Source: Parapedobacter indicus (GTDB taxonomy: Bacteria; Bacteroidota; Bacteroidia; Sphingobacteriales; Sphingobacteriaceae). From it: a stretch of DNA of 64,000 nucleotides. Below the pieces are notes generated by a model. That model was not told the origin of the DNA and searched no databases. It saw only the letters and a list, made by a program, of their open reading frames with translations. How positions within the stretch are numbered: position 1 is the stretch's first letter; every line of letters starts with the position of its first letter. Location of the stretch: NCBI RefSeq assembly GCF_900113765.1, contig NZ_FOQO01000005.1, forward strand, positions 266,762-330,761, in the 5' to 3' direction. The translations under genes were made by a program, and so were the position numbers. Below are positions 1 to 64,000 of this stretch, in pieces.

Positions 1-660
1 AGGATCGCCGTTCTCGTCGGTGTAGGTAAGCAGGTGATTGTCGGGATCATACTCGAGCCTACCGACATTCATATCAATGTTTACAGGATCGCCGTTCTCA
101 TCGGTATAGGTGAGCAGGTGGTTGTCTGGATCGTATTCCAGCTTTCCGACATTCATATCGATGTTTACGGGATCGCCGTTCTCATCGGTATAGGTGAGCA
201 GGTGGTTGTCAGGATCGTATTCCAACTTTCCGACATTCATATCGATATCCACCCTGTCCCCGTTCTCATCGGTGTAGGTAAGCAGGTGATTGTCGGGATC
301 ATACTCGAGCCTACCGACATTCATATCAATGTTTACAGGATCGCCGTTCTCGTCGGTGTAGGTAAGCAGGTGGTTGTCTGGATCGTATTCCAGCTTTCCG
401 ACATTCATATCGATGTTTACAGGATCGCCGTTCTCATCGGTATAGGTGAGCAGGTGATCGTCTGGATCGTATTCCAGCTTTCCGACATTCATATCAATGT
501 TTACGGGATCGCCGTTCTCATCGGTATAGGTGAGCAGGTGGTTGTCTGGATCGTATTCCAGCTTTCCGACATTCATATCAATGTTTACGGGATCCCCGTT
601 CTCGTCGGTGTAGGTAAGCAGGTGATTGTCGGGGTCGTATGTGAGCTTGGTTAGGGTCTG
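1..660 (-). repeat. Tandem array of 84-bp coding repeats (about 8 copies)
   Basis: Direct repeats with an exact 84-bp period begin at 1, 85, 169, 253, 337, 421, 505 and 589 on the plus strand. They are nearly identical at nucleotide level and keep the minus-strand frame (28 codons per unit). The array runs off the left edge, so the true copy number is unknown. Variation is concentrated at a few sites, for example GDPVNID versus GDRVDID in one unit. Confidence 0.95.
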
Positions 661-1626
661 TTGTGCCTCCACGATTGCGCCGAGGTCGAATGTCTGTGTT
701 TGTCCCAACGAGTTCACGTAGGTCAGGACACCAGTGGCCGAACTATATGTTAGATCAGTAGCATTAAGTGGAATCGTCAATATCGTCCCATCCTCAGCTG
801 TATATGTAAGCGTATTCGTTGGATTATCATATGCCAACCGCCCAACATCAAGGCTAAGCGTATGCGTAATCCGATCCTCATCAACGTACGTGAGTACATG
901 CGTTGCAGGATCATAATTCAGAGACGTTACCGTCTCTAACTGATCAACAATATCCGAAAAATCAAATTGTTGAAGCTGACCTAGGGTGTTGACGTATTGC
1001 AGCGTACCGGATGAAGGATCATATGAAAGCGAAGTATTGTTCAACGGAATGTCCGTGGTACGACCGTCTTCCGAAGTATAATTAAGTACATTGGTTTGAT
1101 TATCGAAAGCCAGCGTTCCGACATTCAGGTTGAACGTATGCGCTACGCCGTCCTCGTCGATGTAATCAAGTATATGTGCAGCACGGTCATAGTCTAAGGC
1201 AGTAACGGTTTCCACTGCCTTCACTACCTCTTCCAAATTGATGACCTGTGTCTCGCCATTCCTATCTACAAAGGAGAGTTCATAGGCAACGGGATTGTAG
1301 CTGATGGATTTGACATCGTCCATCGCCGCCACCAATATCCAATGGGAACCATTGTTGTAGTATATCCCGGGAGAGACATCATTAACAGTAGCCGTATTGT
1401 ATACCATCATACCAGCACGATGCTGCGACAACGGAGCAGCATCATCCGTACGGATGAGTTGCACCCTTGCGTGTAGCAATCCTTTATTAGTGCTTTCTAA
1501 TTCCAGCAGCGCATCTTTATTGGGTAAGACTTCGCCAGGGGCGGTATTGTCTTTTATCTTTTGCTGGGCAAATGCTGGGACAAAGAAAACGGACGCTATT
1601 AATATGAAAAGTAATTTATTTTTCAT
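1..1626 (-). CDS. Secreted repeat-rich surface protein (partial, C-terminus outside window)
   Basis: The reading frame opens at the ATG at 1626 and stays open to base 1, giving 542 visible residues with no stop. Residues 1-20 are a signal peptide ending near FVPAFAQQ. Residues 30-110 resemble a head found on many secreted Bacteroidota proteins (segments such as LELESTNKGLLHARV, GMMVYNTATV and GIYYNNGSHW). The rest is beta-rich repeats of about 28 residues built around YDPxxHxLTYxDE. Two 92-residue super-units (28+28+36) come first, then the 28-residue unit is tandemly amplified at least eight times up to the edge. The function is unknown; export and an adhesive or structural surface role are inferences. 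A PorX-type regulator elsewhere in the window makes type IX secretion possible, but the C-terminal sorting signal cannot be seen. Confidence 0.85.
   Translation of the reverse strand, partial: MKNKLLFILIASVFFVPAFAQQKIKDNTAPGEVLPNKDALLELESTNKGLLHARVQLIRTDDAAPLSQHRAGMMVYNTATVNDVSPGIYYNNGSHWILVAAMDDVKSISYNPVAYELSFVDRNGETQVINLEEVVKAVETVTALDYDRAAHILDYIDEDGVAHTFNLNVGTLAFDNQTNVLNYTSEDGRTTDIPLNNTSLSYDPSSGTLQYVNTLGQLQQFDFSDIVDQLETVTSLNYDPATHVLTYVDEDRITHTLSLDVGRLAYDNPTNTLTYTAEDGTILTIPLNATDLTYSSATGVLTYVNSLGQTQTFDLGAIVEAQQTLTKLTYDPDNHLLTYTDENGDPVNIDMNVGKLEYDPDNHLLTYTDENGDPVNIDMNVGKLEYDPDDHLLTYTDENGDPVNIDMNVGKLEYDPDNHLLTYTDENGDPVNIDMNVGRLEYDPDNHLLTYTDENGDRVDIDMNVGKLEYDPDNHLLTYTDENGDPVNIDMNVGKLEYDPDNHLLTYTDENGDPVNIDMNVGRLEYDPDNHLLTYTDENGDP
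660..1213 (-). repeat. Diverged 276-bp super-repeats (2 copies)
   Basis: Two diverged super-units of 92 codons precede the 84-bp array in the gene direction. Equivalent points at 845 and 1121 are 276 bp apart. Each super-unit has two 28-residue modules and one 36-residue module (ending VEAQQTLTK-like or VDQLETVTS-like). The amplified 84-bp unit corresponds to the first module of a third super-unit. Confidence 0.8.
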
Positions 1627-1880
1627 AGGTAACGTTGACTACAGGCTTAAATCTCTTTTGACTTAATGCACAGGCATTCTAATTTCCATAACTAATGTTA
1701 TGCGGTCGATAGAGTAACGGCGCAAGATAGCCGAAGCTTCGTGTGATTCTTTATCTTAATTGTATGTTATTCATATGTAATATGGTAGAAGTAAGGTGCA
1801 AAGGTGGGAACTTTTTACAACAAAACCATAGACAACGAGTTAATTTTTATAGGAGTGTTGACCGATGTGTGTAGTTGAGA

Positions 1881-3188
1881 TTATTTCTCGTCATCCAACA
1901 AATCGTTATCGATTTGCTTATTGGCGCGTGCACCAAGTTTCTTAAGTTTCTCCACCTTGGTCACGACATTGCCCGGCCCGGTGCTAAGTTTGCGGGTAGC
2001 ATCTTCATGAGCGCGTACCGCGCGGGTAAGATACTCGCCCACCTTTTCCAAATCCTGAAGAAATCCAACGAACTTATCATACAGCGCCCCTGCCTCTTTG
2101 GCGATTTCCAGGACGTTACGCGTTTGTCGCTCTTGTTTCCACATGCTGGCAATGGTGCGTAAGGTGGCCAATAAGGTTGAAGGGCTAACGATGACCACCT
2201 TGCGGTCCCAGGCATCACTGAAGAGATCGGCTTTGGAGGTGATTGACATGCTGAATGCCGACTCAATGGGCATGAACAACAATACAAAATCGGGTGAATG
2301 GATCTGATAAAGGTCGTGGTAGTTCTTCGCCGATAGGCTTTTTACGTGATTTTCGATGGATTGGATGTGCTGTTTGGCGTATCCTTCGCGCTCGTCGTCC
2401 GTTTCGGCATTTACCCAGCGCTCATACGCGAGCAGCGAAACTTTCGAGTCGACCACCAAGTGCTTTTCATCCGGCAGATCGATGATTGCATCGGGTTGCA
2501 GGCGCCTGCCCTCCTCGTCTGTCAGCGCTGCTTGCAGCCTGTACTCGCGGTCTTTCACCAGTCCCGAGCGCTCCAGCACCCGTTCGAGAATGACTTCTCC
2601 CCAATTGCCTTGTTTTTTGCTGTCGCCACGCAACGCGCGCGTCAGGCTGTTGGCCTCATCCTTGATCCGGAGGCTCTGCTCCATCAGCTGCTGCACGACC
2701 CCTTTCAGGGAGTTGCGTTCGGCTGCCTCATGCTGGTACGTTTTTTCCACTTTTTCCTCAAAGGTTTTGATTTTTTCCTTGAGTGGGTTTAAAATCTGAT
2801 CGAGCGATTTGCTATTGGTTTCCGTAAACTTCTGCGTTTTCTCTTCGAGTATTTTGTTGGCAATTACCTGAAATTCGGTGTTAAATTGCTGTTTGATGGT
2901 TTCGATGTCTGCTTTTTGTTCCCGGAGTTTTTCCTGCTGGGATTGGTAGTAAGCGCGGGTACTTTCAAGCGATCTCTCGGATTCGAGCAGTCGCTGTTGT
3001 TCTTCTCTTAGCAGGACGGCAATCCGTTCTTTTTCGGCAGTGAGATTTTCCACTTGCTGCTCGGCCCGAGCCAGGCGGCGAATGTTTTCCGCGTCCAACA
3101 CATTGGTGGTGGACTGCGGGCGTTTGATGAACAAAATCACCGCAATAACCAGAATGACAACAGCAATGACGATGAGATATAATTCCAT
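1881..3188 (-). CDS. rmuC: DNA recombination protein RmuC homolog
   Basis: An N-terminal membrane segment (about residues 3-22) is followed by a long charged coiled coil (about 35-160) and the conserved RmuC nuclease-like domain, including GNWGEVILERVLERSGL, PDAIIDLP, VVDSKVSL and DFVLLFMPIESAF. RmuC family proteins are thought to limit rearrangements at inverted repeats; the exact biochemistry is not settled. I chose the ATG at 3188 (MELYLIV) over the in-frame TTG at 3197 because a well-matched promoter lies directly upstream. The length of 435 residues is typical. The gene stands alone between the repeat protein and the ureohydrolase-like gene. Confidence 0.9.
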   Translation of the reverse strand: MELYLIVIAVVILVIAVILFIKRPQSTTNVLDAENIRRLARAEQQVENLTAEKERIAVLLREEQQRLLESERSLESTRAYYQSQQEKLREQKADIETIKQQFNTEFQVIANKILEEKTQKFTETNSKSLDQILNPLKEKIKTFEEKVEKTYQHEAAERNSLKGVVQQLMEQSLRIKDEANSLTRALRGDSKKQGNWGEVILERVLERSGLVKDREYRLQAALTDEEGRRLQPDAIIDLPDEKHLVVDSKVSLLAYERWVNAETDDEREGYAKQHIQSIENHVKSLSAKNYHDLYQIHSPDFVLLFMPIESAFSMSITSKADLFSDAWDRKVVIVSPSTLLATLRTIASMWKQERQTRNVLEIAKEAGALYDKFVGFLQDLEKVGEYLTRAVRAHEDATRKLSTGPGNVVTKVEKLKKLGARANKQIDNDLLDDEK

Positions 3189-3194
3189 GGTAAG

Positions 3195-3225
3195 CAAAGG
3201 TAAAAAACCGACTACCTTATATCAA
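3195..3225 (-). promoter_or_regulatory. Promoter of rmuC (TTG-N20-TACCTTTG)
   Basis: On the minus strand a TTG (3223-3225) is followed after 20 bases by TACCTTTG (3195-3202). This fits the Bacteroidota -33/-7 consensus TTG-N19-21-TAnnTTTG. The ATG of rmuC begins only six bases after the -7 box, so the transcript would have almost no 5' leader. Confidence 0.6.
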
Positions 3226-4398
3226 CTTCTGATGTGTTTTCCACCACAGGTCGGGCATCTCGCCGGCAACGGCCGTTTGGTAATCTTCATAACGGCAAGG
3301 CATGAGGTGATACCGCTCGTTAATTGACTGAGATCCCGAGTACGGCACCTGCATCCACCAACGATCTGATTTTTTGCTTTTTATGAATACCAATTCGTAG
3401 GCGTCGTTGTGCACGGTGGTACGGTAAGTGATGTAGGCTGACTTTGGTACGGGCGGAGCGTCATGCTTACGGCTGTAGAAACCTTCGATGAAATACCAAA
3501 TCATCTGCGCCACCAGGATCGCGGTTTGTCCGCGTTTGTCCAGCAAGGGATTGTATTCATAAAAGCCGACAGAAGTAAGCTTATCGCTCATACCCGCATA
3601 TCGACATAACTGACAGGCTTCGTCGCCGAACAAGCCATTGGGGGTGGCATGGGCGTTACCGGGTGCATCCGAAAACCGAATGGCATTGATGTCAAAGCTT
3701 AGCATATCCGAGGCCCGGATGATGGGTTCCACCTGGCCTACCTGATCGGCAATCAGACCGAGACGCACGGCAGTAAAATAGAGCTTATCGTACATGGCAA
3801 CGGACTCTTTACTCACAAAATAGGTTTGATAAGCTAAGTTGTTCAAATTGAAAAGGTAGTCCGGCTCGTGAAGAATAATGTGGTTGAGATAAGTCTGCGA
3901 ATTAAGGGGAGCGTTTTCGGTATTGTCCTGATCGAGGTCGAACCGGGAGTCTATGAGGGCCACTTCGATTTTTTGTTCGAGTTTTTCATAGGCGAGGTAC
4001 TGGGCATAAGTAATATCTTGTCCGCCACCGATAAGGACCGGGACAATGCCTGAACGGATAAGTTCCTCGCAAACGGTTTTTACCGCTGCATAGGTGTCTG
4101 TAACAGTTTCTCCGGCCTTGATGTTGCCCAAGTCGGCCAGTCGTAGTTTATACTCTCCCTGATAGAGAGGATACAGCTGCCGACGGATGGCGTTGGCGGC
4201 CTCGCTGCAGCCCGCATTTCCGAGTGCCATCCGATCGTCCAACACACCGAATAAAGCCAAATCGGGCCTGTCGCCCTCCAAATCGGGGAATGTTTCGTCA
4301 TAAACACGCAAGGAGGCACCGATCTGCGAGCGGAAAAAGCCCGTTTCTGGCGTGAAATCTCCAAGGGAAATAGAAGAAAAGAAAACCGAGAGGGACAT
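3217..4398 (-). CDS. Ureohydrolase (arginase/formimidoylglutamase)-fold protein, probable pseudoenzyme
   Basis: The protein has the ureohydrolase layout but altered metal-site motifs. Numbered from the ATG at 4398, the GGDHS-type motif reads GGGQD (124-128), the DAHxD motif reads DSRFD (150-154), and the SFDxD motif reads SFDIN (234-238). Three of the six usual manganese ligands (His, His, Asp) are therefore Gln, Arg and Asn. The fold is otherwise kept, including SDAPGNAHATPNGLFGDEA and a long C-terminal part. Classical arginase or agmatinase activity is unlikely; a binding or regulatory role is inference. I prefer the ATG at 4398 (MSLSVFF) to the longer frame from 4482 because a TAnnTTTG box lies between them. 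Confidence 0.75.
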   Translation of the reverse strand: MSLSVFFSSISLGDFTPETGFFRSQIGASLRVYDETFPDLEGDRPDLALFGVLDDRMALGNAGCSEAANAIRRQLYPLYQGEYKLRLADLGNIKAGETVTDTYAAVKTVCEELIRSGIVPVLIGGGQDITYAQYLAYEKLEQKIEVALIDSRFDLDQDNTENAPLNSQTYLNHIILHEPDYLFNLNNLAYQTYFVSKESVAMYDKLYFTAVRLGLIADQVGQVEPIIRASDMLSFDINAIRFSDAPGNAHATPNGLFGDEACQLCRYAGMSDKLTSVGFYEYNPLLDKRGQTAILVAQMIWYFIEGFYSRKHDAPPVPKSAYITYRTTVHNDAYELVFIKSKKSDRWWMQVPYSGSQSINERYHLMPCRYEDYQTAVAGEMPDLWWKTHQKLI

Positions 4399-4431
4399 GG
4401 GCAGTTGTCTATTGTTTGGCAAATTATTCGG

Positions 4432-4439
4432 CAAAGGTA
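4432..4439 (-). promoter_or_regulatory. -7 promoter box TACCTTTG for the ureohydrolase-like gene
   Basis: TACCTTTG on the minus strand lies about 34 bases before the chosen ATG at 4398 and inside the longer alternative reading frame, which argues against the start at 4482. No convincing -33 TTG is present. Confidence 0.4.
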
Positions 4440-4491
4440 CAGGAAGTTTTTTACATTTTAATTCGGTATAGGTAATATCCATTTATTACCT

Positions 4492-4499
4492 TACTTTTG
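4492..4499 (+). promoter_or_regulatory. -7 promoter box TACTTTTG for the epimerase/SerB-ACT pair
   Basis: TACTTTTG overlaps the TTG at 4497 that would give the longest epimerase frame, so the GTG at 4527 is the better start. It is divergent from the box at 4432-4439. The -33 element is weak. Confidence 0.4.
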
Positions 4500-4526
4500 A
4501 GGCGTTATATCAACTATTCTAAGACG

Positions 4527-5510
4527 GTGGTTTTAGTAACAGGCGGGACAGGTTTTCTGGGCTCCATTCTTATCAAACAATTGATCGCAGCGGGATTTCA
4601 GGTCCGGGCTACGAGGCGGGAGACGTCTACAATTCCGCAGTTGCTTGACGGACTACCGGGGGTAGATTGGGTTCAAGCAGATGTAAACGACTTCTTTGCC
4701 TTGGCCGATGCATTTGAAGGTGTAACACAGGTATACCATTGTGCGGCGGTAATTTCTTATCATACAGCCGATCGTAAGCGGATGAGTGTGGTGAATGTGG
4801 AAGGCACGGCACAGGTGGTTACCCTTGCACTCGAGCGGGGAGTACGTTTGTTGCATGTCAGTTCCATTGCTGCTGTGGGGGGGGGAAAGAATGGGCGTGA
4901 AATAACGGAAGACGATCTATGGGAATACGATAGCGGTCAATCTGGCTATGCGATTGCCAAATATGAGGCCGAGATGGAGGTATGGCGGGGAGTTGCCGAA
5001 GGGCTGGACGCCGTGATCGTGAATCCGGCATTGATTATCGGTCCATCGGCTCCACTTGAAGGAATCGGAAGCAGCGGGTCTATTTTTGCCCAACTGCATG
5101 ATGGCCTCAACTTTTACACGGCGGGTTCGGTTGGCCTGATCGACGTCGAAGATGTAGCCAGGGCGATGATGTTGTTAATGGAAAACAAAGCAATCAGCGG
5201 ACAGCGGTTTCTGTTGAGTAACGTGAACATGACGTATCAGGAGTTGATGGCACGGTGCAGCGCTTACCTCGGTCGGCCCGCTCCTAAGTTCAAGGCGACG
5301 CGCTTGATGCTGGGAATGGCTTGGCGTGCTGCCAAGGTGCTCTCACTCTTCAGCGGCAAACGGCCGCTTTTGACACGCGAAACCGCCCATGCCGCAAACC
5401 AGCAGATGCGGTTTGCAAATAAGAAAATCCTAGATGCAACGGGCATCGCATTCAAACCGATTGATGAGACGTTGCGCGAAATATGTAGCAGACTTTTAAC
5501 CGTACAGTAA
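4527..5510 (+). CDS. NAD-dependent epimerase/dehydratase (extended SDR)
   Basis: An extended short-chain dehydrogenase with the Rossmann motif VLVTGGTGFLGSILI at the N-terminus, HCAAVISYHT, NVEGTAQV, and the catalytic YxxxK in SGYAIAKYEAE. VNPALIIGP and IDVEDVARAMMLLME are typical of the dihydroflavonol-4-reductase/3-beta-HSD-like branch; the substrate is not predictable. The GTG at 4527 gives the usual MVLVTGG beginning; the alternative is TTG at 4497. The stop is one base before the TTG start of the SerB-ACT gene, so the two are probably co-transcribed and translationally coupled. Confidence 0.85.
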   Translation: MVLVTGGTGFLGSILIKQLIAAGFQVRATRRETSTIPQLLDGLPGVDWVQADVNDFFALADAFEGVTQVYHCAAVISYHTADRKRMSVVNVEGTAQVVTLALERGVRLLHVSSIAAVGGGKNGREITEDDLWEYDSGQSGYAIAKYEAEMEVWRGVAEGLDAVIVNPALIIGPSAPLEGIGSSGSIFAQLHDGLNFYTAGSVGLIDVEDVARAMMLLMENKAISGQRFLLSNVNMTYQELMARCSAYLGRPAPKFKATRLMLGMAWRAAKVLSLFSGKRPLLTRETAHAANQQMRFANKKILDATGIAFKPIDETLREICSRLLTVQ

Positions 5511-5511
5511 A

Positions 5512-6804
5512 TTGGACAATTATTACATTATCGATTTTGACAGTACCTTTACCCAGGTAGAAGCGTTAGACGAATTGGCTCGCATTTCGTTGGCCAATCA
5601 TCCAGCAAAAGAGCTGATTTATGCAGAGATCGACCGGCTGACGAACCTATCCATGAATGGCCAGCTGTCTTTCCGGGAGAGCCTTTCGGCCAGGGTACGG
5701 TTGCTGGAGGCCAATCGGGAACACCTGAAGAAATTAATTAGCATACTCAAGAGGAAGGTTTCTCCATCATTTCTACGCAATCGTGAGTTTTTCAAGAAAC
5801 ACAGCGATAGTGCATTGATTGTATCGGGGGGATTCAAAGAGTTTATCGTGCCTGTAGTGAGTCCCTACCATATCAAGCAGGAGAATGTCTATGCCAATAC
5901 CTTTACGTTTGATGAAGAGGGGAAGATAACCGGATACGATGAAGGCAACCCCTTATCGGAAGAGGGAGGCAAAGTGAAGCTTCTACGGCAGTTGAAGTTG
6001 CCAGGCAAGATTTACGGTATCGGCGATGGCTATTCCGATTTCCAGCTGAAAGAGTCGGGGCTTATTGAGCGTTTCTTTGCGTTCACCGAAAATATTGAGC
6101 GGAAGAGCGTATCGGAGAAAGCCGACCACGTTACGCCCAGTTTCGATGAATTTCTATACGTGAACGACCTTCCACGGGCGATCTCTTATCCTAAGAACCG
6201 CATCCTTTGCTTGATTGTGGGCAGTGTGCCTGAAATTTCGGCCCACATACTCAAGCGAGATGGTTTTTCCATCCGGGTAAAGCAGACGTTTGAGGAAAAA
6301 TACGTCAAAGATGTGGGGATGTTGCTGTTGGGAAAAGACGTGAAGCTGGACGACGAACAGCTGGTGAGGGCAGACAAGCTTAAGACAATAGGCTATTTAG
6401 GAGACAGCAAATATCAGGTAAACCGGGAAATCTGCAACGAGAAGGGGATTGTACTTTTTGACGACAAGAAAGGTAAGAAGCGCAACAACGAATTCATCCC
6501 GCGGCGCATGGCTGACTTTATCAACAAAGGGGATACGTATATGAGTCGTAATTTCCCAAATTTGTTGTTGCCCAAGATCGAAAAAGCACATAGACTGCTT
6601 CATATCCATCGGAATGTGCCCGGCGTAATGGCGCACATCAATCAGGTTTTCGCCGAAAACCAGATCAACATTGTTGCCCAGTTTTTGATGACCAAAGGAG
6701 ATATCGGCTATGCAGTGACGGATGTGGATACCCAGTACGACAAGCGGCTGCTGAAGCAACTCAGACAGATAGAAAACACAATAAAGTTCAGGGTGCTATA
6801 CTAA
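5512..6804 (+). CDS. Phosphoserine phosphatase (HAD) fused to remnant phosphoglycerate dehydrogenase and ACT domain
   Basis: Residues 1-215 are a complete SerB-type HAD phosphatase: D8-F-D10-S-T, S105 in VSGGF, K154, and GDGYSD at 171-176. Residues 225-318 resemble the N-terminal part of SerA-type phosphoglycerate dehydrogenase (AISYPKNRILCLIV, KLKTIGYLGDSKYQVN, NEKGIVLF). Residues 330-430 resemble the SerA C-terminus with its ACT domain (FINKGDTYMSRNFPNLLLP, AHRLLHIHRNVPGVMAHI, TIKFRVLY). The NAD-binding and catalytic core of about 200 residues is missing around residues 316-330. Bacteroidota often carry a full SerB-SerA fusion of about 630 residues, so this looks like an in-frame shrunken form. 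It should dephosphorylate phosphoserine; serine binding at the ACT domain is inferred. Translation starts at TTG. Confidence 0.85.
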   Translation: MDNYYIIDFDSTFTQVEALDELARISLANHPAKELIYAEIDRLTNLSMNGQLSFRESLSARVRLLEANREHLKKLISILKRKVSPSFLRNREFFKKHSDSALIVSGGFKEFIVPVVSPYHIKQENVYANTFTFDEEGKITGYDEGNPLSEEGGKVKLLRQLKLPGKIYGIGDGYSDFQLKESGLIERFFAFTENIERKSVSEKADHVTPSFDEFLYVNDLPRAISYPKNRILCLIVGSVPEISAHILKRDGFSIRVKQTFEEKYVKDVGMLLLGKDVKLDDEQLVRADKLKTIGYLGDSKYQVNREICNEKGIVLFDDKKGKKRNNEFIPRRMADFINKGDTYMSRNFPNLLLPKIEKAHRLLHIHRNVPGVMAHINQVFAENQINIVAQFLMTKGDIGYAVTDVDTQYDKRLLKQLRQIENTIKFRVLY

Positions 6805-7378
6805 ACGTCCAAACCTGCCGAGGGGTTATGCAATAATCGAGCGGGACATCGAAGGCGTCTATGCCGGTGATGGCCGGCTCCGCATCAAACAGCGAAAGGC
6901 CGATTTTGATCGTTTGAGGACCGCATTCGGCCAGGAAACGATCGTAGAACCCCTTTCCATATCCTACGCGGTTCCCGTGAATGTCAAAGGCAAGTAGGGG
7001 AACAAACACGGCGTCTATCTCTTTGGCGGAAACAGCTACTCCATTCTGCGGCTCCGGTATGCCCCAATGGTTTTGTTTGAGGATGGTAGAATCATCCCAG
7101 ATAACGTGGTGCATACGGTGATTGATCCGATCTGTCCGGGATAGTACCAATCGTATATACGGGTAGGTATGCCGTAGCCATTCAGCAATTGCATAGGTAT
7201 CTGGCTCGCGGTTGCCTTCGATGGGAAGGAAGAGATGCACCGTTGAAACCCGAGCAACATCCCATTTCTGCACCCGACTTATCAACTCACCATTCAGCAC
7301 CTGAAATTGTTCGTTGGAAAGGTTCAACCGTTTTTCGCGGTATATTTTTCGTAGTTCCTGTTTACTTATGGATTGCAT
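6788..7378 (-). CDS. 5-formyltetrahydrofolate cyclo-ligase
   Basis: This cytosolic enzyme uses ATP to convert 5-formyl-THF to 5,10-methenyl-THF. Supporting segments are the basic N-terminus ELRKIYREKR, FLPIEGNREPDT in the substrate region, and the signature DAVFVPLLAFDIHGNRVGYG followed by KGFYDRFL. The length (196 residues) is normal. Its 3' end overlaps the tail of the convergent SerB-ACT gene by 17 bp. A -7 box lies four bases upstream of the ATG. Confidence 0.92.
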   Translation of the reverse strand: MQSISKQELRKIYREKRLNLSNEQFQVLNGELISRVQKWDVARVSTVHLFLPIEGNREPDTYAIAEWLRHTYPYIRLVLSRTDRINHRMHHVIWDDSTILKQNHWGIPEPQNGVAVSAKEIDAVFVPLLAFDIHGNRVGYGKGFYDRFLAECGPQTIKIGLSLFDAEPAITGIDAFDVPLDYCITPRQVWTFSIAP

Positions 7379-7382
7379 CGCC

Positions 7383-7390
7383 CAAAAATA
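7383..7390 (-). promoter_or_regulatory. -7 promoter box TATTTTTG next to the cyclo-ligase ATG
   Basis: TATTTTTG is separated from the ATG at 7378 by only GGCG. If active, the transcript would begin at or within a few bases of the start codon. No clear -33 TTG. Confidence 0.4.
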
Positions 7391-7475
7391 CTCACTTGCG
7401 GGTATTTTTTGGTGCTTTGGGTCCTACTAAATTAGCAGCATCAGAAAAACAGTTTATAATTTAAATTCTAAATCA

Positions 7476-9557
7476 ATGAAATTTTTAAATCGAGTAGCCA
7501 TTGCGGTGGTCATTCTTTCCTTTGCCTTTGGATGCAAGAAAGACCCCGTGACTCCCCCGGAAGAGCCTCGGGAGCCGGAGGAAGTAATTGGTAATGTCAT
7601 CAGCAACCTGGAAACAGCAGATACCATCAGCGTATTTGTCGACGCATTGAAAGGACTCGAGCTCTCTGCCACAGATGTGGAAGAAGGTATCACCGTGTTT
7701 GCACCGTTGAATGATGACGAAGCGCGAGCACAGCAAGCGCGTATGATGGGCAGCAAAAGGTCTTCCATACAAGCTTTTGGAACCGAAGATCTTACGTCGT
7801 CAGTGTTGAAAGACCATATCGTGAAAGGAGTTATTAAACTTGCGGATTTAACGAACGATCGAATGCTAACCAGCCTAAGCGGAAAAGAACTAAAAGTAAG
7901 CCGTGTTGGGAAGAAGATCTGGATAAACGGGGTTCAAATTGGAAGTGACGAGATCGGAGCGACGGATGATCAGGTCGTCTATACGGTGAAGACCTTGCTT
8001 TCGGGCACCTCCGTTGATGACGAACTACAGACCACTTCACTGGAAGTAGTAGTTTGGGATGCAACGGCTTGGACACCGGAAAAGCCGAAGGGGGTCCGGG
8101 CAGAAAGCGGCACAGTTTGGCTGTATGCCAGTCAGGAAGACTATGCGAACAGCGTGGTGGCGTATGAAGCAGCGATTGACACCGGGAAGGCGATATTTGA
8201 GGATATTAAAGCGGGCACTTACTATGTAGAGGTGGAGTATGGAGATAAGTATAACATCTTTTATGAAGGTGAAGAAGCTCAAGACGGATATTATTTTGGG
8301 ATGGCCGCAGCAGGGATCTTTCAGTCACAAAGCGACGTTGATGGATGGGCTGAGCAGCCGGATGCAGCAGTGGGCAATTTCAAATGGACAGATTCCAATT
8401 CGGATGGTGTGATTAATGCCGGCGACATGGTAAAAATGCCCTACGAGAATGCCGAGATAAAGGATGGAAGGGTTAAAACCGTTGAAATATTTGTCGGATA
8501 TGACAACAACGCTGCACAAAAACCATTGACACTGGAGGAATTTGATGCACAGCTAAATACGGCTCATGACCGAATTGGGGGATGGCAAAAGGAACTAGCG
8601 GTGGCCGATGCGTTGCTGGGAGGGGAGGCAGTTTCAGACACATTAGGTGCGGCGTTGAATGGTCAATTCGGACCGCTGAACAACTTTTCTTTTACACCGG
8701 CAGTCCCAGTAATCAACCAGCTTTGGCAAGGCGGTTATTCGGTTATCCACTCATTGAATGCGATAGAGAGCCGTGCTCCGCAGGCGGCAGAATTGGGAAC
8801 ATTACGGTTATTCAGGGCTTATATCTATATGCAACTGATGCATTATTTTGGAAAGGTCCCCCTGCTTACGGTGGAAACTCAAGGAGCCAGCCTTTCCAAT
8901 TCCGACCCGGACGCGGTTTATAATTTTATTGTTGCAGAGCTTGAACAGGTCAGTGGGCAATTACCTCAACAGGCTGCGGATGGTGGTGTTTCCAAGGGAG
9001 CAGCACAGGCGCTGCTGGCGAAGGCCGCTTTGTTCAAAGGCAATTTCCAGCTTGCAATTACGTTGACGGACCAGATTATCGCTTCGGGAGCTTATGCGTT
9101 GGCGGCCAACACAACCCAGATTTTCAAGCCGAGCGGCAGTGAGGTTATTTGGGATCATTCTGAAACGATGAGGGAAGATATAAAACGGTTCTTCTATAAC
9201 CGCAGTGTGTTTCCCATCATTCGGTATACTGAAGTGATGCTCATGAATGCGGAAGCTAAGGCCGCGAGCGGCAAGCTGACAGAAGCCGGCCAAGTTTATA
9301 ATCAACTGGCTTCTCGGCGCGGAATCCCTCCGATTGGCGAGGCCGTATCTGCTCAAGCATTTGCCGATCAATTGCATACGCTCTGGAGAATTGAAATGCC
9401 AAAAGAGGGAGGCCGATTTGTGAACTTAGTCCGTTGGCATAAGGCTGCCGAAGAGTTGGGCAGCAAGGGATATATGGAAGGTAAAAGCAACGTGTTGCCC
9501 ATTCCCCAAGTGGTTATCGATGCAAACCCGGGAATGCTGCAAAATAGCGGCTATTGA
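7476..9557 (+). CDS. Lipoprotein with fasciclin (FAS1) domain fused to a SusD/RagB domain
   Basis: A lipoprotein signal peptide ends in the lipobox FAFGC, followed by KKD, as in surface-exported Bacteroidota lipoproteins. Residues about 40-175 form a FAS1-like domain (GITVFAPLND, SSVLKDHIVKGVIKLADL, KKIWINGVQIGSDEI, VVYTVKTLL). Residues about 185-350 are a beta-rich linker containing the calcium-loop-like DSNSDGVINAGDMV. Residues about 370-693 are SusD/RagB-like, with LRLFRAYIYMQLMHYFGKVP, GAAQALLAKAALFKGNF, RYTEVMLMNAEAKAASGK, IEMPKEGGRFVNLVRW and the terminal PGMLQNSGY. SusD proteins form the lid of a TonB-dependent SusC transporter; no susC lies nearby. A role in capturing or adhering to a glycan is inferred. 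Confidence 0.85.
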   Translation: MKFLNRVAIAVVILSFAFGCKKDPVTPPEEPREPEEVIGNVISNLETADTISVFVDALKGLELSATDVEEGITVFAPLNDDEARAQQARMMGSKRSSIQAFGTEDLTSSVLKDHIVKGVIKLADLTNDRMLTSLSGKELKVSRVGKKIWINGVQIGSDEIGATDDQVVYTVKTLLSGTSVDDELQTTSLEVVVWDATAWTPEKPKGVRAESGTVWLYASQEDYANSVVAYEAAIDTGKAIFEDIKAGTYYVEVEYGDKYNIFYEGEEAQDGYYFGMAAAGIFQSQSDVDGWAEQPDAAVGNFKWTDSNSDGVINAGDMVKMPYENAEIKDGRVKTVEIFVGYDNNAAQKPLTLEEFDAQLNTAHDRIGGWQKELAVADALLGGEAVSDTLGAALNGQFGPLNNFSFTPAVPVINQLWQGGYSVIHSLNAIESRAPQAAELGTLRLFRAYIYMQLMHYFGKVPLLTVETQGASLSNSDPDAVYNFIVAELEQVSGQLPQQAADGGVSKGAAQALLAKAALFKGNFQLAITLTDQIIASGAYALAANTTQIFKPSGSEVIWDHSETMREDIKRFFYNRSVFPIIRYTEVMLMNAEAKAASGKLTEAGQVYNQLASRRGIPPIGEAVSAQAFADQLHTLWRIEMPKEGGRFVNLVRWHKAAEELGSKGYMEGKSNVLPIPQVVIDANPGMLQNSGY

Positions 9558-9587
9558 GATTACAACCTAAAATTTCGTTTGTGTTTG

Positions 9588-9630
9588 GAACCCGGCCTAT
9601 TCATTGGAATTGGTCGGGTTCTCTTTTCTT
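9588..9630 (+). terminator. Rho-independent terminator after the FAS1-SusD gene
   Basis: GAACCCG (9588-9594) pairs with CGGGTTC (9615-9621) and is followed by TCTTTTCTT. It lies 31 bases after the stop of the FAS1-SusD gene, between convergent genes. Confidence 0.6.
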
Positions 9631-9703
9631 CAAAAAAACATCGGCCTTGAAGCGGGGAGCCCCAAGACCGAATAATCAACCTAAACCTAAAAATTTAATT
9701 TCG

Positions 9704-10264
9704 TTATTTCACCCGTTCAATATACTCACCCGAGCGCGTATCAACCTTCACTTTATCTCCCTGGTTCACAAAAAGTGGTACCCGTATTTCTACACCTGTT
9801 TCTACTGTCGCACTTTTTAGCGCATTTGTAGACGTATCACCTTTCACGGCCGGCTCTGTATAGGTGATTTCCAATTCTACCGTAGTGGGCGCCTGTGCCA
9901 TAATAGGCTCATCACTTTCCATCGCCACCAGCACCTGCATACCCTCTTTCAAAAAACGTGCCGAACTGCCAAATAGGTGCTTTGGAATATTGAACTGTTC
10001 AAATGTGTTGTTGTCCATGACAACGAAAGTGTCCCCATCTTCGTATAGGTACTGGTAATCATTGGTTTCTACCCGGGCAATTTCCACTTCCTCGTCGGTC
10101 CGAAAACGGTATTCTACGAGTTTTCCGGTTTTAACATTGCGCATTTTGGCTTGGTAAAATGCGCGGAGGTTACCCGGTGTCCGATGGATATATTCATCAA
10201 CGGACACCAATTCACCGTTGAAGCGTAAGATGTTGCCGGTTTTTACTTCTGAGGCTTTGGACAT
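9704..10264 (-). CDS. efp: Translation elongation factor P
   Basis: EF-P binds between the P and E sites of the ribosome and rescues stalling at proline runs. All three beta-barrel domains are present, including the conserved EITYTEPAVKGDT, ATVETGVEIRVPLF and GDKVKVDTRSGEYIERV. Instead of the lysine-bearing KPGKG-type tip, the loop reads HRTPGNLRAF, so Asn32 occupies the position that carries the modified Lys or Arg in other bacteria. No modifying enzyme (EpmA, EarP, YmfI) is visible in the window. It is the last gene of the lpx cluster but has its own promoter. Confidence 0.95.
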   Translation of the reverse strand: MSKASEVKTGNILRFNGELVSVDEYIHRTPGNLRAFYQAKMRNVKTGKLVEYRFRTDEEVEIARVETNDYQYLYEDGDTFVVMDNNTFEQFNIPKHLFGSSARFLKEGMQVLVAMESDEPIMAQAPTTVELEITYTEPAVKGDTSTNALKSATVETGVEIRVPLFVNQGDKVKVDTRSGEYIERVK

Positions 10265-10298
10265 ACTATTAAATTTATGACAATGTATAATGTGGGAT

Positions 10299-10329
10299 CA
10301 AAGATACAAAACAGGCTTCCTTTTTACAA
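10299..10329 (-). promoter_or_regulatory. Promoter of efp (TTG-N20-TATCTTTG)
   Basis: On the minus strand TTG (10327-10329) is followed after exactly 20 bases by TATCTTTG (10299-10306), a full match to the Bacteroidota -33/-7 consensus. The predicted 5' leader is about 30 bases. The -33 element overlaps the 3' end of the ABC ATPase gene. Confidence 0.65.
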
Positions 10330-10944
10330 TTTGTAATCTATAATGTTGATTACCTGCTCACAAAATCCGTATTCCTTTTCTTGGTTTGAGCAAACGATGA
10401 CCAGGCGTGTGGCTCGTGTTTCGGTCACCAGATTGAGGTACCAGTCTACCCCCTGTTTGTCCAGGTTACTCGTTGGTTCGTCCAATAATACAAGCGGGGC
10501 GTCGGAACAGCAGGCCAGGGCTAGTTTTACCCGTTGTTTCATGCCCGAAGAGAAGTGCCGGATTTGCCGGTCTTTGGCGTGACGGAGTCCCAACAGTTCC
10601 AGAAACGCTTCTTCGTCGAAGCCGGTTAGGTAATTCCGGAGGGCAAAATGAAAGCGGATCTGTTCGATGAGCGTGAACTCTTCGATGAGCTCCATGTAAG
10701 GAGCCGCCAGCGAAAGGTGCTGGTAAAGGGAATCGGGTTCGATCTTTTTTTCGGCCGCCATATAACGAATATGACCAGCAGAAGGGATCAGACTGGCGGC
10801 AATGACCTGCAAGAAAGTAGATTTACCCGACCCATTCGGCCCCAATACGGCGTAGCTTTGGCCGGTTTGGAACTGATAGTCGATGTGCCGGAAAACCCAT
10901 TCACGATTAAATCGCCTGCCGATGTCTTCCAACGAAATGACCAT
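10324..10944 (-). CDS. ABC transporter ATP-binding protein (lone ATPase)
   Basis: A short single-domain ABC ATPase of 206 residues: Walker A GPNGSGKST, signature FSSGMKQR, Walker B PLVLLDEPTSNLD, and a switch region in which IVCSNQEKE replaces the usual histidine motif. It lies three bases after lpxA stops and shares that operon. No permease gene is adjacent. The partner and substrate are unknown; an envelope-related role is inferred only from its neighbours. Confidence 0.85.
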   Translation of the reverse strand: MVISLEDIGRRFNREWVFRHIDYQFQTGQSYAVLGPNGSGKSTFLQVIAASLIPSAGHIRYMAAEKKIEPDSLYQHLSLAAPYMELIEEFTLIEQIRFHFALRNYLTGFDEEAFLELLGLRHAKDRQIRHFSSGMKQRVKLALACCSDAPLVLLDEPTSNLDKQGVDWYLNLVTETRATRLVIVCSNQEKEYGFCEQVINIIDYKL

Positions 10945-10947
10945 AAC

Positions 10948-11742
10948 CTAGAGTAAGCCTTTGCTTTGGCCAAACCCTTTCATAACTCCTCTATTGGAGT
11001 TCCGCACGAAGTCGAGAATTTCATCCCGTATTTCCGTGGGTTTGTATTCTGCCTCAATAATATCCAACGCTTTCGCTAGGTTGTTGTTTTTGACGAACAG
11101 TACCCGGTAGATATCTTGTATCTCGTTGATCTGGTTGGAAGAAAACCCTCTTCTCCGTAGCCCGACGGAATTGATTCCGACGTACGATAAAGGTTCCCGG
11201 GCAGCTTTGACAAAGGGAGGCACGTCTTTGCGTACCAGCGAGCCACCGGCGATAAAGGCATGTGAGCCGATGTGACAAAACTGGTGTACGGCAACCATCC
11301 CTGCTAATACCACGTAATCGCCTACGGTGATGTGGCCTGCAAGCGTACTATTATTGGAGAAAATACAATTATCCCCCACAATGCAGTCGTGCGCAATATG
11401 GCTGTATGCTTGAATCAAGCAGTTTTTACCGATTACGGTTTTCCATTTGTCCTTGGTCCCCCGGTTTACGGTGACACACTCCCGGATGGTGGTGTTGTCA
11501 CCAATTTCGGCGGTGGTTTCCTCCCCGTCAAACTTAAGATCCTGTGGGATGCCCGAAATAACGGCGCCGGGGAATATGCGGCAGTTTTTACCGATCCGCG
11601 CTCCGTCCATGATGGTTACGTTGGACCCGATCCATGTGCCTTCTTCGATCACTACATCTTTATGGATGGTGACAAAAGGCTCGATGACGACATTGCCGGC
11701 AATCTTGGCCTGCGGGTGTATGTATGCTAAGGGTTGTATCAT
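10948..11742 (-). CDS. lpxA: UDP-N-acetylglucosamine acyltransferase
   Basis: LpxA performs the first step of lipid A synthesis, moving a 3-hydroxyacyl chain from ACP to UDP-GlcNAc. A left-handed beta helix of hexapeptide repeats fills the N-terminal two thirds, with the catalytic histidine in HIAHDCIVGDN and the family segments AGMVAVHQFCHIGSHAF and GINSVGLRRRGFSSNQI. Length (264 residues) is normal. Its ATG overlaps the lpxC-fabZ stop by four bases, which indicates translational coupling. Confidence 0.96.
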   Translation of the reverse strand: MIQPLAYIHPQAKIAGNVVIEPFVTIHKDVVIEEGTWIGSNVTIMDGARIGKNCRIFPGAVISGIPQDLKFDGEETTAEIGDNTTIRECVTVNRGTKDKWKTVIGKNCLIQAYSHIAHDCIVGDNCIFSNNSTLAGHITVGDYVVLAGMVAVHQFCHIGSHAFIAGGSLVRKDVPPFVKAAREPLSYVGINSVGLRRRGFSSNQINEIQDIYRVLFVKNNNLAKALDIIEAEYKPTEIRDEILDFVRNSNRGVMKGFGQSKGLL

Positions 11743-13148
11743 GATGCTTGGCTCTCTTTTACTTTTACAATCTGAGCCATCAACTCTGCTTCCACCACGA
11801 TTTTTTCGCCAACCATGCCCACGCCTTTCATTTGGGCAATGCCCCTGCGGATGGGTTCGAGGAGATCGCAGCGGAAAATGATGGTGTCTCCGGGATTCAC
11901 TTGTGCCTTAAACCGGGCATTTTCGATTTTAAGAAAGAGGGTAAGGTAGTTTTCGGGATCAGGCACGGTACTAAGAACGAGGATTCCACCGGTTTGGGCC
12001 ATGGCCTCTATCTGCAGCACGCCCGGGAAAACGGGTGCTCCGGGGAAATGACCCATGAACAGATCTTCGTTCATCGTGACGTTTTTCAGTCCAACGACAT
12101 GCGTTTTGGTCAGTTCCAGAATTTTATCGATCATCAGAAATGGCTGCCTGTGGGGCAGAATTTTCATGATCTGTACCGTGTCGTACAGCGGCGGCATGTT
12201 GGGATCGTATACCTTTATGTATTTGCGGCCTTTTTCTTTTTTTATCTGTGCTTTGATTTTTTTGGCGAAAGCTACGTTTGCGGCGTGTCCGGGCCGCGCT
12301 GCCATGATGTGGCCTTTGATGGGGCGTCCTACCAGCGCAAGGTCACCGATCATGTCAAGCAGCTTATGCCGGGCGGGTTCATTTTGGTGGCGCAGTTCGA
12401 TGTTGTCCAATATACCTTCCTTGGCCACGTCGATATCATCGCGATTAAACAATTTCGCCAAGTGACGCAGCTCGTCTTTACTGACCTCTTTATCGACAAC
12501 GACAATGGCATTGTTGAGGTCGCCCCCTTTGATAAGGTTGTTTTTCAATAGCATCTCCAATTCGTGCAGAAAGCAAAATGTGCGCGACGAGGCGATATCT
12601 TTGGAGAATTCGTCGATGTTGCTGATGGAGGCATGCTGACTGCCCAGTACCGGAGAGTTGAAGTCTATCATGCAGGTGAAGCGATACCCATCCAGTGGCA
12701 TGGCGACCATTTCAACCTTCCGATCAGATTCGGTATGGTGAATGTTGTGCGGGATTTCATAATAATCGCGGTCGGCCAGTTGATCCACATAGCCAATTTG
12801 TTCAATTGCTTTGACAAAGGGAGCGGAACTACCGTCCATAATAGGTACTTCGGGACCATCGATATCGATGAGCACATTGTCGATCTGCAAGCCCACCAAT
12901 GCGGCCATCAAGTGCTCAATCGTACTCACGCTTGCGCCGTTTTGAGAGATGGTCGTTCCGCGCGACGTATCCGACACATTGTCAGCGTCGACAAGGATGG
13001 TCGGTTGCTTTTCGAGGTCGATGCGCCTGAACCGGTACCAATGTTGTTCGGGAGCTGGTTTCAGGGTGATGGTGACGGGTTTACCCGTGTGGAGCCCTAC
13101 ACCGGAGATACTGATTTCTGATTTGATTGTTCGTTGTTTTACGTTCAT
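11739..13148 (-). CDS. lpxC-fabZ: Bifunctional LpxC deacetylase / FabZ 3-hydroxyacyl-ACP dehydratase
   Basis: Residues 1-300 are LpxC, the zinc deacetylase that commits the cell to lipid A, with EHLMAALVGLQIDN, the ligand motif HKLLD, and GRPIKGHIMAARPGH. Residues 315-469 are FabZ, the fatty-acid dehydratase, with ILPHRQPFLMIDKI and GHFPGAPVFPGVLQIEAMAQ carrying its catalytic His and Glu. This fusion is characteristic of Bacteroidota. The ATG at 13148 (MNVKQRT) is preferred to the in-frame TTG at 13157. The gene lies between lpxD and lpxA. Confidence 0.96.
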   Translation of the reverse strand: MNVKQRTIKSEISISGVGLHTGKPVTITLKPAPEQHWYRFRRIDLEKQPTILVDADNVSDTSRGTTISQNGASVSTIEHLMAALVGLQIDNVLIDIDGPEVPIMDGSSAPFVKAIEQIGYVDQLADRDYYEIPHNIHHTESDRKVEMVAMPLDGYRFTCMIDFNSPVLGSQHASISNIDEFSKDIASSRTFCFLHELEMLLKNNLIKGGDLNNAIVVVDKEVSKDELRHLAKLFNRDDIDVAKEGILDNIELRHQNEPARHKLLDMIGDLALVGRPIKGHIMAARPGHAANVAFAKKIKAQIKKEKGRKYIKVYDPNMPPLYDTVQIMKILPHRQPFLMIDKILELTKTHVVGLKNVTMNEDLFMGHFPGAPVFPGVLQIEAMAQTGGILVLSTVPDPENYLTLFLKIENARFKAQVNPGDTIIFRCDLLEPIRRGIAQMKGVGMVGEKIVVEAELMAQIVKVKESQAS

Positions 13149-13193
13149 CGCTGTCAATTGGCTGAACCGCCAATGGGCGGAACAGCGCTTCGT

Positions 13194-14234
13194 TTATTTT
13201 GATAGTTCTTTAGTTAATAACAATTGCTCCAGTTCCTCGAGTCGGCGTTCCAATTCGGGCAAGCGGGAATACACTACCTGCGATCGCATCTGTGCGTTGT
13301 AAGGAGCCGCCGGGCTGCCTGACCATTTTTTGCCTGAATCGGCGATGGTGCGATTCACTCCGGATTGTGCCTGTATTTGGCTGCCATTGGCGATACTGAT
13401 GTGCCCGACGATGCCGACCTGTCCACCTACCACGGCATTTTCGCCGATTTTGGTACTGCCTGAAATACCCGATTGGGCAGCGATCACGGTATTTTTGCCG
13501 ATTTCCACGTTATGCGCCACTTGGATCAAGTTGTCCAGCTTTACGCCCTGGCGAATAACTGTCGAACCCATGGTTGCCCGGTCTATGACCGTATTGGCAC
13601 CTATTTCCACGTCGTTTTCAATGATTACATTCCCGATTTGACTGATCTTGTTATACGTTCCGTCGTCCTGGGGTGCAAAGCCGAAGCCATCGCTGCCGAT
13701 AACCGTGCCGGAGTGGATGATGACACGCTCGCCGATCACGCAATCAAAATAGACGGATACGCCTGGGAACAGCGTCGTGTCGTTGCCTATTTTGACATTC
13801 TCTCCAATGTATACATGCGGGTATATTTTGCAGTTATCCTGAATGACCACATCTTTGTCTATATAGGTGAAGGCGCCGATGTAAACATTTTTTCCAATTC
13901 TGGCAGTCGGATGAATAAACACCGGGTTTTCGATACCGGTTTTGTCCAAACGCATCTTGTTGTAAACTTCCAGCAGCATGGAAAATGCGGAATAGGCATT
14001 TTTTACCCGAATCAAGGTACTTACCACAGGCTTGTCCAGCTTCAGATCGTGATTGACAATGACGATCGATGCTTCGGTTGTGTACAGGTACTGTTCGTAT
14101 TTCGGATTGGACAAAAAAGAGAGGCTACCTGCTTTTGCCTCTTCGATTTTGGCCAGTTGCTCCACCATCACATCGGGATTCCCTTCAAGGGAACCATTTA
14201 CGAGCGTTGCTATTTGATGTGCGGAAAATTGCAT
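13194..14234 (-). CDS. lpxD: UDP-3-O-(3-hydroxyacyl)glucosamine N-acyltransferase
   Basis: LpxD adds the second 3-hydroxyacyl chain in lipid A synthesis. It has the N-terminal uridine-binding region (KIEEAKAGSLSFLSNPKYE), a long hexapeptide beta helix (GTVIGSDGFGFAPQDDGTY, HNVEIGKNTVIAAQSGISG, VGGQVGIVGHISI) and a C-terminal helix. The ATG at 14234 (MQFSAHQ) is chosen over the TTG at 14240 because the -7 box overlaps that TTG. The product works in the cytoplasm directly after LpxC. Confidence 0.95.
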   Translation of the reverse strand: MQFSAHQIATLVNGSLEGNPDVMVEQLAKIEEAKAGSLSFLSNPKYEQYLYTTEASIVIVNHDLKLDKPVVSTLIRVKNAYSAFSMLLEVYNKMRLDKTGIENPVFIHPTARIGKNVYIGAFTYIDKDVVIQDNCKIYPHVYIGENVKIGNDTTLFPGVSVYFDCVIGERVIIHSGTVIGSDGFGFAPQDDGTYNKISQIGNVIIENDVEIGANTVIDRATMGSTVIRQGVKLDNLIQVAHNVEIGKNTVIAAQSGISGSTKIGENAVVGGQVGIVGHISIANGSQIQAQSGVNRTIADSGKKWSGSPAAPYNAQMRSQVVYSRLPELERRLEELEQLLLTKELSK

Positions 14235-14237
14235 CTG

Positions 14238-14245
14238 CAAATGTA
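14238..14245 (-). promoter_or_regulatory. -7 promoter box TACATTTG next to the lpxD ATG
   Basis: TACATTTG on the minus strand is separated from the lpxD ATG by only CAG, which would give a leaderless transcript for the lpxD-lpxC-lpxA operon. The -33 element is weak. Confidence 0.45.
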
Positions 14246-14288
14246 TAAGTTTAAACGATATATATTAAAATTTTTACTGGTTATCAGC

Positions 14289-15527
14289 TTATTGATGAGT
14301 TGCTAACAATTCTTTTGGAAAGGACACGGCAAATTTCCGTACTTTCTTTGATAGCGTCTCTAAATTGGACAGATCGGACGCCTCCGCAATATCCTGTATG
14401 CTACCGTCTTTCATTAAAATCTTAATGTTACTGCTATTTAGTTCGTAAGCACTGTTTTCAATCAATTGTGTCCATACATAATAATCCACGTGAGCCACAT
14501 CTATACCAAAGTACGTTACCGCCCGGGCCTTCAACTCATCAATAAACCGACTATCCAACTCGCTGTTGTACAGTTCGGTATGGTATAAGGTGCGCGCCAT
14601 AAGCCGTGAACACAACATCTGCAAAATGGGGTCGTCATGATACGCCCAAGTTTTCACGGCAGACAAGATGTCTGTGTCATCGAGACGTGAAAAATGGGTC
14701 AAATGTGACACATTTTCGGTGAAATTTGCTCGGGTAATCTTATTGCGCAAAAAATGTTCCAAGGATGGTGAGGCAAAAAGAGAAATACCGTTTCCATACA
14801 GTTCTTTTGCCCGTTGCAGGATTTTCAGCAGCATTTGCTCAGCACCGAGCACCGTTTTATGCAGGTAGACTTGCCAATACATCAGACGTCTGGCGATCAA
14901 AAATTTTTCGATTGAATAAATCCCCTTATGTTCAATGACCAATTCGTTGCCAACTACATTCATCATTTTGATAATCCGGTCGAAACTAATGACACCTTCG
15001 GCCACACCGGTAAAGAAACTGTCGCGGCTGAGGTAATCCATGCGATCGAGATCAAGCTGGCCGGATATCAGCTGATGGAGGAATCTCTTGGGATGACGGT
15101 TATTGAAAATCTCAATGGCCAAGTCGAGTCTCCTGGCAAACACTTCGTTGAGCTCCGCCATCATTAATGCTGACAGCAGCTCGTGCGATACCCCTTCGAC
15201 CAATGTATGTTCGAGCGAATGCGAAAACGGGCCATGACCAATGTCGTGCAAAAGAATAGCTACAAGCGCCGCTTCCTCTTCAGCTTCCGTAATAACGGTT
15301 CCCTTACCGCGAAGTGTCTCCACAGCCAGCGCCATGAGATGCATCGCTCCCAATGCATGCTGAAAACGGGTATGCAGGGCTCCGGGGTAGACCAAATGCG
15401 TCATGCTAACCTGCTTGATATACCGCAGGCGTTGAAAGTAGGGATGTTGGATCAGGTCAAATATAAAACCGGATGGGATGGATATGAATCCATAAACAGG
15501 GTCGTTAATGATCTTCTTTTTATTCAA
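14289..15527 (-). CDS. HD-domain phosphohydrolase (dGTPase-like)
   Basis: An HD-superfamily metal-dependent phosphohydrolase with the HD motif in AILLHDIGHGPFSHSLEHTL, an N-terminal HTRFQHALGAMHL supplying another ligand, and LDLDRMDYLSRDSFFTGVAEG, typical of dNTP-hydrolase-like members. The length of 412 residues fits. The substrate is not known; dNTP hydrolysis is a family-based guess. The start is TTG, since no ATG lies in frame nearby. It is the first of the minus-strand genes leading into the lpx operon. Confidence 0.85.
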   Translation of the reverse strand: MNKKKIINDPVYGFISIPSGFIFDLIQHPYFQRLRYIKQVSMTHLVYPGALHTRFQHALGAMHLMALAVETLRGKGTVITEAEEEAALVAILLHDIGHGPFSHSLEHTLVEGVSHELLSALMMAELNEVFARRLDLAIEIFNNRHPKRFLHQLISGQLDLDRMDYLSRDSFFTGVAEGVISFDRIIKMMNVVGNELVIEHKGIYSIEKFLIARRLMYWQVYLHKTVLGAEQMLLKILQRAKELYGNGISLFASPSLEHFLRNKITRANFTENVSHLTHFSRLDDTDILSAVKTWAYHDDPILQMLCSRLMARTLYHTELYNSELDSRFIDELKARAVTYFGIDVAHVDYYVWTQLIENSAYELNSSNIKILMKDGSIQDIAEASDLSNLETLSKKVRKFAVSFPKELLATHQ

Positions 15528-15564
15528 CGTTTATTTTGCTTTGCAGTAGGACTGCTGCCCTCCG

Positions 15565-15585
15565 CAAAAATACCCTGCAAAGATA
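15565..15585 (-). promoter_or_regulatory. Two -7 promoter boxes upstream of the HD hydrolase
   Basis: TATTTTTG (15565-15572) and TATCTTTG (15578-15585) lie in tandem on the minus strand, 38 and 51 bases before the TTG start. Both fit TAnnTTTG; neither has a clear -33 TTG. Confidence 0.4.
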
Positions 15586-15712
15586 CGGCAGATGCCTGTT
15601 AATTTTTGTTAAAAATGTCGACGCCGCCAAACTTTTCGCTATGTTCGCGATTATTTCCATGGATAGAAAACCCATACACATTAATTATACGTATTAGTTA
15701 GTAGGAGTTGGC

Positions 15713-17266
15713 ATGCAAGAGACGAATATATTATGGGCAGATGACGAAATCGATTTGCTGAAACCGCATATCATGCTGTTAAATGAAAAAGGGTATGATG
15801 TAAAAACGGTAACAAATGGTAATGACGCGGTGGATGCGTTCAAAAAGGGGTTTTATGATCTGGTGTTCTTGGATGAAAACATGCCGGGCCTTACCGGTCT
15901 TGAAACGCTTTCGGCATTGAAAAACATCAATCCCGGTGTACCGATGGTATTGGTTACCAAAAACGAAGAAGAGCATTTGATGGAAGATGCCATTGGCTCC
16001 AAAATAGACGATTACCTGATCAAGCCGGTCAACCCGAAACAGATTTTACTGACGATCAAGAAGCTGACGGAAAATAAGCGGCTTATCAGTGAGAAAACGT
16101 CCATGGCGTATCAGCAGGACTTTCGGAATCTGGGGATGATTTTAAACGATAACTTGGATTTTGAACAATGGGCAGACGTCTACAAAAAATTGATTTATTG
16201 GGAGGTATCTCTTGAGAAGCTGGAGGATGCGGGCATGCACGAGGTGTTGACCCTGCAAAAGGCGGAGGCAAACATGCAATTTTTCAAGTTTATCGAGAAA
16301 AATTACCTCCGTTGGGTAAAGGAACCCGAAAAAGGCCCGATTATGTCGCATCAGCTGTTTCGCAAAAAGGTTTTTCCAACGTTGCAAGCAGACAGACCTA
16401 CGTTTTTTTTTCTTATTGATAACCTGCGGTACGATCAGTGGCGGGTGATCAATGAGGTAATCGGCAATCACTTCCGCTTAGAAGAGGAAGATAGTTATTA
16501 CAGCATCCTGCCTACGGCTACACAATATGCCCGCAATGCGATATTCAGTGGGTTGATGCCGTTGGAGATGGAGCGACAACATCCGGGTCTTTGGCAGAAT
16601 GACGAAGACGAGGGGGGTAAAAACCTACACGAGGATAAATTTCTTGCCGACCAGATCAAACGTTTGTACCGCAAAGAATGCAAGCATTCTTATCATAAGA
16701 TACTGACCTTGGAACAGGGGCGCGATGTGGCCGACAATTTAAGCAACCTGATGGGGAATGACCTCAATGTGTTGGTGTATAATTTTGTGGATATGCTTTC
16801 GCATGCGCGCACGGATATGGCAATGATCCGCGAATTGGCCAATGACGAGGCGGCCTATCGCTCGCTTACGCTTTCTTGGTTTGAACATTCTCCGTTGTTA
16901 GATGCACTGAGATGGCTTGCTCAAAAACAGGTACGTGTAATTATTACGACAGACCACGGTACCATCCGCGTGAAACGTGCCAGCAAGGTTATCGGCGACC
17001 GTAATACCAACACGAATCTACGCTACAAGCAGGGGAAGAATCTTAACTACATTGCCAAGGACGTTTTTCATGTAAAGAATCCGCACGACGCATTATTGCC
17101 GAAGTTGCATGTGAGTTCCAGTTTCATTTTTGCCCGGGAAGACATTTATTTTGTGTATCCCAATAATTATAATCACTTCGTCAATTATTTCAACGAAACT
17201 TTTCAACACGGGGGCATCTCGCTGGAAGAAATGATCATCCCCTTTGCTACCTATACGACCAAGTAG
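15713..17266 (+). CDS. porX: PorX-type response regulator with PglZ phosphodiesterase-like domain
   Basis: The N-terminal receiver domain has the acidic pocket ADDE (9-12), phospho-acceptor D54 in FLDENMPGLTG, and the conserved Thr and Lys in VLVTKNEEE and YLIKPVNP. A helical middle region leads to a C-terminal PglZ/alkaline-phosphatase-fold domain with FLIDNLRYDQWRV, PTATQYARNAIFSG, FVDMLSHART and IITTDHGTIRV. In Porphyromonas and Flavobacterium, PorX controls type IX secretion together with the kinase PorY and the sigma factor SigP. It is followed by tsaE and an ECF sigma gene; no porY is in the window. Confidence 0.9.
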   Translation: MQETNILWADDEIDLLKPHIMLLNEKGYDVKTVTNGNDAVDAFKKGFYDLVFLDENMPGLTGLETLSALKNINPGVPMVLVTKNEEEHLMEDAIGSKIDDYLIKPVNPKQILLTIKKLTENKRLISEKTSMAYQQDFRNLGMILNDNLDFEQWADVYKKLIYWEVSLEKLEDAGMHEVLTLQKAEANMQFFKFIEKNYLRWVKEPEKGPIMSHQLFRKKVFPTLQADRPTFFFLIDNLRYDQWRVINEVIGNHFRLEEEDSYYSILPTATQYARNAIFSGLMPLEMERQHPGLWQNDEDEGGKNLHEDKFLADQIKRLYRKECKHSYHKILTLEQGRDVADNLSNLMGNDLNVLVYNFVDMLSHARTDMAMIRELANDEAAYRSLTLSWFEHSPLLDALRWLAQKQVRVIITTDHGTIRVKRASKVIGDRNTNTNLRYKQGKNLNYIAKDVFHVKNPHDALLPKLHVSSSFIFAREDIYFVYPNNYNHFVNYFNETFQHGGISLEEMIIPFATYTTK

Positions 17267-17289
17267 CCAAAAAGCGTATTTTTGCGCAC

Positions 17290-17703
17290 ATGGTTATTAA
17301 AATGGCGAATTTAGCGGAATTGCCGGATGTGGCGGTTCGCATACTGGCCGTTGCGGGCGAACGGCATGTTTTTCTTTTTTTTGGCGAAATGGGTGCGGGA
17401 AAAACCACGCTCATCAAGGGCTTATGCACGCAATTAGGTGTTGTAGATGCTACCTCCAGCCCCACGTTTGCCATCGTCAACGAATATACCGCTCCCCAAG
17501 GCCCCGTTTATCATTTTGACTTTTACCGCATCAAATCTGAGCAGGAGGCCTTTGACCTGGGCTATGAAGATTATTTTTATTCCGATCGCTATTGCTTTGT
17601 GGAATGGCCGGAGAAAATAGCCACGCTGTTGCCTTCCGATGCGATTTCGATACGGATCACGGCACAGCCGGATGGCAGCCGACGGATTGAAATCGCGGAT
17701 TAA
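17290..17703 (+). CDS. tsaE: tRNA threonylcarbamoyladenosine biosynthesis protein TsaE
   Basis: TsaE is the small ATPase that works with TsaB and TsaD to make t6A on ANN-decoding tRNAs. It has the P-loop GEMGAGKTTLIKGL, SSPTFAIVNEY, YHFDFYRIKS and FVEWPEKI. The length (137 residues) is normal. It starts 23 bases after porX ends, so the two are probably co-transcribed. Confidence 0.95.
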   Translation: MVIKMANLAELPDVAVRILAVAGERHVFLFFGEMGAGKTTLIKGLCTQLGVVDATSSPTFAIVNEYTAPQGPVYHFDFYRIKSEQEAFDLGYEDYFYSDRYCFVEWPEKIATLLPSDAISIRITAQPDGSRRIEIAD

Positions 17704-17772
17704 AATAAAAATACCAATTGTCGGTGCAACCTTTTTTCCAATCGGATCATCTTAGTAATAAACACACGCAAG

Positions 17773-18330
17773 TTGGAGCAAACGGTTACGATAGAAAGTT
17801 TGTACGAGGGTTGCAGGGAGGGCAACCGACAGGCGCAGGAAAAGCTGTACCATTCAATGGCCTCAAAGATGTTGGGCGTTTGCTTGCGCTACGCACGCAG
17901 TACGTTTGAGGCAGAAGACATGCTCCAATCGGGATTTATCAAGGTGTTTCGTCATATAGATAGCTATCGGGGAGCAGGGTCGTTTGAAGGGTGGATACGA
18001 AGGATCATGGTAAATACGGCCATAGAGATTTATCGCAAAAACCTACGAGGCGGGTTATCGGTTGAAATAGATGAGGTATATGACGATGCCCAGCAAACGT
18101 TCTCGATGGATGCGTTGGAATGCGAAGATTTATTGCGCGTGATTCAAACATTGCCCCCTGGTTACCGCCTAGTCTTTAACATGTACGCGTTGGAAGGCTT
18201 TTCGCACAAGGAAATTGCCGATGCCCTGCAGATCAGCGAGGGAGCGTCTAAATCGCAGCTGTCAAGGGCAAGGACATGGCTCAAGGAGAAATTAAAACAA
18301 TTGGAAGGAGGAAACTATGAATCCAGGTGA
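17773..18330 (+). CDS. ECF-type RNA polymerase sigma factor
   Basis: A 185-residue group IV sigma factor. Sigma-2 includes LRYARSTFEAEDMLQSGFIK and GSFEGWIRRIMVNTAIE; sigma-4 includes LPPGYRLVFNMYALEG, FSHKEIADALQISEGASKSQ and LSRARTWLKEKL. The start is TTG, needed to keep the full sigma-2 region. The following gene overlaps its end by 14 bp and looks like an anti-sigma protein. Its position just after porX and tsaE invites comparison with SigP, but ECF genes of this type are common in Bacteroidota, so identity is not claimed. Confidence 0.92.
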   Translation: MEQTVTIESLYEGCREGNRQAQEKLYHSMASKMLGVCLRYARSTFEAEDMLQSGFIKVFRHIDSYRGAGSFEGWIRRIMVNTAIEIYRKNLRGGLSVEIDEVYDDAQQTFSMDALECEDLLRVIQTLPPGYRLVFNMYALEGFSHKEIADALQISEGASKSQLSRARTWLKEKLKQLEGGNYESR

Positions 18331-19105
18331 AAACAACGAATTTGATAAGCAACTGCGGGAGAAGTTTGAAGGCTTCAGGCCGGGGGCTCCAGAAGGATTG
18401 TGGGACAAGATCGCTGCGCAATTGGATGCCGAAGAACCCCGTTCCGTTGTACCGATGCCGAAACGACGCCGACTCCCTGCATGGTGGATGGCTGCCGCTG
18501 CCGTGCTACTGGTGGTGTGTGGAGTGCTTTATTGGCAAAACCGACCCGTATCCGTTACGTATCTACATGCACATGCAGGCACAGGGAAGACCCCCGAGGA
18601 AGCCGTTGTTGAGCCAACCAAACCGGTGGAAGCGTCTGAGCCTGTTGCGGAGCCGTTGGATTTGGAGCGGTTGAGGCGGGTATTTGCAAAAAAGAATCGG
18701 AAGGTCGAAGAACGTCCGCGGGTAGCAGTACGCGAGCGTCAGTCGGAAGAAACGCTTCCTATGGCAACTGCTGAACCTCAGCAGTTGGCAATGCGTGAAC
18801 CGGCAAGCCCTTCATCCGAGATGCTTTTGCAACAGCGGGATACCTTGGAAGGCGCAGAAAGCGAGATTGCCGATGTGCCAGATATTGAGCCTTTGGTGGT
18901 GCTGGAGGACGAGGAAGAAACGATGCTTGCGTCTACCGAGCAAACCAAGCAACCTTTCGGGCTCAGCAACATCCTTAACTATGTGGTTGGCACGGTTGAT
19001 CAGCGGGATGAAAAATTGGTCACCTTCTCGAATGACGAAGAAGGGTCGTTAAAACTGGATTTCAATTTTGGCCTGGCTAAGAATAAAAAGAAGAATCTTA
19101 AATAA
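18317..19105 (+). CDS. Probable membrane-anchored anti-sigma factor
   Basis: A cytoplasmic N-terminus with REKFEGFRPGAPEGLWDKI and a basic stretch KRRR precedes a single membrane helix (about residues 55-72, WMAAAAVLLVVCGVLYW). A Pro/Glu-rich, probably periplasmic part of about 190 residues follows. Its start overlaps the sigma gene by 14 bp and has a strong ribosome-binding site (GGAGG seven bases before the ATG). Sigma-linked location and topology suggest it holds the sigma factor at the membrane; there is no recognisable zinc-binding anti-sigma motif. Function is inferred from position. Confidence 0.65.
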   Translation: MNPGENNEFDKQLREKFEGFRPGAPEGLWDKIAAQLDAEEPRSVVPMPKRRRLPAWWMAAAAVLLVVCGVLYWQNRPVSVTYLHAHAGTGKTPEEAVVEPTKPVEASEPVAEPLDLERLRRVFAKKNRKVEERPRVAVRERQSEETLPMATAEPQQLAMREPASPSSEMLLQQRDTLEGAESEIADVPDIEPLVVLEDEEETMLASTEQTKQPFGLSNILNYVVGTVDQRDEKLVTFSNDEEGSLKLDFNFGLAKNKKKNLK

Positions 19106-19130
19106 ATCAAACCTTAAATAGATAGATACG

Positions 19131-20048
19131 ATGAAATACGTTAGTCTTACAATGTTGTTTTGTGCCGTTTTGTTTCTGGCATCCGCACAGGAGAAGAAGC
19201 AGCCCGATAGTCTCCGAAAGAACCGTGGGACCGCCATAGATACCGTGATCATGGAAGATGTAAACACGGGAGAGAAGCGCAAGGTGCGCATCATCATACC
19301 GGGCAAGGACGAGGGGGTAATTACGATCGAGAAATCGGAAAAGACCTACGAGTATGCGCCGGAGAATGAGCGGCAGCACAAAAAGGAAGCGCATGCATCC
19401 GAGACGGAGGATAATTCCCGGAAATCACGCCCCATTTATGGAATTACGTTTTCACGGATTGATTTGGGGTTGGTTAAGCTAATCGACAACGGTAGTTTTA
19501 CCTTATCGGATGACAACCGGGATTTCAGGTATCGCCCCGGCAAGACTGTCAATTTTGGTTTTGACCTGCTGCAGGCAGGCTACCGGTTCAACGACCACTT
19601 CCGCATTTTTCTGTCCGGTGGTTTCGACTGGACTTACATACGTTTGCGGGAAAACATTGATTTCCTGGAAAACACGACGCCGCTTACTTGGGAATATTCC
19701 GACATTGATTATTCGAAAAACCGGCTTACATCGACGTACCTGCGGTTGCCGCTAACCTTCGAGTTTCGTAGCAAAAGCTACAGCGGTCTCGGAAGGCTCC
19801 GTTTTGCCTTCGGCCCTGAGGGTGGCTTTTTATTGAAGGGGACGCAGCGTTTCAAAAGCGAGGAACTGGGCAAACAGAAATTCAAAGACGACTACAATTT
19901 CACACAGTTCCGTTACGGCGCATTTGCGCGGTTCGGTGTAGGGCCGGTTGGTATTTATGGAAAATATTATTTCAATGATCTCTTCGAAAACAGTCCGAAC
20001 CAAGCGGGCTTACAGAACTTTACTTTTGGGCTGATGCTTGGATTTTAG
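19131..20048 (+). CDS. Outer-membrane beta-barrel protein
   Basis: A signal peptide ends at FLASAQ, followed by a charged linker of about 90 residues. The C-terminal 190 residues alternate aromatic and polar strands typical of a small outer-membrane barrel (GITFSRIDLGLVKL, LLQAGYRFNDHFRIFLSGGF, YLRLPLTFEFRSKSYSGLG, FGVGPVGIYGKYYFNDLF) and end in FGLMLGF with a terminal phenylalanine. It lies 25 bases after the anti-sigma gene, giving the sigma/anti-sigma/barrel order often seen in Bacteroidota. It may be the target or the sensed partner of the sigma system. Confidence 0.8.
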   Translation: MKYVSLTMLFCAVLFLASAQEKKQPDSLRKNRGTAIDTVIMEDVNTGEKRKVRIIIPGKDEGVITIEKSEKTYEYAPENERQHKKEAHASETEDNSRKSRPIYGITFSRIDLGLVKLIDNGSFTLSDDNRDFRYRPGKTVNFGFDLLQAGYRFNDHFRIFLSGGFDWTYIRLRENIDFLENTTPLTWEYSDIDYSKNRLTSTYLRLPLTFEFRSKSYSGLGRLRFAFGPEGGFLLKGTQRFKSEELGKQKFKDDYNFTQFRYGAFARFGVGPVGIYGKYYFNDLFENSPNQAGLQNFTFGLMLGF

Positions 20049-20068
20049 CCCATTGTCAATATGTTTCG

Positions 20069-20076
20069 TACTTTTG
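20069..20076 (+). promoter_or_regulatory. -7 promoter box TACTTTTG upstream of the lone ABC ATPase
   Basis: TACTTTTG fits TAnnTTTG and would start transcription inside the hairpin at 20079-20103. A TTG at 20053-20055 is too close to be a normal -33 element. Confidence 0.3.
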
Positions 20077-20078
20077 TG

Positions 20079-20110
20079 CCGTCCCGATACGATACCGGGA
20101 CGGTTTTTTT
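20079..20110 (+). terminator. Hairpin plus T-tract after the beta-barrel gene
   Basis: CCGTCCCG (20079-20086) pairs perfectly with CGGGACGG (20096-20103), followed by seven T. It ends the sigma/anti-sigma/barrel unit. The T-tract runs directly into the ATG at 20111 of the next gene, which is unusual. Confidence 0.7.
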
Positions 20111-21139
20111 ATGGTGTGTTCAGTGCCCAACGATACGCAGCGCGAAGGCCTTCCGCTGATACATGGTACCAATGTAAGCCGCTTTTTTAACGGCAAAGAG
20201 GCGATTGTGGCGGTCCGGGGATTGTCCTTCGGGATTAGCGAAGGTCGGATTACCGCAATTATCGGAGAAAGCGGAAGTGGTAAAAGTACAATGCTCAAGC
20301 TCATTTACGGATTGTTGGAGCTTGACCATGGCGAAATCCGTTATCGGGGCTGGCGGGTGCCTAACCCGAGGGAGAAGCTAATTCCCGGACACGACGCCAT
20401 GCGCATGGTGTCACAGGGATTCGACGACCTAAACACGTATGCGAATGTGTGGGATAATGTGGCTTCGCAGCTGCCGAATACCGATCTGGAAGCAAAATTC
20501 CGCAATACGGAGCAGATTTTGAATCGCCTGCGGATCGCGCATTTGAGAAAACAGCGGATTGCGGATTTGAGTGGAGGTGAAAAGCAGCGTGTAGCCATTG
20601 CACGTGCATTGGTTAACGAGCCCGAAGTATTGTTGTTGGACGAGCCCTTTAATCAAGTAGATGCGTCGTTCCGGGAAACCCTGCAAGCGGATATCCGAAA
20701 CATTGTGGCCGATACCGGGCTGACCGTAGTGCTGGTGTCGCACGACCCGGCAGAGGTACTTTCCATGGCCGATGAACTCCTTGTGTTGAGGACGGGGCAT
20801 TTGGTGGCAATGGGTAAGCCCGTAGGGTTATATAATTATCCGCCCAATGCGTACACCGCTAGACTGCTGGCAAAAAGTAATATCCTTAGTAAAGAAGAAG
20901 CGTTTCAGCTGGGTATAAAGGTAGAATCGGAGGTTGCACTTCATCCCGAATGGGTGGCTTTGCGGGAAAATCCGGATGCTTTGTTTAAGATACAGCATGT
21001 ATATTTCAAAGGATTTTACGAAGAGCTGTTAGTGGGAAACGGGCAATTTCAGATCCGGGTTATTAACACGGCGCCCGGCACGTTTGCTTCGGGCATCCGT
21101 GTCGATATTGAGATTGGCCGTTTCCATGCCTTGCATTAG
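20111..21139 (+). CDS. ABC transporter ATP-binding protein with C-terminal extension
   Basis: A canonical ABC ATPase occupies residues 20-245: Walker A GESGSGKST, signature LSGGEKQRVAIARAL, Walker B VLLLDEPFNQVD, and H-loop VVLVSHDPAEVLSMAD. About 95 extra residues form a C-terminal region (IQHVYFKGFYEELLVGNGQF) resembling a regulatory beta domain of importer ATPases. No permease or binding-protein gene is adjacent, so the substrate is unknown. It overlaps the convergent TolC-like gene by four bases. A start slightly downstream of 20111 is possible. Confidence 0.85.
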   Translation: MVCSVPNDTQREGLPLIHGTNVSRFFNGKEAIVAVRGLSFGISEGRITAIIGESGSGKSTMLKLIYGLLELDHGEIRYRGWRVPNPREKLIPGHDAMRMVSQGFDDLNTYANVWDNVASQLPNTDLEAKFRNTEQILNRLRIAHLRKQRIADLSGGEKQRVAIARALVNEPEVLLLDEPFNQVDASFRETLQADIRNIVADTGLTVVLVSHDPAEVLSMADELLVLRTGHLVAMGKPVGLYNYPPNAYTARLLAKSNILSKEEAFQLGIKVESEVALHPEWVALRENPDALFKIQHVYFKGFYEELLVGNGQFQIRVINTAPGTFASGIRVDIEIGRFHALH

Positions 21140-22473
21140 TCTTCCTGGCTTAACACCATTTCCCCGTTATAATAGTCGACAATCCGCTGTTGGAGGTGCC
21201 ATTGATAGCGTGCAATCAATAAATTAGCATTTGCGTTATCCATCTTATTCTTCGCAATGAGAAAGTCTACCGAGTTTATCGCTCCGGCATTGAACCGTAC
21301 TTCCGCTATCCGAAACGACTCCGCATAATTTTCGGTTTGCTCGACGAGGTTCTTATACCGTTCCCTGGCGGCTTCCAAATTGAATAAGGCTTGGTTGGTG
21401 GTCTGCTGTAATTCATTTCGACTGGTTCGGGCAATGTTTTCCGCGTCTAGCACGTCGAGCTTGGCTAACGACACGTTATTTCTTGCCTGCCATTTGTTGA
21501 AAATGGGAATGGCAAGAGTGAATCCCAAGTTTTTGCCGATCCGATCTTGAATTTGATCGATATAACCACCATTTCCGTGTATATAACTGCTGGACAGTCC
21601 GGCACCTGCGGACAATGACGGAAAATAATAAGAACGTGCCACTTTTAAACCCAAGCGTGCTTGTTGTTGCCGGTTGTCTACCGCTTTGATCAAACTCAAC
21701 CGGTCTACGGCATGTTGGAAAAGCTGTTCGCCGGTTACTGCAGGAGCATTTTTGAGCGGAAGTTCGGATAATGGAGCCAATTGGACGGACGCATCGTATG
21801 GTAGATTCAAAAGCCTGAACAACGAAACCAACGCTTCTTGAAAGTCGTTTCGGGCTTGGTTGACATTATTTAGATCGTTTGCATATTGCCCTTTCAGGTC
21901 ATAAAAATCGCCGGGAGCGATGGCTCCTTGTTCATGGAGCAATGTATTCCGCTGGACGTGTTGATGGGTGACGGCAGCTTGACTGTCGGCCTGCGCAACC
22001 ATATCTCTGGCCGTAAGAGCTTGGATATATGCCGATGTAACACCGAGTGCGAGCTGCTCTTTTATATTTTGCTCCTCAAACTGCGTGGCTCGATAAGCAT
22101 AAGCCTGTTGCGTGATGGTGCGAAACATGCGCAATCCGTCAAATAATACAACAGAACTGCTTAGGCTTTGATTCCCATATCTGTTGGTAACGTTATTCAA
22201 ATACTGGTTGGTTTCGGGATCGATGGCGCGCCCGATTTCGAAATTATGGTTTAAACTGCCGATTAAGTTGGGCAGTAGGTTCTGTTTCGATTGTCTCAGG
22301 TTAATACGCCCGACTTCCGTACGGATGTGGCCTTGCTGGGCGTCAAGGTTATTTTCCAACGCTAGCTGGATGCATCGTTCGAGGGTCAGTGTATTCTCCT
22401 GCGCAAGGGAGGCATGATTGGTCAAACACAGTGTTGGTATCAAAAAGAATATGTAGCGGATACGGCTAAACAT
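21136..22473 (-). CDS. TolC-family outer membrane efflux protein
   Basis: A signal peptide (MFSRIRYIFFLIPTLCL...SLAQ) is followed by two OEP repeats with long helices. LTLERCIQLALENNLDAQQG, VVLFDGLRMFRTITQQAYAY, LAIPIFNKWQARNNVSLAKL and FNAGAINSVDFLIAKNKMDN are typical. TolC-like proteins form trimeric channels from periplasm to outside for efflux pumps or type I secretion. The ATG at 22473 is preferred over 22503 because it begins the signal peptide cleanly. No membrane-fusion or RND pump gene is next to it, so its pump partner lies elsewhere. Confidence 0.88.
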   Translation of the reverse strand: MFSRIRYIFFLIPTLCLTNHASLAQENTLTLERCIQLALENNLDAQQGHIRTEVGRINLRQSKQNLLPNLIGSLNHNFEIGRAIDPETNQYLNNVTNRYGNQSLSSSVVLFDGLRMFRTITQQAYAYRATQFEEQNIKEQLALGVTSAYIQALTARDMVAQADSQAAVTHQHVQRNTLLHEQGAIAPGDFYDLKGQYANDLNNVNQARNDFQEALVSLFRLLNLPYDASVQLAPLSELPLKNAPAVTGEQLFQHAVDRLSLIKAVDNRQQQARLGLKVARSYYFPSLSAGAGLSSSYIHGNGGYIDQIQDRIGKNLGFTLAIPIFNKWQARNNVSLAKLDVLDAENIARTSRNELQQTTNQALFNLEAARERYKNLVEQTENYAESFRIAEVRFNAGAINSVDFLIAKNKMDNANANLLIARYQWHLQQRIVDYYNGEMVLSQED

Positions 22474-22615
22474 TATTGTTGTTTTATTTTTGGCATAAAG
22501 CAATACATAGTCTGCGCCAAAATTATAACGTATAGAATATGAGTGTGTTGCTGATTGTTTTGTGTGAGTCCTTGTTCGATATCGTGCATTAGGTGTTCGG
22601 AAACGGACAGTTTGT

Positions 22616-23305
22616 TCAGGGTTTGGCGGACAGTTGCTTAATAGCAGCTAGATAGGACGAACCGATGGGCAGAATGCTATCGCTTACGGTTAGTTGATGC
22701 CGTTCGATTTTTTTCACCTTACTTATGGCGGTGATGAACGAACGGTGGATACGTACAAACCGGTCGGCTGGCAGCAGCTCCTCGCATTCCGTGATGGTCA
22801 TCCGGCTCAGTACATGGCGCTCTCCCAGCACAAAGTTTACGTAGTTGCCCGTGGCCTCAAGGTAATCGATGTCATCAAAATTTACCTTGATCTGATCGTA
22901 TCCCGTTTTGACAAAAATATATGCTGGTTTAGTGTCGGACGCAGTGCGCAGTTGCAGCCATTCCTGTGCTTTATTACAGGCTTTCAGAAATCGCGCCAAT
23001 GAAAATGGTTTGAGCAGGTAGTCCACGGCATCCAGTTCGAAGCCAGCAACGGCGTGCTCCGAATAGGCCGTGGTAAAGATGACCAACGGCTTTCTGCTGA
23101 GACTTTTGAAAAACTCGATGCCCGAGATGTCCGGCATCTTGATATCGAGGAATAGCAGGTCTACGGGGTGTTGACGCAGGTAATCTATGGCTTCAAAAGC
23201 ATTGGTAAATACAGCCTGAAGATCCAAAAAGGGTACTTTTGCTGCGTGGTTACGCACCACATCAAGTGCAATCGGTTCGTCGTCTATGGCAATGGCGGTA
23301 ATCAT
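22616..23305 (-). CDS. LytTR-family response regulator
   Basis: The N-terminal receiver domain has AIDDEP, the phospho-acceptor Asp in LLFLDIKMPDISGIEF, VIFTTAYSEHAVAGF and DYLLKPFSLARFL. The C-terminal LytTR DNA-binding domain (about residues 130-229) has DDIDYLEATGNYVNF, VLSRMTITECEELL and FVRIHRSFITAISKV. It should be phosphorylated by the LytS/YehU-type kinase two genes upstream. A thioredoxin-like gene lies between them, and all three are probably one operon. Targets are unknown. Confidence 0.92.
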   Translation of the reverse strand: MITAIAIDDEPIALDVVRNHAAKVPFLDLQAVFTNAFEAIDYLRQHPVDLLFLDIKMPDISGIEFFKSLSRKPLVIFTTAYSEHAVAGFELDAVDYLLKPFSLARFLKACNKAQEWLQLRTASDTKPAYIFVKTGYDQIKVNFDDIDYLEATGNYVNFVLGERHVLSRMTITECEELLPADRFVRIHRSFITAISKVKKIERHQLTVSDSILPIGSSYLAAIKQLSAKP

Positions 23306-23325
23306 TTTGCCCCAAGGTACTAAGT

Positions 23326-24798
23326 TTACAGATATTCCTCCAGTTGTTTCACCAGATCTTTACCATCGCTTGGCCTTTTAATATCGTCGGCCACTAAATT
23401 TCCGTGCTTGTCGAATATAAAATAAGTTGGATAACGGCCGTGCTTGGAGGCGTCGTCTGGCATCAATTCTTTCCAGATAGCTTGTATGTCGTCGTTATTT
23501 TTTCTCAAATGCACACCGGTAATGGCATTTGCCTGAATATATTCCCGCCACTTGTTGTCCTTTTCATCATCGTCCATATCCAGGTAAAGGAAGACAATAT
23601 TCTTTCCTTCCATGTGTTCTTTGATGGATGGCAGGTATCGCATCTCTTCTTTGCACGGGCCACACCACGTGCCCCAAATATCCAGGTACACAACCTTTCC
23701 CTGGAATTGCTTTACGAATGTCTTGATCTGTTGGAAAGTCCGATAATCATCAGGAACGATGATATCGTTATTGATGGTGGCCATTCTTTTCATCAGCGAT
23801 GCACGTATGCTTGTCAACGTGTCAAGGTAGGTACTGTTCCGATTATGCAATTCAAGTGCTTCGAACAAGCGATTACCAGTGGAAACTTCCCCATCGTCGT
23901 ATTTTCCTTTAATTTGCTGGGCCAGATAACGTTCAGTTGTATTTGCGTCGAATGCCCGTTTTACAGCCATCCAGTTGAGGAATGTTTCGCCATGTTCATG
24001 AGCTAGCGACATCAGGCTATCAAAACTGCTTACACCGTATACCGATTTCAATGATTTGGCAAATTTTGTCGGGTCATCGCGGTTGGAAAACGCACGGCTT
24101 GCTAAAAAACCAACGTATGCATCGATAAACGAATAGTACATCGGTCCTTGCAATGCCGATTTGGGTTGGGGTGTTTCCCCTTGCATGAATTCGATGATAA
24201 AATTCGACCACTCCTCACGCGGCCAACGGGCGGTACGCACATACAGATCAACATAGACAATGAAATGATAGTGCAATTCGGCTTTCAGAAATTCCTTTTC
24301 CGAGGGTGTGAGTGGGCTGGCGTCTACCTTGGTTATTTTAGCGGCTAGCTGTTTCAGGTAGGGCTGGATAATACGGGTTTGCATTTCATTGACCGCTACC
24401 CGCTTGCTGTCGGTAAAGAAAAGCGGGGCTTTCCACAATTCCAGTTTGTGAAGCAACGCATTCGCCTCAGCCATGTTACCGCCAAAAGCGATTTGGCCAT
24501 TGGAACCGTCTAGCTCCACGGTTAAGTCGGTGCCAGGTCTCATCCATAGGAAAGCCTGGCGGTCTCCCCAACGTAGGTAGCCAATCTTTTCTTCATCCAA
24601 TGGTAGCTTGACACTAAAATTCCCATCTTCATCCGTGGTTAAGGGTGTATTCATGTCATCAAAATAGCCAAATACCAAGGGAGCATTCACGATCACTGTC
24701 TCCCCTGTTGGCAGATTTTTCATATGCCCCTTCAGGTCAAATTGCGCGTACGAAACTAGGTAGCCGCACACGGCCACAAGGGTCAGTATGATTTTCAT
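23326..24798 (-). CDS. Periplasmic TlpA/ResA-like thioredoxin-fold protein
   Basis: A signal peptide (MKIILTLVAVCGYLVSYAQ) is followed by a beta domain with DLKGHMKNLPTGETVIVNAP and LTTDEDGNFSVKLPLDEEK, a helical middle part, and a C-terminal thioredoxin domain with the redox pair in YLDIWGTWCGPCKEEMRYLP and the cis-Pro segment GRYPTYFIFDKHG. Family members reduce disulfides or act in thiol redox in the periplasm. It is placed between a sensor kinase and its LytTR regulator; the kinase stop overlaps the possible start at 24810. The true start could be 24810 or 24798. Confidence 0.88.
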   Translation of the reverse strand: MKIILTLVAVCGYLVSYAQFDLKGHMKNLPTGETVIVNAPLVFGYFDDMNTPLTTDEDGNFSVKLPLDEEKIGYLRWGDRQAFLWMRPGTDLTVELDGSNGQIAFGGNMAEANALLHKLELWKAPLFFTDSKRVAVNEMQTRIIQPYLKQLAAKITKVDASPLTPSEKEFLKAELHYHFIVYVDLYVRTARWPREEWSNFIIEFMQGETPQPKSALQGPMYYSFIDAYVGFLASRAFSNRDDPTKFAKSLKSVYGVSSFDSLMSLAHEHGETFLNWMAVKRAFDANTTERYLAQQIKGKYDDGEVSTGNRLFEALELHNRNSTYLDTLTSIRASLMKRMATINNDIIVPDDYRTFQQIKTFVKQFQGKVVYLDIWGTWCGPCKEEMRYLPSIKEHMEGKNIVFLYLDMDDDEKDNKWREYIQANAITGVHLRKNNDDIQAIWKELMPDDASKHGRYPTYFIFDKHGNLVADDIKRPSDGKDLVKQLEEYL

Positions 24799-24803
24799 AT
24801 CCC

Positions 24804-26228
24804 TTAGCATACGATGGTTAGATGCACAAAATACTCCTGTGTAGTTTCCCGTATCACCAGGTCGTACCTGTTGGGATACAGCATTGCCAATCGCTGCTTC
24901 ACATTTTCCAATCCAACGCCCGAATGGCGCCGCTCCGGATCAGATTCCGGCTTCCTGTGTATGCTATTATGGATGTCGAAATGGACCTTCCCTTCCGATT
25001 CATATAGACTGACTTTAATCCATGATTTTTCTTGCAGGCTGATACCGTGTTTGAAGGCATTCTCCACAAACGGAATGAGCAGCATCGGCGCAATGTAGGT
25101 GCTTTCCAATGCGTCCGCAATGTCGCACTCCACGGTAATCCCCTTGGAAGTAGCGGTACGCAACAGCTGCAGGTCGATGTAATTGCGGAGATAGTCGATT
25201 TCGCGGGCTAGTAGAATACGATCCTGATTGTTTTCATGCAGCATAAAGCGCATCATATCACCCAATTTCTGGATGCCTGTAGCCGTACGCTCAGCATCTT
25301 CCTGAAGCGCGGTACCATACAGTGTATTTAAGATATTGAACAGGAAATGGGGATTGATTTGCGAACGCAGGAAGCTGAGGTCCGCCGAGGTCTGCCCGAG
25401 TTCCATTTTGAGGTTCACCAATTGACTGATGCGATCCTTTTGCCGTTGGTACACGAAATTGACCAGCGGGATCATGATCAGGTTGATGCAAATCCATAGC
25501 ACGAAAAACAACTCCTCGGCCGACCTGATCACACTCACAAGGAACAGTCCGGAAGGAATGAAGGCCACAAACGACAGCCCAATCGCAATCAGCAAATAAA
25601 GCGGGAAGGTATACCGGCGTTTTTCTTTCAAGGGTAACAACCAATAGATGTTCAGCGCAAAGATTAAGTAGATATAAGGCACGATCGCCAACCAGAATGC
25701 TGCGAGTTTTCCCTCAACCGCCATCAACATCACAAAAATCAATGTACCTCCACCCAGCACCACCAGGCTTTCCTTTGCAATGCGCGTTGCGAGCGTATTG
25801 CGTGTGTGCTGTAAGTAGCGGATAAGCCGCTTGATTCCCTCATAGGCAAAGAGAAGCAACAACACTAGCAACGCACCCCCCAATGACTCCCCGCGCTTCA
25901 GGTGTGGAACAAACCTGCCATCGTCCCAATGGTGATAGTCTCTTAGGTGGTAGTCGCGTACCCAAATACAACTTGTTAGTCCCAGCCAAACTAAAAAGAA
26001 AAGCAACAACGTGGTGGCAATACCCACATCGATTTTACGGACTTGGAAAAATGATGGCGAAATCCATTGGGTGAATGCTAGGTAGGCCCCATAAATCACG
26101 GTAGCGTAGGCCATCAGCGAAACCGCATGCCGGGCACTGCCGGAATTGCCCTGGTTACTGAAAATAAGCACAAGCACAAAGCCATAAATCCCTGTGGCCA
26201 GAATGGTTTCGATACGATTTAACTTCAT
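24804..26228 (-). CDS. LytS/YehU-type sensor histidine kinase
   Basis: About seven or eight hydrophobic segments span residues 10-265. A His_kinase domain follows with the phospho-accepting His in SFLRSQINPHFLFNILNTLY. The ATP-binding part has LIPFVENAFKHGI (N box) and HSGVGLENVKQRLAMLYP (G box). It is the first gene of a three-gene operon with the thioredoxin-like protein and the LytTR regulator. The large membrane part has no recognised ligand-binding domain. Confidence 0.92.
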   Translation of the reverse strand: MKLNRIETILATGIYGFVLVLIFSNQGNSGSARHAVSLMAYATVIYGAYLAFTQWISPSFFQVRKIDVGIATTLLLFFLVWLGLTSCIWVRDYHLRDYHHWDDGRFVPHLKRGESLGGALLVLLLLFAYEGIKRLIRYLQHTRNTLATRIAKESLVVLGGGTLIFVMLMAVEGKLAAFWLAIVPYIYLIFALNIYWLLPLKEKRRYTFPLYLLIAIGLSFVAFIPSGLFLVSVIRSAEELFFVLWICINLIMIPLVNFVYQRQKDRISQLVNLKMELGQTSADLSFLRSQINPHFLFNILNTLYGTALQEDAERTATGIQKLGDMMRFMLHENNQDRILLAREIDYLRNYIDLQLLRTATSKGITVECDIADALESTYIAPMLLIPFVENAFKHGISLQEKSWIKVSLYESEGKVHFDIHNSIHRKPESDPERRHSGVGLENVKQRLAMLYPNRYDLVIRETTQEYFVHLTIVC

Positions 26229-26322
26229 AATAATCGGATGTTTTCAACAAAAAAAGCCAATCGCTTGCGGGATAGCAATCAAATGGGGTGAAATAGGTCG
26301 GTTTTGTGATGAACGAGAGATT

Positions 26323-27417
26323 CTATAAGGTTTGATCTTCCCAAAGCCGGGCTTTTTGCTTTTCCAGGCCTCGTTGCACCTTGGTATCATACACCCCATC
26401 CACAATGGCGATTTCAGCATCGCGGTCTTTGCCAGAACGATGGATATCGACGGTCTGTTGGTCGTGTAGGGTGATATCGTATGCATCGCGTGCGCTCATC
26501 AGTTTTACAAAGACCGGGAGACATTCAAAAAAGACGAAAAGCAGCATGATGAAGGCGATCGACCAGTAATTGGATTCGTTTCGTGTACCATCGGGATTGT
26601 ATTTCAGGTCGCCAAGGGCAGCATTGCGGTCGGCGAATCCCGCTACATTAACAGCGCTGTCCAGCGAGGTACCGGTAAGCAATTGTTGGTCCAGTAGTCC
26701 TTCAAATTGTTTACGTTGCTGGAGGTAACTTTCCTGCTGCCCGATCCGTGTTCGGAGTGTGTCAAGGTATTGTTCCTGCTTGTCAAGTTCGGCCTGGCGT
26801 TGCTTGGCATAGGGGCCGTACCCAACGATGCCCGAAGTTTCTACGGTTTTTTCGCCAAAGGTTTCCATTTTCAGCTTGATGCGGTCGGATTTTAGGGTGG
26901 CTTCGAGCGAATCCCGTTCGGTTTTCAATTCTGCCACTTTGACTAGTTCGACTGCGTATTTGCTCTCGAAGGCTTTATTGAGCGTATCGATATGGGCCCG
27001 TTGGCGGTCAAGGTAGGTTGTTCGCAACTGTTCGCGGATTTCTTTGTCGAATACCTTAAGTTCCAAGGGGCGGGCGATAACGATACCGATGAGGACGGCG
27101 AGCAAGATGCGGGGGGTGGCTTGCAGGAATTGCCGGAAGCCGCTGGCGTTTTTGTTAATGCTCGATACGATGTAGCGATCCATGTTGAAGATGGCTAAAC
27201 CCCAAAGGAGACCGAAAAGGAGTGCATATACAACCGAAAACGCTGCTCCGCTGAAGACGAAATATAATGCATATCCTCCTGACAAGGCCGCAAACAGTCC
27301 CGTAAAGAAAATGGTGGCTCCAATCCCCACGTATTTATTGTGTTCAGCGGGATATTTCGCTAACGTTGCTTGGTGTATACCGCTGCACCACCAAAAAAAT
27401 TGCGTCACCTTGTTCAT
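26323..27417 (-). CDS. DUF4407 membrane protein
   Basis: Two pairs of membrane helices near residues 28-80 and 100-118, a charged coiled coil (about 125-240), and a further membrane segment (SIAFIMLLFVFFECLPVFVKL, shown as part of a run of hydrophobics) match the DUF4407 family. Segments such as FFWWCSGIHQATLAKYPAE and FNMDRYIVSSINKN are characteristic. Function is unknown. It has its own promoter and is separated from the kinase operon by about 95 bases, so it is probably not part of it. Confidence 0.8.
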   Translation of the reverse strand: MNKVTQFFWWCSGIHQATLAKYPAEHNKYVGIGATIFFTGLFAALSGGYALYFVFSGAAFSVVYALLFGLLWGLAIFNMDRYIVSSINKNASGFRQFLQATPRILLAVLIGIVIARPLELKVFDKEIREQLRTTYLDRQRAHIDTLNKAFESKYAVELVKVAELKTERDSLEATLKSDRIKLKMETFGEKTVETSGIVGYGPYAKQRQAELDKQEQYLDTLRTRIGQQESYLQQRKQFEGLLDQQLLTGTSLDSAVNVAGFADRNAALGDLKYNPDGTRNESNYWSIAFIMLLFVFFECLPVFVKLMSARDAYDITLHDQQTVDIHRSGKDRDAEIAIVDGVYDTKVQRGLEKQKARLWEDQTL

Positions 27418-27486
27418 CGTGTCGAGCTATTCCAATTCATAAGACAAACGGAATGTGCAAATTGTTACAGTCCGCTTGATTCGACA

Positions 27487-27494
27487 CAAAGGTA
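27487..27494 (-). promoter_or_regulatory. -7 promoter box TACCTTTG for the DUF4407 gene
   Basis: TACCTTTG on the minus strand, about 70 bases before the ATG at 27417. No convincing -33 TTG. Confidence 0.4.
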
Positions 27495-27563
27495 GCAGCC
27501 GCGTGATAAATCAGGTAGCCCGTGTGATGAAACCGCTAAAAAGCGGGATGAAAGCAACAGGCG

Positions 27564-28331
27564 TCAAAAATCTGAATATTCTGCGGGGTATAAGAAAATC
27601 TGCTGGTTGCGGGATACGTTGTGTTGGTATTCGGGCCGGGCGGAAAGCTCTTTCCAGTAAGCGTCCTTGCCGAAGGCCTCCCAGTGCTCATCTCGCGACT
27701 GTTTGTTTTCGAAGGTGGTGAGGTACATGAGGTTGGGCATACGGCTTCCGGCGACGACCTCTCCGTAAAAAACTGCATTGAATCCCAATCGTTTGAACAG
27801 CCCGATTTCGTCGCCCTTGTTAAACATTTCCACTTTGTTACGGTAATAGGCCTCGGTGGGTCCTTCGTAACTTCTGAGTTCGTATACGCGATCGGATTTG
27901 GGGGATGTGAGATCCGGGAGCTGGACATGCGGGCTATCAACGAACGCATTCAGCAGAATTGTCTCAATCCGATCATACGGTGGACGGTCGTAGGAAGCAT
28001 TTAAGTAGACCTCTCCGTCTGTTTTGAACATTTTGTCCCGTTGAAGGGCATCTTCCAATGCGGCAAATTGATCGTAAGAGGTATAGGGAATAAATACATA
28101 AACAAGCTGCTCGCTTTCAGTTTCGGGAGCAGCAATGGGTTTAAATACACCGACTTTTGAGATGCCCGCCCGGTGGAGGGCGGGAAGGTACGCATTTTGC
28201 AGGAAATCTTCCAGTTGCTGCGACTGTTGGTGAGTTTTTAGGTGATATATCTTCAGTTGATAAAAATCACGGCCATGGGCTAGCAGCGCCAACGAGCAAG
28301 CGGTAAAAAGCAACAGTACTTTGGTTTTCAT
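27564..28331 (-). CDS. NIPSNAP-family secreted protein
   Basis: A signal peptide (MKTKVLLLFTACSLALLAHG) precedes two tandem ferredoxin-like NIPSNAP modules. The first has DFYQLKIYHLKTHQQSQQLE and YVFIPYTSYDQFAALEDAL; the second has RVYELRSYEGPTEAYYRNKV, LFKRLGFNAVFYGEVVAGS and LMYLTTFENKQSRDEHWEAF. Family function in bacteria is not established. The upstream region, including the ATG, is a near-copy of sequence at 35578-35645 before the acylphosphatase gene. Confidence 0.85.
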   Translation of the reverse strand: MKTKVLLLFTACSLALLAHGRDFYQLKIYHLKTHQQSQQLEDFLQNAYLPALHRAGISKVGVFKPIAAPETESEQLVYVFIPYTSYDQFAALEDALQRDKMFKTDGEVYLNASYDRPPYDRIETILLNAFVDSPHVQLPDLTSPKSDRVYELRSYEGPTEAYYRNKVEMFNKGDEIGLFKRLGFNAVFYGEVVAGSRMPNLMYLTTFENKQSRDEHWEAFGKDAYWKELSARPEYQHNVSRNQQIFLYPAEYSDF

Positions 28332-28398
28332 TTGAAAATAGTTATTGATTCTTGTTTGTTTTCAGTGGCATCAATGAATGCTTCGCAGTTTGTTATTA
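28328..28398 (-). repeat. Dispersed upstream repeat, copy A (NIPSNAP gene)
   Basis: About 70 bases spanning the ATG of the NIPSNAP gene match 35578-35645 with a few substitutions and two small gaps. Shared blocks include TCATTTGAA, AGTTATT and AATGAATGCTTCGC (plus strand). A small inverted repeat related to GCATTnATTAATGC lies inside. Confidence 0.7.
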
Positions 28399-28562
28399 AA
28401 TATCAGCGCCAAATTAAACCGATTTGCGTGATATTAACGTAACAATCTTGTAGCGTTTGCCGACCGTACTTAGAAACACCAGTTTGCACGCGGCATTTAT
28501 TGTTGCAGCAATTGCCATTGCTAAGGGAGATGTGTTATTTTGTGGACGTAAATTTCATTACT

Positions 28563-29558
28563 ATGCGATACAGGACATTGACGGGGACAGGATTAGATTT
28601 GTCGGTTATTACATTTGGTGCGTGGGCCGCTGGCGGTTGGATGTGGGGCGGTACGGAACGGAAAGATGCTGTAGAAGCAATCAGGGCTTCTTATGACCTG
28701 GGGGTAAACTCCATTGATACGGCTCCCATCTACGGACAGGGCACAAGCGAAGAAATTGTTGGAGAAGCCATTAAGGGGATTCCACGTGATAAGGTTTATC
28801 TTCTGACCAAATACGGGATGCGTTGGGACCTGGTGAAGGGGACGCTTGCTTCTCACAGTAAGAACAATTCGGGTGAAGATATCGATATTTATAAATATGC
28901 GGGAAAAGAAAGCGTCATCAAAGAATGCGAAGACAGTCTTCGTCGACTGAGAACCGATTATATCGACCTTTATCAAATCCATTGGCCGGATGTTACCACG
29001 CCGATATCGGAAACCATGGAAGCCGTGGCCCAGCTGATTCAACAGGGCAAAATCCGCTATGCAGGTGTGTGCAATTACAACGTCGAGCAACTGGCGGAAG
29101 CATCCAGGTATGTGGATATTGTATCCAATCAGGTGCCTTACAGCATGGTTAAACGCGGCATTGAGGCCGAGGTGGTTCCCTATTGTCTTGGCCAGGAGAA
29201 ATCTATTTTGGCGTACAGCCCCATGGAACGCGGATTGCTCACCGGCAAGATGAAGCCCGGACATAAGTTTAGTGAAGGCGATCACCGTGCGAAGCTTTAT
29301 TTCTTCAGTGAGGAAAATCTACGGCGTACAAATGCATTTCTGGAAACGATTAAACCGTTAGCAACAGAAAAAGGGATTTCTCTGGGGCAGCTGACCCTAC
29401 TATGGACATTGGAACAACCCGGAATTACCATTGCGTTGGTTGGCGCCCGGAATGCTGAGCAGGCCATTCAGAATGCAAAGACGACCGATGCAAGCCTTGC
29501 CGCCGAGGAAATCGCTTTCATCTCCTCGGAATTGGATAAACTGGAACTGGTTAAGTAG
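28563..29558 (+). CDS. Aldo/keto reductase
   Basis: A NADPH-dependent aldo/keto reductase barrel with the catalytic tetrad visible: Asp in SIDTAPIYGQGTSEE (Tyr in the same segment), Lys in YLLTKYGMRW, and His in LYQIHWPD. The cofactor segment is LVGARNAEQAIQNAKT near the C-terminus. The ATG at 28563 (MRYRTLTGTGLDLSV) is chosen over 28500 because it matches the family start. The substrate is unknown. It precedes the trp leader by about 60 bases. Confidence 0.9.
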   Translation: MRYRTLTGTGLDLSVITFGAWAAGGWMWGGTERKDAVEAIRASYDLGVNSIDTAPIYGQGTSEEIVGEAIKGIPRDKVYLLTKYGMRWDLVKGTLASHSKNNSGEDIDIYKYAGKESVIKECEDSLRRLRTDYIDLYQIHWPDVTTPISETMEAVAQLIQQGKIRYAGVCNYNVEQLAEASRYVDIVSNQVPYSMVKRGIEAEVVPYCLGQEKSILAYSPMERGLLTGKMKPGHKFSEGDHRAKLYFFSEENLRRTNAFLETIKPLATEKGISLGQLTLLWTLEQPGITIALVGARNAEQAIQNAKTTDASLAAEEIAFISSELDKLELVK

Positions 29559-29583
29559 GCTGGATTATTTTTTGTTCCAAAAA

Positions 29584-29613
29584 TTTGTTTGCACAATATT
29601 TTTTATATTTTTG
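29584..29613 (+). promoter_or_regulatory. trp promoter (TTTG-N18-TATTTTTG)
   Basis: TTTG (29584-29587) and TATTTTTG (29606-29613) form a good Bacteroidota promoter, with spacing one base shorter than usual. Transcription should begin just before the leader-peptide ATG at 29620. Confidence 0.6.
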
Positions 29614-29619
29614 CCTTCT

Positions 29620-29706
29620 ATGTTGATGAATACGTTCCACATGGTATCATGGTGGTGGCTCGGTGAAGAAAACGTCGGGCCAGTAGGAACAAGTACATAT
29701 TCCTAA
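29620..29706 (+). CDS. trpL: trp operon leader peptide
   Basis: A 28-codon frame begins MLMNTFHMVSWWWLG and ends at TAA 29704-29706. Three consecutive Trp codons (29650-29658) are a very rare arrangement and lie just before the attenuator and trpE. The ATG at 29626 is an alternative start. Ribosome stalling at the Trp codons would favour the antiterminator over the terminator. Confidence 0.8.
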   Translation: MLMNTFHMVSWWWLGEENVGPVGTSTYS

Positions 29707-29764
29707 TCAACCAAGGCTTTGGAATATATCGCCCGACGGATTTTTAGAAACGTCGGGTTTTTTT
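29673..29764 (+). promoter_or_regulatory. trp attenuator (antiterminator and terminator hairpins)
   Basis: Three mutually exclusive segments are visible: CGTCGGGC at 29673-29680, GCCCGACG at 29731-29738, and CGTCGGG at 29751-29757 followed by seven T (29758-29764). The second pairs perfectly with the first (antiterminator) or with the third (terminator). GTTCC (29634-29638) can also pair with GGAAC (29686-29690) as a possible protector hairpin. This is classic ribosome-mediated trp attenuation, read directly from sequence; activity is untested. Confidence 0.8.
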
Positions 29765-29783
29765 GTTACTATAAGTTGAGATA

Positions 29784-31193
29784 ATGACATATCGATTTAA
29801 AACCACGTACAAACAGTTGCTGGCCGATACAACCACGCCGGTAAGCACTTATCTCCGGCTTCGGGATGTATTCCCGAATAGCTTGCTATTGGAAAGTTCC
29901 GACTATCATAGTCGCGAAAATAACATGAGTTACATTTGCTGTGAGCCGATCGCTGGCATCAAATTGGATCGTCATCACCTTGAAATATGGTATCCACAGG
30001 GTAAGCCTGAACGAAAGGCAGCTTCGGGTATCGACTTGCGGGAGGAAGTATCCCAATTTAGGAATGCGTTTCAGGAAGCCGCCGATACGGATTTTAGGTT
30101 TATCTCCAATGGACTTTTTGGGTTTTTCACCTTTGATACGGTTACCCATTTCGAGGACATTGAGTTGACGAGCCTACCTGATCCGAATCGGGATATCCCC
30201 TATTTACAGTATCATGTCTATCGGTATGTGATCGCTATCGACCATTTCCGCAATCAACTTTACATTTTCGAGCATCAGCTCGAAGATGAAGTGCGGTCGT
30301 CGGGATTGGAAAAAATGCAATACCTTATTCAAAACAAGAATTTTCCTGAGTATAGCTTTTCCCTTAATGGAGCGGAAACGTCTAACATGAGCGACGAAGG
30401 GTTTGAATCGCTAGTGGTAAAAATGAAAAGCCATATTTACCGGGGGGATGTCTTTCAGATCGTGCCGTCCCGGAGTTTTTCCCGGCCTTTTTTGGGCGAT
30501 GAGTTCAATGTATACCGTACCTTGCGGTCCATCAACCCCTCTCCCTACTTGTTTTATTTTGACTATGGCGATTTCAAGTTATTCGGTTCATCGCCCGAGG
30601 CTCAATTGACCATCCGCAATCGGGAAGCCACCATTTACCCCATCGCTGGCACCTTCAAGCGGAGTGGAAATCAGGAGCAGGATGAAAAAATAGCCGAAGC
30701 GTTGAAAGCGGATCCCAAGGAAAGCGCTGAGCACGTTATGCTGGTGGATCTGGCGCGGAATGACTTGAGCCGGCACTGTGAGCAGGTGCATGTTAAATCG
30801 TACAAAGAGGCGCAGTATTATTCACACATTATCCACCTGGTGTCAAAAGTATGTGGCACACTGAAGGAGGGAGTTAATTCATTTGATGTGGTGGGCGATA
30901 CGTTTCCTGCAGGTACACTCAGCGGTGCGCCGAAACATATGGCCATGCAACTGATCGACCGGTATGAAAATCAACAGCGGAGTTTTTACAGCGGCGCCAT
31001 CGGTTATATGGGGTTCAACGGGGATTTTAACCATGCCATCATGATCCGGTCGTTTCTGAGTCGCCAAAATACGCTGCATTACCAAGCGGGAGCGGGCATC
31101 GTATCGGATTCGGATCCGGAGATGGAGCGCCAAGAGGTAAACAACAAAATTGCCGCATTGCGCAAAGCATTGGAATTGGCACAAGATATTTAA
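29784..31193 (+). CDS. trpE: Anthranilate synthase component I
   Basis: TrpE converts chorismate and ammonia to anthranilate. It has the Trp feedback motif LLESSD near residue 36, and chorismate-binding segments GDVFQIVPSRSFSRPF, PSPYLFYFDYGDFKLFGSSP, YPIAGTFKRSG, HVMLVDLARNDLSRHC and FPAGTLSGAPKHMAM. Length (469 residues) is typical. It is the first structural gene after the attenuator and is followed eight bases later by its glutaminase partner trpG. Confidence 0.96.
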   Translation: MTYRFKTTYKQLLADTTTPVSTYLRLRDVFPNSLLLESSDYHSRENNMSYICCEPIAGIKLDRHHLEIWYPQGKPERKAASGIDLREEVSQFRNAFQEAADTDFRFISNGLFGFFTFDTVTHFEDIELTSLPDPNRDIPYLQYHVYRYVIAIDHFRNQLYIFEHQLEDEVRSSGLEKMQYLIQNKNFPEYSFSLNGAETSNMSDEGFESLVVKMKSHIYRGDVFQIVPSRSFSRPFLGDEFNVYRTLRSINPSPYLFYFDYGDFKLFGSSPEAQLTIRNREATIYPIAGTFKRSGNQEQDEKIAEALKADPKESAEHVMLVDLARNDLSRHCEQVHVKSYKEAQYYSHIIHLVSKVCGTLKEGVNSFDVVGDTFPAGTLSGAPKHMAMQLIDRYENQQRSFYSGAIGYMGFNGDFNHAIMIRSFLSRQNTLHYQAGAGIVSDSDPEMERQEVNNKIAALRKALELAQDI

Positions 31194-31200
31194 TAGAAAG

Positions 31201-31845
31201 ATGAACAGCTTGCAAAAACCATCGCCTAACATTTTGGTGATAGACAATTATGATTCCTTTACGTTCAATTTAGTGCACCTCCTGCATGAGTGCGGGCACG
31301 ATGCCACCGTATGGCGCAATGACAAGTTTGCGTTGGCAGAAGTTGCCGCTTTTGACAAGATTCTCCTGTCGCCCGGTCCGGGTATTCCGAAAGAGGCAGG
31401 GTTGTTATTGGATGTCATCCGTACTTATGGGGCTTCCAAAAGCATATTGGGGATTTGCCTTGGCCAACAAGCGATAGCGGAGGTATACGGAGGGAGGCTT
31501 TACAACCTGACCAAGCCGGTGCACGGTACCGCCACTCCTATCCATGTTACGGTTTCCGAAGAACCGATTTTCCGCGGACTACCATCGTCTTTTTCCGTAG
31601 GCCGATACCACTCTTGGGCGGTTTCGCGTGGGGACTTTCCGGATTCGCTGTCCATCACGGCAGAGGATGAACAGGGAGTTATCATGGCGTTATCTCACAA
31701 AATACTGGATGTAAAAGGACTGCAGTTTCATCCCGAATCGGTGCTCACGGCACATGGAAAAGAGATGATTGCCAATTGGCTCGACGCTGCTCCGCACCAA
31801 CACGGTGTGGACCAGACCGATCCGCATACCTTGTATTCGGCTTAA
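31201..31845 (+). CDS. trpG: Anthranilate synthase component II (glutamine amidotransferase)
   Basis: A class I glutaminase that supplies ammonia to TrpE. It has ILVIDNYDSFTFNLVHLLHE, ILLSPGPGIPKEAG, the nucleophile Cys in ILGICLGQQAIAE, and the His-Glu pair in LQFHPESVLTAHG. The ATG at 31201 is chosen over the longer frame from 31150, which would overlap trpE. No phosphoribosyltransferase (TrpD) domain follows; the protein ends at 214 residues. Confidence 0.94.
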   Translation: MNSLQKPSPNILVIDNYDSFTFNLVHLLHECGHDATVWRNDKFALAEVAAFDKILLSPGPGIPKEAGLLLDVIRTYGASKSILGICLGQQAIAEVYGGRLYNLTKPVHGTATPIHVTVSEEPIFRGLPSSFSVGRYHSWAVSRGDFPDSLSITAEDEQGVIMALSHKILDVKGLQFHPESVLTAHGKEMIANWLDAAPHQHGVDQTDPHTLYSA

Positions 31846-31871
31846 CGATTACGTACACAAAAGAACGAAGC

Positions 31872-32654
31872 ATGACCATCCTGGATAAAATTATTGTTAA
31901 AAAGAAGGAGGAAGTTGAACAGGCAAAGGCCGCTTTGGCGATTGCCGATTTGGAGGCAATGCCACTGTTTGAGCGATCGTGTTATTCGCTGCGCGATTCG
32001 ATACATCACCCCGAGCGGAATGGGATCGTAGCGGAATATAAGCGGGCATCGCCCTCCAAAGGCATCATCAACGACCATTCGTCCGTAGCCGAGGTGGCGG
32101 CGGGTTACCAAGCCGCGGGGGCTTCAGCGGTTTCTGTACTTACGGACACTGAATTTTTCAGGGGTAGCCTTGCCGATCTGACTGCGGCCCGTGCGGCCTT
32201 GCAGCTTCCGCTGCTCCGCAAAGAATTTATTATTGACGAATTTCAGCTTGTCGAAGCGAAGGCATACGGCGCCGACATCATCTTGTTGATTGCGGCTGTG
32301 CTTGACCCCAAGCGGGTACAAGTATTGGCCGCGTTTGCACAGTCGCTCGGCTTGCATGTGTTGCTGGAGGTGCATAACCGGGAAGAACTGGAGCGCAACA
32401 TCGGAGATAGTGTGGATGCCATCGGTGTAAACAACCGCAATCTAAAGGATTTCTCTGTATCGCTCGATCATTCGCTGGAGCTGGTGGACTTGATCCCCGA
32501 CCGATTTATTAAGGTGTCAGAAAGCGGGATCAGCGACCCGGCAACGATCCGTCAACTACGTAAGGCAGGTTTCCAAGGGTTTCTTATCGGCGAGAATTTC
32601 ATGAAGACCGGAAATCCTGCACAGGCGATTAAGGAGTTCGCAACGGCATTGTAA
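31872..32654 (+). CDS. trpC: Indole-3-glycerol phosphate synthase
   Basis: A TIM-barrel enzyme that closes the indole ring in tryptophan synthesis. It begins MTILDKIIVKKKEEVEQAK and has IVAEYKRASPSKGIIN, VLTDTEFFRGSLADL, LLRKEFIIDEFQLVEAK, ILLIAAVL, GVNNRNLKDF and VSESGISDPATI. It follows trpG by 26 bases. The usual trpD is not between them, and trpF, trpB and trpA do not follow; the next gene is dus. Confidence 0.95.
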   Translation: MTILDKIIVKKKEEVEQAKAALAIADLEAMPLFERSCYSLRDSIHHPERNGIVAEYKRASPSKGIINDHSSVAEVAAGYQAAGASAVSVLTDTEFFRGSLADLTAARAALQLPLLRKEFIIDEFQLVEAKAYGADIILLIAAVLDPKRVQVLAAFAQSLGLHVLLEVHNREELERNIGDSVDAIGVNNRNLKDFSVSLDHSLELVDLIPDRFIKVSESGISDPATIRQLRKAGFQGFLIGENFMKTGNPAQAIKEFATAL

Positions 32655-32690
32655 GACGGCATCTGTATGCTGCGCGTGAATTTTTTTCTG

Positions 32691-32698
32691 TATTTTTG
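32691..32698 (+). promoter_or_regulatory. -7 promoter box TATTTTTG for dus
   Basis: TATTTTTG lies 15 bases before the ATG at 32714 and after the trpC stop, which suggests that dus is a separate transcription unit. The -33 element is unclear. Confidence 0.4.
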
Positions 32699-32713
32699 CA
32701 GCAGGTAATTGGT

Positions 32714-33709
32714 ATGTCTGTTAAAATTGGAGCTCATATTGAACTGGGTGACTTCCCGCTGCTCCTCGCACCCATGGAGGATGTGAGCGATCCGCCTTTC
32801 CGCTTTGTATGCAAGCAAAATGGAGTGGATATGATGTATACCGAATTTATTTCGTCCGAAGGGCTCATCCGCGATGCCGCCAAAAGCCGCCAAAAGCTGG
32901 ATATCTTCGAATACGAACGTCCCATCGGCATTCAGATTTTCGGAAGTGACATCGACACGATGCGTGAGGCTACCGAAATTGCCAGTCAGGTAAATCCCGA
33001 TCTGATCGACATTAACTACGGTTGCCCTGTAAAAAATGTGGCCTGCCGGGGCGCCGGGGCGAGCTTGCTGCAGGATATCGATAAAATGACGGCCATGACC
33101 AAAGCCGTTGTCGAAGCTACCCACTTGCCTGTGACGGTGAAAACACGCCTTGGCTGGGACGACGATACCAAAAATGTATATGAAGTGGCCGAACGCCTGC
33201 AGGACGTGGGTATCCAGGCGTTGAGTATCCATGGCCGTACGCGTTCGCAGATGTATAAAGGGCTTGCCGATTGGCACCTCATCCGCGAAGTGAAGCGCAA
33301 CCCCCGCATCCGCATTCCAATATTCGGGAATGGAGACGTGGACAGCGTGGAAAAAGCCGCGGCATGGCGCATGGAATATGAGGTGGACGGCATTATGATT
33401 GGGCGGGCCTCCATCGGCTATCCATGGATATTCCGCGAGATCAAGCATTTTTTCCATACCGGCGAATACCTACCCGGCCCAACCATTGCCGAGCGGGTAG
33501 CCGTATGCCGTACGCACCTGGAAAAATCTGTAGCATGGAAAGGGGGAAAAACCGGCATCTTTGAAATGCGCCGTCACTATGCCAACTATTTCAAAGGCAT
33601 TCCCCATTTCAAGGAATACCGTATGAAACTGGTTTCGCTCAATGATATCGCAGATATCCATGCCGTGCTTGACGAAATCAACGAACAATTTGAGCTGGAG
33701 GTTGCCTAA
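32714..33709 (+). CDS. dusB: tRNA-dihydrouridine synthase (DusB-type)
   Basis: An FMN enzyme that reduces uridines in the tRNA D-loop. It has APMEDVSDPPFR, DINYGCPVKNVACRGAGASL with the catalytic Cys, TVKTRLGWDD, SIHGRTRSQMYKG, FGNGDVDS and GIMIGRASIGYPWIFREI. The ATG at 32714 (MSVKIGAHIE) is used rather than the TTG at 32696, which overlaps the promoter box. It ends 11 bases before the convergent flippase gene. Confidence 0.93.
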   Translation: MSVKIGAHIELGDFPLLLAPMEDVSDPPFRFVCKQNGVDMMYTEFISSEGLIRDAAKSRQKLDIFEYERPIGIQIFGSDIDTMREATEIASQVNPDLIDINYGCPVKNVACRGAGASLLQDIDKMTAMTKAVVEATHLPVTVKTRLGWDDDTKNVYEVAERLQDVGIQALSIHGRTRSQMYKGLADWHLIREVKRNPRIRIPIFGNGDVDSVEKAAAWRMEYEVDGIMIGRASIGYPWIFREIKHFFHTGEYLPGPTIAERVAVCRTHLEKSVAWKGGKTGIFEMRRHYANYFKGIPHFKEYRMKLVSLNDIADIHAVLDEINEQFELEVA

Positions 33710-33720
33710 ACTTATCTGTG

Positions 33721-35217
33721 CTATTTTCTGAGTATGGCCATGAGCGTTTTCCGTTCGATGAGCCCTGCGGCTAGCGCGAAGCTGATGAAAAGTAAATTTC
33801 CAATGATGAGATGGCGGTCGAACACGTCGAATGTCAGCCAGCAGATAGTGATTCCCACAACGATATATGCACCATTTTTGCCCACGCGATAGGGAATGGG
33901 ATAGTGCTGCTGCCCCCAGAAATAAGAAGTGCCCACCATGGCGGCATACGCGATTGCCGTTACCCACACAGCCCCGACGTAACTGTAATGGGGTATCAAT
34001 AGGATGTTGAGCACGATGGTGATGATGGCACCGATACCGGAGATGTACAGCCCAAAGCGGGTCTGGTCGGTCAATTTATACCAGATCGAAAGATTCATGT
34101 AGATGCCCAAAAGCACATAGTTGAGCAGCAGGATGGGGATAATATGCAGGCCCGACCAATATTGGACCTGTTCTTCGGGAGTTTTGCCCTCGATGAAATA
34201 CTTCAGCCATTCGATATTGACGGTGATGCCCACCATCACCAATACCATGGCGATGATGAAGTAATCCATGATCAACGCATACGTTTGGCGGGCGTTTGCA
34301 TTTTTCGAATAGCTGAAGAAGAATGGCTCGGCACCCAGGCGGAACGCCTGCACGGCAATGCTTAGAAATACAGCGATTTTCGATACGGCCCCGTAGATGC
34401 CCAGATCGCGATCGCCCACCTCGCCCGGAAGTAGCTTCGGGATCATGATTTTATCGATATGCTCGTTGATGATAAAGGAAATGTTGGCAATCAACACGGG
34501 CAGGCTATAGGAAAGCATGTCGAAGGCCAGCTTGCGGTCGAGCCGAGGACGCAGCTTGACGATCTCGGGTAACAACAAAAGGAGGGTGAGTCCACTGGCG
34601 ATGAGGTTCGATAGGAAAACATACCCCACCCACCCTTCGCGATACCAAGAGGCGAAGTAGGCTGGATAGGCACCTCCTTGCTCGATAAGCCAGGGGATGA
34701 TTACGATGAAAAACAAAGTCGAACCAATGAACGTGAGGACGTTGATCAACTTGAGCGTGGCAAACCGGATCGGCCGTCCTTCGGCACGTAGCCGGGCAAA
34801 AGGGATAACGGCCAGCGCCTCTGCAGCCAGCATCCAGGTAAAATAACGGACATACCGATTATAGTCAACATTATAACTTCCGTTGTTAAGCCAGGTGGCG
34901 ATATTCACCGAGAAAAGGTGCATCGTAACGACAAAGAGCGCCGTGGCAAACAGGATAATGGTGAAACTGTTGTCGTATACCTTGGCCCGGTTATTATCGT
35001 GCTTTTGCAGGTACCGGAAATAGGTCGTCTCCATGCCGAAAGCAAGTATGGCATTGAGCATAGCGGCCCAGCTGTACATGTTGGTGAAAATCCCGTATAC
35101 CGAAGGGGGGAATCTATTGACAAAGAGAGGGGTGAGCAGGAAATTAATCAACCGGGCAATGATGGTGCTCAGCCCATAGATAATCGTTTGCCCGGCAAAT
35201 TTTCGGAGTACAGACAA
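33721..35217 (-). CDS. Polysaccharide flippase (Wzx/oligosaccharide flippase family)
   Basis: A 498-residue membrane protein with about 14 hydrophobic segments. The start LRKFAGQTIIYGLSTIIARL and NFLLTPLFVNRFPPSVYGIF match the polysaccharide-biosynthesis/MOP exporter family. YGAVSKIAVFLSIAVQAFRL is another typical segment. Members flip lipid-linked sugars across the inner membrane. No glycosyltransferase genes are nearby, so its glycan is unknown. Confidence 0.88.
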   Translation of the reverse strand: MSVLRKFAGQTIIYGLSTIIARLINFLLTPLFVNRFPPSVYGIFTNMYSWAAMLNAILAFGMETTYFRYLQKHDNNRAKVYDNSFTIILFATALFVVTMHLFSVNIATWLNNGSYNVDYNRYVRYFTWMLAAEALAVIPFARLRAEGRPIRFATLKLINVLTFIGSTLFFIVIIPWLIEQGGAYPAYFASWYREGWVGYVFLSNLIASGLTLLLLLPEIVKLRPRLDRKLAFDMLSYSLPVLIANISFIINEHIDKIMIPKLLPGEVGDRDLGIYGAVSKIAVFLSIAVQAFRLGAEPFFFSYSKNANARQTYALIMDYFIIAMVLVMVGITVNIEWLKYFIEGKTPEEQVQYWSGLHIIPILLLNYVLLGIYMNLSIWYKLTDQTRFGLYISGIGAIITIVLNILLIPHYSYVGAVWVTAIAYAAMVGTSYFWGQQHYPIPYRVGKNGAYIVVGITICWLTFDVFDRHLIIGNLLFISFALAAGLIERKTLMAILRK

Positions 35218-35227
35218 GTGCTAACTA

Positions 35228-35533
35228 TTAAGATGAGGTACGCGATTTCCTGATGACTTCAAAGTTACGATAGTTTTTCATATCGCCTTCAACGGACGCC
35301 ACATTTTCAACTACCGCATTTTCCGGCCCCTCGTGGCACCATTCCAAAAAGGCTTCCAGCGCAAACGAATCGCCTTCTGCTTCAATATAGACTGTACCGT
35401 CGGATTTATTGAGGGCCATCCCTTTTATGCCCAGCTGATCCGCGACCGCCTTGGTCGTCAGCCGGAAGTATACCCCTTGCACCTTTCCGGATACAGTGAT
35501 ATTGAGGTGCCTGCGTTGTTGCTGTTTAGCCAT
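35228..35533 (-). CDS. Acylphosphatase
   Basis: A small enzyme that hydrolyses acyl phosphates. It has the signature NITVSGKVQGVYFRLTTKAV with catalytic Arg, and ALNKSDGTVYIEAEG with catalytic Asn. At 101 residues it is slightly longer than typical. The ribosome-binding site AAGGAG lies 12 bases before the ATG. It is 10 bases downstream of nothing on the minus strand except the duplicated upstream region; the flippase follows it and may be co-transcribed. Confidence 0.92.
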   Translation of the reverse strand: MAKQQQRRHLNITVSGKVQGVYFRLTTKAVADQLGIKGMALNKSDGTVYIEAEGDSFALEAFLEWCHEGPENAVVENVASVEGDMKNYRNFEVIRKSRTSS

Positions 35534-35577
35534 GCATTTCTTTTGCTCCTTTCAAGCGACAAATTTCTTAAACTTTT

Positions 35578-35645
35578 TCATTTGAACAGTTATTAATTTC
35601 TTGTCTGTTTTGGCATTAATGAATGCTTCGCTGTTTGCTTTTTTA
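35578..35645 (-). repeat. Dispersed upstream repeat, copy B (acylphosphatase gene)
   Basis: Matches 28328-28398 over about 68 bases with a few substitutions and gaps. It includes a corresponding ATG at 35581 that now opens only a nine-codon frame. Confidence 0.7.
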
Positions 35646-35821
35646 TGACAACGAAGCTTGCATAAATTATTTTTCACTGCCCGTTTGCTTTCAGCGGTGT
35701 TCAAGAGATCGCAACGCTTAGTTCGTTTCCTTTTTAGAATAACCTAGGTAGATTGGCTAATGTCGCATTTGCCCTCTTATATTGTCAATTTTGCCTATTT
35801 ATGTGAATACGTTATCTAAGG

Positions 35822-35829
35822 TATGTTTG
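35822..35829 (+). promoter_or_regulatory. -7 promoter box TATGTTTG for the VOC gene
   Basis: TATGTTTG lies 52 bases before the ATG at 35882. No good -33 TTG at the expected distance. Confidence 0.4.
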
Positions 35830-35881
35830 TATTGTCCAATAAGGATAAATCAGTTACTATTTCACTTTTAAAATAATTCGT

Positions 35882-36397
35882 ATGGAAAAGCGCATTTCAA
35901 GTCAAAAAATCACTCCAAACCTTTGGTTCGACAATCAAGCGGAGGAAGCGGCCAGATTTTATACATCCGTTTTCCACGATTCCAGAATTGGCAGGACTAC
36001 ACGTTATACGAAAGAAGGATTTGAACACCATCAAAAGCCCGAAGGATCGGTAATGACGATCGAATTTATCATCGAAGGACAGGAATTCATTGCGTTGAAT
36101 GGAGGGCCGATCTTTACGTTCAACGAGGCAATATCTCTTGTAATTAATTGCGAAACCCAGGAAGAGGTGGATTATTACTGGGAGAAACTCACCGAGGGCG
36201 GTGATGAACGGGCACAGGTGTGCGGTTGGCTTAAAGACAGATTTGGCATATCATGGCAGGTGGTGCCTACCCTATTGAATGATATGATACTTGATCCGGA
36301 TTCCGCAAAGGTAAATCGCGTATTACAGGTTATGTTTCAGTCAAAGAAGCTTGACATTGCTCGGCTCAAATCGGCCTACGAGGCAACTACTTCCTGA
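35882..36397 (+). CDS. VOC-family (PhnB/glyoxalase-like) protein
   Basis: A 171-residue vicinal-oxygen-chelate protein of the PhnB/3-demethylubiquinone methyltransferase-like group. It has ITPNLWFDNQAEEAARFYTS, MTIEFIIEGQEFIALNGG, FNEAISLVINCETQEEVDYY, WEKLTEGGDE and CGWLKDRFGISWQVVP. Biochemical roles in this group are mostly unknown. Its 3' end overlaps the convergent P-loop ATPase gene by 11 bp. Confidence 0.88.
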   Translation: MEKRISSQKITPNLWFDNQAEEAARFYTSVFHDSRIGRTTRYTKEGFEHHQKPEGSVMTIEFIIEGQEFIALNGGPIFTFNEAISLVINCETQEEVDYYWEKLTEGGDERAQVCGWLKDRFGISWQVVPTLLNDMILDPDSAKVNRVLQVMFQSKKLDIARLKSAYEATTS

Positions 36398-36953
36398 TGT
36401 TTTTTTGGCTGCATTTTTCGATTATAAACTCGGCTCTTTCATCAATAGGCATTTTCGGGATTTCGATCAGGGAGTAATCCAGTTGGGTATACACATTTAC
36501 CATAACTTCGTAAGTGGCTTCTGCCTCTTCAAAAGATTGTTTCCGTTCGTTATCCGTAACATAGATTTCGTGCCACGGCGGGGCAATGAACACTTGCGGA
36601 TGATATCGATGTGTCTTTGCAGCCGAACATATGCTATCGGGAATCGGAAGTTCACACAACACCAGGTAGCCGATTATGTCAGGAAGCCCCCTGTCAAAGA
36701 ATGTAAGCACGTGGTTATTCAGTGCTTGTTTATAATCGGCCATAGCCCTATTGAACATTTCCTCTGCAAAACCTTGCCGGTCTGCCCAGGGGAGTCTATT
36801 GCCCTCCGATTTAAGCTCCGCTTGGATAATGTGCCGGCCGGACTCTTGTATACAGGTGTGGCCCAGCTGTCCGAGCTTTTCAATAAGGGATGTTTTACCC
36901 ATTCCAGGCCCACCGGTCACGACGATTGCCTGTTTATTTAGTTGAACGTCCAT
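36387..36953 (-). CDS. P-loop ATPase (AAA_28/NadR-like)
   Basis: A small ATPase with Walker A VVTGGPGMGKTSLIEKL and FFDRGLPDIIGYL in the Walker B/lid region, followed by PPWHEIYVTDNERKQSFEEA. The layout matches the AAA_28/NadR-kinase-like group. The substrate is not known. It is monocistronic, convergent with the VOC gene, and divergent from the HAD gene. Confidence 0.8.
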   Translation of the reverse strand: MDVQLNKQAIVVTGGPGMGKTSLIEKLGQLGHTCIQESGRHIIQAELKSEGNRLPWADRQGFAEEMFNRAMADYKQALNNHVLTFFDRGLPDIIGYLVLCELPIPDSICSAAKTHRYHPQVFIAPPWHEIYVTDNERKQSFEEAEATYEVMVNVYTQLDYSLIEIPKMPIDERAEFIIEKCSQKNIRK

Positions 36954-37091
36954 TGATGCTGTTCAAGAAATTTAACAAAATTTTAACACTTCTCGATGTA
37001 ACGAAAGAAGCCATTTTACGTTTAAGTAGTAGATAGTAAATAATTAAAATTGTCTTTTCATAATTTAGGTTTATAATTGGTTAGTTAGAAG

Positions 37092-37124
37092 GCCCCGATT
37101 CTCCCCGTTTCGGGGCTTTTCTTT
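37092..37124 (+). terminator. Terminator-like hairpin without an upstream plus-strand CDS
   Basis: GCCCCGA (37092-37098) pairs with TCGGGGC (37110-37116), followed by TTTTCTTT. The plus strand upstream to 36954 has no coding region, so the hairpin may end a small RNA or act as the leader of the HAD gene. Confidence 0.6.
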
Positions 37125-37172
37125 GGTATATAAAGGCAAATTTGCCTAAGTTTACAAGAATTTCAAAAAGAT

Positions 37173-37829
37173 ATGATAAAAAACTGGAAAGCTGTGTTGT
37201 TTGACATGGATGGAACCCTCATCGATTCGGAGTGGTTCTATTACAAAGCGTGGAGAGCTGCCCTCAAGGAATATGGCTTTGCGCTTGGGAGCGAATTGTG
37301 GCTGAATGACCTGGCCGGAAAGACCGATGGGCAGGCTTTCGAGTTGCTGCACAATACATATGCTTTCGATGCAGACAGGGAAGCATTCTTTGAAACGGTA
37401 AGGACGCGCATCGCCCAACAGCATGACGAGGAATCTGTACCCTTGATGCCAGGTGCTAGCGATTTGATCCATTTTCTGCACGAGCGAGAGATCATTATGG
37501 CCGTAGTCACCTCCAGTAAACGAGAAGTCGCTATCTATCATCTTGAGCGGAACGTAATCCGGCATTTCTTTTCCGTGCTGGTGACGCGAACGGACGTAAA
37601 GCAACCCAAGCCGGATGCGGAACCTTATCTACGTTGCTTGGAAGAGTTGGGTTTGGCGGGCGATGACTGTTTAGTATTGGAAGATTCACTAACCGGAACC
37701 ACGGCCGCCAAATCCGCTGGTTTGACCTGTTTTGGTGTGCAGTCTCATGAAGCAATCCGTCAGACGCTGACCGTGGAGCGTACCTTTGATAATCTCCACG
37801 AGGTACGTGAGTTCTTAGAGAAAGTATAA
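37173..37829 (+). CDS. HAD-family phosphatase (beta-phosphoglucomutase-like)
   Basis: A subfamily IA HAD hydrolase: motif I LFDMDGTLIDSEW, motif II VVTSSKREV, the Lys in VKQPKPDAEPYLRCLEEL, and motif IV CLVLEDSLTGTTAAKSAGL. Family members are sugar-phosphate phosphatases or phosphomutases; the substrate cannot be read from sequence. It is followed 29 bases later by the FMN reductase gene. Confidence 0.9.
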   Translation: MIKNWKAVLFDMDGTLIDSEWFYYKAWRAALKEYGFALGSELWLNDLAGKTDGQAFELLHNTYAFDADREAFFETVRTRIAQQHDEESVPLMPGASDLIHFLHEREIIMAVVTSSKREVAIYHLERNVIRHFFSVLVTRTDVKQPKPDAEPYLRCLEELGLAGDDCLVLEDSLTGTTAAKSAGLTCFGVQSHEAIRQTLTVERTFDNLHEVREFLEKV

Positions 37830-37858
37830 TAACTGTTAAACATTAAACGTTACGTAAC

Positions 37859-38413
37859 ATGAGTAAGGTTATCGGAATACTAGCAGGGAGCCTCCGCAAG
37901 GAATCTTTTTCAAAGAAAATAGCAAAGGCTATTACATCAATGGCTCCGGAAGGGTTTGAATTCAAGATCATCCCGCTTGATGACCTTCCGGTTTACAACC
38001 AAGATTTCGACGATGAAAACAGGGTTCCTGACTCCTATGTTGCTTTCAGAAATGCGGTAAGGGCAGTTGACGGAGTTATATTCGTCACTCCCGAATACAA
38101 CCGTTCGATTCCCGGCGTTTTAAAAAATGCGCTGGATATTGGTTCGAGACCCTATGGCAGTAGCGTATGGAACGGAAAGCCTGCGGCAGTATTCAGTAAT
38201 TCTCCGGGCAATTTGTCAGCTTTTGGTGCGAATCATCATTTAAGGCAAAGCCTTGTTTTCTTAAATATGCCCACGATGCAACAACCCGAAGTTTACATAG
38301 CCCAGGTAAAAGAACTTTTTGACGAATCGGGAACCCTGAAAAGCGGGGAAACCAAAGATTTCTTGCAGAAAGCGGTAAATGCCTATATTGCTTGGTTTAC
38401 GAAGGTGATTTAA
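37859..38413 (+). CDS. NAD(P)H-dependent FMN reductase
   Basis: A flavodoxin-fold NADPH-dependent FMN reductase/quinone reductase-like enzyme: IGILAGSLRKESFSKKIA for the FMN phosphate, DDLPVYNQDFDDEN, FVTPEYNRSIPGVLKNALD, and VFSNSPGNLSAFGANHHLRQ. At 184 residues it is a normal length. It overlaps the convergent Gfo/Idh gene by 17 bp. Confidence 0.92.
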   Translation: MSKVIGILAGSLRKESFSKKIAKAITSMAPEGFEFKIIPLDDLPVYNQDFDDENRVPDSYVAFRNAVRAVDGVIFVTPEYNRSIPGVLKNALDIGSRPYGSSVWNGKPAAVFSNSPGNLSAFGANHHLRQSLVFLNMPTMQQPEVYIAQVKELFDESGTLKSGETKDFLQKAVNAYIAWFTKVI

Positions 38414-39497
38414 AAGCGTCTAGATCCAAGGGCTCCTTCTGCCCGTTGTGTGCCGATTTATAAATCGCTTCGAGGATGATGAGGTCCCGTAAACCCATTT
38501 CGCCAAGTACTTTACTGTGCTTGTTGGTTTTTACGCATATGGCAAAGTCATCCATTTGAAGTGCCTGCTGGTTTACTTCTGGGAAGCGCAATACCCCGGT
38601 AGACGTACGGCCTTTCAATCCGCTGTATTCATATGCGGGACTTAACTCAAACCAACCGTCGTCCGTATCCGCTCGAAGGGAGTTGCCGTTTCGGCTATAA
38701 CTGGTTTCGCAGGATGCGATCATTCCGTCAGCAAACTCCATTTCCCATTGGATCCCTTCTTCTATGTCCGTAAACTTTTCGGGATCGGTTTTTGGCAAGA
38801 ATAGGGCGTTGACGGCGATAGGCAGTTGTCCGATGATGTATTGAGCGGCTTGGACGCAGTAAATACCGTTATTCATCAGCGGTCCGCCACCGGCCAGTTC
38901 GCGCTTCACGCGCCATTGGTTTGGGTCGCCGATGTCCATACTATCGTCTGCAATGATCCGATTTACCTTGCCCAAAATCCGGTTTTGCCCCAACCGCATC
39001 ATCTCCTGATGGAAGAGGTCAAAGTGGAGGCGATAACCAACGGATAAGAGGACACCCGCTTCGTTGCACGCCTCGACCATGCGTTTGCCCTCTTCTACCG
39101 ATGTCGCCAGCGGTTTTTCGCAGATGACATGTTTTCCCGCGCGGGCCGCACGGATGACATATTCGGCATGCATCGCATTGGGTAAGACGACATATACGAT
39201 GTCGATATCGGGATTATCTTTGATCGCATCGAAATCATCGTAGCTGTATAGGTTTTCTGGTTTCAGCTGGTAGTCGGCTAGCCATTTTTTCCGCTTTTCA
39301 TCGCTGCCGCTTACTACGGCAGTCAAGCGACAGTAAACAGTTTCTTTCAGTGCCGGGCCGAGCTGTCCGCTGGCGTATTCGCCTAACCCTACAAGTGCCA
39401 CGCCGAGTTTTTCTCCGGGCATGGGATTGAGTTGCGGCATGGGGGTTACTTCGCTGACCGGAGTACTTAGTTCTTCGTTGGATGGGTAAGAAGCCAT
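38397..39497 (-). CDS. Gfo/Idh/MocA-family oxidoreductase
   Basis: The Rossmann N-terminus GVALVGLGEYASGQLGPALK, VYVVLPNAMHAEYVIRAARA, HVICEKPLATSVEEGKRMVE and GYRLHFDLFHQEMMRLGQ mark the glucose-fructose-oxidoreductase group. The C-terminal beta domain has GGGPLMNNGIYCVQAAQYII. EKP is the conserved catalytic motif. Unlike periplasmic GFOR there is no signal peptide. It is the last gene of the dodecin/phosphoribosyltransferase/esterase-like operon, 11 bases after the esterase-like gene. Confidence 0.9.
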   Translation of the reverse strand: MASYPSNEELSTPVSEVTPMPQLNPMPGEKLGVALVGLGEYASGQLGPALKETVYCRLTAVVSGSDEKRKKWLADYQLKPENLYSYDDFDAIKDNPDIDIVYVVLPNAMHAEYVIRAARAGKHVICEKPLATSVEEGKRMVEACNEAGVLLSVGYRLHFDLFHQEMMRLGQNRILGKVNRIIADDSMDIGDPNQWRVKRELAGGGPLMNNGIYCVQAAQYIIGQLPIAVNALFLPKTDPEKFTDIEEGIQWEMEFADGMIASCETSYSRNGNSLRADTDDGWFELSPAYEYSGLKGRTSTGVLRFPEVNQQALQMDDFAICVKTNKHSKVLGEMGLRDLIILEAIYKSAHNGQKEPLDLDAFKSPS

Positions 39498-39508
39498 AAC
39501 ATCGCTTA

Positions 39509-40828
39509 TTAGTACGTAAATGGATAAGTCTCGGGAATTTTAGCGCCGTCGGGCTGCCGATGCAACGGGTGCAGCGCCCGTGTTTCATCGATAAACACGA
39601 AGCAGTCGTACCGTCGGTTCAATACTGTCGGCACATAATTACCCCGCTTTTCGTAAACAGGTTCGTACACCACACCGATGGCCCGGTGGGGCAAATAGCC
39701 GGAGAACGGGTGTTCGTGATCCGGATGCCCCAGGATGAGAAGCCTGTCTTCCGCAGATTGGCGGTGCATCAGCGCTTCTATACTTCCTTCCTTGGCTTGA
39801 GGAATGTCCTTTTCGGCCATGGGTGCTCCCCAATTGTCTCCGGCAATGACACGCCCTTGGTACGTGCCAAAACCGACAAGGACGGTGTCTGCTTCGCCTT
39901 TTTCTTCCCGCACCAACTGGCCTACATTGATATCGCCCGTGCGGACCATATCGGTGTACCGCGCATCGCCGATATGGGTATTGTGCTCCCATACGATGAC
40001 TTTAGCGTCCGGCCCATGGAAGTGCAGCAAACGGTTCAGGGTATCCATCATATGCCGATCACGCAAATTCCATGTATTCACGTCGAACCCCAACATATGC
40101 CGATAATACCGCTCGGCATTGACGGCAATCACGGCGTTCTGTTCGGCATTCAACGACGCTTCGGGATCATGGTCATACCTCGGTGCGCGCTTTCGTATGG
40201 CCGTGAGCAACTCGATTACCGCCTCCTGGCAGGAATGATCCAATTGATAATGCTGTGCGCGGGCATACCGATGTTCATTCGCATCGTAAGGCTGGAAACA
40301 ACTGATGGCGTCTTTTACATAGGCCAGCACATCGTGATCGGTGTGTTCGGAAAGGTAGCTCATCAGACTATCTAACGATTCCCAAAGACTATACACATCC
40401 AGTCCATAAAAGCCTACCCGTTTGTTGGCAGGCAAGGACGTGTTATGCGCTTTGAGCCAGGTAACCAGCGCAGCAATCTCCCAATTGGCCCACATCCAGG
40501 TAGGCCAGCGGTCAAATCCGGCTAATACATCAGCTGGTTGCTTGTCTGAGTCGGCATACCCCTTGATATACCGGTTTATGCGGTAGCAATCCGGCCAGTC
40601 GCCTTCTACTGCTAAGAAGCGGAAGCCTTTTTCAGTGATCAGCCGTTTGCTGATCGCTGTGCGCCAGGTGTAAAATTCATGAGTCCCATGGGTGGCCTCT
40701 CCCAGCAAAACGTGGTGCGCATCGCCGATCCGGTCCATCAACGGATCCAAATCTGCTGTGTGGCGTAAGACAAACTGCCTGCTGCCATCCGGTTCCAGAG
40801 ATAAATGTTGTTTCGTTGAGTTATCCAT
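39509..40828 (-). CDS. Erythromycin esterase-family protein
   Basis: A 439-residue EreA/B-like fold: VLLGEATHGTHEFYTWRTAI with the catalytic Glu/His pair, FLAVEGDWPDCYRINRYI, WPTWMWANWEIAALVTWL, VIVWEHNTHIGDARYTDM and YLPHRAIGVVYEPVYEKRG. Most chromosomal members do not confer macrolide resistance and their substrate is unknown. The start overlaps the end of the phosphoribosyltransferase gene by eight bases; the two families commonly occur together. No resistance claim is made. Confidence 0.88.
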   Translation of the reverse strand: MDNSTKQHLSLEPDGSRQFVLRHTADLDPLMDRIGDAHHVLLGEATHGTHEFYTWRTAISKRLITEKGFRFLAVEGDWPDCYRINRYIKGYADSDKQPADVLAGFDRWPTWMWANWEIAALVTWLKAHNTSLPANKRVGFYGLDVYSLWESLDSLMSYLSEHTDHDVLAYVKDAISCFQPYDANEHRYARAQHYQLDHSCQEAVIELLTAIRKRAPRYDHDPEASLNAEQNAVIAVNAERYYRHMLGFDVNTWNLRDRHMMDTLNRLLHFHGPDAKVIVWEHNTHIGDARYTDMVRTGDINVGQLVREEKGEADTVLVGFGTYQGRVIAGDNWGAPMAEKDIPQAKEGSIEALMHRQSAEDRLLILGHPDHEHPFSGYLPHRAIGVVYEPVYEKRGNYVPTVLNRRYDCFVFIDETRALHPLHRQPDGAKIPETYPFTY

Positions 40829-41477
40829 AGCGTCTTGAATCGGTTAACAACTGCAACAATTCGTCGTCTGGGAAATCGCCAAAGTGGCGGTAAGCTTGGC
40901 CTACGGCATAGAAATTCGGTGGCTGTACCAGTACTACGATTTCATCTGCATCCTTCAGCCGTTGGTCAAAGTGCGTTCCAGAAACAGGCGCCGCAATCAC
41001 CACCTTGGACGCTCCACGTTTTCGACAAAGTTCCAGTAGGGGTACGAGTGTCACGCCGGTAGCGATCCCGTCGTCTACAAGAATGACGGTCCGACCTTCC
41101 ATCGGTGGCAACGGCTGATCCTGCCGATAGTTGTGAACACGCTCCTTGATTTCAGCTAATTGTCCGGCGACGATGGCATCAATGGATGACGCATCGAGCG
41201 CTTCCGCACGGCCTTCGTCTACATAGCGTGTCCCGTCTTCAGCGACCGCACCAAATCCATATTCGGGATTTCCCGGATACGGCAATTTTTTGGCCATAAT
41301 GGGATGCATTTCGGCGTCCAACCGGCACGCAACGTAATAGGCGACTTCAACGCCTCCTCGTGCTACGCCGAAGATCAACGGGCGGGCCGATTCATAAGGC
41401 ATCAGCCGTTCTGCCAGCCGGGTTCCTGCATCGGCCCTGTCTTCAAAAAGTAACCTTTTTTTGTCTAAATCATTCAT
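40821..41477 (-). CDS. Phosphoribosyltransferase-family protein
   Basis: A type I PRTase with the PRPP loop VILVDDGIATGVTLVPLLEL, GVARGGVEVAYYVACRLDAE at the start, and RKRGASKVVIAAPVSGTHF. The 218-residue form is often found beside erythromycin-esterase-like genes in stress clusters. The base it handles is unknown. It lies 14 bases after dodecin and overlaps the esterase-like gene, so it is in the same operon. Confidence 0.88.
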   Translation of the reverse strand: MNDLDKKRLLFEDRADAGTRLAERLMPYESARPLIFGVARGGVEVAYYVACRLDAEMHPIMAKKLPYPGNPEYGFGAVAEDGTRYVDEGRAEALDASSIDAIVAGQLAEIKERVHNYRQDQPLPPMEGRTVILVDDGIATGVTLVPLLELCRKRGASKVVIAAPVSGTHFDQRLKDADEIVVLVQPPNFYAVGQAYRHFGDFPDDELLQLLTDSRRYG

Positions 41478-41491
41478 GATTGTCCGCCTGA

Positions 41492-41719
41492 TTACGCGTT
41501 GTTCTTTTGCCTTTCACTCTCGTCGATCCGGAACGAAACCTTACAGACCGCTCCGAAACTCTTAATTTCGGTCCCCTGGACATGTACTTTGAAATCTTTG
41601 ACGTAAACTGAGTCGACGTTTTTGATGGTTTTGGTTACTTCTGTTACTGCATTCCGGATTGCATCGTCGAAACTGGTTTCGGAGGATGCAATTACTTCGA
41701 TTACCTTTACAAGTGCCAT
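41492..41719 (-). CDS. Dodecin (flavin-binding protein)
   Basis: Dodecins form hollow dodecamers that store flavins. This 75-residue protein starts MALVKVIEVIASSETSFDD and has AIRNAVTEVTKTIKNVDSVY, VKDFKVHVQ and AVCKVSFRIDE, the usual beta-alpha-beta pattern. The ATG at 41719 is chosen over a longer frame from 41815. It is the first gene of a four-gene minus-strand operon. Confidence 0.93.
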   Translation of the reverse strand: MALVKVIEVIASSETSFDDAIRNAVTEVTKTIKNVDSVYVKDFKVHVQGTEIKSFGAVCKVSFRIDESERQKNNA

Positions 41720-41900
41720 AGTAATTTTGTTTAATGAATGCCTTTTTTTATTCTCTACTTTGACAGAGGCAAAAACCTTTCCGAGCCGATGCTGTAACAA
41801 GAATGCTGATGGCAAGGTTTTTCTTGTGTACTGTTTTCTGACATTGCTGTCTACGAAAGTGAATTTATCAGCTGGCAGGTTTTATTTGTAAACGATCTGC

Positions 41901-42635
41901 TCACTCAAAATGCAAAAAAATCTGATGTCCAATGGCGTCTACCAATCCCTGGTTAACACCGTCCATTTTCCAACCGCTTTTTGCGCAGCGGATGATGCCC
42001 ATCGGTTGGTCATTTAAGTTTACATCTACTTCATAGCAGATTCCCTTTTGGCAGGTTTGGGAAATGGGGACGCCCTCGCCTTTATATAAATCGCCCTTGT
42101 ATTCGAACTCCAAGGGAATGGGGTCGCTTTCCAATTGAGCGATGAGATCCTTTAAAAATTTGATGAGGTGTTTGCGCTGTGTCTGCCCCGAAACGCTCCA
42201 CTTATTTTTGCTTGCGCGCTTATGCGCAAGTTTAAACTTAAGTCCGGTCAATGCCGTGGAATAATCGTTGGCGTTCAGCTTTTCCACGTATTGATGGGCC
42301 AGGATATACCAATGGTATCCGGTGCCAACCGGCACGCCGGATCCTTCGGGAGCCTTGCCCTTACGCCGTTTGGTTACGGCATAGGAAATCTCCCACAGGT
42401 CGGGCGTGATTTTCGTTTCCCGCCAATCGCCGGCATCATAGATCCAATGATGACTCCTGCCGATTTGCATGCCGGTATAGACTTTTCCATCGTATTTCTT
42501 CAACTTATTATAACTGGATGAAAGGTCTTTTTTTGGCGAAAGATCCTTTTTGACGGATTCTTTCGATTTTTCGCGTTTTACGGGACGGGCCTTTTCGGGA
42601 CTGCGTTTCTCTTTTTCTTTTGTTAATGTCGCCAT
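41901..42635 (-). CDS. Hypothetical protein with basic N-terminus
   Basis: I do not recognise this 244-residue protein. The first 50 residues are Lys/Glu/Ser-rich and probably disordered. The rest is a compact globular part with YTGMQIGRSHHWIYDAGDWR, GYHWYILAHQYVEKLNANDY, KHLIKFLKDLIAQLESD and a Cys pair in SQTCQKGICYEVDVNL. No signal peptide or membrane segment. It faces away from the 42784 gene across a shared 148-bp promoter region. Confidence 0.7.
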   Translation of the reverse strand: MATLTKEKEKRSPEKARPVKREKSKESVKKDLSPKKDLSSSYNKLKKYDGKVYTGMQIGRSHHWIYDAGDWRETKITPDLWEISYAVTKRRKGKAPEGSGVPVGTGYHWYILAHQYVEKLNANDYSTALTGLKFKLAHKRASKNKWSVSGQTQRKHLIKFLKDLIAQLESDPIPLEFEYKGDLYKGEGVPISQTCQKGICYEVDVNLNDQPMGIIRCAKSGWKMDGVNQGLVDAIGHQIFLHFE

Positions 42636-42783
42636 GCCGGTATCCTTGTTTTACGTTCATCAAGATGACAGCCAAGAAATGAAATTGTTGGTGGGAATTG
42701 AAAAAAATGCAAATGGAAAATTGTAACCAAACAAACCTGCCCGTCGTGGGTTAGAAAAAAACAGTTCGCAGCGAAAGGAGGAA

Positions 42784-43152
42784 ATGCTTGTGAGATTTAC
42801 GATTCCTGACTTCACACTGTTAACGGAGTTGGCGCCTAAGGCAACTAATCTGGCGGGTCGGGTGGTAATTTTTCATTTCCCGACGCACACCATCCTGGAA
42901 CTTTTGGAGGCTCACAATCCGTTACTTCGAACCATTAGCCCCCGTTATGAGTGGGAACGTGTCAATAAATATGGCGAAATCGAGCAATTTGCATTTATTG
43001 TGCATCGGTATGTAACCGATGACCTTACTAAGGTGTTTGAACAAGCTGAGACCTGGTACGAAGGCGTATTGGATTCATTTGATGAGCACCAGGATACGAT
43101 GGATAATCTTCTCGATATATGGGAAAAGCGCTCCGATGATCTACCAAATTAA
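42784..43152 (+). CDS. Hypothetical small acidic protein
   Basis: I do not recognise this 122-residue acidic protein. It has no signal peptide or membrane helix. It has a very strong ribosome-binding site (AAGGAGG a few bases before the ATG). It lies eight bases before the GH13 gene and is probably co-transcribed with it. Confidence 0.7.
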   Translation: MLVRFTIPDFTLLTELAPKATNLAGRVVIFHFPTHTILELLEAHNPLLRTISPRYEWERVNKYGEIEQFAFIVHRYVTDDLTKVFEQAETWYEGVLDSFDEHQDTMDNLLDIWEKRSDDLPN

Positions 43153-43160
43153 GACACCTT

Positions 43161-44789
43161 ATGCGTGAAATCAACTGGCTGAAAAAAGGAGTTATTTATT
43201 CGATTGATGTGCGAAGTTTCAAGGACGGGAACCACGACGGAAAGGGAGACTTTAACGGGTTACTCTCCAAGTTTGATTACCTCACCCAACTAGGCATCCG
43301 CTGCATTTGGATGGCTCCGTTTTATAGCTCCAACCAACAGGACGACGGATACGACGTTACAGATTACTATCATATCGACCCTCAATTGGGTACGATGGAA
43401 GAATTTAGACTTCTCGTTGAAAAAGCCAAAGCCAACGGCATTAAAATCGTGCTGGATTTGGTCGTAAACCATACCAGCGACGCACACCCATGGTTTAAAA
43501 CTGCAACCGGAACTCCCGGCTCGCTTTATCACGATTACTACATTTGGAAAGCCGAAAAGCCGCCCCACGACAAGGAGGATTTGGTGTTTAAAACGATCGA
43601 AGAAAGCAACTGGGAATACGAGCCGTCCATCTCTGCTTATTTTTACCATACGTTTTATAAGCATCAACCTGATCTGAACATGACCAACCCCCGCGTACAG
43701 ACCGAGGTGCTCAATATCATTGATTTTTGGATGGGAAAAGGAATCGACGGATTCCGGATCGATGCCGTTCCACACATACTGCGCGATAAGGGGGACAGTC
43801 GTTTCAGCGGCGACCCCTATGGTTTGCTGGGAGACTGGCGGCGAGCGGTATTGGAATATAATGAACACGCCATCTTAATTGGGGAAGCCGACGTGGAGCC
43901 GGAGAATTATCCCGACTTCGTACAGAAGGATCGGTTAACTGCCTTATTTAATTTTTACCTTAATAACTACACTTTCCTCGCACTGGCTACACAATGCGCT
44001 GACCCACTGTTTGGCGCATTAAAGCGGCTTCCACTCAAAGATCGTAGGCCTTATCTCAACTTTTTACGCAACCACGATGAACTTGATCTGGAACGCCTTA
44101 CCGAAAAGGAGCGGAAGCAGGTCTATGCACAATTCGCCCCCGAACCTTCGATGATTATTTACGACCGGGGAATCCGGAGAAGGCTGGCGCCGATGGTTGA
44201 CAACGACCATCGCCGTATAAAATTGGCGATGAGCTTGCTTTTTACGCTACCTGGCACCCCGGTATTGCGTTACGGAGAGGAAATCGGTATGGGAGACGAT
44301 CTCAATCTTCCCGAACGAAAAGGTGTGCGTACCGTGATGCAATGGTCCGACCAGCAAAATGGAGGCTTTTCGGACGTTGTGCCACAGGCGCTTAAGGCTC
44401 CGCTCATCCGGGAAGGTAAATTTTCGTACAAACAGGTGAATGTAGCTATCCAAGCCGCTCGTCCCGGATCGTTGCTAAACGATACCCAAACGATGATTTA
44501 CATTCGAAATAAAGAAAATGAACTATTTGCTCATGGAGAGTTTATGCTGTTGAACACCGACTGCGATACCGTGCTGGCTTATGCCTATTACCTGAAAAAC
44601 GAGTGGCTGGTTGCTGTCCATCATTTTGCGGAAAAAACTGAGGAAACAACTTTGGAGTTGCCTATCCATGGAAATGCGGCGCCTATTTCGCTCATAGGCA
44701 CAGCCCGGTCCGCCTTTTCCAACGGCCGGTTGATCGTTGAATTAGGGGCGTATGCATACAGCTGGTTGATTATCCGACAGACTCCGTAA
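43161..44789 (+). CDS. GH13 alpha-amylase-family enzyme (trehalose synthase-like)
   Basis: A glycoside hydrolase family 13 barrel: GVIYSIDVRSFKDGNHDGKG and GDFNGLLSKFDYLTQLGIRC, KIVLDLVVNHTSDAHPWF, the nucleophile Asp in GIDGFRIDAVPHI, the acid Glu in AILIGEADVEPENY, and the transition-state Asp in FLRNHDELDL. The start and overall order resemble trehalose synthase (TreS), which interconverts maltose and trehalose, more than secreted amylases; there is no signal peptide. Its stop is one base before the ATG of the luciferase-like flavoprotein gene. Confidence 0.88.
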   Translation: MREINWLKKGVIYSIDVRSFKDGNHDGKGDFNGLLSKFDYLTQLGIRCIWMAPFYSSNQQDDGYDVTDYYHIDPQLGTMEEFRLLVEKAKANGIKIVLDLVVNHTSDAHPWFKTATGTPGSLYHDYYIWKAEKPPHDKEDLVFKTIEESNWEYEPSISAYFYHTFYKHQPDLNMTNPRVQTEVLNIIDFWMGKGIDGFRIDAVPHILRDKGDSRFSGDPYGLLGDWRRAVLEYNEHAILIGEADVEPENYPDFVQKDRLTALFNFYLNNYTFLALATQCADPLFGALKRLPLKDRRPYLNFLRNHDELDLERLTEKERKQVYAQFAPEPSMIIYDRGIRRRLAPMVDNDHRRIKLAMSLLFTLPGTPVLRYGEEIGMGDDLNLPERKGVRTVMQWSDQQNGGFSDVVPQALKAPLIREGKFSYKQVNVAIQAARPGSLLNDTQTMIYIRNKENELFAHGEFMLLNTDCDTVLAYAYYLKNEWLVAVHHFAEKTEETTLELPIHGNAAPISLIGTARSAFSNGRLIVELGAYAYSWLIIRQTP

Positions 44790-44790
44790 C

Positions 44791-45750
44791 ATGAGCCAGA
44801 TTCTTTTTCACGCGTCTCACGAACAATTCCGGCCTTCGGAATTGCTGGATTATGTCGTATTGGCGCAGCGGGCCGGCTTTGATGGCATCCACTCATCAGA
44901 CCATTTCCAACCGTGGAACGAACGACAGGGAGAAAGTGGCCATTCCTTCAGTTGGCTCGGGGCGGCCATGCAGGCAAGTACATTGCCCTTCGGATTGATC
45001 TGCGCTCCTGGTCCGCGTCACCATCCTGCGATGATTGCGCAAGCCGCAGCCACGCTGACCGAGTTATTCCCTGGCCGTTTCTGGCTGGCGCTTGGCAGCG
45101 GCGAAGCTATTAACGAACAGATAACGGGGCACCATTGGCCAAGTAAGGTCACGCGCAATGAGCGATTATTTGAGTCTTTCAACATTATCCGAAGGCTGTT
45201 GGAAGGAAAGACCGTCACTTACCAAGGACATGTTTGCGTAAAGGAAGCGCGCCTGTATACGCTCCCCCGCGAGCGACCGCCCTTGTATGGTGCGGCCATT
45301 ACCGAGGAAACAGCCCACTGGCTTGGAAGTTGGGCGGAAGGACTGTTGACCATTAATCACCCCTATGAAAAATTAAAACGGGTCATCCGGCAGTTCCGCG
45401 AAGGAGGAGGAAATGGTAAGCCAGTGTATGTAAAGGTACAACTCTCTTATTCGCGGGACGAAACGGAAGCGTATACCGGCGCGCTGGATCAATGGCGCAC
45501 CAATGTGTTGGACAGCAGCATGCTGGCGGAACTTTGGAAACCCGAACAATTTGAAGCGATTTCGGCATTTGTGGGTCCGGACGAACTGCGACAGTCGGTA
45601 AACATTTCCAGTCATCTCCGACAACATGTCGAGTGGTTGAACAGGTATCTTTCGCTGGGAGTCGATGGATTGATCCTGCACAACGTAAATCGGGAACAGC
45701 GCACCTTTATTACTGACTTCAGTAAGTATGTCCTACCCGAAATTCGATAA
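44791..45750 (+). CDS. Luciferase-like (LLM) FMN-dependent oxidoreductase
   Basis: A luciferase-like monooxygenase of the TIGR03885-like non-F420 group: GFDGIHSSDHFQPWNERQGE, SFSWLGAAMQASTLPFGLIC, LFPGRFWLALGSGEAINEQ and LGSWAEGLLTI. The length (319 residues) fits. The substrate is unknown. It starts one base after the GH13 stop; the tight pairing suggests a linked role, but this is inference. Confidence 0.88.
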   Translation: MSQILFHASHEQFRPSELLDYVVLAQRAGFDGIHSSDHFQPWNERQGESGHSFSWLGAAMQASTLPFGLICAPGPRHHPAMIAQAAATLTELFPGRFWLALGSGEAINEQITGHHWPSKVTRNERLFESFNIIRRLLEGKTVTYQGHVCVKEARLYTLPRERPPLYGAAITEETAHWLGSWAEGLLTINHPYEKLKRVIRQFREGGGNGKPVYVKVQLSYSRDETEAYTGALDQWRTNVLDSSMLAELWKPEQFEAISAFVGPDELRQSVNISSHLRQHVEWLNRYLSLGVDGLILHNVNREQRTFITDFSKYVLPEIR

Positions 45751-45867
45751 ATTTTAAAAGATTTCAAACAATTTCAGGGTGTTTTTGTCTGCTTTTCTAC
45801 CAGAGCACTGGAACCAAGATGCTAACAAACAATAATAATTGTTGATGTACTTTCTAATAATGAAGTT

Positions 45868-46392
45868 ATGAATAAGATAGAATTTAGTAACAAGGTAGTC
45901 CAGGAAACAGGTGCATTAACCAGTTATGCGCGGTATTTTACACGCGATCCGGAGAATGCGAGTGATTTGGTACAGGACACCCTGCTGAAAGCGTTTTCTT
46001 ATTACAATAAATTCAGGGAGGGAACGAATTTACAGGCGTGGCTTTATACCATTCTCAAAAATACGTTTATTAATTATTATCGGAGGAAAGTCAAAACAAA
46101 TTCCCTGATTGTCAAATCGGAAGCTCTTTCTTCTTCGGACCTTTACATAAGTTCGCTGCGCAACCAAGCCGAAGGAAAATTTGTTATGAAAGACATCGAG
46201 TATGCGCTTTCGAAGCTTTCCGAAGAATATTACTATCCTTTTACCATGTATTACGAAGGGTATAAATACCACGAAATTGCTGAGCAATTTCAAATCCCGA
46301 TCGGAACGGTAAAAACCCGGATACATATGGCCCGGCAGCAATTGAAGAGAAGGCTTAAGCCTTACGCCAAAGCGGCCGACCGGAAGATTTAA
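45868..46392 (+). CDS. ECF-type RNA polymerase sigma factor
   Basis: A 174-residue group IV sigma factor with sigma-2 YFTRDPENASDLVQDTLLKA and EGTNLQAWLYTILKNTFINY, and sigma-4 LSEEYYYPFTMYYEGYKYHE plus EQFQIPIGTVKTRIHMARQQ. No anti-sigma gene is adjacent; it is convergent with the DUF421 gene. Sitting in the middle of stress-type genes it is a candidate regulator of them, by position only. Confidence 0.92.
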   Translation: MNKIEFSNKVVQETGALTSYARYFTRDPENASDLVQDTLLKAFSYYNKFREGTNLQAWLYTILKNTFINYYRRKVKTNSLIVKSEALSSSDLYISSLRNQAEGKFVMKDIEYALSKLSEEYYYPFTMYYEGYKYHEIAEQFQIPIGTVKTRIHMARQQLKRRLKPYAKAADRKI

Positions 46393-46411
46393 GCAAAATC
46401 TTTAGATTCCG

Positions 46412-46858
46412 TTACGAGGAAGAAGGTATAATTGAAATTTGCCCATCCCGTTCCAACACGGCATATTTTATTTGGTGCATCTGCTCGAGTCCATGGCTGA
46501 GACGTGCGGCCTCCAGGATGTCTTCGGTATCGACCTTGGCTTCTTTCATCCTTCCTCGTAACGGTTTTCCATGATCCACCAAAATCAGCGGGGTTCCCTC
46601 CAGCAACCTGTCCAGCTTCTTGTATTTTCCCTTTAGTTTTACAAAAACCATGTCAATGCCCATCAGCACGGTGATAAGCACCAATGCGTTGGTCATTGAA
46701 AAATCACTGCCCAAAAGCGCCTGTTGTGTCGCCTCTCCAATAATCAGTAATAGGACAAAATCAAACGTTGTCGTCTCGGAAAGACTATGTTTTCCGAGTA
46801 TGCGGAAGAGCAATAGAAGAAACAAATAGATAGCAGCGCCGCGAAGAATAAGTTCCAT
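46412..46858 (-). CDS. DUF421/YetF-family membrane protein
   Basis: Two or three N-terminal membrane helices (IYLFLLLLFRILGKHSLSET, FDFVLLLIIGEATQQAL, LVLITVLMGIDMVFV) are followed by a soluble part with GTPLILVDHGKPL, as in the DUF421/YetF family. Function is unknown; some members are stress-induced. It starts one base before the next minus-strand gene ends. Confidence 0.85.
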   Translation of the reverse strand: MELILRGAAIYLFLLLLFRILGKHSLSETTTFDFVLLLIIGEATQQALLGSDFSMTNALVLITVLMGIDMVFVKLKGKYKKLDRLLEGTPLILVDHGKPLRGRMKEAKVDTEDILEAARLSHGLEQMHQIKYAVLERDGQISIIPSSS

Positions 46859-46859
46859 A

Positions 46860-47354
46860 TCAGGGATAAATAAAGTGCTTCAATTGAAAATCCTGTTTAT
46901 TGATCAACCACTCGCCGGCAATATTTCCGGTCTTTTTCGGATTCAGAAAAAAATGAACGAAGGTCTCACCTGCTTTGGTTACCTTAAACGTATAACTAAC
47001 ATACCCATTGGTTAGGGCCGTTTCGTATCCCTCCGGAACGACTTTTTCAATTTTAAAACGGTCGAGATACTGCATTGGGATCAGAAATTGGATTTCTTCC
47101 TGACCGGTTACTGTCCAACTAATGTCCATTTCCTTCTCGTACCGCAAAAATTTCTCGTATTGGAGTGATATGCCATTTTTTTTAATCTTTTTACTGCTTA
47201 GCAATCCATTGCCGAACAGACCGAGCGCGGTTAGTAAGATGATAATTCCAATTCCCACACGGCACATTTTCTGAACCCTCCAGCCTTTCAGTTGATGGTC
47301 CAACTTTTCTTCCAGTTCAAGCGAATGCTTGATTCTTTCGACATTTGTCCGCAT
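46860..47354 (-). CDS. Hypothetical membrane-anchored protein
   Basis: A 164-residue protein with one membrane helix (about residues 33-50, VGIGIIILLTALGLFGNGLL) and a beta-rich outer part. I do not recognise the family. It ends one base before the DUF421 ATG and probably forms an operon with it. Confidence 0.7.
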   Translation of the reverse strand: MRTNVERIKHSLELEEKLDHQLKGWRVQKMCRVGIGIIILLTALGLFGNGLLSSKKIKKNGISLQYEKFLRYEKEMDISWTVTGQEEIQFLIPMQYLDRFKIEKVVPEGYETALTNGYVSYTFKVTKAGETFVHFFLNPKKTGNIAGEWLINKQDFQLKHFIYP

Positions 47355-47366
47355 CGTGGTCAGCTG

Positions 47367-47534
47367 TTATTCATCTTCATCTTTCTCTTTTTCGTCGGGC
47401 TCATTGTGGGGCTGCGAGTAAGATGGAGGGTCGCTCGCAGGAAATGTTTGCTCGATTTCTTCATCTAACTTCCGATCCCTTTCTTCCTTTTTTTTCTGGG
47501 CATCTGCTGCCTTGGTGTCTTTTTTCTGTTGCAT
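47367..47534 (-). CDS. Small charged hypothetical protein with FPASDPPS motif
   Basis: A short, highly charged protein with a Lys/Glu-rich start and DEEIEQTFPASDPPSYSQPH. The FPASDP motif occurs in many small stress-related hypothetical proteins. The ATG at 47534 (MQQKKD) is chosen; the ATG at 47594 is possible. It lies 12 bases upstream of the membrane-anchored hypothetical gene. Confidence 0.65.
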   Translation of the reverse strand: MQQKKDTKAADAQKKKEERDRKLDEEIEQTFPASDPPSYSQPHNEPDEKEKDEDE

Positions 47535-47688
47535 GATGTTTATCGTTTGAATTTCTGCCTTCTCTTGTGCAATGGATAACAAGCGATGTGACATTCTGTT
47601 TTATAATGAAATTCCTAAAACCGATGACCCGCGCTTTTGTTAACTCATCACCTAAAGAGAGATGATCTGAAAACGAAATTATATAGAT

Positions 47689-48438
47689 ATGGCAACTCAA
47701 GAAAAAGAAGCACCGTCCGGTTTGGAACGATTTTACCGGACCATGCTGCAGGAAATCTATTGGTGTGAATTGCACCTGCGCGATGTATTGGAGAATATGG
47801 AAGAACGGGCCAGTACCGATGAGTTAAAATCGGCCTTCCGCACCCATCGAAAGGAAACTGACAACCATGTAACCCGGCTGGAAAAAATTTTTTACCTCGA
47901 AGGCATGGGGGCACAGCCAATTTTCTGTGTCGGCATGCAGGGCCTGTTTGATGAAGGATGGCAGGTAATCGACGAAACGGAGGAAGGTTCAGCCCATCGT
48001 GATGCTGCGCTGATTGTGGCTGCCCAAAAGGTAGAGCATTACGAGATTGCCGCCTATGGCAGTATGAGCACGCTGGCAAAAACATTGGGCTTTCAAGAAG
48101 CCACAGACCTGTTGGAGCAAACCTTGGCTGAAGAGAAAAAGACCGATGGGATACTTACCCGGTTGGCCGAAAGCGACATCAATATCGATGCCAGCATCGA
48201 ACCGGCAGATGAAGAACAGCTACCGCTGCCCGACACCGGAAGCATCACAACGGAATCCGAACCAGCCGTCGCCGCTATGAAAAAGGCAACAGCGGGTATG
48301 GATGCGGGTGCGGGCTCAAAATCTACTCGCGAGGGCACCGAGGCTGGTGCTCCGGGTTCGGCCGATGCACTTCTAGTGGATGACTCAGGAGAACCCAAAG
48401 GTAAGAAAAGAGCAGGTCAACACACTCCAAAAAAGTAA
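47689..48438 (+). CDS. YciE/DUF892 ferritin-like protein
   Basis: Residues 1-165 form a ferritin-like four-helix bundle of the DUF892/YciE group (LERFYRTMLQEIYWCELHLR, HVTRLEKIF, AALIVAAQKVEHYEIAAYGS, EQTLAEEKKTDGIL). The last 85 residues are Ala/Gly/Ser-rich and probably disordered. YciE-like proteins are induced by osmotic or general stress; a metal-binding role is possible. Confidence 0.88.
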   Translation: MATQEKEAPSGLERFYRTMLQEIYWCELHLRDVLENMEERASTDELKSAFRTHRKETDNHVTRLEKIFYLEGMGAQPIFCVGMQGLFDEGWQVIDETEEGSAHRDAALIVAAQKVEHYEIAAYGSMSTLAKTLGFQEATDLLEQTLAEEKKTDGILTRLAESDINIDASIEPADEEQLPLPDTGSITTESEPAVAAMKKATAGMDAGAGSKSTREGTEAGAPGSADALLVDDSGEPKGKKRAGQHTPKK

Positions 48439-48440
48439 GC

Positions 48441-48692
48441 ATGGAATATGAATCGATTAGCATATTAATAAAAGATTCGCCGATCGCTATGTACGCATGT
48501 GATAATGACGGTTACATAAAGCGGCCGCACGGATTTGGAGCCCCGGATGACACAGTTCACGTTACACTACCAATTGTAATGATTTCCGCAAACTTCAATG
48601 AATTTCCCTTGGATTGCGATGCTGCTGATTTTATCGAGAAGCCGTTTGCTATCGATAACTTTGTAACCCGGGTTGAACGGCAAATAGCTTGA
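48441..48692 (+). pseudogene. Short chimeric frame: PAS-like start joined to receiver-domain end
   Basis: The first 27 residues (SILIKDSPIAMYACDNDGYI) look like the beginning of a PAS domain, while the last 45 (LPIVMISANFNEFPLD, AADFIEKPFAIDNFV) look like the second half of a response-regulator receiver domain, without the phospho-acceptor part. At 83 residues neither domain is complete. It starts two bases after the YciE-like stop. It is probably a deletion relic, but it is still an open frame. Confidence 0.5.
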
Positions 48693-48713
48693 TATGTGGC
48701 CGATTTAATTACG

Positions 48714-49490
48714 TTACGCTCCCTGTCCGAGCTGAATCATTAACCCTCCGTCCACTGTATAGGTAGACCCTGTCACATAACCACTGTCGGATGACGCGAG
48801 GAAAACAGCAACGTTTGCCACATCTTCGGGTGTTCCTGCACGTTTCATGGGAATATGCTGTTCTTTTTCCTTTCTCACCTCCTTGTTTTCGACAGCTTCT
48901 TGGTTCATCGCCGTCAATATCATACCGGGAGCGATATTGTTGACCCGTATATTTTTATCCGCTAACTCCAGCGCCAGACTTCTACTGAAATTCTTTAACC
49001 CTGCTTTTGACGCATTGTAATCGGCGTTTCCGGCAGTATTCACGGTTTCATGAATCGAACTTATGAAAATGATAGTTCCTTCGGAGGTTTTGTCGGCTCG
49101 CCTGCGAAGGTATTCCCGACAGCAAAAGAAAGGGCCATACAGATTGGTTTTTAGGCACCTGTCAAAGGTATCCGTATCCATTTCGGCAACCGGCATATTG
49201 CTGCCGTTGACCCCGGCGTTGTTGACCAGGATATCAATCTGTCCATAGCGGCGGATAATCTCCTCAAATGCAGTAGCTACACGGTTTTCGTCGCTGACAT
49301 CCAGGTACAGACATAGGGCTTCTGAGCCCTTAGCTTGAATGTCTGCTGCCGTACGTTTTCCTCCTTCTTCATCGGAATGATAGGTAACCACAACCTTTGC
49401 GCCTTCTGCACCGTATGCAAACGCTATAGCTTGGCCAATCCCGGAGTCCGAGCCGGTAATCAGGGCCACCTTGCCTTTCAATCTATCCAT
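48714..49490 (-). CDS. Short-chain dehydrogenase/reductase (glucose 1-dehydrogenase-like)
   Basis: A classical SDR: KVALITGSDSGIGQAIAFAY for NAD(P), LVNNAGVNGSNMP, SSIHETVNTAGNADYNASKA with Ser-Tyr-Lys, and IAPGMILTAMN. The end (GYVTGSTYTVDGGLMIQLGQ) matches glucose 1-dehydrogenase-like proteins common in stress clusters. Substrate unknown. It is convergent with the chimeric frame and monocistronic. Confidence 0.9.
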   Translation of the reverse strand: MDRLKGKVALITGSDSGIGQAIAFAYGAEGAKVVVTYHSDEEGGKRTAADIQAKGSEALCLYLDVSDENRVATAFEEIIRRYGQIDILVNNAGVNGSNMPVAEMDTDTFDRCLKTNLYGPFFCCREYLRRRADKTSEGTIIFISSIHETVNTAGNADYNASKAGLKNFSRSLALELADKNIRVNNIAPGMILTAMNQEAVENKEVRKEKEQHIPMKRAGTPEDVANVAVFLASSDSGYVTGSTYTVDGGLMIQLGQGA

Positions 49491-49594
49491 ATACGGGTAT
49501 AACAGTGCGTGCCGGCATTTGTTTCAGGAATTCGAATCGAAACAAACAGGAGATTTCGGAAGTTATTCCATGTATACAAGATATATGAAAAAAG

Positions 49595-49795
49595 ATGCCC
49601 TCAAGTGTTATCAAATACATGGATTACAAGGAGAAAACTCATCTGTTGAAAATTACTTTCCAAACGGGAGCAGTCTATCAGTATTTTGAAGTCCCTGAAA
49701 CCGTGTATGCGGGGCTTCGACAGGCGCGCTCAAAAGGCCGTTATTTCAACAAGCATATTTCAGGAGTGTTCTCTTTTGAGCGGCTATCTTCGTGA
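49595..49795 (+). CDS. KTSC-domain protein
   Basis: A 66-residue KTSC domain: MPSSVIKYMDY, KITFQTGAVYQYFEVPETVY and KGRYFNKHISG. KTSC proteins occur alone or fused to lysyl-tRNA synthetase-like or other domains; their function is not settled. After the TGA at 49793-49795 the same frame stays open to 49963 without a start codon. Confidence 0.85.
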   Translation: MPSSVIKYMDYKEKTHLLKITFQTGAVYQYFEVPETVYAGLRQARSKGRYFNKHISGVFSFERLSS

Positions 49796-49963
49796 ATCTG
49801 CACATCAATCGTTAAAAATTCCCTTACGTCCTTCGACTTCCTTGGGCGAATTGATGCTGATCGCACGGTTTGCCAGAACTTTGCCTACAAAGCCGACGAC
49901 TGCTTCTTTTTCCCGTTGGAAAAAGCTATCGTCCCAATCTCCGAGGCCGACTACTTCCGGTGA
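49796..49963 (+). other. In-frame open extension after KTSC stop
   Basis: For 55 codons after the KTSC TGA the frame stays open to TGA 49961-49963 and reads protein-like text (LTSFDFLGRIDADRTVCQNF, then ADDCFFFPLEKAIVPISEAD). No start codon begins it. It may be a decayed domain or a gene fragment. I do not recognise it. Confidence 0.3.
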
Positions 49964-49984
49964 CCAGTCATTGTACAGGATTCA

Positions 49985-51550
49985 TTAAAAAAGAGAAATT
50001 ACCTGCAAGTTCTTTCGGGGAGGACCCGTTAACACGTTTCCGTATACATCGTAACGTCCGCCGTGACAGGGGCAATCCCAGCTTTTTTCCGCGTCATTCC
50101 AGGACACGATACACCCTGCATGTGTACACACCGGACTTAAAGCGCTGATCGTTCCATCCGGCGATTTATATAGGGCAATCTTTTCCTGTTCATAGTTGAC
50201 CACTGCGCCGGTATCCGGCGCTAGCTCTACCAAGGCATCCAGTTGCTCTACGCCGATCCGGTCTGACACAAACCGATAGGCTACATCCGCATTTTCCTTT
50301 ACAAAATTGGCAAAACCAGCAACCGGTTTTATCCTCGATGGTGAGAAGAGCTTTTCGCAAGGATTTTCCCTGCCAAGAATTAAATCGGCTAACAACAATC
50401 CCGAAAAGCTTCCAAATAAAATGCCATTGCCACTGAACCCTGTAGCTACGTACGTGTCTTCATCGGCTCCCGGAAGCTTGCCAATGTAAGGCAAGCCATC
50501 TGTGGGTTCAAAATACTGAGCGGACCAACGGTAATCAATCGACGACACCTGAAAATGCGCTCGGGCATAGGCTTCAAGCGTTTGGAACGCACTAGTTGGT
50601 GTTCCGTGCCCGGTTTTATGGTCTTCTCCACCGATAATCAGGTAAGGGACATCCGCTATTACATGCGTACGGAAATAGTGGTACGGCTCCTGCATATCGT
50701 ATGCTAGGTCGATCGGATAATCGCCTTCGGCGAGTTGCATCGCTAACACGTAACTCCGGTAGGGGGCGCACCTCAGGTGAAGCATATTTAACCCCGGAGG
50801 AATGTGCGTTGCATAGACGATACGCCGACTCTTGAGGGGTCGACCTGTTGTCTCAATTTGATGCAGGTCGTCGTTGCGTTTGCTGCCTACTACCCGGGTA
50901 TGCTCCAAGATGACCCCCCCGTTGCTTGTAAAACGATCTGCCAATGCATACACGTAGTTCAGCGGGTGCATTTGCGCTTGTTTGTGATAGCTAATCGCCG
51001 TCTTAAATTCCAAGGGAACGGGGATGTGGTTTGTCGGTTCCACTTCTACCCCGGCGCGTAGCGATGCTGTATATATTTTCTCAAGTTCGGCAGCTTCCTT
51101 TTCGGTTTGGGCAAACAGAATTCCTTCTTTGTATTCAAAATCACAGGTGATTTGATAATTCGAGACGTTTCGGGCAATGAGATCCCGTGCTGCCCGTGCC
51201 GCGTTGGCCACAATTTCGGCGCCAGACGTGCCAAAATTGCTTTCAATGGTATGATATGGCGTGTCGAGCATCGTATTAATGTGGGCCGTTGTTCCTCCCG
51301 TCGTACCGAAGCCCACGGTGTGCGCTTCGACGATCGCACAGGTTAGCCCCGCTTCTTGCAGCAGCAACGCGGTGGTCAACCCTGTGATGCCGCCGCCCAC
51401 GATCAATACATCCCATGTATCGTCGGCCCCGGCATCCCTTGCCTTCACCGGTTTGAGGGAGTCGGCGACAGTCTGTTGCCATAGGCTTTGCAGTATGCCA
51501 TCTCTTGTACGCATAGTTGGTCCCAATTTGGGGTTGGTATCATTCCGCAT
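49985..51550 (-). CDS. FAD-dependent oxidoreductase with C-terminal Rieske domain
   Basis: An N-terminal DAO-type FAD domain (VLIVGGGITGLTTALLLQEA, TVGFGTTGGTTAHINTML, YVATGFSGNGILFGSFSGLL) occupies residues 45-420. A Rieske [2Fe-2S] domain follows with CTHAGC and CPCHGG, the two Cys-His ligand pairs. Such fusions are known in several phyla; the substrate is unknown. Its presence near YciE, SDR and trehalose genes supports a stress role only by association. A start at 51514 is possible. Confidence 0.92.
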   Translation of the reverse strand: MRNDTNPKLGPTMRTRDGILQSLWQQTVADSLKPVKARDAGADDTWDVLIVGGGITGLTTALLLQEAGLTCAIVEAHTVGFGTTGGTTAHINTMLDTPYHTIESNFGTSGAEIVANAARAARDLIARNVSNYQITCDFEYKEGILFAQTEKEAAELEKIYTASLRAGVEVEPTNHIPVPLEFKTAISYHKQAQMHPLNYVYALADRFTSNGGVILEHTRVVGSKRNDDLHQIETTGRPLKSRRIVYATHIPPGLNMLHLRCAPYRSYVLAMQLAEGDYPIDLAYDMQEPYHYFRTHVIADVPYLIIGGEDHKTGHGTPTSAFQTLEAYARAHFQVSSIDYRWSAQYFEPTDGLPYIGKLPGADEDTYVATGFSGNGILFGSFSGLLLADLILGRENPCEKLFSPSRIKPVAGFANFVKENADVAYRFVSDRIGVEQLDALVELAPDTGAVVNYEQEKIALYKSPDGTISALSPVCTHAGCIVSWNDAEKSWDCPCHGGRYDVYGNVLTGPPRKNLQVISLF

Positions 51551-51788
51551 ATCTTGGTGGTTTTTTGTGATAACACGGAGAAGTCTGGATTGTTTAAATT
51601 AAAAAAGGGCAAGAAAAGCACAAACTTTTGGCGCTTTGCTTGTTTATCATTATATTAGGAAAGTTAAATCATACGGGTGTACCTGTTCCTGCAACACTCC
51701 CTGAAGGAGATAAGGTCACATTCTTTGCACCAACTATCCATTTTTTTAAGCAGGAAAAGAAGTACGCGTATCAACAGTAAAAGCAAAA

Positions 51789-53981
51789 GTGAGTAAAACA
51801 ATCATTGTATCCAATCGCTTACCCATCAAAATTACCGAAGATGAAAATGGCTACGCCTTACAACCGAGCGAAGGAGGATTGGCAACCGGCTTAGCCTCTA
51901 TACACGCACAAGGCGATAACAGCTGGATTGGCTGGCCAGGTATTTCAATTGACGACCCACAGCAGCAAGCTTATTTCACTTCAACCTTACAGGAAAAGCG
52001 GTTAATTCCCCTTTTCTTGGATGAAGATGAAATCAAAGGTTTTTACGAGGGATTTTCTAACGAAGTGTTGTGGCCCATTTTTCACTACTTTCCTAACTTC
52101 GCCAATTACAACCTGCAAAACTGGGAAACGTATGTCCGTGTTAATCAGAAGTTCTTGGAGCTGATCTTACAAGTGGCCGAGCCGGATGACACCATTTGGG
52201 TTCATGACTACCAATTGTTGCTGCTTCCCGGTATGCTTCGGAAAGCACTGCCGGATGCATCCATTGGTTTTTTTCAGCACATCCCGTTTCCATCGCAGGA
52301 GTTATTTCGACTAATTCCTTGGCGGAAGGAGTTGCTGGAGGGTATCCTGGGAGCAGACTTGCTTGGCTTTCATACGTTTGATGACGTCCGCCACTTTATC
52401 AGTTCGGCGACCCGTCTGATCGGGACAAATAACAACGCCAACCGACTGGAAGTAGAGGGCCGGGCCGTTTTCGTCGAACCTTTTCCCATGGGAATTGACA
52501 GCAAGCGTTTTGCAGACTTATCGCAGGCCGAAGCCGTCACGAACCGGGTCGCCGAATTGAGATCCAATTTCGGTGGGCAAAAAATCATTCTCTCCATCGA
52601 TCGCCTCGACTACAGCAAAGGTATCATTCAGCGGCTAGAGGCCTTTGAATTGTTTCTCCGTGAGAATCCCGCCTTCCATAAAGAGGTAACATTATACATG
52701 ATTGTGGTGCCCTCGCGCGATATGGTGCCCCATTATCGCGAACTTAAGGATCACATCGATCGATTGGTGGGTCACATCAATGCCCAGTACGGGGCGTACG
52801 ATTGGTATCCGGTGGCGTATTTTTATCACGGATACCCAATGTCCGAGATAGCAGCCCTCTATAACGTGGCAGATGTATGTTTGGTGACTCCCATGCGCGA
52901 TGGAATGAACTTAGTAAGCAAGGAGTATATCGCCTGCAGAAAAGATGCAACCGGTGTGTTGATCCTTAGCGAAATGGCAGGTGCAGCCAAAGAATTGATT
53001 GACGCAATTATCGTAAATCCAAATAATATCCACGACACCCGCGACGCCTTGTTAGCAGCGTTAAATATGCCGATGGCCGAAATGAAAAAACGTATGAAAT
53101 CCATGCAGGCCATCGTATTTAAATTTACCGTGCAACACTGGGCAACCTTATTTATGAATAGACTACAGGAAATAAAGAACGAACAATCAACCACCAAAGC
53201 GAGATTGGTGGGAGCAAGTATTGAAGAACAGATCATCACACAATATAAAAATGCCAGTAGCCGCTTATTGCTGCTCGATTACGATGGCACATTGGTTGGC
53301 TTCCAGGATGATATCGATAAGGCTTCACCCGATGAAGAGCTTTATCAATTGCTCGACCAGCTGGAAGCCGACATTCTAAACCACCTGGTGATCATCAGCG
53401 GAAGAAAACACAGTACACTCGAAAAGTGGTTTCCGGGAAGAAACTATAGTTTAGTGGCTGAACACGGTGTTTGGACCAAGGAACCTGGCAGCGAATGGAG
53501 ACTCAAAAGTGGACTTTCAAACAGTTGGAAAGATGAGGTGGGCTCACTCATGGAGGCGTTTGCCGACCGTACTCCGGGTGCTTTCGTTGAAGAAAAAAGC
53601 TTTTCGCTCGCATGGCATTACCGTAAGGTGCAACGGGACCTGGGGCCGCTAAGGGCTCATGAGTTGATCGATAGCCTGCGTGACTATTCGGCGACATACG
53701 GATTGCAACTCTTAGACGGCGATAAAGTGGTGGAAATACGGAGTGCGGAGGTAAACAAGGGCCGTGCAACGCTGGATATTCTCCATGAAAACCACTATGA
53801 CTTCATTTTTTCGATTGGCGATGACCGGACGGATGAGGATACGTTTCAGGTATTGCCGCCAGAAGCATGTACTGTTAAAGTGGGAACTGAAGTGTCTGCG
53901 GCGCGGTTTTACCTGAAGCAGCAGTCCGATGTGCGGGCGTTACTCCGGAAACTGGCAGACGCATCAACTGCTACCCAATGA
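51789..53981 (+). CDS. otsAB: Bifunctional trehalose-6-phosphate synthase/phosphatase
   Basis: Residues 1-460 are a GT20 trehalose-6-phosphate synthase (TIIVSNRLPIKI, FFQHIPFPSQELFRLIPW, HTFDDVRHFISSATRLIG, LSIDRLDYSKGIIQRLEAFE, VTPMRDGMNLVSKEYIA). Residues 485-730 are a HAD trehalose-6-phosphatase (LLLLDYDGTLVGF, VIISGRKHSTLEKWFPG, VAEHGVW, SIGDDRTDEDTF). The fused enzyme makes trehalose from UDP-glucose and glucose-6-phosphate in the cytosol. Translation starts at GTG 51789. Its tail overlaps the convergent GH15 gene by 11 bp. Confidence 0.95.
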   Translation: MSKTIIVSNRLPIKITEDENGYALQPSEGGLATGLASIHAQGDNSWIGWPGISIDDPQQQAYFTSTLQEKRLIPLFLDEDEIKGFYEGFSNEVLWPIFHYFPNFANYNLQNWETYVRVNQKFLELILQVAEPDDTIWVHDYQLLLLPGMLRKALPDASIGFFQHIPFPSQELFRLIPWRKELLEGILGADLLGFHTFDDVRHFISSATRLIGTNNNANRLEVEGRAVFVEPFPMGIDSKRFADLSQAEAVTNRVAELRSNFGGQKIILSIDRLDYSKGIIQRLEAFELFLRENPAFHKEVTLYMIVVPSRDMVPHYRELKDHIDRLVGHINAQYGAYDWYPVAYFYHGYPMSEIAALYNVADVCLVTPMRDGMNLVSKEYIACRKDATGVLILSEMAGAAKELIDAIIVNPNNIHDTRDALLAALNMPMAEMKKRMKSMQAIVFKFTVQHWATLFMNRLQEIKNEQSTTKARLVGASIEEQIITQYKNASSRLLLLDYDGTLVGFQDDIDKASPDEELYQLLDQLEADILNHLVIISGRKHSTLEKWFPGRNYSLVAEHGVWTKEPGSEWRLKSGLSNSWKDEVGSLMEAFADRTPGAFVEEKSFSLAWHYRKVQRDLGPLRAHELIDSLRDYSATYGLQLLDGDKVVEIRSAEVNKGRATLDILHENHYDFIFSIGDDRTDEDTFQVLPPEACTVKVGTEVSAARFYLKQQSDVRALLRKLADASTATQ

Positions 53982-55758
53982 AGATAGGCCGGTCGAGTTT
54001 CATTGAAATGCGATATGCGGCATTCATCAAACCCACGTGGCTATATGCCTGGGGAAAATTGCCCCATTGGCTTCCGTTAGACTCATCGACGTCTTCGCTG
54101 AAGAGCATTAAGTGGTTGGCATAGGTCAGCAGCCGCTCGAACGTTTCGACGGCTTCGTCGATGCGACCTACGCAGGCTAGCGCTTCTACATACCAAAACG
54201 CGCAAATCAGGAAGGTAGATTTTGGTTTGCCGAAATCATCCGCATGCAGGTAACGATAGAAAAGACCTTGCGGAGTTTTCAGGTTACGTTCCAATGCTTC
54301 CAAGTGGGCACGGGCTTTTTCGGATGCTGGGTCTAGGTAATGCATCATAATCAATTGCAAGGTGCTGGCGTCCAGATGCGGGCTGTCGGCTGCGTTGGTA
54401 TATACATTACGCTCGCTGTCGTAGCAGGCCTCAATGTAATGAGCAGCCCGTTTCATCAGCGCCTCTGCCCGTTTCATCAGCTGCGGGTCGTCGATAACTT
54501 TCCCGATTTTATAAGCAGCGGAACTACCTGCCCACTGGAAAAGGTTGGAATAACAATGGTGGTTTGCAAAATTCCGGAACTCCCAGATGCCCGCGTCTTT
54601 CTCATCGATGGTCTTCTCGATTTTCAGCAGGATGTAATCGACCCAACGCCCTGCATCAGAACGCTCTTTAAATACAAAGCGGTAATCGGTGTATAGCGGG
54701 AGCAAAGCAATCATCGCTTGTCCATACACATCGTTCTGAATGTGCTCATACGCTTGGTTGCCGATGCGCACGGGTTTATTGCCCATGTATCCATCCAAAT
54801 CGTCCAAAATGTGTTCTGTCAATTCGAACTGGCTATTTATACCATAGAGCGGTTGCAGCCTTCCCCGGTCTGCATGTGTGATATTCGTAATGTAATGGGC
54901 ATATAGCTCCATTTCCTCGAACTGGCCGATGTGGTTCAGCGCCGTGATGACGTAGTAGCTGTCGCGCAGCCAGCAATAACGATAGTCCCAATTGCGACCA
55001 CTTCCCGGATGTTCGGGCAGACTGGTGGTCCCGGCTGCGATAATGGCTCCTGTGTCTTCATATTGGTGTATTTTCAACGCAAGCGCCGACCGGATGACTG
55101 CCGCTTGGTAAAACGGAGAAATCGTAGCATGCTTAATCCATGTGCGCCAATAGCCGATTGTTTCACGGAGAAAATGCTCGGCCGTATGCTCAAGTGGAGC
55201 TTCCAGCGGTAGGCCATAAGTGAGCACCAGGTATTTGGTTTCACTCAGCACGAAAGATTCTTCACCGAAAAAATGGCTTATGGATACATTGGTTGTTAAG
55301 CGCATTTGCTCGATTCCGTTGCTGAATTCCACATGGTTACTTCCCCTGAATTTTTTGAAAGATTGCCGGCCGTAATCAGAGATAGGCTCACAAACCACTT
55401 GAATTCGGGGGCTGCCCGTCAGGGGCTCGATTTTTCGGATCAACATCAGCGGCTTAAAATACCGTCCATATTGCCGGAATCGCGGAGCAAAATCGGTAAT
55501 CCGATATATGCCGTCGGCTGTCGTGACTTCAGTGCGTAGCACATTGGTGTTTTCGATGTAATATTGGTTTGTTTTAAATTCACCCATCGGCCGGATGGAA
55601 AACTGTCCGCCTCTTTTGGCATCGAGGAGACTTCCAAAAACAAACGAGCTGTCAAATGAGGGCCAACATAGCCAGGAGACATTCGTGTCTTTTTGAATGT
55701 GGGCGAGGTATGCACAATTTCCGATGATTCCGCTGTTATAGACATGACGTTTTTCCAT
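53971..55758 (-). CDS. GH15 glycoside hydrolase (trehalase/glucoamylase-like)
   Basis: An N-terminal beta-sandwich (IIGNCAYLAHIQKDTNVSWL, PSFDSSFVFGSLLDAKRGG) is followed by the alpha/alpha barrel with SGRNWDYRYCWLRDSYYVIT, the acid Glu in DAGIWEFRNF, and GSQWGNFPQAYSHVGLMNAA near the end. The 595-residue cytosolic form without a signal peptide resembles mycobacterial-type trehalases. Lying tail-to-tail with otsAB it may turn over trehalose; this is inference. Confidence 0.92.
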   Translation of the reverse strand: MEKRHVYNSGIIGNCAYLAHIQKDTNVSWLCWPSFDSSFVFGSLLDAKRGGQFSIRPMGEFKTNQYYIENTNVLRTEVTTADGIYRITDFAPRFRQYGRYFKPLMLIRKIEPLTGSPRIQVVCEPISDYGRQSFKKFRGSNHVEFSNGIEQMRLTTNVSISHFFGEESFVLSETKYLVLTYGLPLEAPLEHTAEHFLRETIGYWRTWIKHATISPFYQAAVIRSALALKIHQYEDTGAIIAAGTTSLPEHPGSGRNWDYRYCWLRDSYYVITALNHIGQFEEMELYAHYITNITHADRGRLQPLYGINSQFELTEHILDDLDGYMGNKPVRIGNQAYEHIQNDVYGQAMIALLPLYTDYRFVFKERSDAGRWVDYILLKIEKTIDEKDAGIWEFRNFANHHCYSNLFQWAGSSAAYKIGKVIDDPQLMKRAEALMKRAAHYIEACYDSERNVYTNAADSPHLDASTLQLIMMHYLDPASEKARAHLEALERNLKTPQGLFYRYLHADDFGKPKSTFLICAFWYVEALACVGRIDEAVETFERLLTYANHLMLFSEDVDESNGSQWGNFPQAYSHVGLMNAAYRISMKLDRPIFIG

Positions 55759-55786
55759 GCGTTTTGCTAGTTAGGTGTTTCGGTTT

Positions 55787-56575
55787 TTATTTAATGGGCA
55801 ACCGTTCAAATGTATCGGGTATTTCGTTAATTTCGATTTCCAGTAGGTGAAACGGATGGGGTTTTCCCTGTCGGGCCAAAACCGGCAAGGAAACATTCCA
55901 CACTTTGGTGCCGTCGGGGGTTTCTCCCTGGTATTGCCCCATGTGGGCATGCCCGTGGAATACGGCCGCGACTTCCGTTCGCTGAAGGGGTTCCAGCAAT
56001 CGGGATGAACCGAGAAACGGATAAATTTCCAAAGGCTCGCCTTCCACCGTCTCGGGGATCGGTGCATAGTGCATGATGGCTATTTTGGTTATTTCCCCTT
56101 GGTGCTGTCCCAACCGAGACAAGGCACGTTCCAATTTCAATCCTTCATCTACCGCTTCCTGCACAAATGATTTCATCATGTCTTCGCCAAATCGAGAGAG
56201 CATACGTGGACCAAAACCGCCTCCAAATCCCTTAATACCAGCAAATCCAATTCCTTCAATCACCGTTGATTCCCCGTCTAACACCTGCATATTGGCATGA
56301 GAAAGCACTTCCTTGATGATTTTATGTCGTCCTTTTTCGTAATCGTGGTTGCCTAACACACCGACGATGGGAAGGTGGTTGCCCTGTAGCTCTTCGGTAA
56401 ACACCGCGGCTTCGTCTTCATCGCCCGTGTCGGTAATATCGCCCGCGATCACTAAAACATCCGCTTCCCGATTTATTGCCGTGAAATAGTCCTTCCATTT
56501 TCCCCGATCTGTGTCGCGCACATGTAAATCGCCTATAGCTGCTATTCGTATATGTTTTTTGTTTTCTGTTTCCAT
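55787..56575 (-). CDS. Metallophosphoesterase
   Basis: A calcineurin-like phosphoesterase with all motifs: AIGDLHVRDTD, VIAGDITDTGDED, GVLGNHDYEKG, IMHYAP and VFHGHAHMGQY. No signal peptide. The substrate (protein, nucleotide or other) is unknown. It begins eight bases after the nucleotidyltransferase gene ends. Confidence 0.9.
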   Translation of the reverse strand: METENKKHIRIAAIGDLHVRDTDRGKWKDYFTAINREADVLVIAGDITDTGDEDEAAVFTEELQGNHLPIVGVLGNHDYEKGRHKIIKEVLSHANMQVLDGESTVIEGIGFAGIKGFGGGFGPRMLSRFGEDMMKSFVQEAVDEGLKLERALSRLGQHQGEITKIAIMHYAPIPETVEGEPLEIYPFLGSSRLLEPLQRTEVAAVFHGHAHMGQYQGETPDGTKVWNVSLPVLARQGKPHPFHLLEIEINEIPDTFERLPIK

Positions 56576-56583
56576 ACCTATGT

Positions 56584-57309
56584 TTATACCGTCTTTATCG
56601 TATATGCCTTATAGTTCCACGTTTTGATATCCACCTCATACTGCGTTTGATCAATGAGCGGCCCTTGGCATACCCGTTCAAGAGACGGGGGCAGGTCATA
56701 TTGTTCTTTGGCACGGTCAAGCAGGTCAAGAAATAGCCAATCGGGCACAATGTTCCGGTAATCGGAAGGATACACGAATTGAAAGATCAATAGCTGTGCC
56801 AATAGCAAATGCCAATGGGTATCCATCCGCTTCCAAAGCCGTGCCCAATCCAGTCGATGGCCCGCTTTTAATAACAAATGGTTGATATCTGCACCATCGT
56901 AGCGCTCCCGGTTCTGTACGTATATTTTACACCATATCAACTCTTCCAGCGGGATGTACTTAACAGGTATACCGTGAAAGCCACCTTCTTCGGCATATTC
57001 ATGCCAAGTATCGTCCACCTTGCAGATATTATTGACCGTATCAAAAATGATATCGATAAAATAATCGTCCTTGAAGACCTTGGCCAGCCAGCGTGAATCG
57101 GTCAATTCAGTGCGATATCCGTGGTCGGCAAAACATTTAAGAATTTTCGGGTATTCTTGCGGCAGGCAGAAGATATCCAGGTCTTTAGTGACCCGTGGCA
57201 CGCCCGTATAATGCACTACGGCATACCCGCCGCCAATCATGAACTCGCACTCGCAGTTCTGTAATACGGCTAACGCGTCGCTATAAATCGTAACAATTTT
57301 ATCGTTCAT
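56584..57309 (-). CDS. Nucleotidyltransferase-fold protein
   Basis: The N-terminal part has FMIGGGYAVVHYTGVPRVTK followed by DLDIF, the nucleotidyltransferase metal motif. A helical C-terminal part follows. The fold resembles MNT/AbiEii-like or aminoglycoside-type nucleotidyltransferases; no toxin or HEPN partner is adjacent. Function unknown. Confidence 0.75.
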   Translation of the reverse strand: MNDKIVTIYSDALAVLQNCECEFMIGGGYAVVHYTGVPRVTKDLDIFCLPQEYPKILKCFADHGYRTELTDSRWLAKVFKDDYFIDIIFDTVNNICKVDDTWHEYAEEGGFHGIPVKYIPLEELIWCKIYVQNRERYDGADINHLLLKAGHRLDWARLWKRMDTHWHLLLAQLLIFQFVYPSDYRNIVPDWLFLDLLDRAKEQYDLPPSLERVCQGPLIDQTQYEVDIKTWNYKAYTIKTV

Positions 57310-57373
57310 CAGCTTTCATGGATATCGCAACTCTTTAGGAGATGCTCCATGAGGAGAGACAATCATAGGGATG

Positions 57374-57898
57374 TCATTGTTTGGCATCACCGCCAAAAAG
57401 AAATGACAACGGCTTTTGCATGACGTAATCTTTCAGTGTATAGCCGTGATACGGAATCTTCACTTCAGCCACCACCCTAAAGCCTTGGCGTTCATAAAAA
57501 GCCTTTGCGGGATTATGGCGATATACATTTAATTCCAGGCAACGTGTATTTGTCGCCAACGCCAGCGCTGCAACGTAATTGATCAGTCGCTTACCGCTTC
57601 CTTTTCCTTGTTCGGATGGCAGGACGTACAACTTTTCGATCCGCGTAACAGGCGAGTCCGGCTTGATTTGAAAGCCGACAAAACCGACGGGGGTTTCATC
57701 TCTCATGGCAAGCGCAAACTGTTGGCCGTTTTTGAGTTGGTTCAGTAAAGCCGACTCCGAATACATTAATTCCAGCATCAGCTTAATCTGTCCATGGGGC
57801 AGCAAATCGTGGTAAGTGGGCCACCAGATTTCATTGGCCAATCGGTGAATTGTCATTACATCGGCTAGGGTGGCCTCCTGAATTGCTGTTTCGTTCAT
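57374..57898 (-). CDS. GNAT-family N-acetyltransferase
   Basis: A 174-residue GCN5-type acetyltransferase with VTRIEKLYVLPSEQGKGSGK providing the acetyl-CoA pyrophosphate loop, and CLELNVYRHNPAKAFYERQG near the end. The acceptor is unknown. It lies three bases after the upstream hypothetical gene. Confidence 0.9.
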   Translation of the reverse strand: MNETAIQEATLADVMTIHRLANEIWWPTYHDLLPHGQIKLMLELMYSESALLNQLKNGQQFALAMRDETPVGFVGFQIKPDSPVTRIEKLYVLPSEQGKGSGKRLINYVAALALATNTRCLELNVYRHNPAKAFYERQGFRVVAEVKIPYHGYTLKDYVMQKPLSFLFGGDAKQ

Positions 57899-57901
57899 GA
57901 T

Positions 57902-58465
57902 CTAAAGCCGTTCGCCTATCAAACCATAAGGTTTATCAAAATAAATGGAATAAAAGCCATCGGCCACGGTGATATATTCCCGTTCACCGGTAGGGCGCAA
58001 CCCCCGGATATCGGCCACCGCGTCGCCGTAGAGAAACACCGTTTCCCCCTTAGGCTTCCATTTCGAGAATCCGGACTTGGCGGCAAAGATCCTTTTGCCA
58101 TTGACCAAAAGAACTGCGTGGATTTGGTCTGCATATTGACGTATCAGGTCCGGCTCTGTGTCCGTTGATACTAGGTTGGCGGCGCGGCATTTTCTTCCGA
58201 TTAAAAAGGTGAGAGCCGTGTCTAGAAACGATGTAGCCATGGGCAAAAGAAGGATATGATCCTGCGGCAAATCCACCGGTTCGTTGGCGATCAGCACATC
58301 CACTTTGATTGCCTGCTGCGTAACAAGTGCTATGTTTTGTGCATCCGTGATGACAATCGGATTCCATTCCAGCAATTGGCTTAGCATAGAATCGGGAATA
58401 CCACCCAATTGTGCAATGATCAGTGCAGGTTCTTGGTCTTCTTTAACAATATGATGTGAAGACAT
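57902..58465 (-). CDS. Hypothetical protein, possibly thiamine pyrophosphokinase-like
   Basis: A 187-residue protein beginning MSSHHIVKEDQEPALIIAQL, with VDVLIANEP, HILLLPMATSFLDTALTFLI and EREYITVADGFYSIYFDKPY. The overall pattern recalls thiamine pyrophosphokinase-like proteins of Bacteroidota, but I cannot confirm catalytic residues by eye. It is 13 bases after the M20 gene ends and leads into the GNAT gene. Confidence 0.65.
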   Translation of the reverse strand: MSSHHIVKEDQEPALIIAQLGGIPDSMLSQLLEWNPIVITDAQNIALVTQQAIKVDVLIANEPVDLPQDHILLLPMATSFLDTALTFLIGRKCRAANLVSTDTEPDLIRQYADQIHAVLLVNGKRIFAAKSGFSKWKPKGETVFLYGDAVADIRGLRPTGEREYITVADGFYSIYFDKPYGLIGERL

Positions 58466-58478
58466 GCGGCATACCCAC

Positions 58479-59660
58479 TTAATTGCCTAACTGGCGTAAA
58501 GCGATATAAGCCATTAGCCCCGTGCTGAGCGCCAGGGCACTTTCATCGACATCAAAGGTCGGCGTATGCACAGCGGATGTAATCCCTTTTGCCTCGTTGC
58601 CGGTACCCAGCCGGTAGAAACAGGCGTCGGCTTCCTGCGAATAGTAAGCAAAATCCTCCCCTGCCAGCCAAAGGTCAAGATCAATTACATGTTCATTGCC
58701 GAGAAACTCTTCCGCGTAACCGCGGACCTCACCGGTTAATTTTTCTTCGTTGACCAAAAAGGGATATCCGACCCGGATGTCGAAATCGCAGCTGGCTCCC
58801 ATGCTTTCAGCAATGCCCATAGCCATCTTTTTCATGCGTGTGTGCGCTTCTTTCCGCCATTTCTCGTCGAATGTACGAAAGGTTCCTTCCAGGTATACCT
58901 CATTCGGGATGACATTTGTCGCACCGTTGGCGATTACTTTGCCGAATGATAGTACACTGGGCATCCGGGGGTCGGCAATGCGACTGATGACCTGCTGCAA
59001 AGCGGTAATAATGTGTGCGGTAATGACCACCGGATCTATGTTTTGCTGGGGCTGTGCACCGTGCCCTCCCTTTCCCGTAACCGTTACATAGAGTTCGTCG
59101 GTGGATGCCATGTACTTACCTGCACGGAAACCTACCTTGCCTGCCGGGATTGCCGGCATGACATGCTGGCCGATGACCGCTTGGGGAGCAGGGTTCTGCA
59201 ATACCCCTTCTTTAATCATCAAGCTGGCGCCGCCGGGCAGCCGTTCCTCTCCCGGTTGGAAAATCAATTTAATTGTTCCTCCGAAATCTGCTTTCAATGA
59301 CTGGAGAATACGGGCCGTTCCCAATAAAGAGGAGGTATGTACATCGTGACCACAAGCGTGCATGACGCCTTCGCGTTTCGAACCGTATTCGCGGCCGGAA
59401 ACTTCGGTAATGGGAAGCGCATCCATATCGGCACGTAGCGCTACCACGCGATCGGAAGGCTTTTCGCCGGTTATTTGTGCCACCACTCCCGTATTTGCCA
59501 TCGGGATGTAGGGAATTCCCAGATTGTCTAATTCGGACTTTACAAATGCAGCGGTCTCGTACTCTTCAAATGACAGTTCTGGGTTTTGGTGGAGATGCCG
59601 TCGGTTGACCACCGTTTTTTCATAGATTTGTGTTGCGATTGCACTGACTTTTTCCCTCAT
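58479..59660 (-). CDS. M20-family amidohydrolase/peptidase
   Basis: A zinc amidohydrolase of the N-acyl-amino-acid type: the start RRHLHQNPELSFEEYETAAF, ALRADMDALPI, MHACGHDVHTSSLLGTARIL, LIFQPGEERLPGGA, and WLAGEDFAYYSQEADACFYR. It should cleave an N-acyl amino acid or peptide amide in the cytosol; the exact substrate is unknown. It starts 15 bases after the SPOR gene ends. Confidence 0.92.
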   Translation of the reverse strand: MREKVSAIATQIYEKTVVNRRHLHQNPELSFEEYETAAFVKSELDNLGIPYIPMANTGVVAQITGEKPSDRVVALRADMDALPITEVSGREYGSKREGVMHACGHDVHTSSLLGTARILQSLKADFGGTIKLIFQPGEERLPGGASLMIKEGVLQNPAPQAVIGQHVMPAIPAGKVGFRAGKYMASTDELYVTVTGKGGHGAQPQQNIDPVVITAHIITALQQVISRIADPRMPSVLSFGKVIANGATNVIPNEVYLEGTFRTFDEKWRKEAHTRMKKMAMGIAESMGASCDFDIRVGYPFLVNEEKLTGEVRGYAEEFLGNEHVIDLDLWLAGEDFAYYSQEADACFYRLGTGNEAKGITSAVHTPTFDVDESALALSTGLMAYIALRQLGN

Positions 59661-59675
59661 TGCTTTTTCTTTTCC

Positions 59676-60119
59676 TTACTGATACACGTATATCTCTTCG
59701 GTAAAGATAAATACGTTGTTAAACTGTCTCCGTAGGCCCTGCATAAGATCCTGCGCTTCGCTTCGGCTTCGGAAATCGCCCACTTTTACCCGATAATTGG
59801 GCTCTTCGTAACTTACATACGTGTCGATATCCTTATATAGCGTTTTAAAGCGGGCTTGCTCGGCGTAAGCTTCCGAACGGTTTGCGCCGGAATAAATCTG
59901 GACGCGAAATCCCATGGCCGTGGTGCGTGTCGCATTTTTTTTATCAACGGGGGGGGCACTTGTCGAGGCCGCCGAAATACGGGTGCCCATGCGGTTCCGT
60001 TGCATCAAACTAATGAGCGGATCGGCCACTATTTCCACTTTTCCTTTCTGCTGGGCATAACCGGTAAATCCCGAAAAACAGACCAGTAGACCAACCCATG
60101 CAAAACCTATTTTAACCAT
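59676..60119 (-). CDS. SPOR-domain protein
   Basis: A signal peptide (MVKIGFAWVGLLVCFSGFTG, ending near YAQQ) is followed by a short linker and a C-terminal SPOR domain (GFRVQIYSGANRSEAYAEQA, YRVKVGDFRSRSEAQDLMQ), which binds denuded septal peptidoglycan. It lies 18 bases after secA ends. Confidence 0.9.
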   Translation of the reverse strand: MVKIGFAWVGLLVCFSGFTGYAQQKGKVEIVADPLISLMQRNRMGTRISAASTSAPPVDKKNATRTTAMGFRVQIYSGANRSEAYAEQARFKTLYKDIDTYVSYEEPNYRVKVGDFRSRSEAQDLMQGLRRQFNNVFIFTEEIYVYQ

Positions 60120-60137
60120 CGTATTTGTTTTTGCGTG

Positions 60138-63100
60138 TTATGCGCCGTGGCAGTTTTTATATTTTTTGCCACTTCCACAGGGACAGGGATCGTTTCTCCC
60201 TACTTTTTGCTCGTTGCGGATTGGCTGTGTGCGCTGCACCTCGCGGGTGTCTTCAACCGGGGCACTGCTGCCGCCGGACGCCACCAACTCGGGTTTGGAG
60301 GTCTTAACCCGTGCTTCCTGCCTCGGCAACGGACGGGCTTCGCGTACATCCTGGGGTTGCTGATTAGGAATTTCGCCCTTGAAAAGGAACCCTACCACAT
60401 CTTTGTTCATGTTGACCAGCATCTCCTTAAACAGGTTGAATGCCTCCATTTTATAGATAATAATGGGGTCTTTTTGTTCATACACTGCATTTTGCACGGA
60501 TTGCTTTAGCTCGTCCATATCCCGTAGGTGTTCTTTCCAGGCCTCATCGATCAACGCGAGGACAACGCCCTTTTCAAAGGATTTGAACACTTCCTTGCCG
60601 CCGGATTCGACGGCCTTTTTGAGGTTGGTTGCTACCTGGATACCACGCAGGCCGTCCGAAAAGGGAACCACAATATTTTCGATCTGGCCGCCGCGTGTAG
60701 CAAATACATCCGTCAAGACCGGCAATGTCTGCTTAGCAATTTTTTCTCCCTTTTCATGATAGTAAGCAATGACCTGGGAGAAAAGCTTGTCTGTAAGCGA
60801 TACAATGTTGCTGTTCGCAAATTCGTCTGCGCCAAGATCCGGATCAACAGAGAAAATGCGGATTACTTCCAATTGGAATTCCTCATACGTGCCCGATTCC
60901 TTGCTCGCTGCAACCAATTCTTCCACCACATCAAAAATCGTATTGTTGAGATCTACGTCTAAGCGCTCACCAAACAATGCGTTCTTCCGCTTGGCATAAA
61001 TCACCGTACGCTGGGAGTTCATCACATCGTCATATTCCAATAGACGTTTGCGGATGCCGAAGTTGTTTTCCTCCACCTTTTTTTGCGCCCGTTCGATAGA
61101 TTTGGTAAGCATGCTATGTTGCATGACCTCACCTTCCTCTACGCCCATGCGCACCATGATGTTGGAAATCCGTTCAGAGGCAAACAAACGCATCAACGGG
61201 TCCTCTAGTGATACAAAGAATTGGGATGACCCCGGGTCTCCCTGTCGGCCGGCACGTCCGCGCAGCTGTCGGTCTACACGGCGTGATTCGTGGCGTTCTG
61301 TACCGATAATGGCTAGACCGCCCGCTTCCTTAACGCCCGGACCCAGTTTAATGTCGGTACCACGACCAGCCATGTTGGTGGCAATGGTTACCATACCCGG
61401 TTGTCCTGCTTCGGCTACGATATCTGCCTCGCGTTGGTGTAACTTGGCGTTTAACACATTATGTTTTACCCCGCGCAGTTTAAGCATGCGGCTCAGCAAT
61501 TCCGAAATTTCCACGGAAGTAGTGCCCACCAAGACCGGTCGGCCTTCTTGGGTAAGTCGATGAATCTCTTCGGCCACCGCGTTGTACTTTTCGCGGGCCG
61601 TACGGTAAATTAAATCGTGGCGGTCATCGCGTTGGATAGACACATTGGTTGGAATCTCAACCACATCCAGTTTGTAAATCTGCCAAAGTTCTCCCGCTTC
61701 TGTAATTGCAGTACCGGTCATGCCGGCCAGCTTGTGATACATGCGGAAGTAATTTTGCAAGGTAATCGTGGCGTAGGTCTGCGTTGCATCTTCGACTTTC
61801 ACATTTTCCTTCGCCTCGATGGCTTGGTGTAATCCATCTGAATAGCGGCGTCCTTCCATGATACGCCCCGTCTGTTCATCTACGATCTTAACCTTGCCCT
61901 CGTCGATGATGTATTCATCGTCTCGCTCGAACAATGTATAGGCTTTGAGGAGCTGATTAACCGAGTGGATGCGTTCGGATTTGACTGAGAAATCACGCAT
62001 CAATTCCTCTTTTTTAGCCAATTTTTCTTCTGGGCTGAGTCCCGACTTTTCAATTTCTGCTACATCCGTACCTACATCCGGCATGATGAAAAAGTTAGGA
62101 TCTTCTCCGGATGCAGTGATGAGTTCTATACCCTTTTCGGTAAGCTCTACCTGATTGTTTTTTTCATCGATTACAAAATACAGCTCGGTATCTACCTTAG
62201 GCATATTCTTGCTTTGTTCCTGCAGGTAATAATTTTCCGTTTTCTGAAGGAGCTGCCGATTGCTGCCTTCGCTGAGAAACTTAATAAGTGCCTTATACTT
62301 GGGTAGCCCCCGATGTGCACGCAATAGGGCAAGCCCGCCGCCTTCGGCGCCGGTGTCGCCTTCTGAAATCTTTTTTTTCGCGTCATTCAAAACGTTATTG
62401 ATGAATGCCTTTTGGGTATTAACCAAGCGTTCAATGCGCGGCTTGAGCTCATAAAATTCGTGTTCGTCGCCCCTTGGTATCGGACCGGAAATAATTAGCG
62501 GCGTACGGGCATCGTCAATCAGCACCGAGTCCACCTCATCCACCATGGCGAAGTGCAGTTTTCGTTGTACCAGTGCATCGGGCGATTGCGCCATGTTGTC
62601 ACGCAGGTAATCGAAGCCGAATTCATTGTTTGTACCGAATACGATGTCAGCAGCGTAGGCGTTTCGTCTCGCGGCGGAGTTTGGTTGATGCTTGTCAATG
62701 CAATCGACGCGTAGACCGTGGAATTCAAACAGTGGACCGTTCCACTCGGAGTCACGGCGGGCTAGGTAATCATTTACGGTTACAATATGTACCCCTTGTC
62801 CGGATAGCGCATTCAAGTAGGCGGGAAGGGTTCCCACCAACGTTTTACCTTCTCCAGTTGCCATTTCAGCGATTTTTCCCTCGTGCAACACGATACCCCC
62901 GATCAACTGTACATCGTAATGGACCATGTTCCACGTTACCTCGTTTCCAGCAGCGATCCAAGTATGATTCCAGATAGCCTTATCGCCCACAATTTGTACA
63001 TGCGGTTTGGAAGCTGCTAGTTCGCGGTCAAAATCGGATGCGGTTACTTCGAGTGCGGCATTTTCCGTAAAACGGCGGGCCGTTTCTTTTACTACAGCAA

Positions 63101-63431
63101 ATGCCTCAGGCAGCACCTGCATTAACACTTCTTCCAGTTTTTGGTCTCGATCTTTGCCCAGTTTGTCGACCTTGTCATAGATAGACGTTTTTTCGGTCAT
63201 ATCAATCCCTTCTTGCTCTGCGTCTGCTTTCAGTGCACCAATCTCTGCGTCGATATCAGCCAGGTATTCTGTAATACGCCGTTTAAAATCGGCTGTTTTT
63301 GATCGGAGTTCGTCGTTGGTAAGGGATTCCAGCTTCGGATACTCTGCTTTGATTTTCTCAACTAGCGGCTGGATATGTTTAATGTCCCGTTCGGACTTAC
63401 TACCAAATATTTTACTTAAAAATGTTAACAT
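60138..63431 (-). CDS. secA: Protein translocase ATPase SecA
   Basis: SecA is the motor of general protein export. Visible parts are Walker [18 protein letters not shown], Walker [75 protein letters not shown] and the terminal zinc motif [16 protein letters not shown]. At 1097 residues it is about 200 longer than in E. coli, as is usual in Bacteroidota, with insertions near residues 330-430 and before the C-terminus. It may be co-transcribed with the SPOR protein downstream. Confidence 0.97.
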
Positions 63432-63594
63432 CGGTTATTTTTTCTATATGATATGCCATATGCTCAATAATGGCACCAAAACCCCGGCACCGCCAATATG
63501 GCATAATCGACAAAGTTAGTTATTAGATTTGAGATTTGGGATATCTGACTTCAGACAATCGCCATCCAATGAGGGGCGCGGTTGAACCAAAAGG

Positions 63595-64000
63595 CTAAGA
63601 CAAAAACAAATCTTTAGTCGTTTGGGGAATCAACGCTAATTCCCACGCCTTGTGAAAAAGCGTTCGGATAGCGGTTTTCCCTTCGTCGCCCAACGATATG
63701 GAAAACCGGTTGACGTACAATTCAATGTGTTTATACATGATATCTTCGCTCATCTCCTGCGCATGCGAACGGATAAAATCAAGACCGGATTTGGGATGGG
63801 CAAATGCGTATTCCACACTTTTGCGGATCACGCGGTCGATTTGTTTGACTGTTTTTTCTGAGAGCTGCCGCCTCGCTACAATTCCACCCAAGGGAATGGG
63901 AGCACCGGTGGCGTGTTCCCAATAGTCGCCGAGGTCCATGATTTTATGCAGTCCTTTGTCGTGGAAGGTAAAGCGATTCTCGTGGATGATCAATCCGAGA
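63595..64000 (-). CDS. mqnD: 1,4-dihydroxy-6-naphthoate synthase (partial)
   Basis: The frame is open from the right edge to TAG 63595-63597 and contains the MqnD C-terminal segments LGLIIHENRFTFHDKGLHKI, DLGDYWEHATGAPIPLGGIV and ELYVNRFSISLGDEGK. MqnD acts late in the futalosine route to menaquinone. The N-terminal part lies beyond the window. Confidence 0.85.
   Translation of the reverse strand, partial: LGLIIHENRFTFHDKGLHKIMDLGDYWEHATGAPIPLGGIVARRQLSEKTVKQIDRVIRKSVEYAFAHPKSGLDFIRSHAQEMSEDIMYKHIELYVNRFSISLGDEGKTAIRTLFHKAWELALIPQTTKDLFLS

Follow-up and report, generated by a model that had tools for sequence, protein, structure and literature searches.

In 2-hydroxyacid dehydrogenases such as phosphoglycerate dehydrogenase (PGDH), the NAD domain sits inside a discontinuous substrate-binding domain. 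In E. coli SerA, the serine ligands are His344, Asn346 and Asn364, a Gly-Gly hinge between the substrate-binding and ACT domains is implicated in serine inhibition, and ACT-less type III PGDHs are not regulated by serine; these points on E. coli SerA and type III PGDHs, like the roles of R60, R240 and H292 used below, come from the available part of PMC6300728. Among phosphatases, the ACT-bearing mycobacterial SerB2 is inhibited by L-Ser and has its two ACT domains in front (available part of PMC10564941). A SerA-SerC fusion is described in oomycetes (available part of PMC2705460). In titles and opening parts of abstracts of the open-licence literature we found neither the SerB-SerA fusion of Bacteroidia nor the short form described here, and the available parts of PMC7311316, PMC5764234, PMC9026213 and PMC2705460 mention neither.

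The gene studied here lies in a window of 64,000 nucleotides of Parapedobacter indicus, the window being the whole stretch of DNA that was analysed. It encodes a protein of 430 residues, the short form, with the following features and upstream neighbour:

4497..5510, + strand: SDR/epimerase gene, directly upstream and codirectional (Pfam, neighbourhood comparison)
5512..6804, + strand: whole coding sequence, 430 residues, TTG start, stop included (frame open)
5512..6156, + strand: HAD-IB / SerB-like phosphatase domain, residues 1–215 (Pfam, NCBIfam, motif residues, structure match)
6190..6465, + strand: SerA substrate-binding domain, first piece, residues 227–318 (profile alignment, model, superposition)
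6466..6516, + strand: junction, residues 319–335, site of the absent 196-residue NAD-binding domain (profile alignment)
6496..6558, + strand: SerA substrate-binding domain, second piece, about residues 329–349, within and after helix 325–339 (profile alignment, model, superposition)
6580..6801, + strand: ACT domain, residues 357–430 (Pfam, profile alignment, superposition)
6607..6615, + strand: His366 and Asn368, counterparts of the E. coli SerA serine ligands His344 and Asn346
6667..6669, + strand: Asn386, counterpart of the E. coli SerA serine ligand Asn364

Eight of nine Parapedobacter sequences share the TTG start; the ninth has ATG. We read the protein as a serine-regulated phosphoserine phosphatase that carries the serine-sensing half of a type II PGDH at its C-terminus and descends from a SerB-SerA fusion, and we give this reading a probability of about 0.6. 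For architecture and origin, that is, SerB plus a SerA remnant, the case is strong. In Pfam, HAD matched residues 7–179 (37.4 bits) and ACT_AHAS_ss residues 362–425 (57 bits), both above cut-off, and 2-Hacid_dh matched weakly at residues 234–316 (13.9 bits, cut-off 24.6). The NAD-binding domain PF02826 gave no Pfam match in the protein at E values up to 1, and none at 5512–6804 in the whole-genome search. The strongest NCBIfam match was PRK11790 phosphoglycerate dehydrogenase, in two stretches (141.4 bits, cut-off 404), so best-hit annotation could misname the short form as a phosphoglycerate dehydrogenase despite the missing catalytic domain. A profile of 47 short forms aligned its positions 225–326 with E. 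coli SerA residues 4–111 and positions 330–431 with residues 308–410 (1yba); residues of about 112–307 (196 residues, in effect the NAD-binding domain) have no counterpart. The catalytic Arg240 and His292 of type II PGDH are absent along with that domain, and the substrate arginine R60 is not kept. The initial annotation had described an intact HAD phosphatase, a SerA start and end that remain with the ACT domain included, and the loss of about 200 residues with the NAD-binding fold and catalytic residues. All of this held on closer analysis, and the junction it placed at 6450–6500 agrees with that found here (about 6463–6517). No position of the junction (residues 319–335) is invariant among 112 distinct short-form sequences.

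The fold evidence indicates that an inserted domain was removed. In a full-length SerB-SerA fusion (L054), the Pfam substrate-binding model spans residues 234–545 around an NAD-domain match at 338–513. An AlphaFold2 model of the 430-residue protein (mean pLDDT 86.4, pTM 0.72) shows residues 231–350 as one compact domain (pLDDT 89–96 by block), in which the last helix, 325–339, comes directly after strand 314–317. In a single alignment, residues 227–430 of the model superpose on the substrate-binding and ACT domains of E. coli PGDH (between residues 7 and 410) in the G336V mutant structure 2p9e_B (Z 27.1, rmsd 1.7, 203 aligned) and on wild-type 1psd_A (Z 26.5, rmsd 1.7, 203 aligned); taking 1psd, 1yba and 2p9e together, the range is 1.7–1.9 Å. 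The substrate-binding domain is thus present as a fold, residues 227–349 lying inside the superposition, as well as by a weak sequence match. Compared with E. coli SerA, the short form keeps the serine ligands but lacks the NAD-binding domain, the catalytic residues and the Gly-Gly hinge, and it has a phosphatase in front. The placement of the phosphatase relative to the rest is left unsettled by the model (pTM 0.72; pLDDT 51–83 by block for residues 161–220). A model of a second short form, L159 of a Polaribacter MAG, has pLDDT 86.4 and matches 2p9e_B (Z 27.3, rmsd 1.7 Å, 203 residues) and Brucella 3k5p (Z 27.6, rmsd 1.7); its alignment was made of L159 and Sphingobacteriaceae-clade sequences, so there is some dependence between the two models.

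A comparison with full-length SerB-SerA fusions of relatives had also been proposed, and fusions of 627–636 aa were found in other families of Bacteroidia. A fusion such as L054 (628 aa), made of a HAD phosphatase and a PRK11790-type PGDH, has the same order of parts as the short form and shares descent with it: phosphatase, substrate-binding pieces and ACT domain are related. The NAD-binding domain, R60, R240, E269 and H292 are all present in the fusion, whereas the short form lacks that domain and R60. These four residues (E. coli numbering) are kept in all 65 rows from active families, which stand for 62 genomes, three of them sampled twice. Matches were found in 120 of the 395 genomes of the class. 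Among the matches listed with a phosphatase outside Sphingobacteriaceae and f14 (a small order made up of three sampled genomes), most are SerB-SerA fusions, their open frames about 600–730 residues long; among the matches listed there are also four f12 genomes in which the phosphatase has a frame to itself, a few matches cut by contig ends, and others that are a SerA-type ACT alone. In these four genomes (G091, G246, G273 and G321, genus g76), a SerB-like frame of 233–236 aa lies beside a SerA-ACT frame of 376–414 aa, which is either gene fission or the unfused state. Not counted as rows were L057 (G213, cut by a contig end) and G311 and G128 (split over contigs), and for G092 the downstream 345-aa piece alone was used because the frame is broken upstream. 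In that single-contig f14 genome the short form (L085) is broken into two frames of 345 and 115 aa, perhaps by a sequencing error.

Trees were used to count how often the NAD domain was lost. They included 17 or 13 of the 41 family rows, and those with 13 also included 10 of the 80 named short-form loci. The phosphatase-only tree (76 rows, 215 columns) and the tree of all shared columns each needed three changes between short and long forms. One is the Sphingobacteriaceae clade (support 100/97). The second is f14, which pairs with one long row, the nearest being a full-length row of f47 (95/91). The third is L159, which joins the 627-aa fusion of G167 (100/91); among the matches listed to the phosphatase part in the family of G167 (349 genomes), all frames are of at least 627 aa save a contig-end fragment in G754. 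A single short ancestor was rejected for Sphingobacteriaceae plus f14 (p-AU 0.013 in the phosphatase-only tree and 0.017 in a 71-row tree) and for Sphingobacteriaceae plus L159 (p-AU 1e-6). The evidence that the loss recurred is strong for L159 and good for f14; the branch of f14 is long, which makes its separate position less secure than that of L159. The three cuts almost coincide: in the rows shown, the strand that finishes with G-[IV]-x-x-F is retained, and the sequence picks up again at, or slightly ahead of, the helix that runs into [FY]-[IMV]-N-x-G. The change presumably ran from long to short, because the NAD domain is common to SerA generally and L159 is nested among long forms. The short forms of Chitinophaga (L162, L169) and Niabella (L150, L158, L184) were considered as further excisions, but this was rejected, as they nest inside the Sphingobacteriaceae clade; they do so at two places, which makes transfer the simpler reading, and transfers they probably are. 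The full-length fusions, the trees and the Polaribacter MAG support the original suggestion of an in-frame core loss from a SerB-SerA fusion. That the loss is old, nearly family-wide, removes an inserted domain and recurred was not visible to the initial annotation. It had also considered that the shorter form might be ancestral and unrelated to SerA, which is ruled out by the PGDH superposition and the profile alignment.

Some long fusions have lost catalytic residues without losing the domain. All five f11 fusions (597–609 aa) and the one f42 fusion lack R60, R240 and H292, and the one f25 fusion lacks R60 and R240 and keeps the histidine H292. E269, which we take to be a functional residue of SerA, was dropped as a marker of inactivity because its alignment in the inactive rows shifted between two alignments. 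The f11 rows are sister to the Sphingobacteriaceae clade (99/91 in the phosphatase tree, 94/94 and 92/91 with longer alignments), so the loss of catalysis may precede the cut. Inactive and short rows together need five changes on both trees, and the 71-row tree without L159 gave three changes. A clade of f14 and f42 was not rejected (p-AU 0.131), which means that four changes are possible and that the number of inactivations is uncertain. At even odds, in our judgement, the fusion lost its dehydrogenase four to five times in the sampled Bacteroidia, three of these losses ending in clean removal of the NAD domain and closure of the split substrate-binding domain, with the ACT serine site kept each time, feedback moved from SerA to SerB, and inactive long forms such as those of f11 as likely intermediates. 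Domain gain by insertion is known; the clean removal of an insert three times at about the same place, with the host domain reclosing, would be a natural experiment in domain architecture if true, and a case of an allosteric sensor that outlived its enzyme and came to serve another enzyme of the pathway.

The course of events may be pictured as follows. From a bifunctional SerB-SerA ancestor, a separate ACT-less SerA would have taken over the dehydrogenase step, after which the fused dehydrogenase could lose catalysis; this order of events is our proposal. The NAD-binding domain, an insert in the substrate-binding domain, would then have been cut out, and the substrate-binding domain would have closed into a continuous one. 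In the present protein the ACT domains of two subunits would come together and bind serine where they meet, and the substrate-binding domain would pass the signal to the phosphatase or set the oligomeric state, so that the end product may restrain the last step. The short form may work like mycobacterial SerB2 (ACT-ACT-phosphatase; 3p96, 5jlp), judging by analogy, as both join a phosphoserine phosphatase to ACT domains. SerB2 has its two ACT domains in front, whereas Pfam found in the short form a single C-terminal ACT and no tandem N-terminal ACT of the SerB2 type; here the ACT is derived from SerA and stands behind, with the SerA substrate-binding domain between.

The serine site itself is conserved. 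His366, Asn368 and Asn386 are present in all 120 short rows of the family clade (two collections mixed, some species twice; 112 distinct sequences), and the counterparts are kept in 2/2 f14, 1/1 L159, 5/5 f11, 1/1 f25 and 1/1 f42 rows and in 45/45 active fusions. Over the 112 distinct sequences, 16 of the 74 ACT positions are invariant, the three serine ligands among them, and the chance that three named columns all fall among the invariant ones is 0.009. The serine sensor suggested by the initial annotation stands as far as the conserved ligand residues and the PGDH-like model carry it, and on these grounds serine regulation of the 430-residue protein is plausible. An unlikely alternative is that the substrate-binding and ACT remnant merely joins two phosphatase subunits and that serine sensing has been lost. 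E. coli PGDH has a dimer interface made by ACT domains, and in some PGDHs, such as those of mammals, these domains no longer sense (PMC6300728, available part). The substrate-binding remnant is also poorly conserved: of the 90 positions in its first piece 11 are invariant, versus 86 of 215 in the phosphatase. But the three ligands are found among so few invariant ACT positions, and the ligand residues altered in mammals according to the same source are kept here. The L159 protein and the G167 fusion are 88% identical in the phosphatase, 44% in the substrate-binding piece and 74% in ACT, and two active fusions of the same family as G167, G407 and G304, compared with G167 show 69–76%, 77–79% and 74–77%, respectively. 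Thus, the remnant changed fast after the cut and ACT somewhat, and since ACT of L159 diverged more than its phosphatase, the constraint on ACT seems partly relaxed there. The Gly-Gly hinge is absent from the 430-residue protein and from the 12 full-length fusions listed, so the E. coli route of transmission cannot simply be assumed for a serine-regulated phosphatase.

The separate serA predicted earlier was found: serC lies at C11:107160–108215, and directly after it, at C11:108297–109241, comes a serA of 315 residues with both dehydrogenase domains and no ACT. The stand-alone type III SerA of the genome (L072:5298–6242), with complete substrate-binding and NAD domains and no ACT, can supply the dehydrogenase step lost by the fusion. 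At E 0.001 no second SerA-type ACT was found in the genome, and the one present is on the phosphatase; with SerA lacking ACT, feedback on the last step would be the simplest reading. The short form could instead bind the stand-alone SerA (or SerC) and lend it serine control, like the regulatory subunit of acetohydroxyacid synthase (AHAS), and both the missing ACT of SerA and the best match of the ACT domain here, an AHAS small-subunit-like Pfam model, would fit this. We consider it improbable, as the short-form gene is on contig C19 and serC and serA are on C11, and the interfaces of E. coli PGDH are NAD-NAD and ACT-ACT (PMC6300728, available part), neither of which is available between a short form without NAD domain and a SerA without ACT; furthermore, none of the five Chitinophaga and Niabella genomes with the short form has a close relative of the stand-alone SerA (best identity 34–39%, 5/5 genomes). 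Each of them also has a SerA-like frame of 414–419 aa, at 34–37% identity to the stand-alone SerA.

Among the 80 genomes compared, a relative of the stand-alone serA occurs in 17/17 Sphingobacteriaceae (three of them without the short form), in 3/3 f14 (one partial), in 4/5 of the fusion-bearing f11 genomes and in f25 and f42; the L159 genome has one as well. At E 1e-40, none was found in the 21 genomes (21/21) of f2, f15, f49 and f68, families in which every fusion is catalytically intact, and six active families (f4, f10, f12, f46, f47, f54) have both an intact fusion and a stand-alone serA. By lineage, it is present in 6/6 lineages with an inactive or excised dehydrogenase (f11, where 4/5 genomes have it, is scored as present) versus 6/10 active families (p ~0.12), so a link between stand-alone SerA and the loss is consistent with the data but not significant. 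A redundant SerA thus seems to allow the loss but not to compel it. G401 of f11 runs against the link, since it has an inactive fusion and no close stand-alone SerA (best identity 33%); either the step is done there by another enzyme, or serine must be supplied to the strain, or the gene is hidden by a gap in the assembly.

For a serine-regulated phosphoserine phosphatase, the identity of the HAD domain also matters. D8, D10, T12, S105, K154, D172 and D176, to which we assign the HAD motif I–IV roles (DxDST, S/T, K, GDxxxD), are kept in 120/120 family-clade rows, as are E17, M48, F54 and R61, which we take to be the substrate-contacting positions of SerB; none of the 13 phosphatase positions checked varies in these rows. 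The HAD-IB model TIGR01488 matched with 65.5 bits (cut-off 45). The SerB equivalog TIGR00338 gave 66.9 bits, below its cut-off of 144.15, and the full-length fusion L054 is also below it (73.4), so by sequence we class the protein as SerB-like and not as an equivalog. It is very improbable that the domain dephosphorylates another small phosphate instead of phosphoserine. The equivalog score would allow it, and in four other bacteria, genes initially annotated as phosphoserine phosphatases are proposed to be histidinol-phosphatases (PMC5764234, available part). Against it stand the invariant motif and presumed contact residues in the 120 rows, the match of the fold to human PSP (6hyy_B; Z 21.0, rmsd 2.6, 203 aligned), and the fusion of the same domain to a complete SerA in relatives. 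Nor does the genome offer a better SerB candidate: the search found no other full match and two further partial ones in frames of 857–858 aa, all three being below cut-off.

An assembly or sequencing deletion, raised by the initial annotation, or a decaying pseudogene, is already refuted, because the short form was matched in 191 of 201 Sphingobacteriaceae genomes, the frame is intact in 80/80 named loci, and nonsynonymous rates are far below synonymous ones in pairs where both are measurable (dS is saturated in many pairs, and ratios are given only where defined). Each of the 191 genomes has one match; among those listed, all run from residue 1–5 to 430 in an open frame of at least 430 aa, and the 80 named loci encode 427–433 aa from the trimmed start. 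The 10 genomes without a match are small, at 1.3–2.4 Mb.

Downstream of the gene, at 7476–9557, lies a frame of 693 aa that by eye resembles a fasciclin-type domain with a SusD-like part behind it; the 80 named SerB loci gave no match to it. Relatives of the upstream SDR/epimerase gene were found in 34 of 41 family loci and in none of the other-family loci L050–L064 and L200–L221 (flanks up to 1.5 kb). Of the 77 named loci with more than 1.2 kb upstream, 22 lack this neighbour, 14 of them in Mucilaginibacter; in the other 55 it is upstream and codirectional, within about 140 bases in 50.
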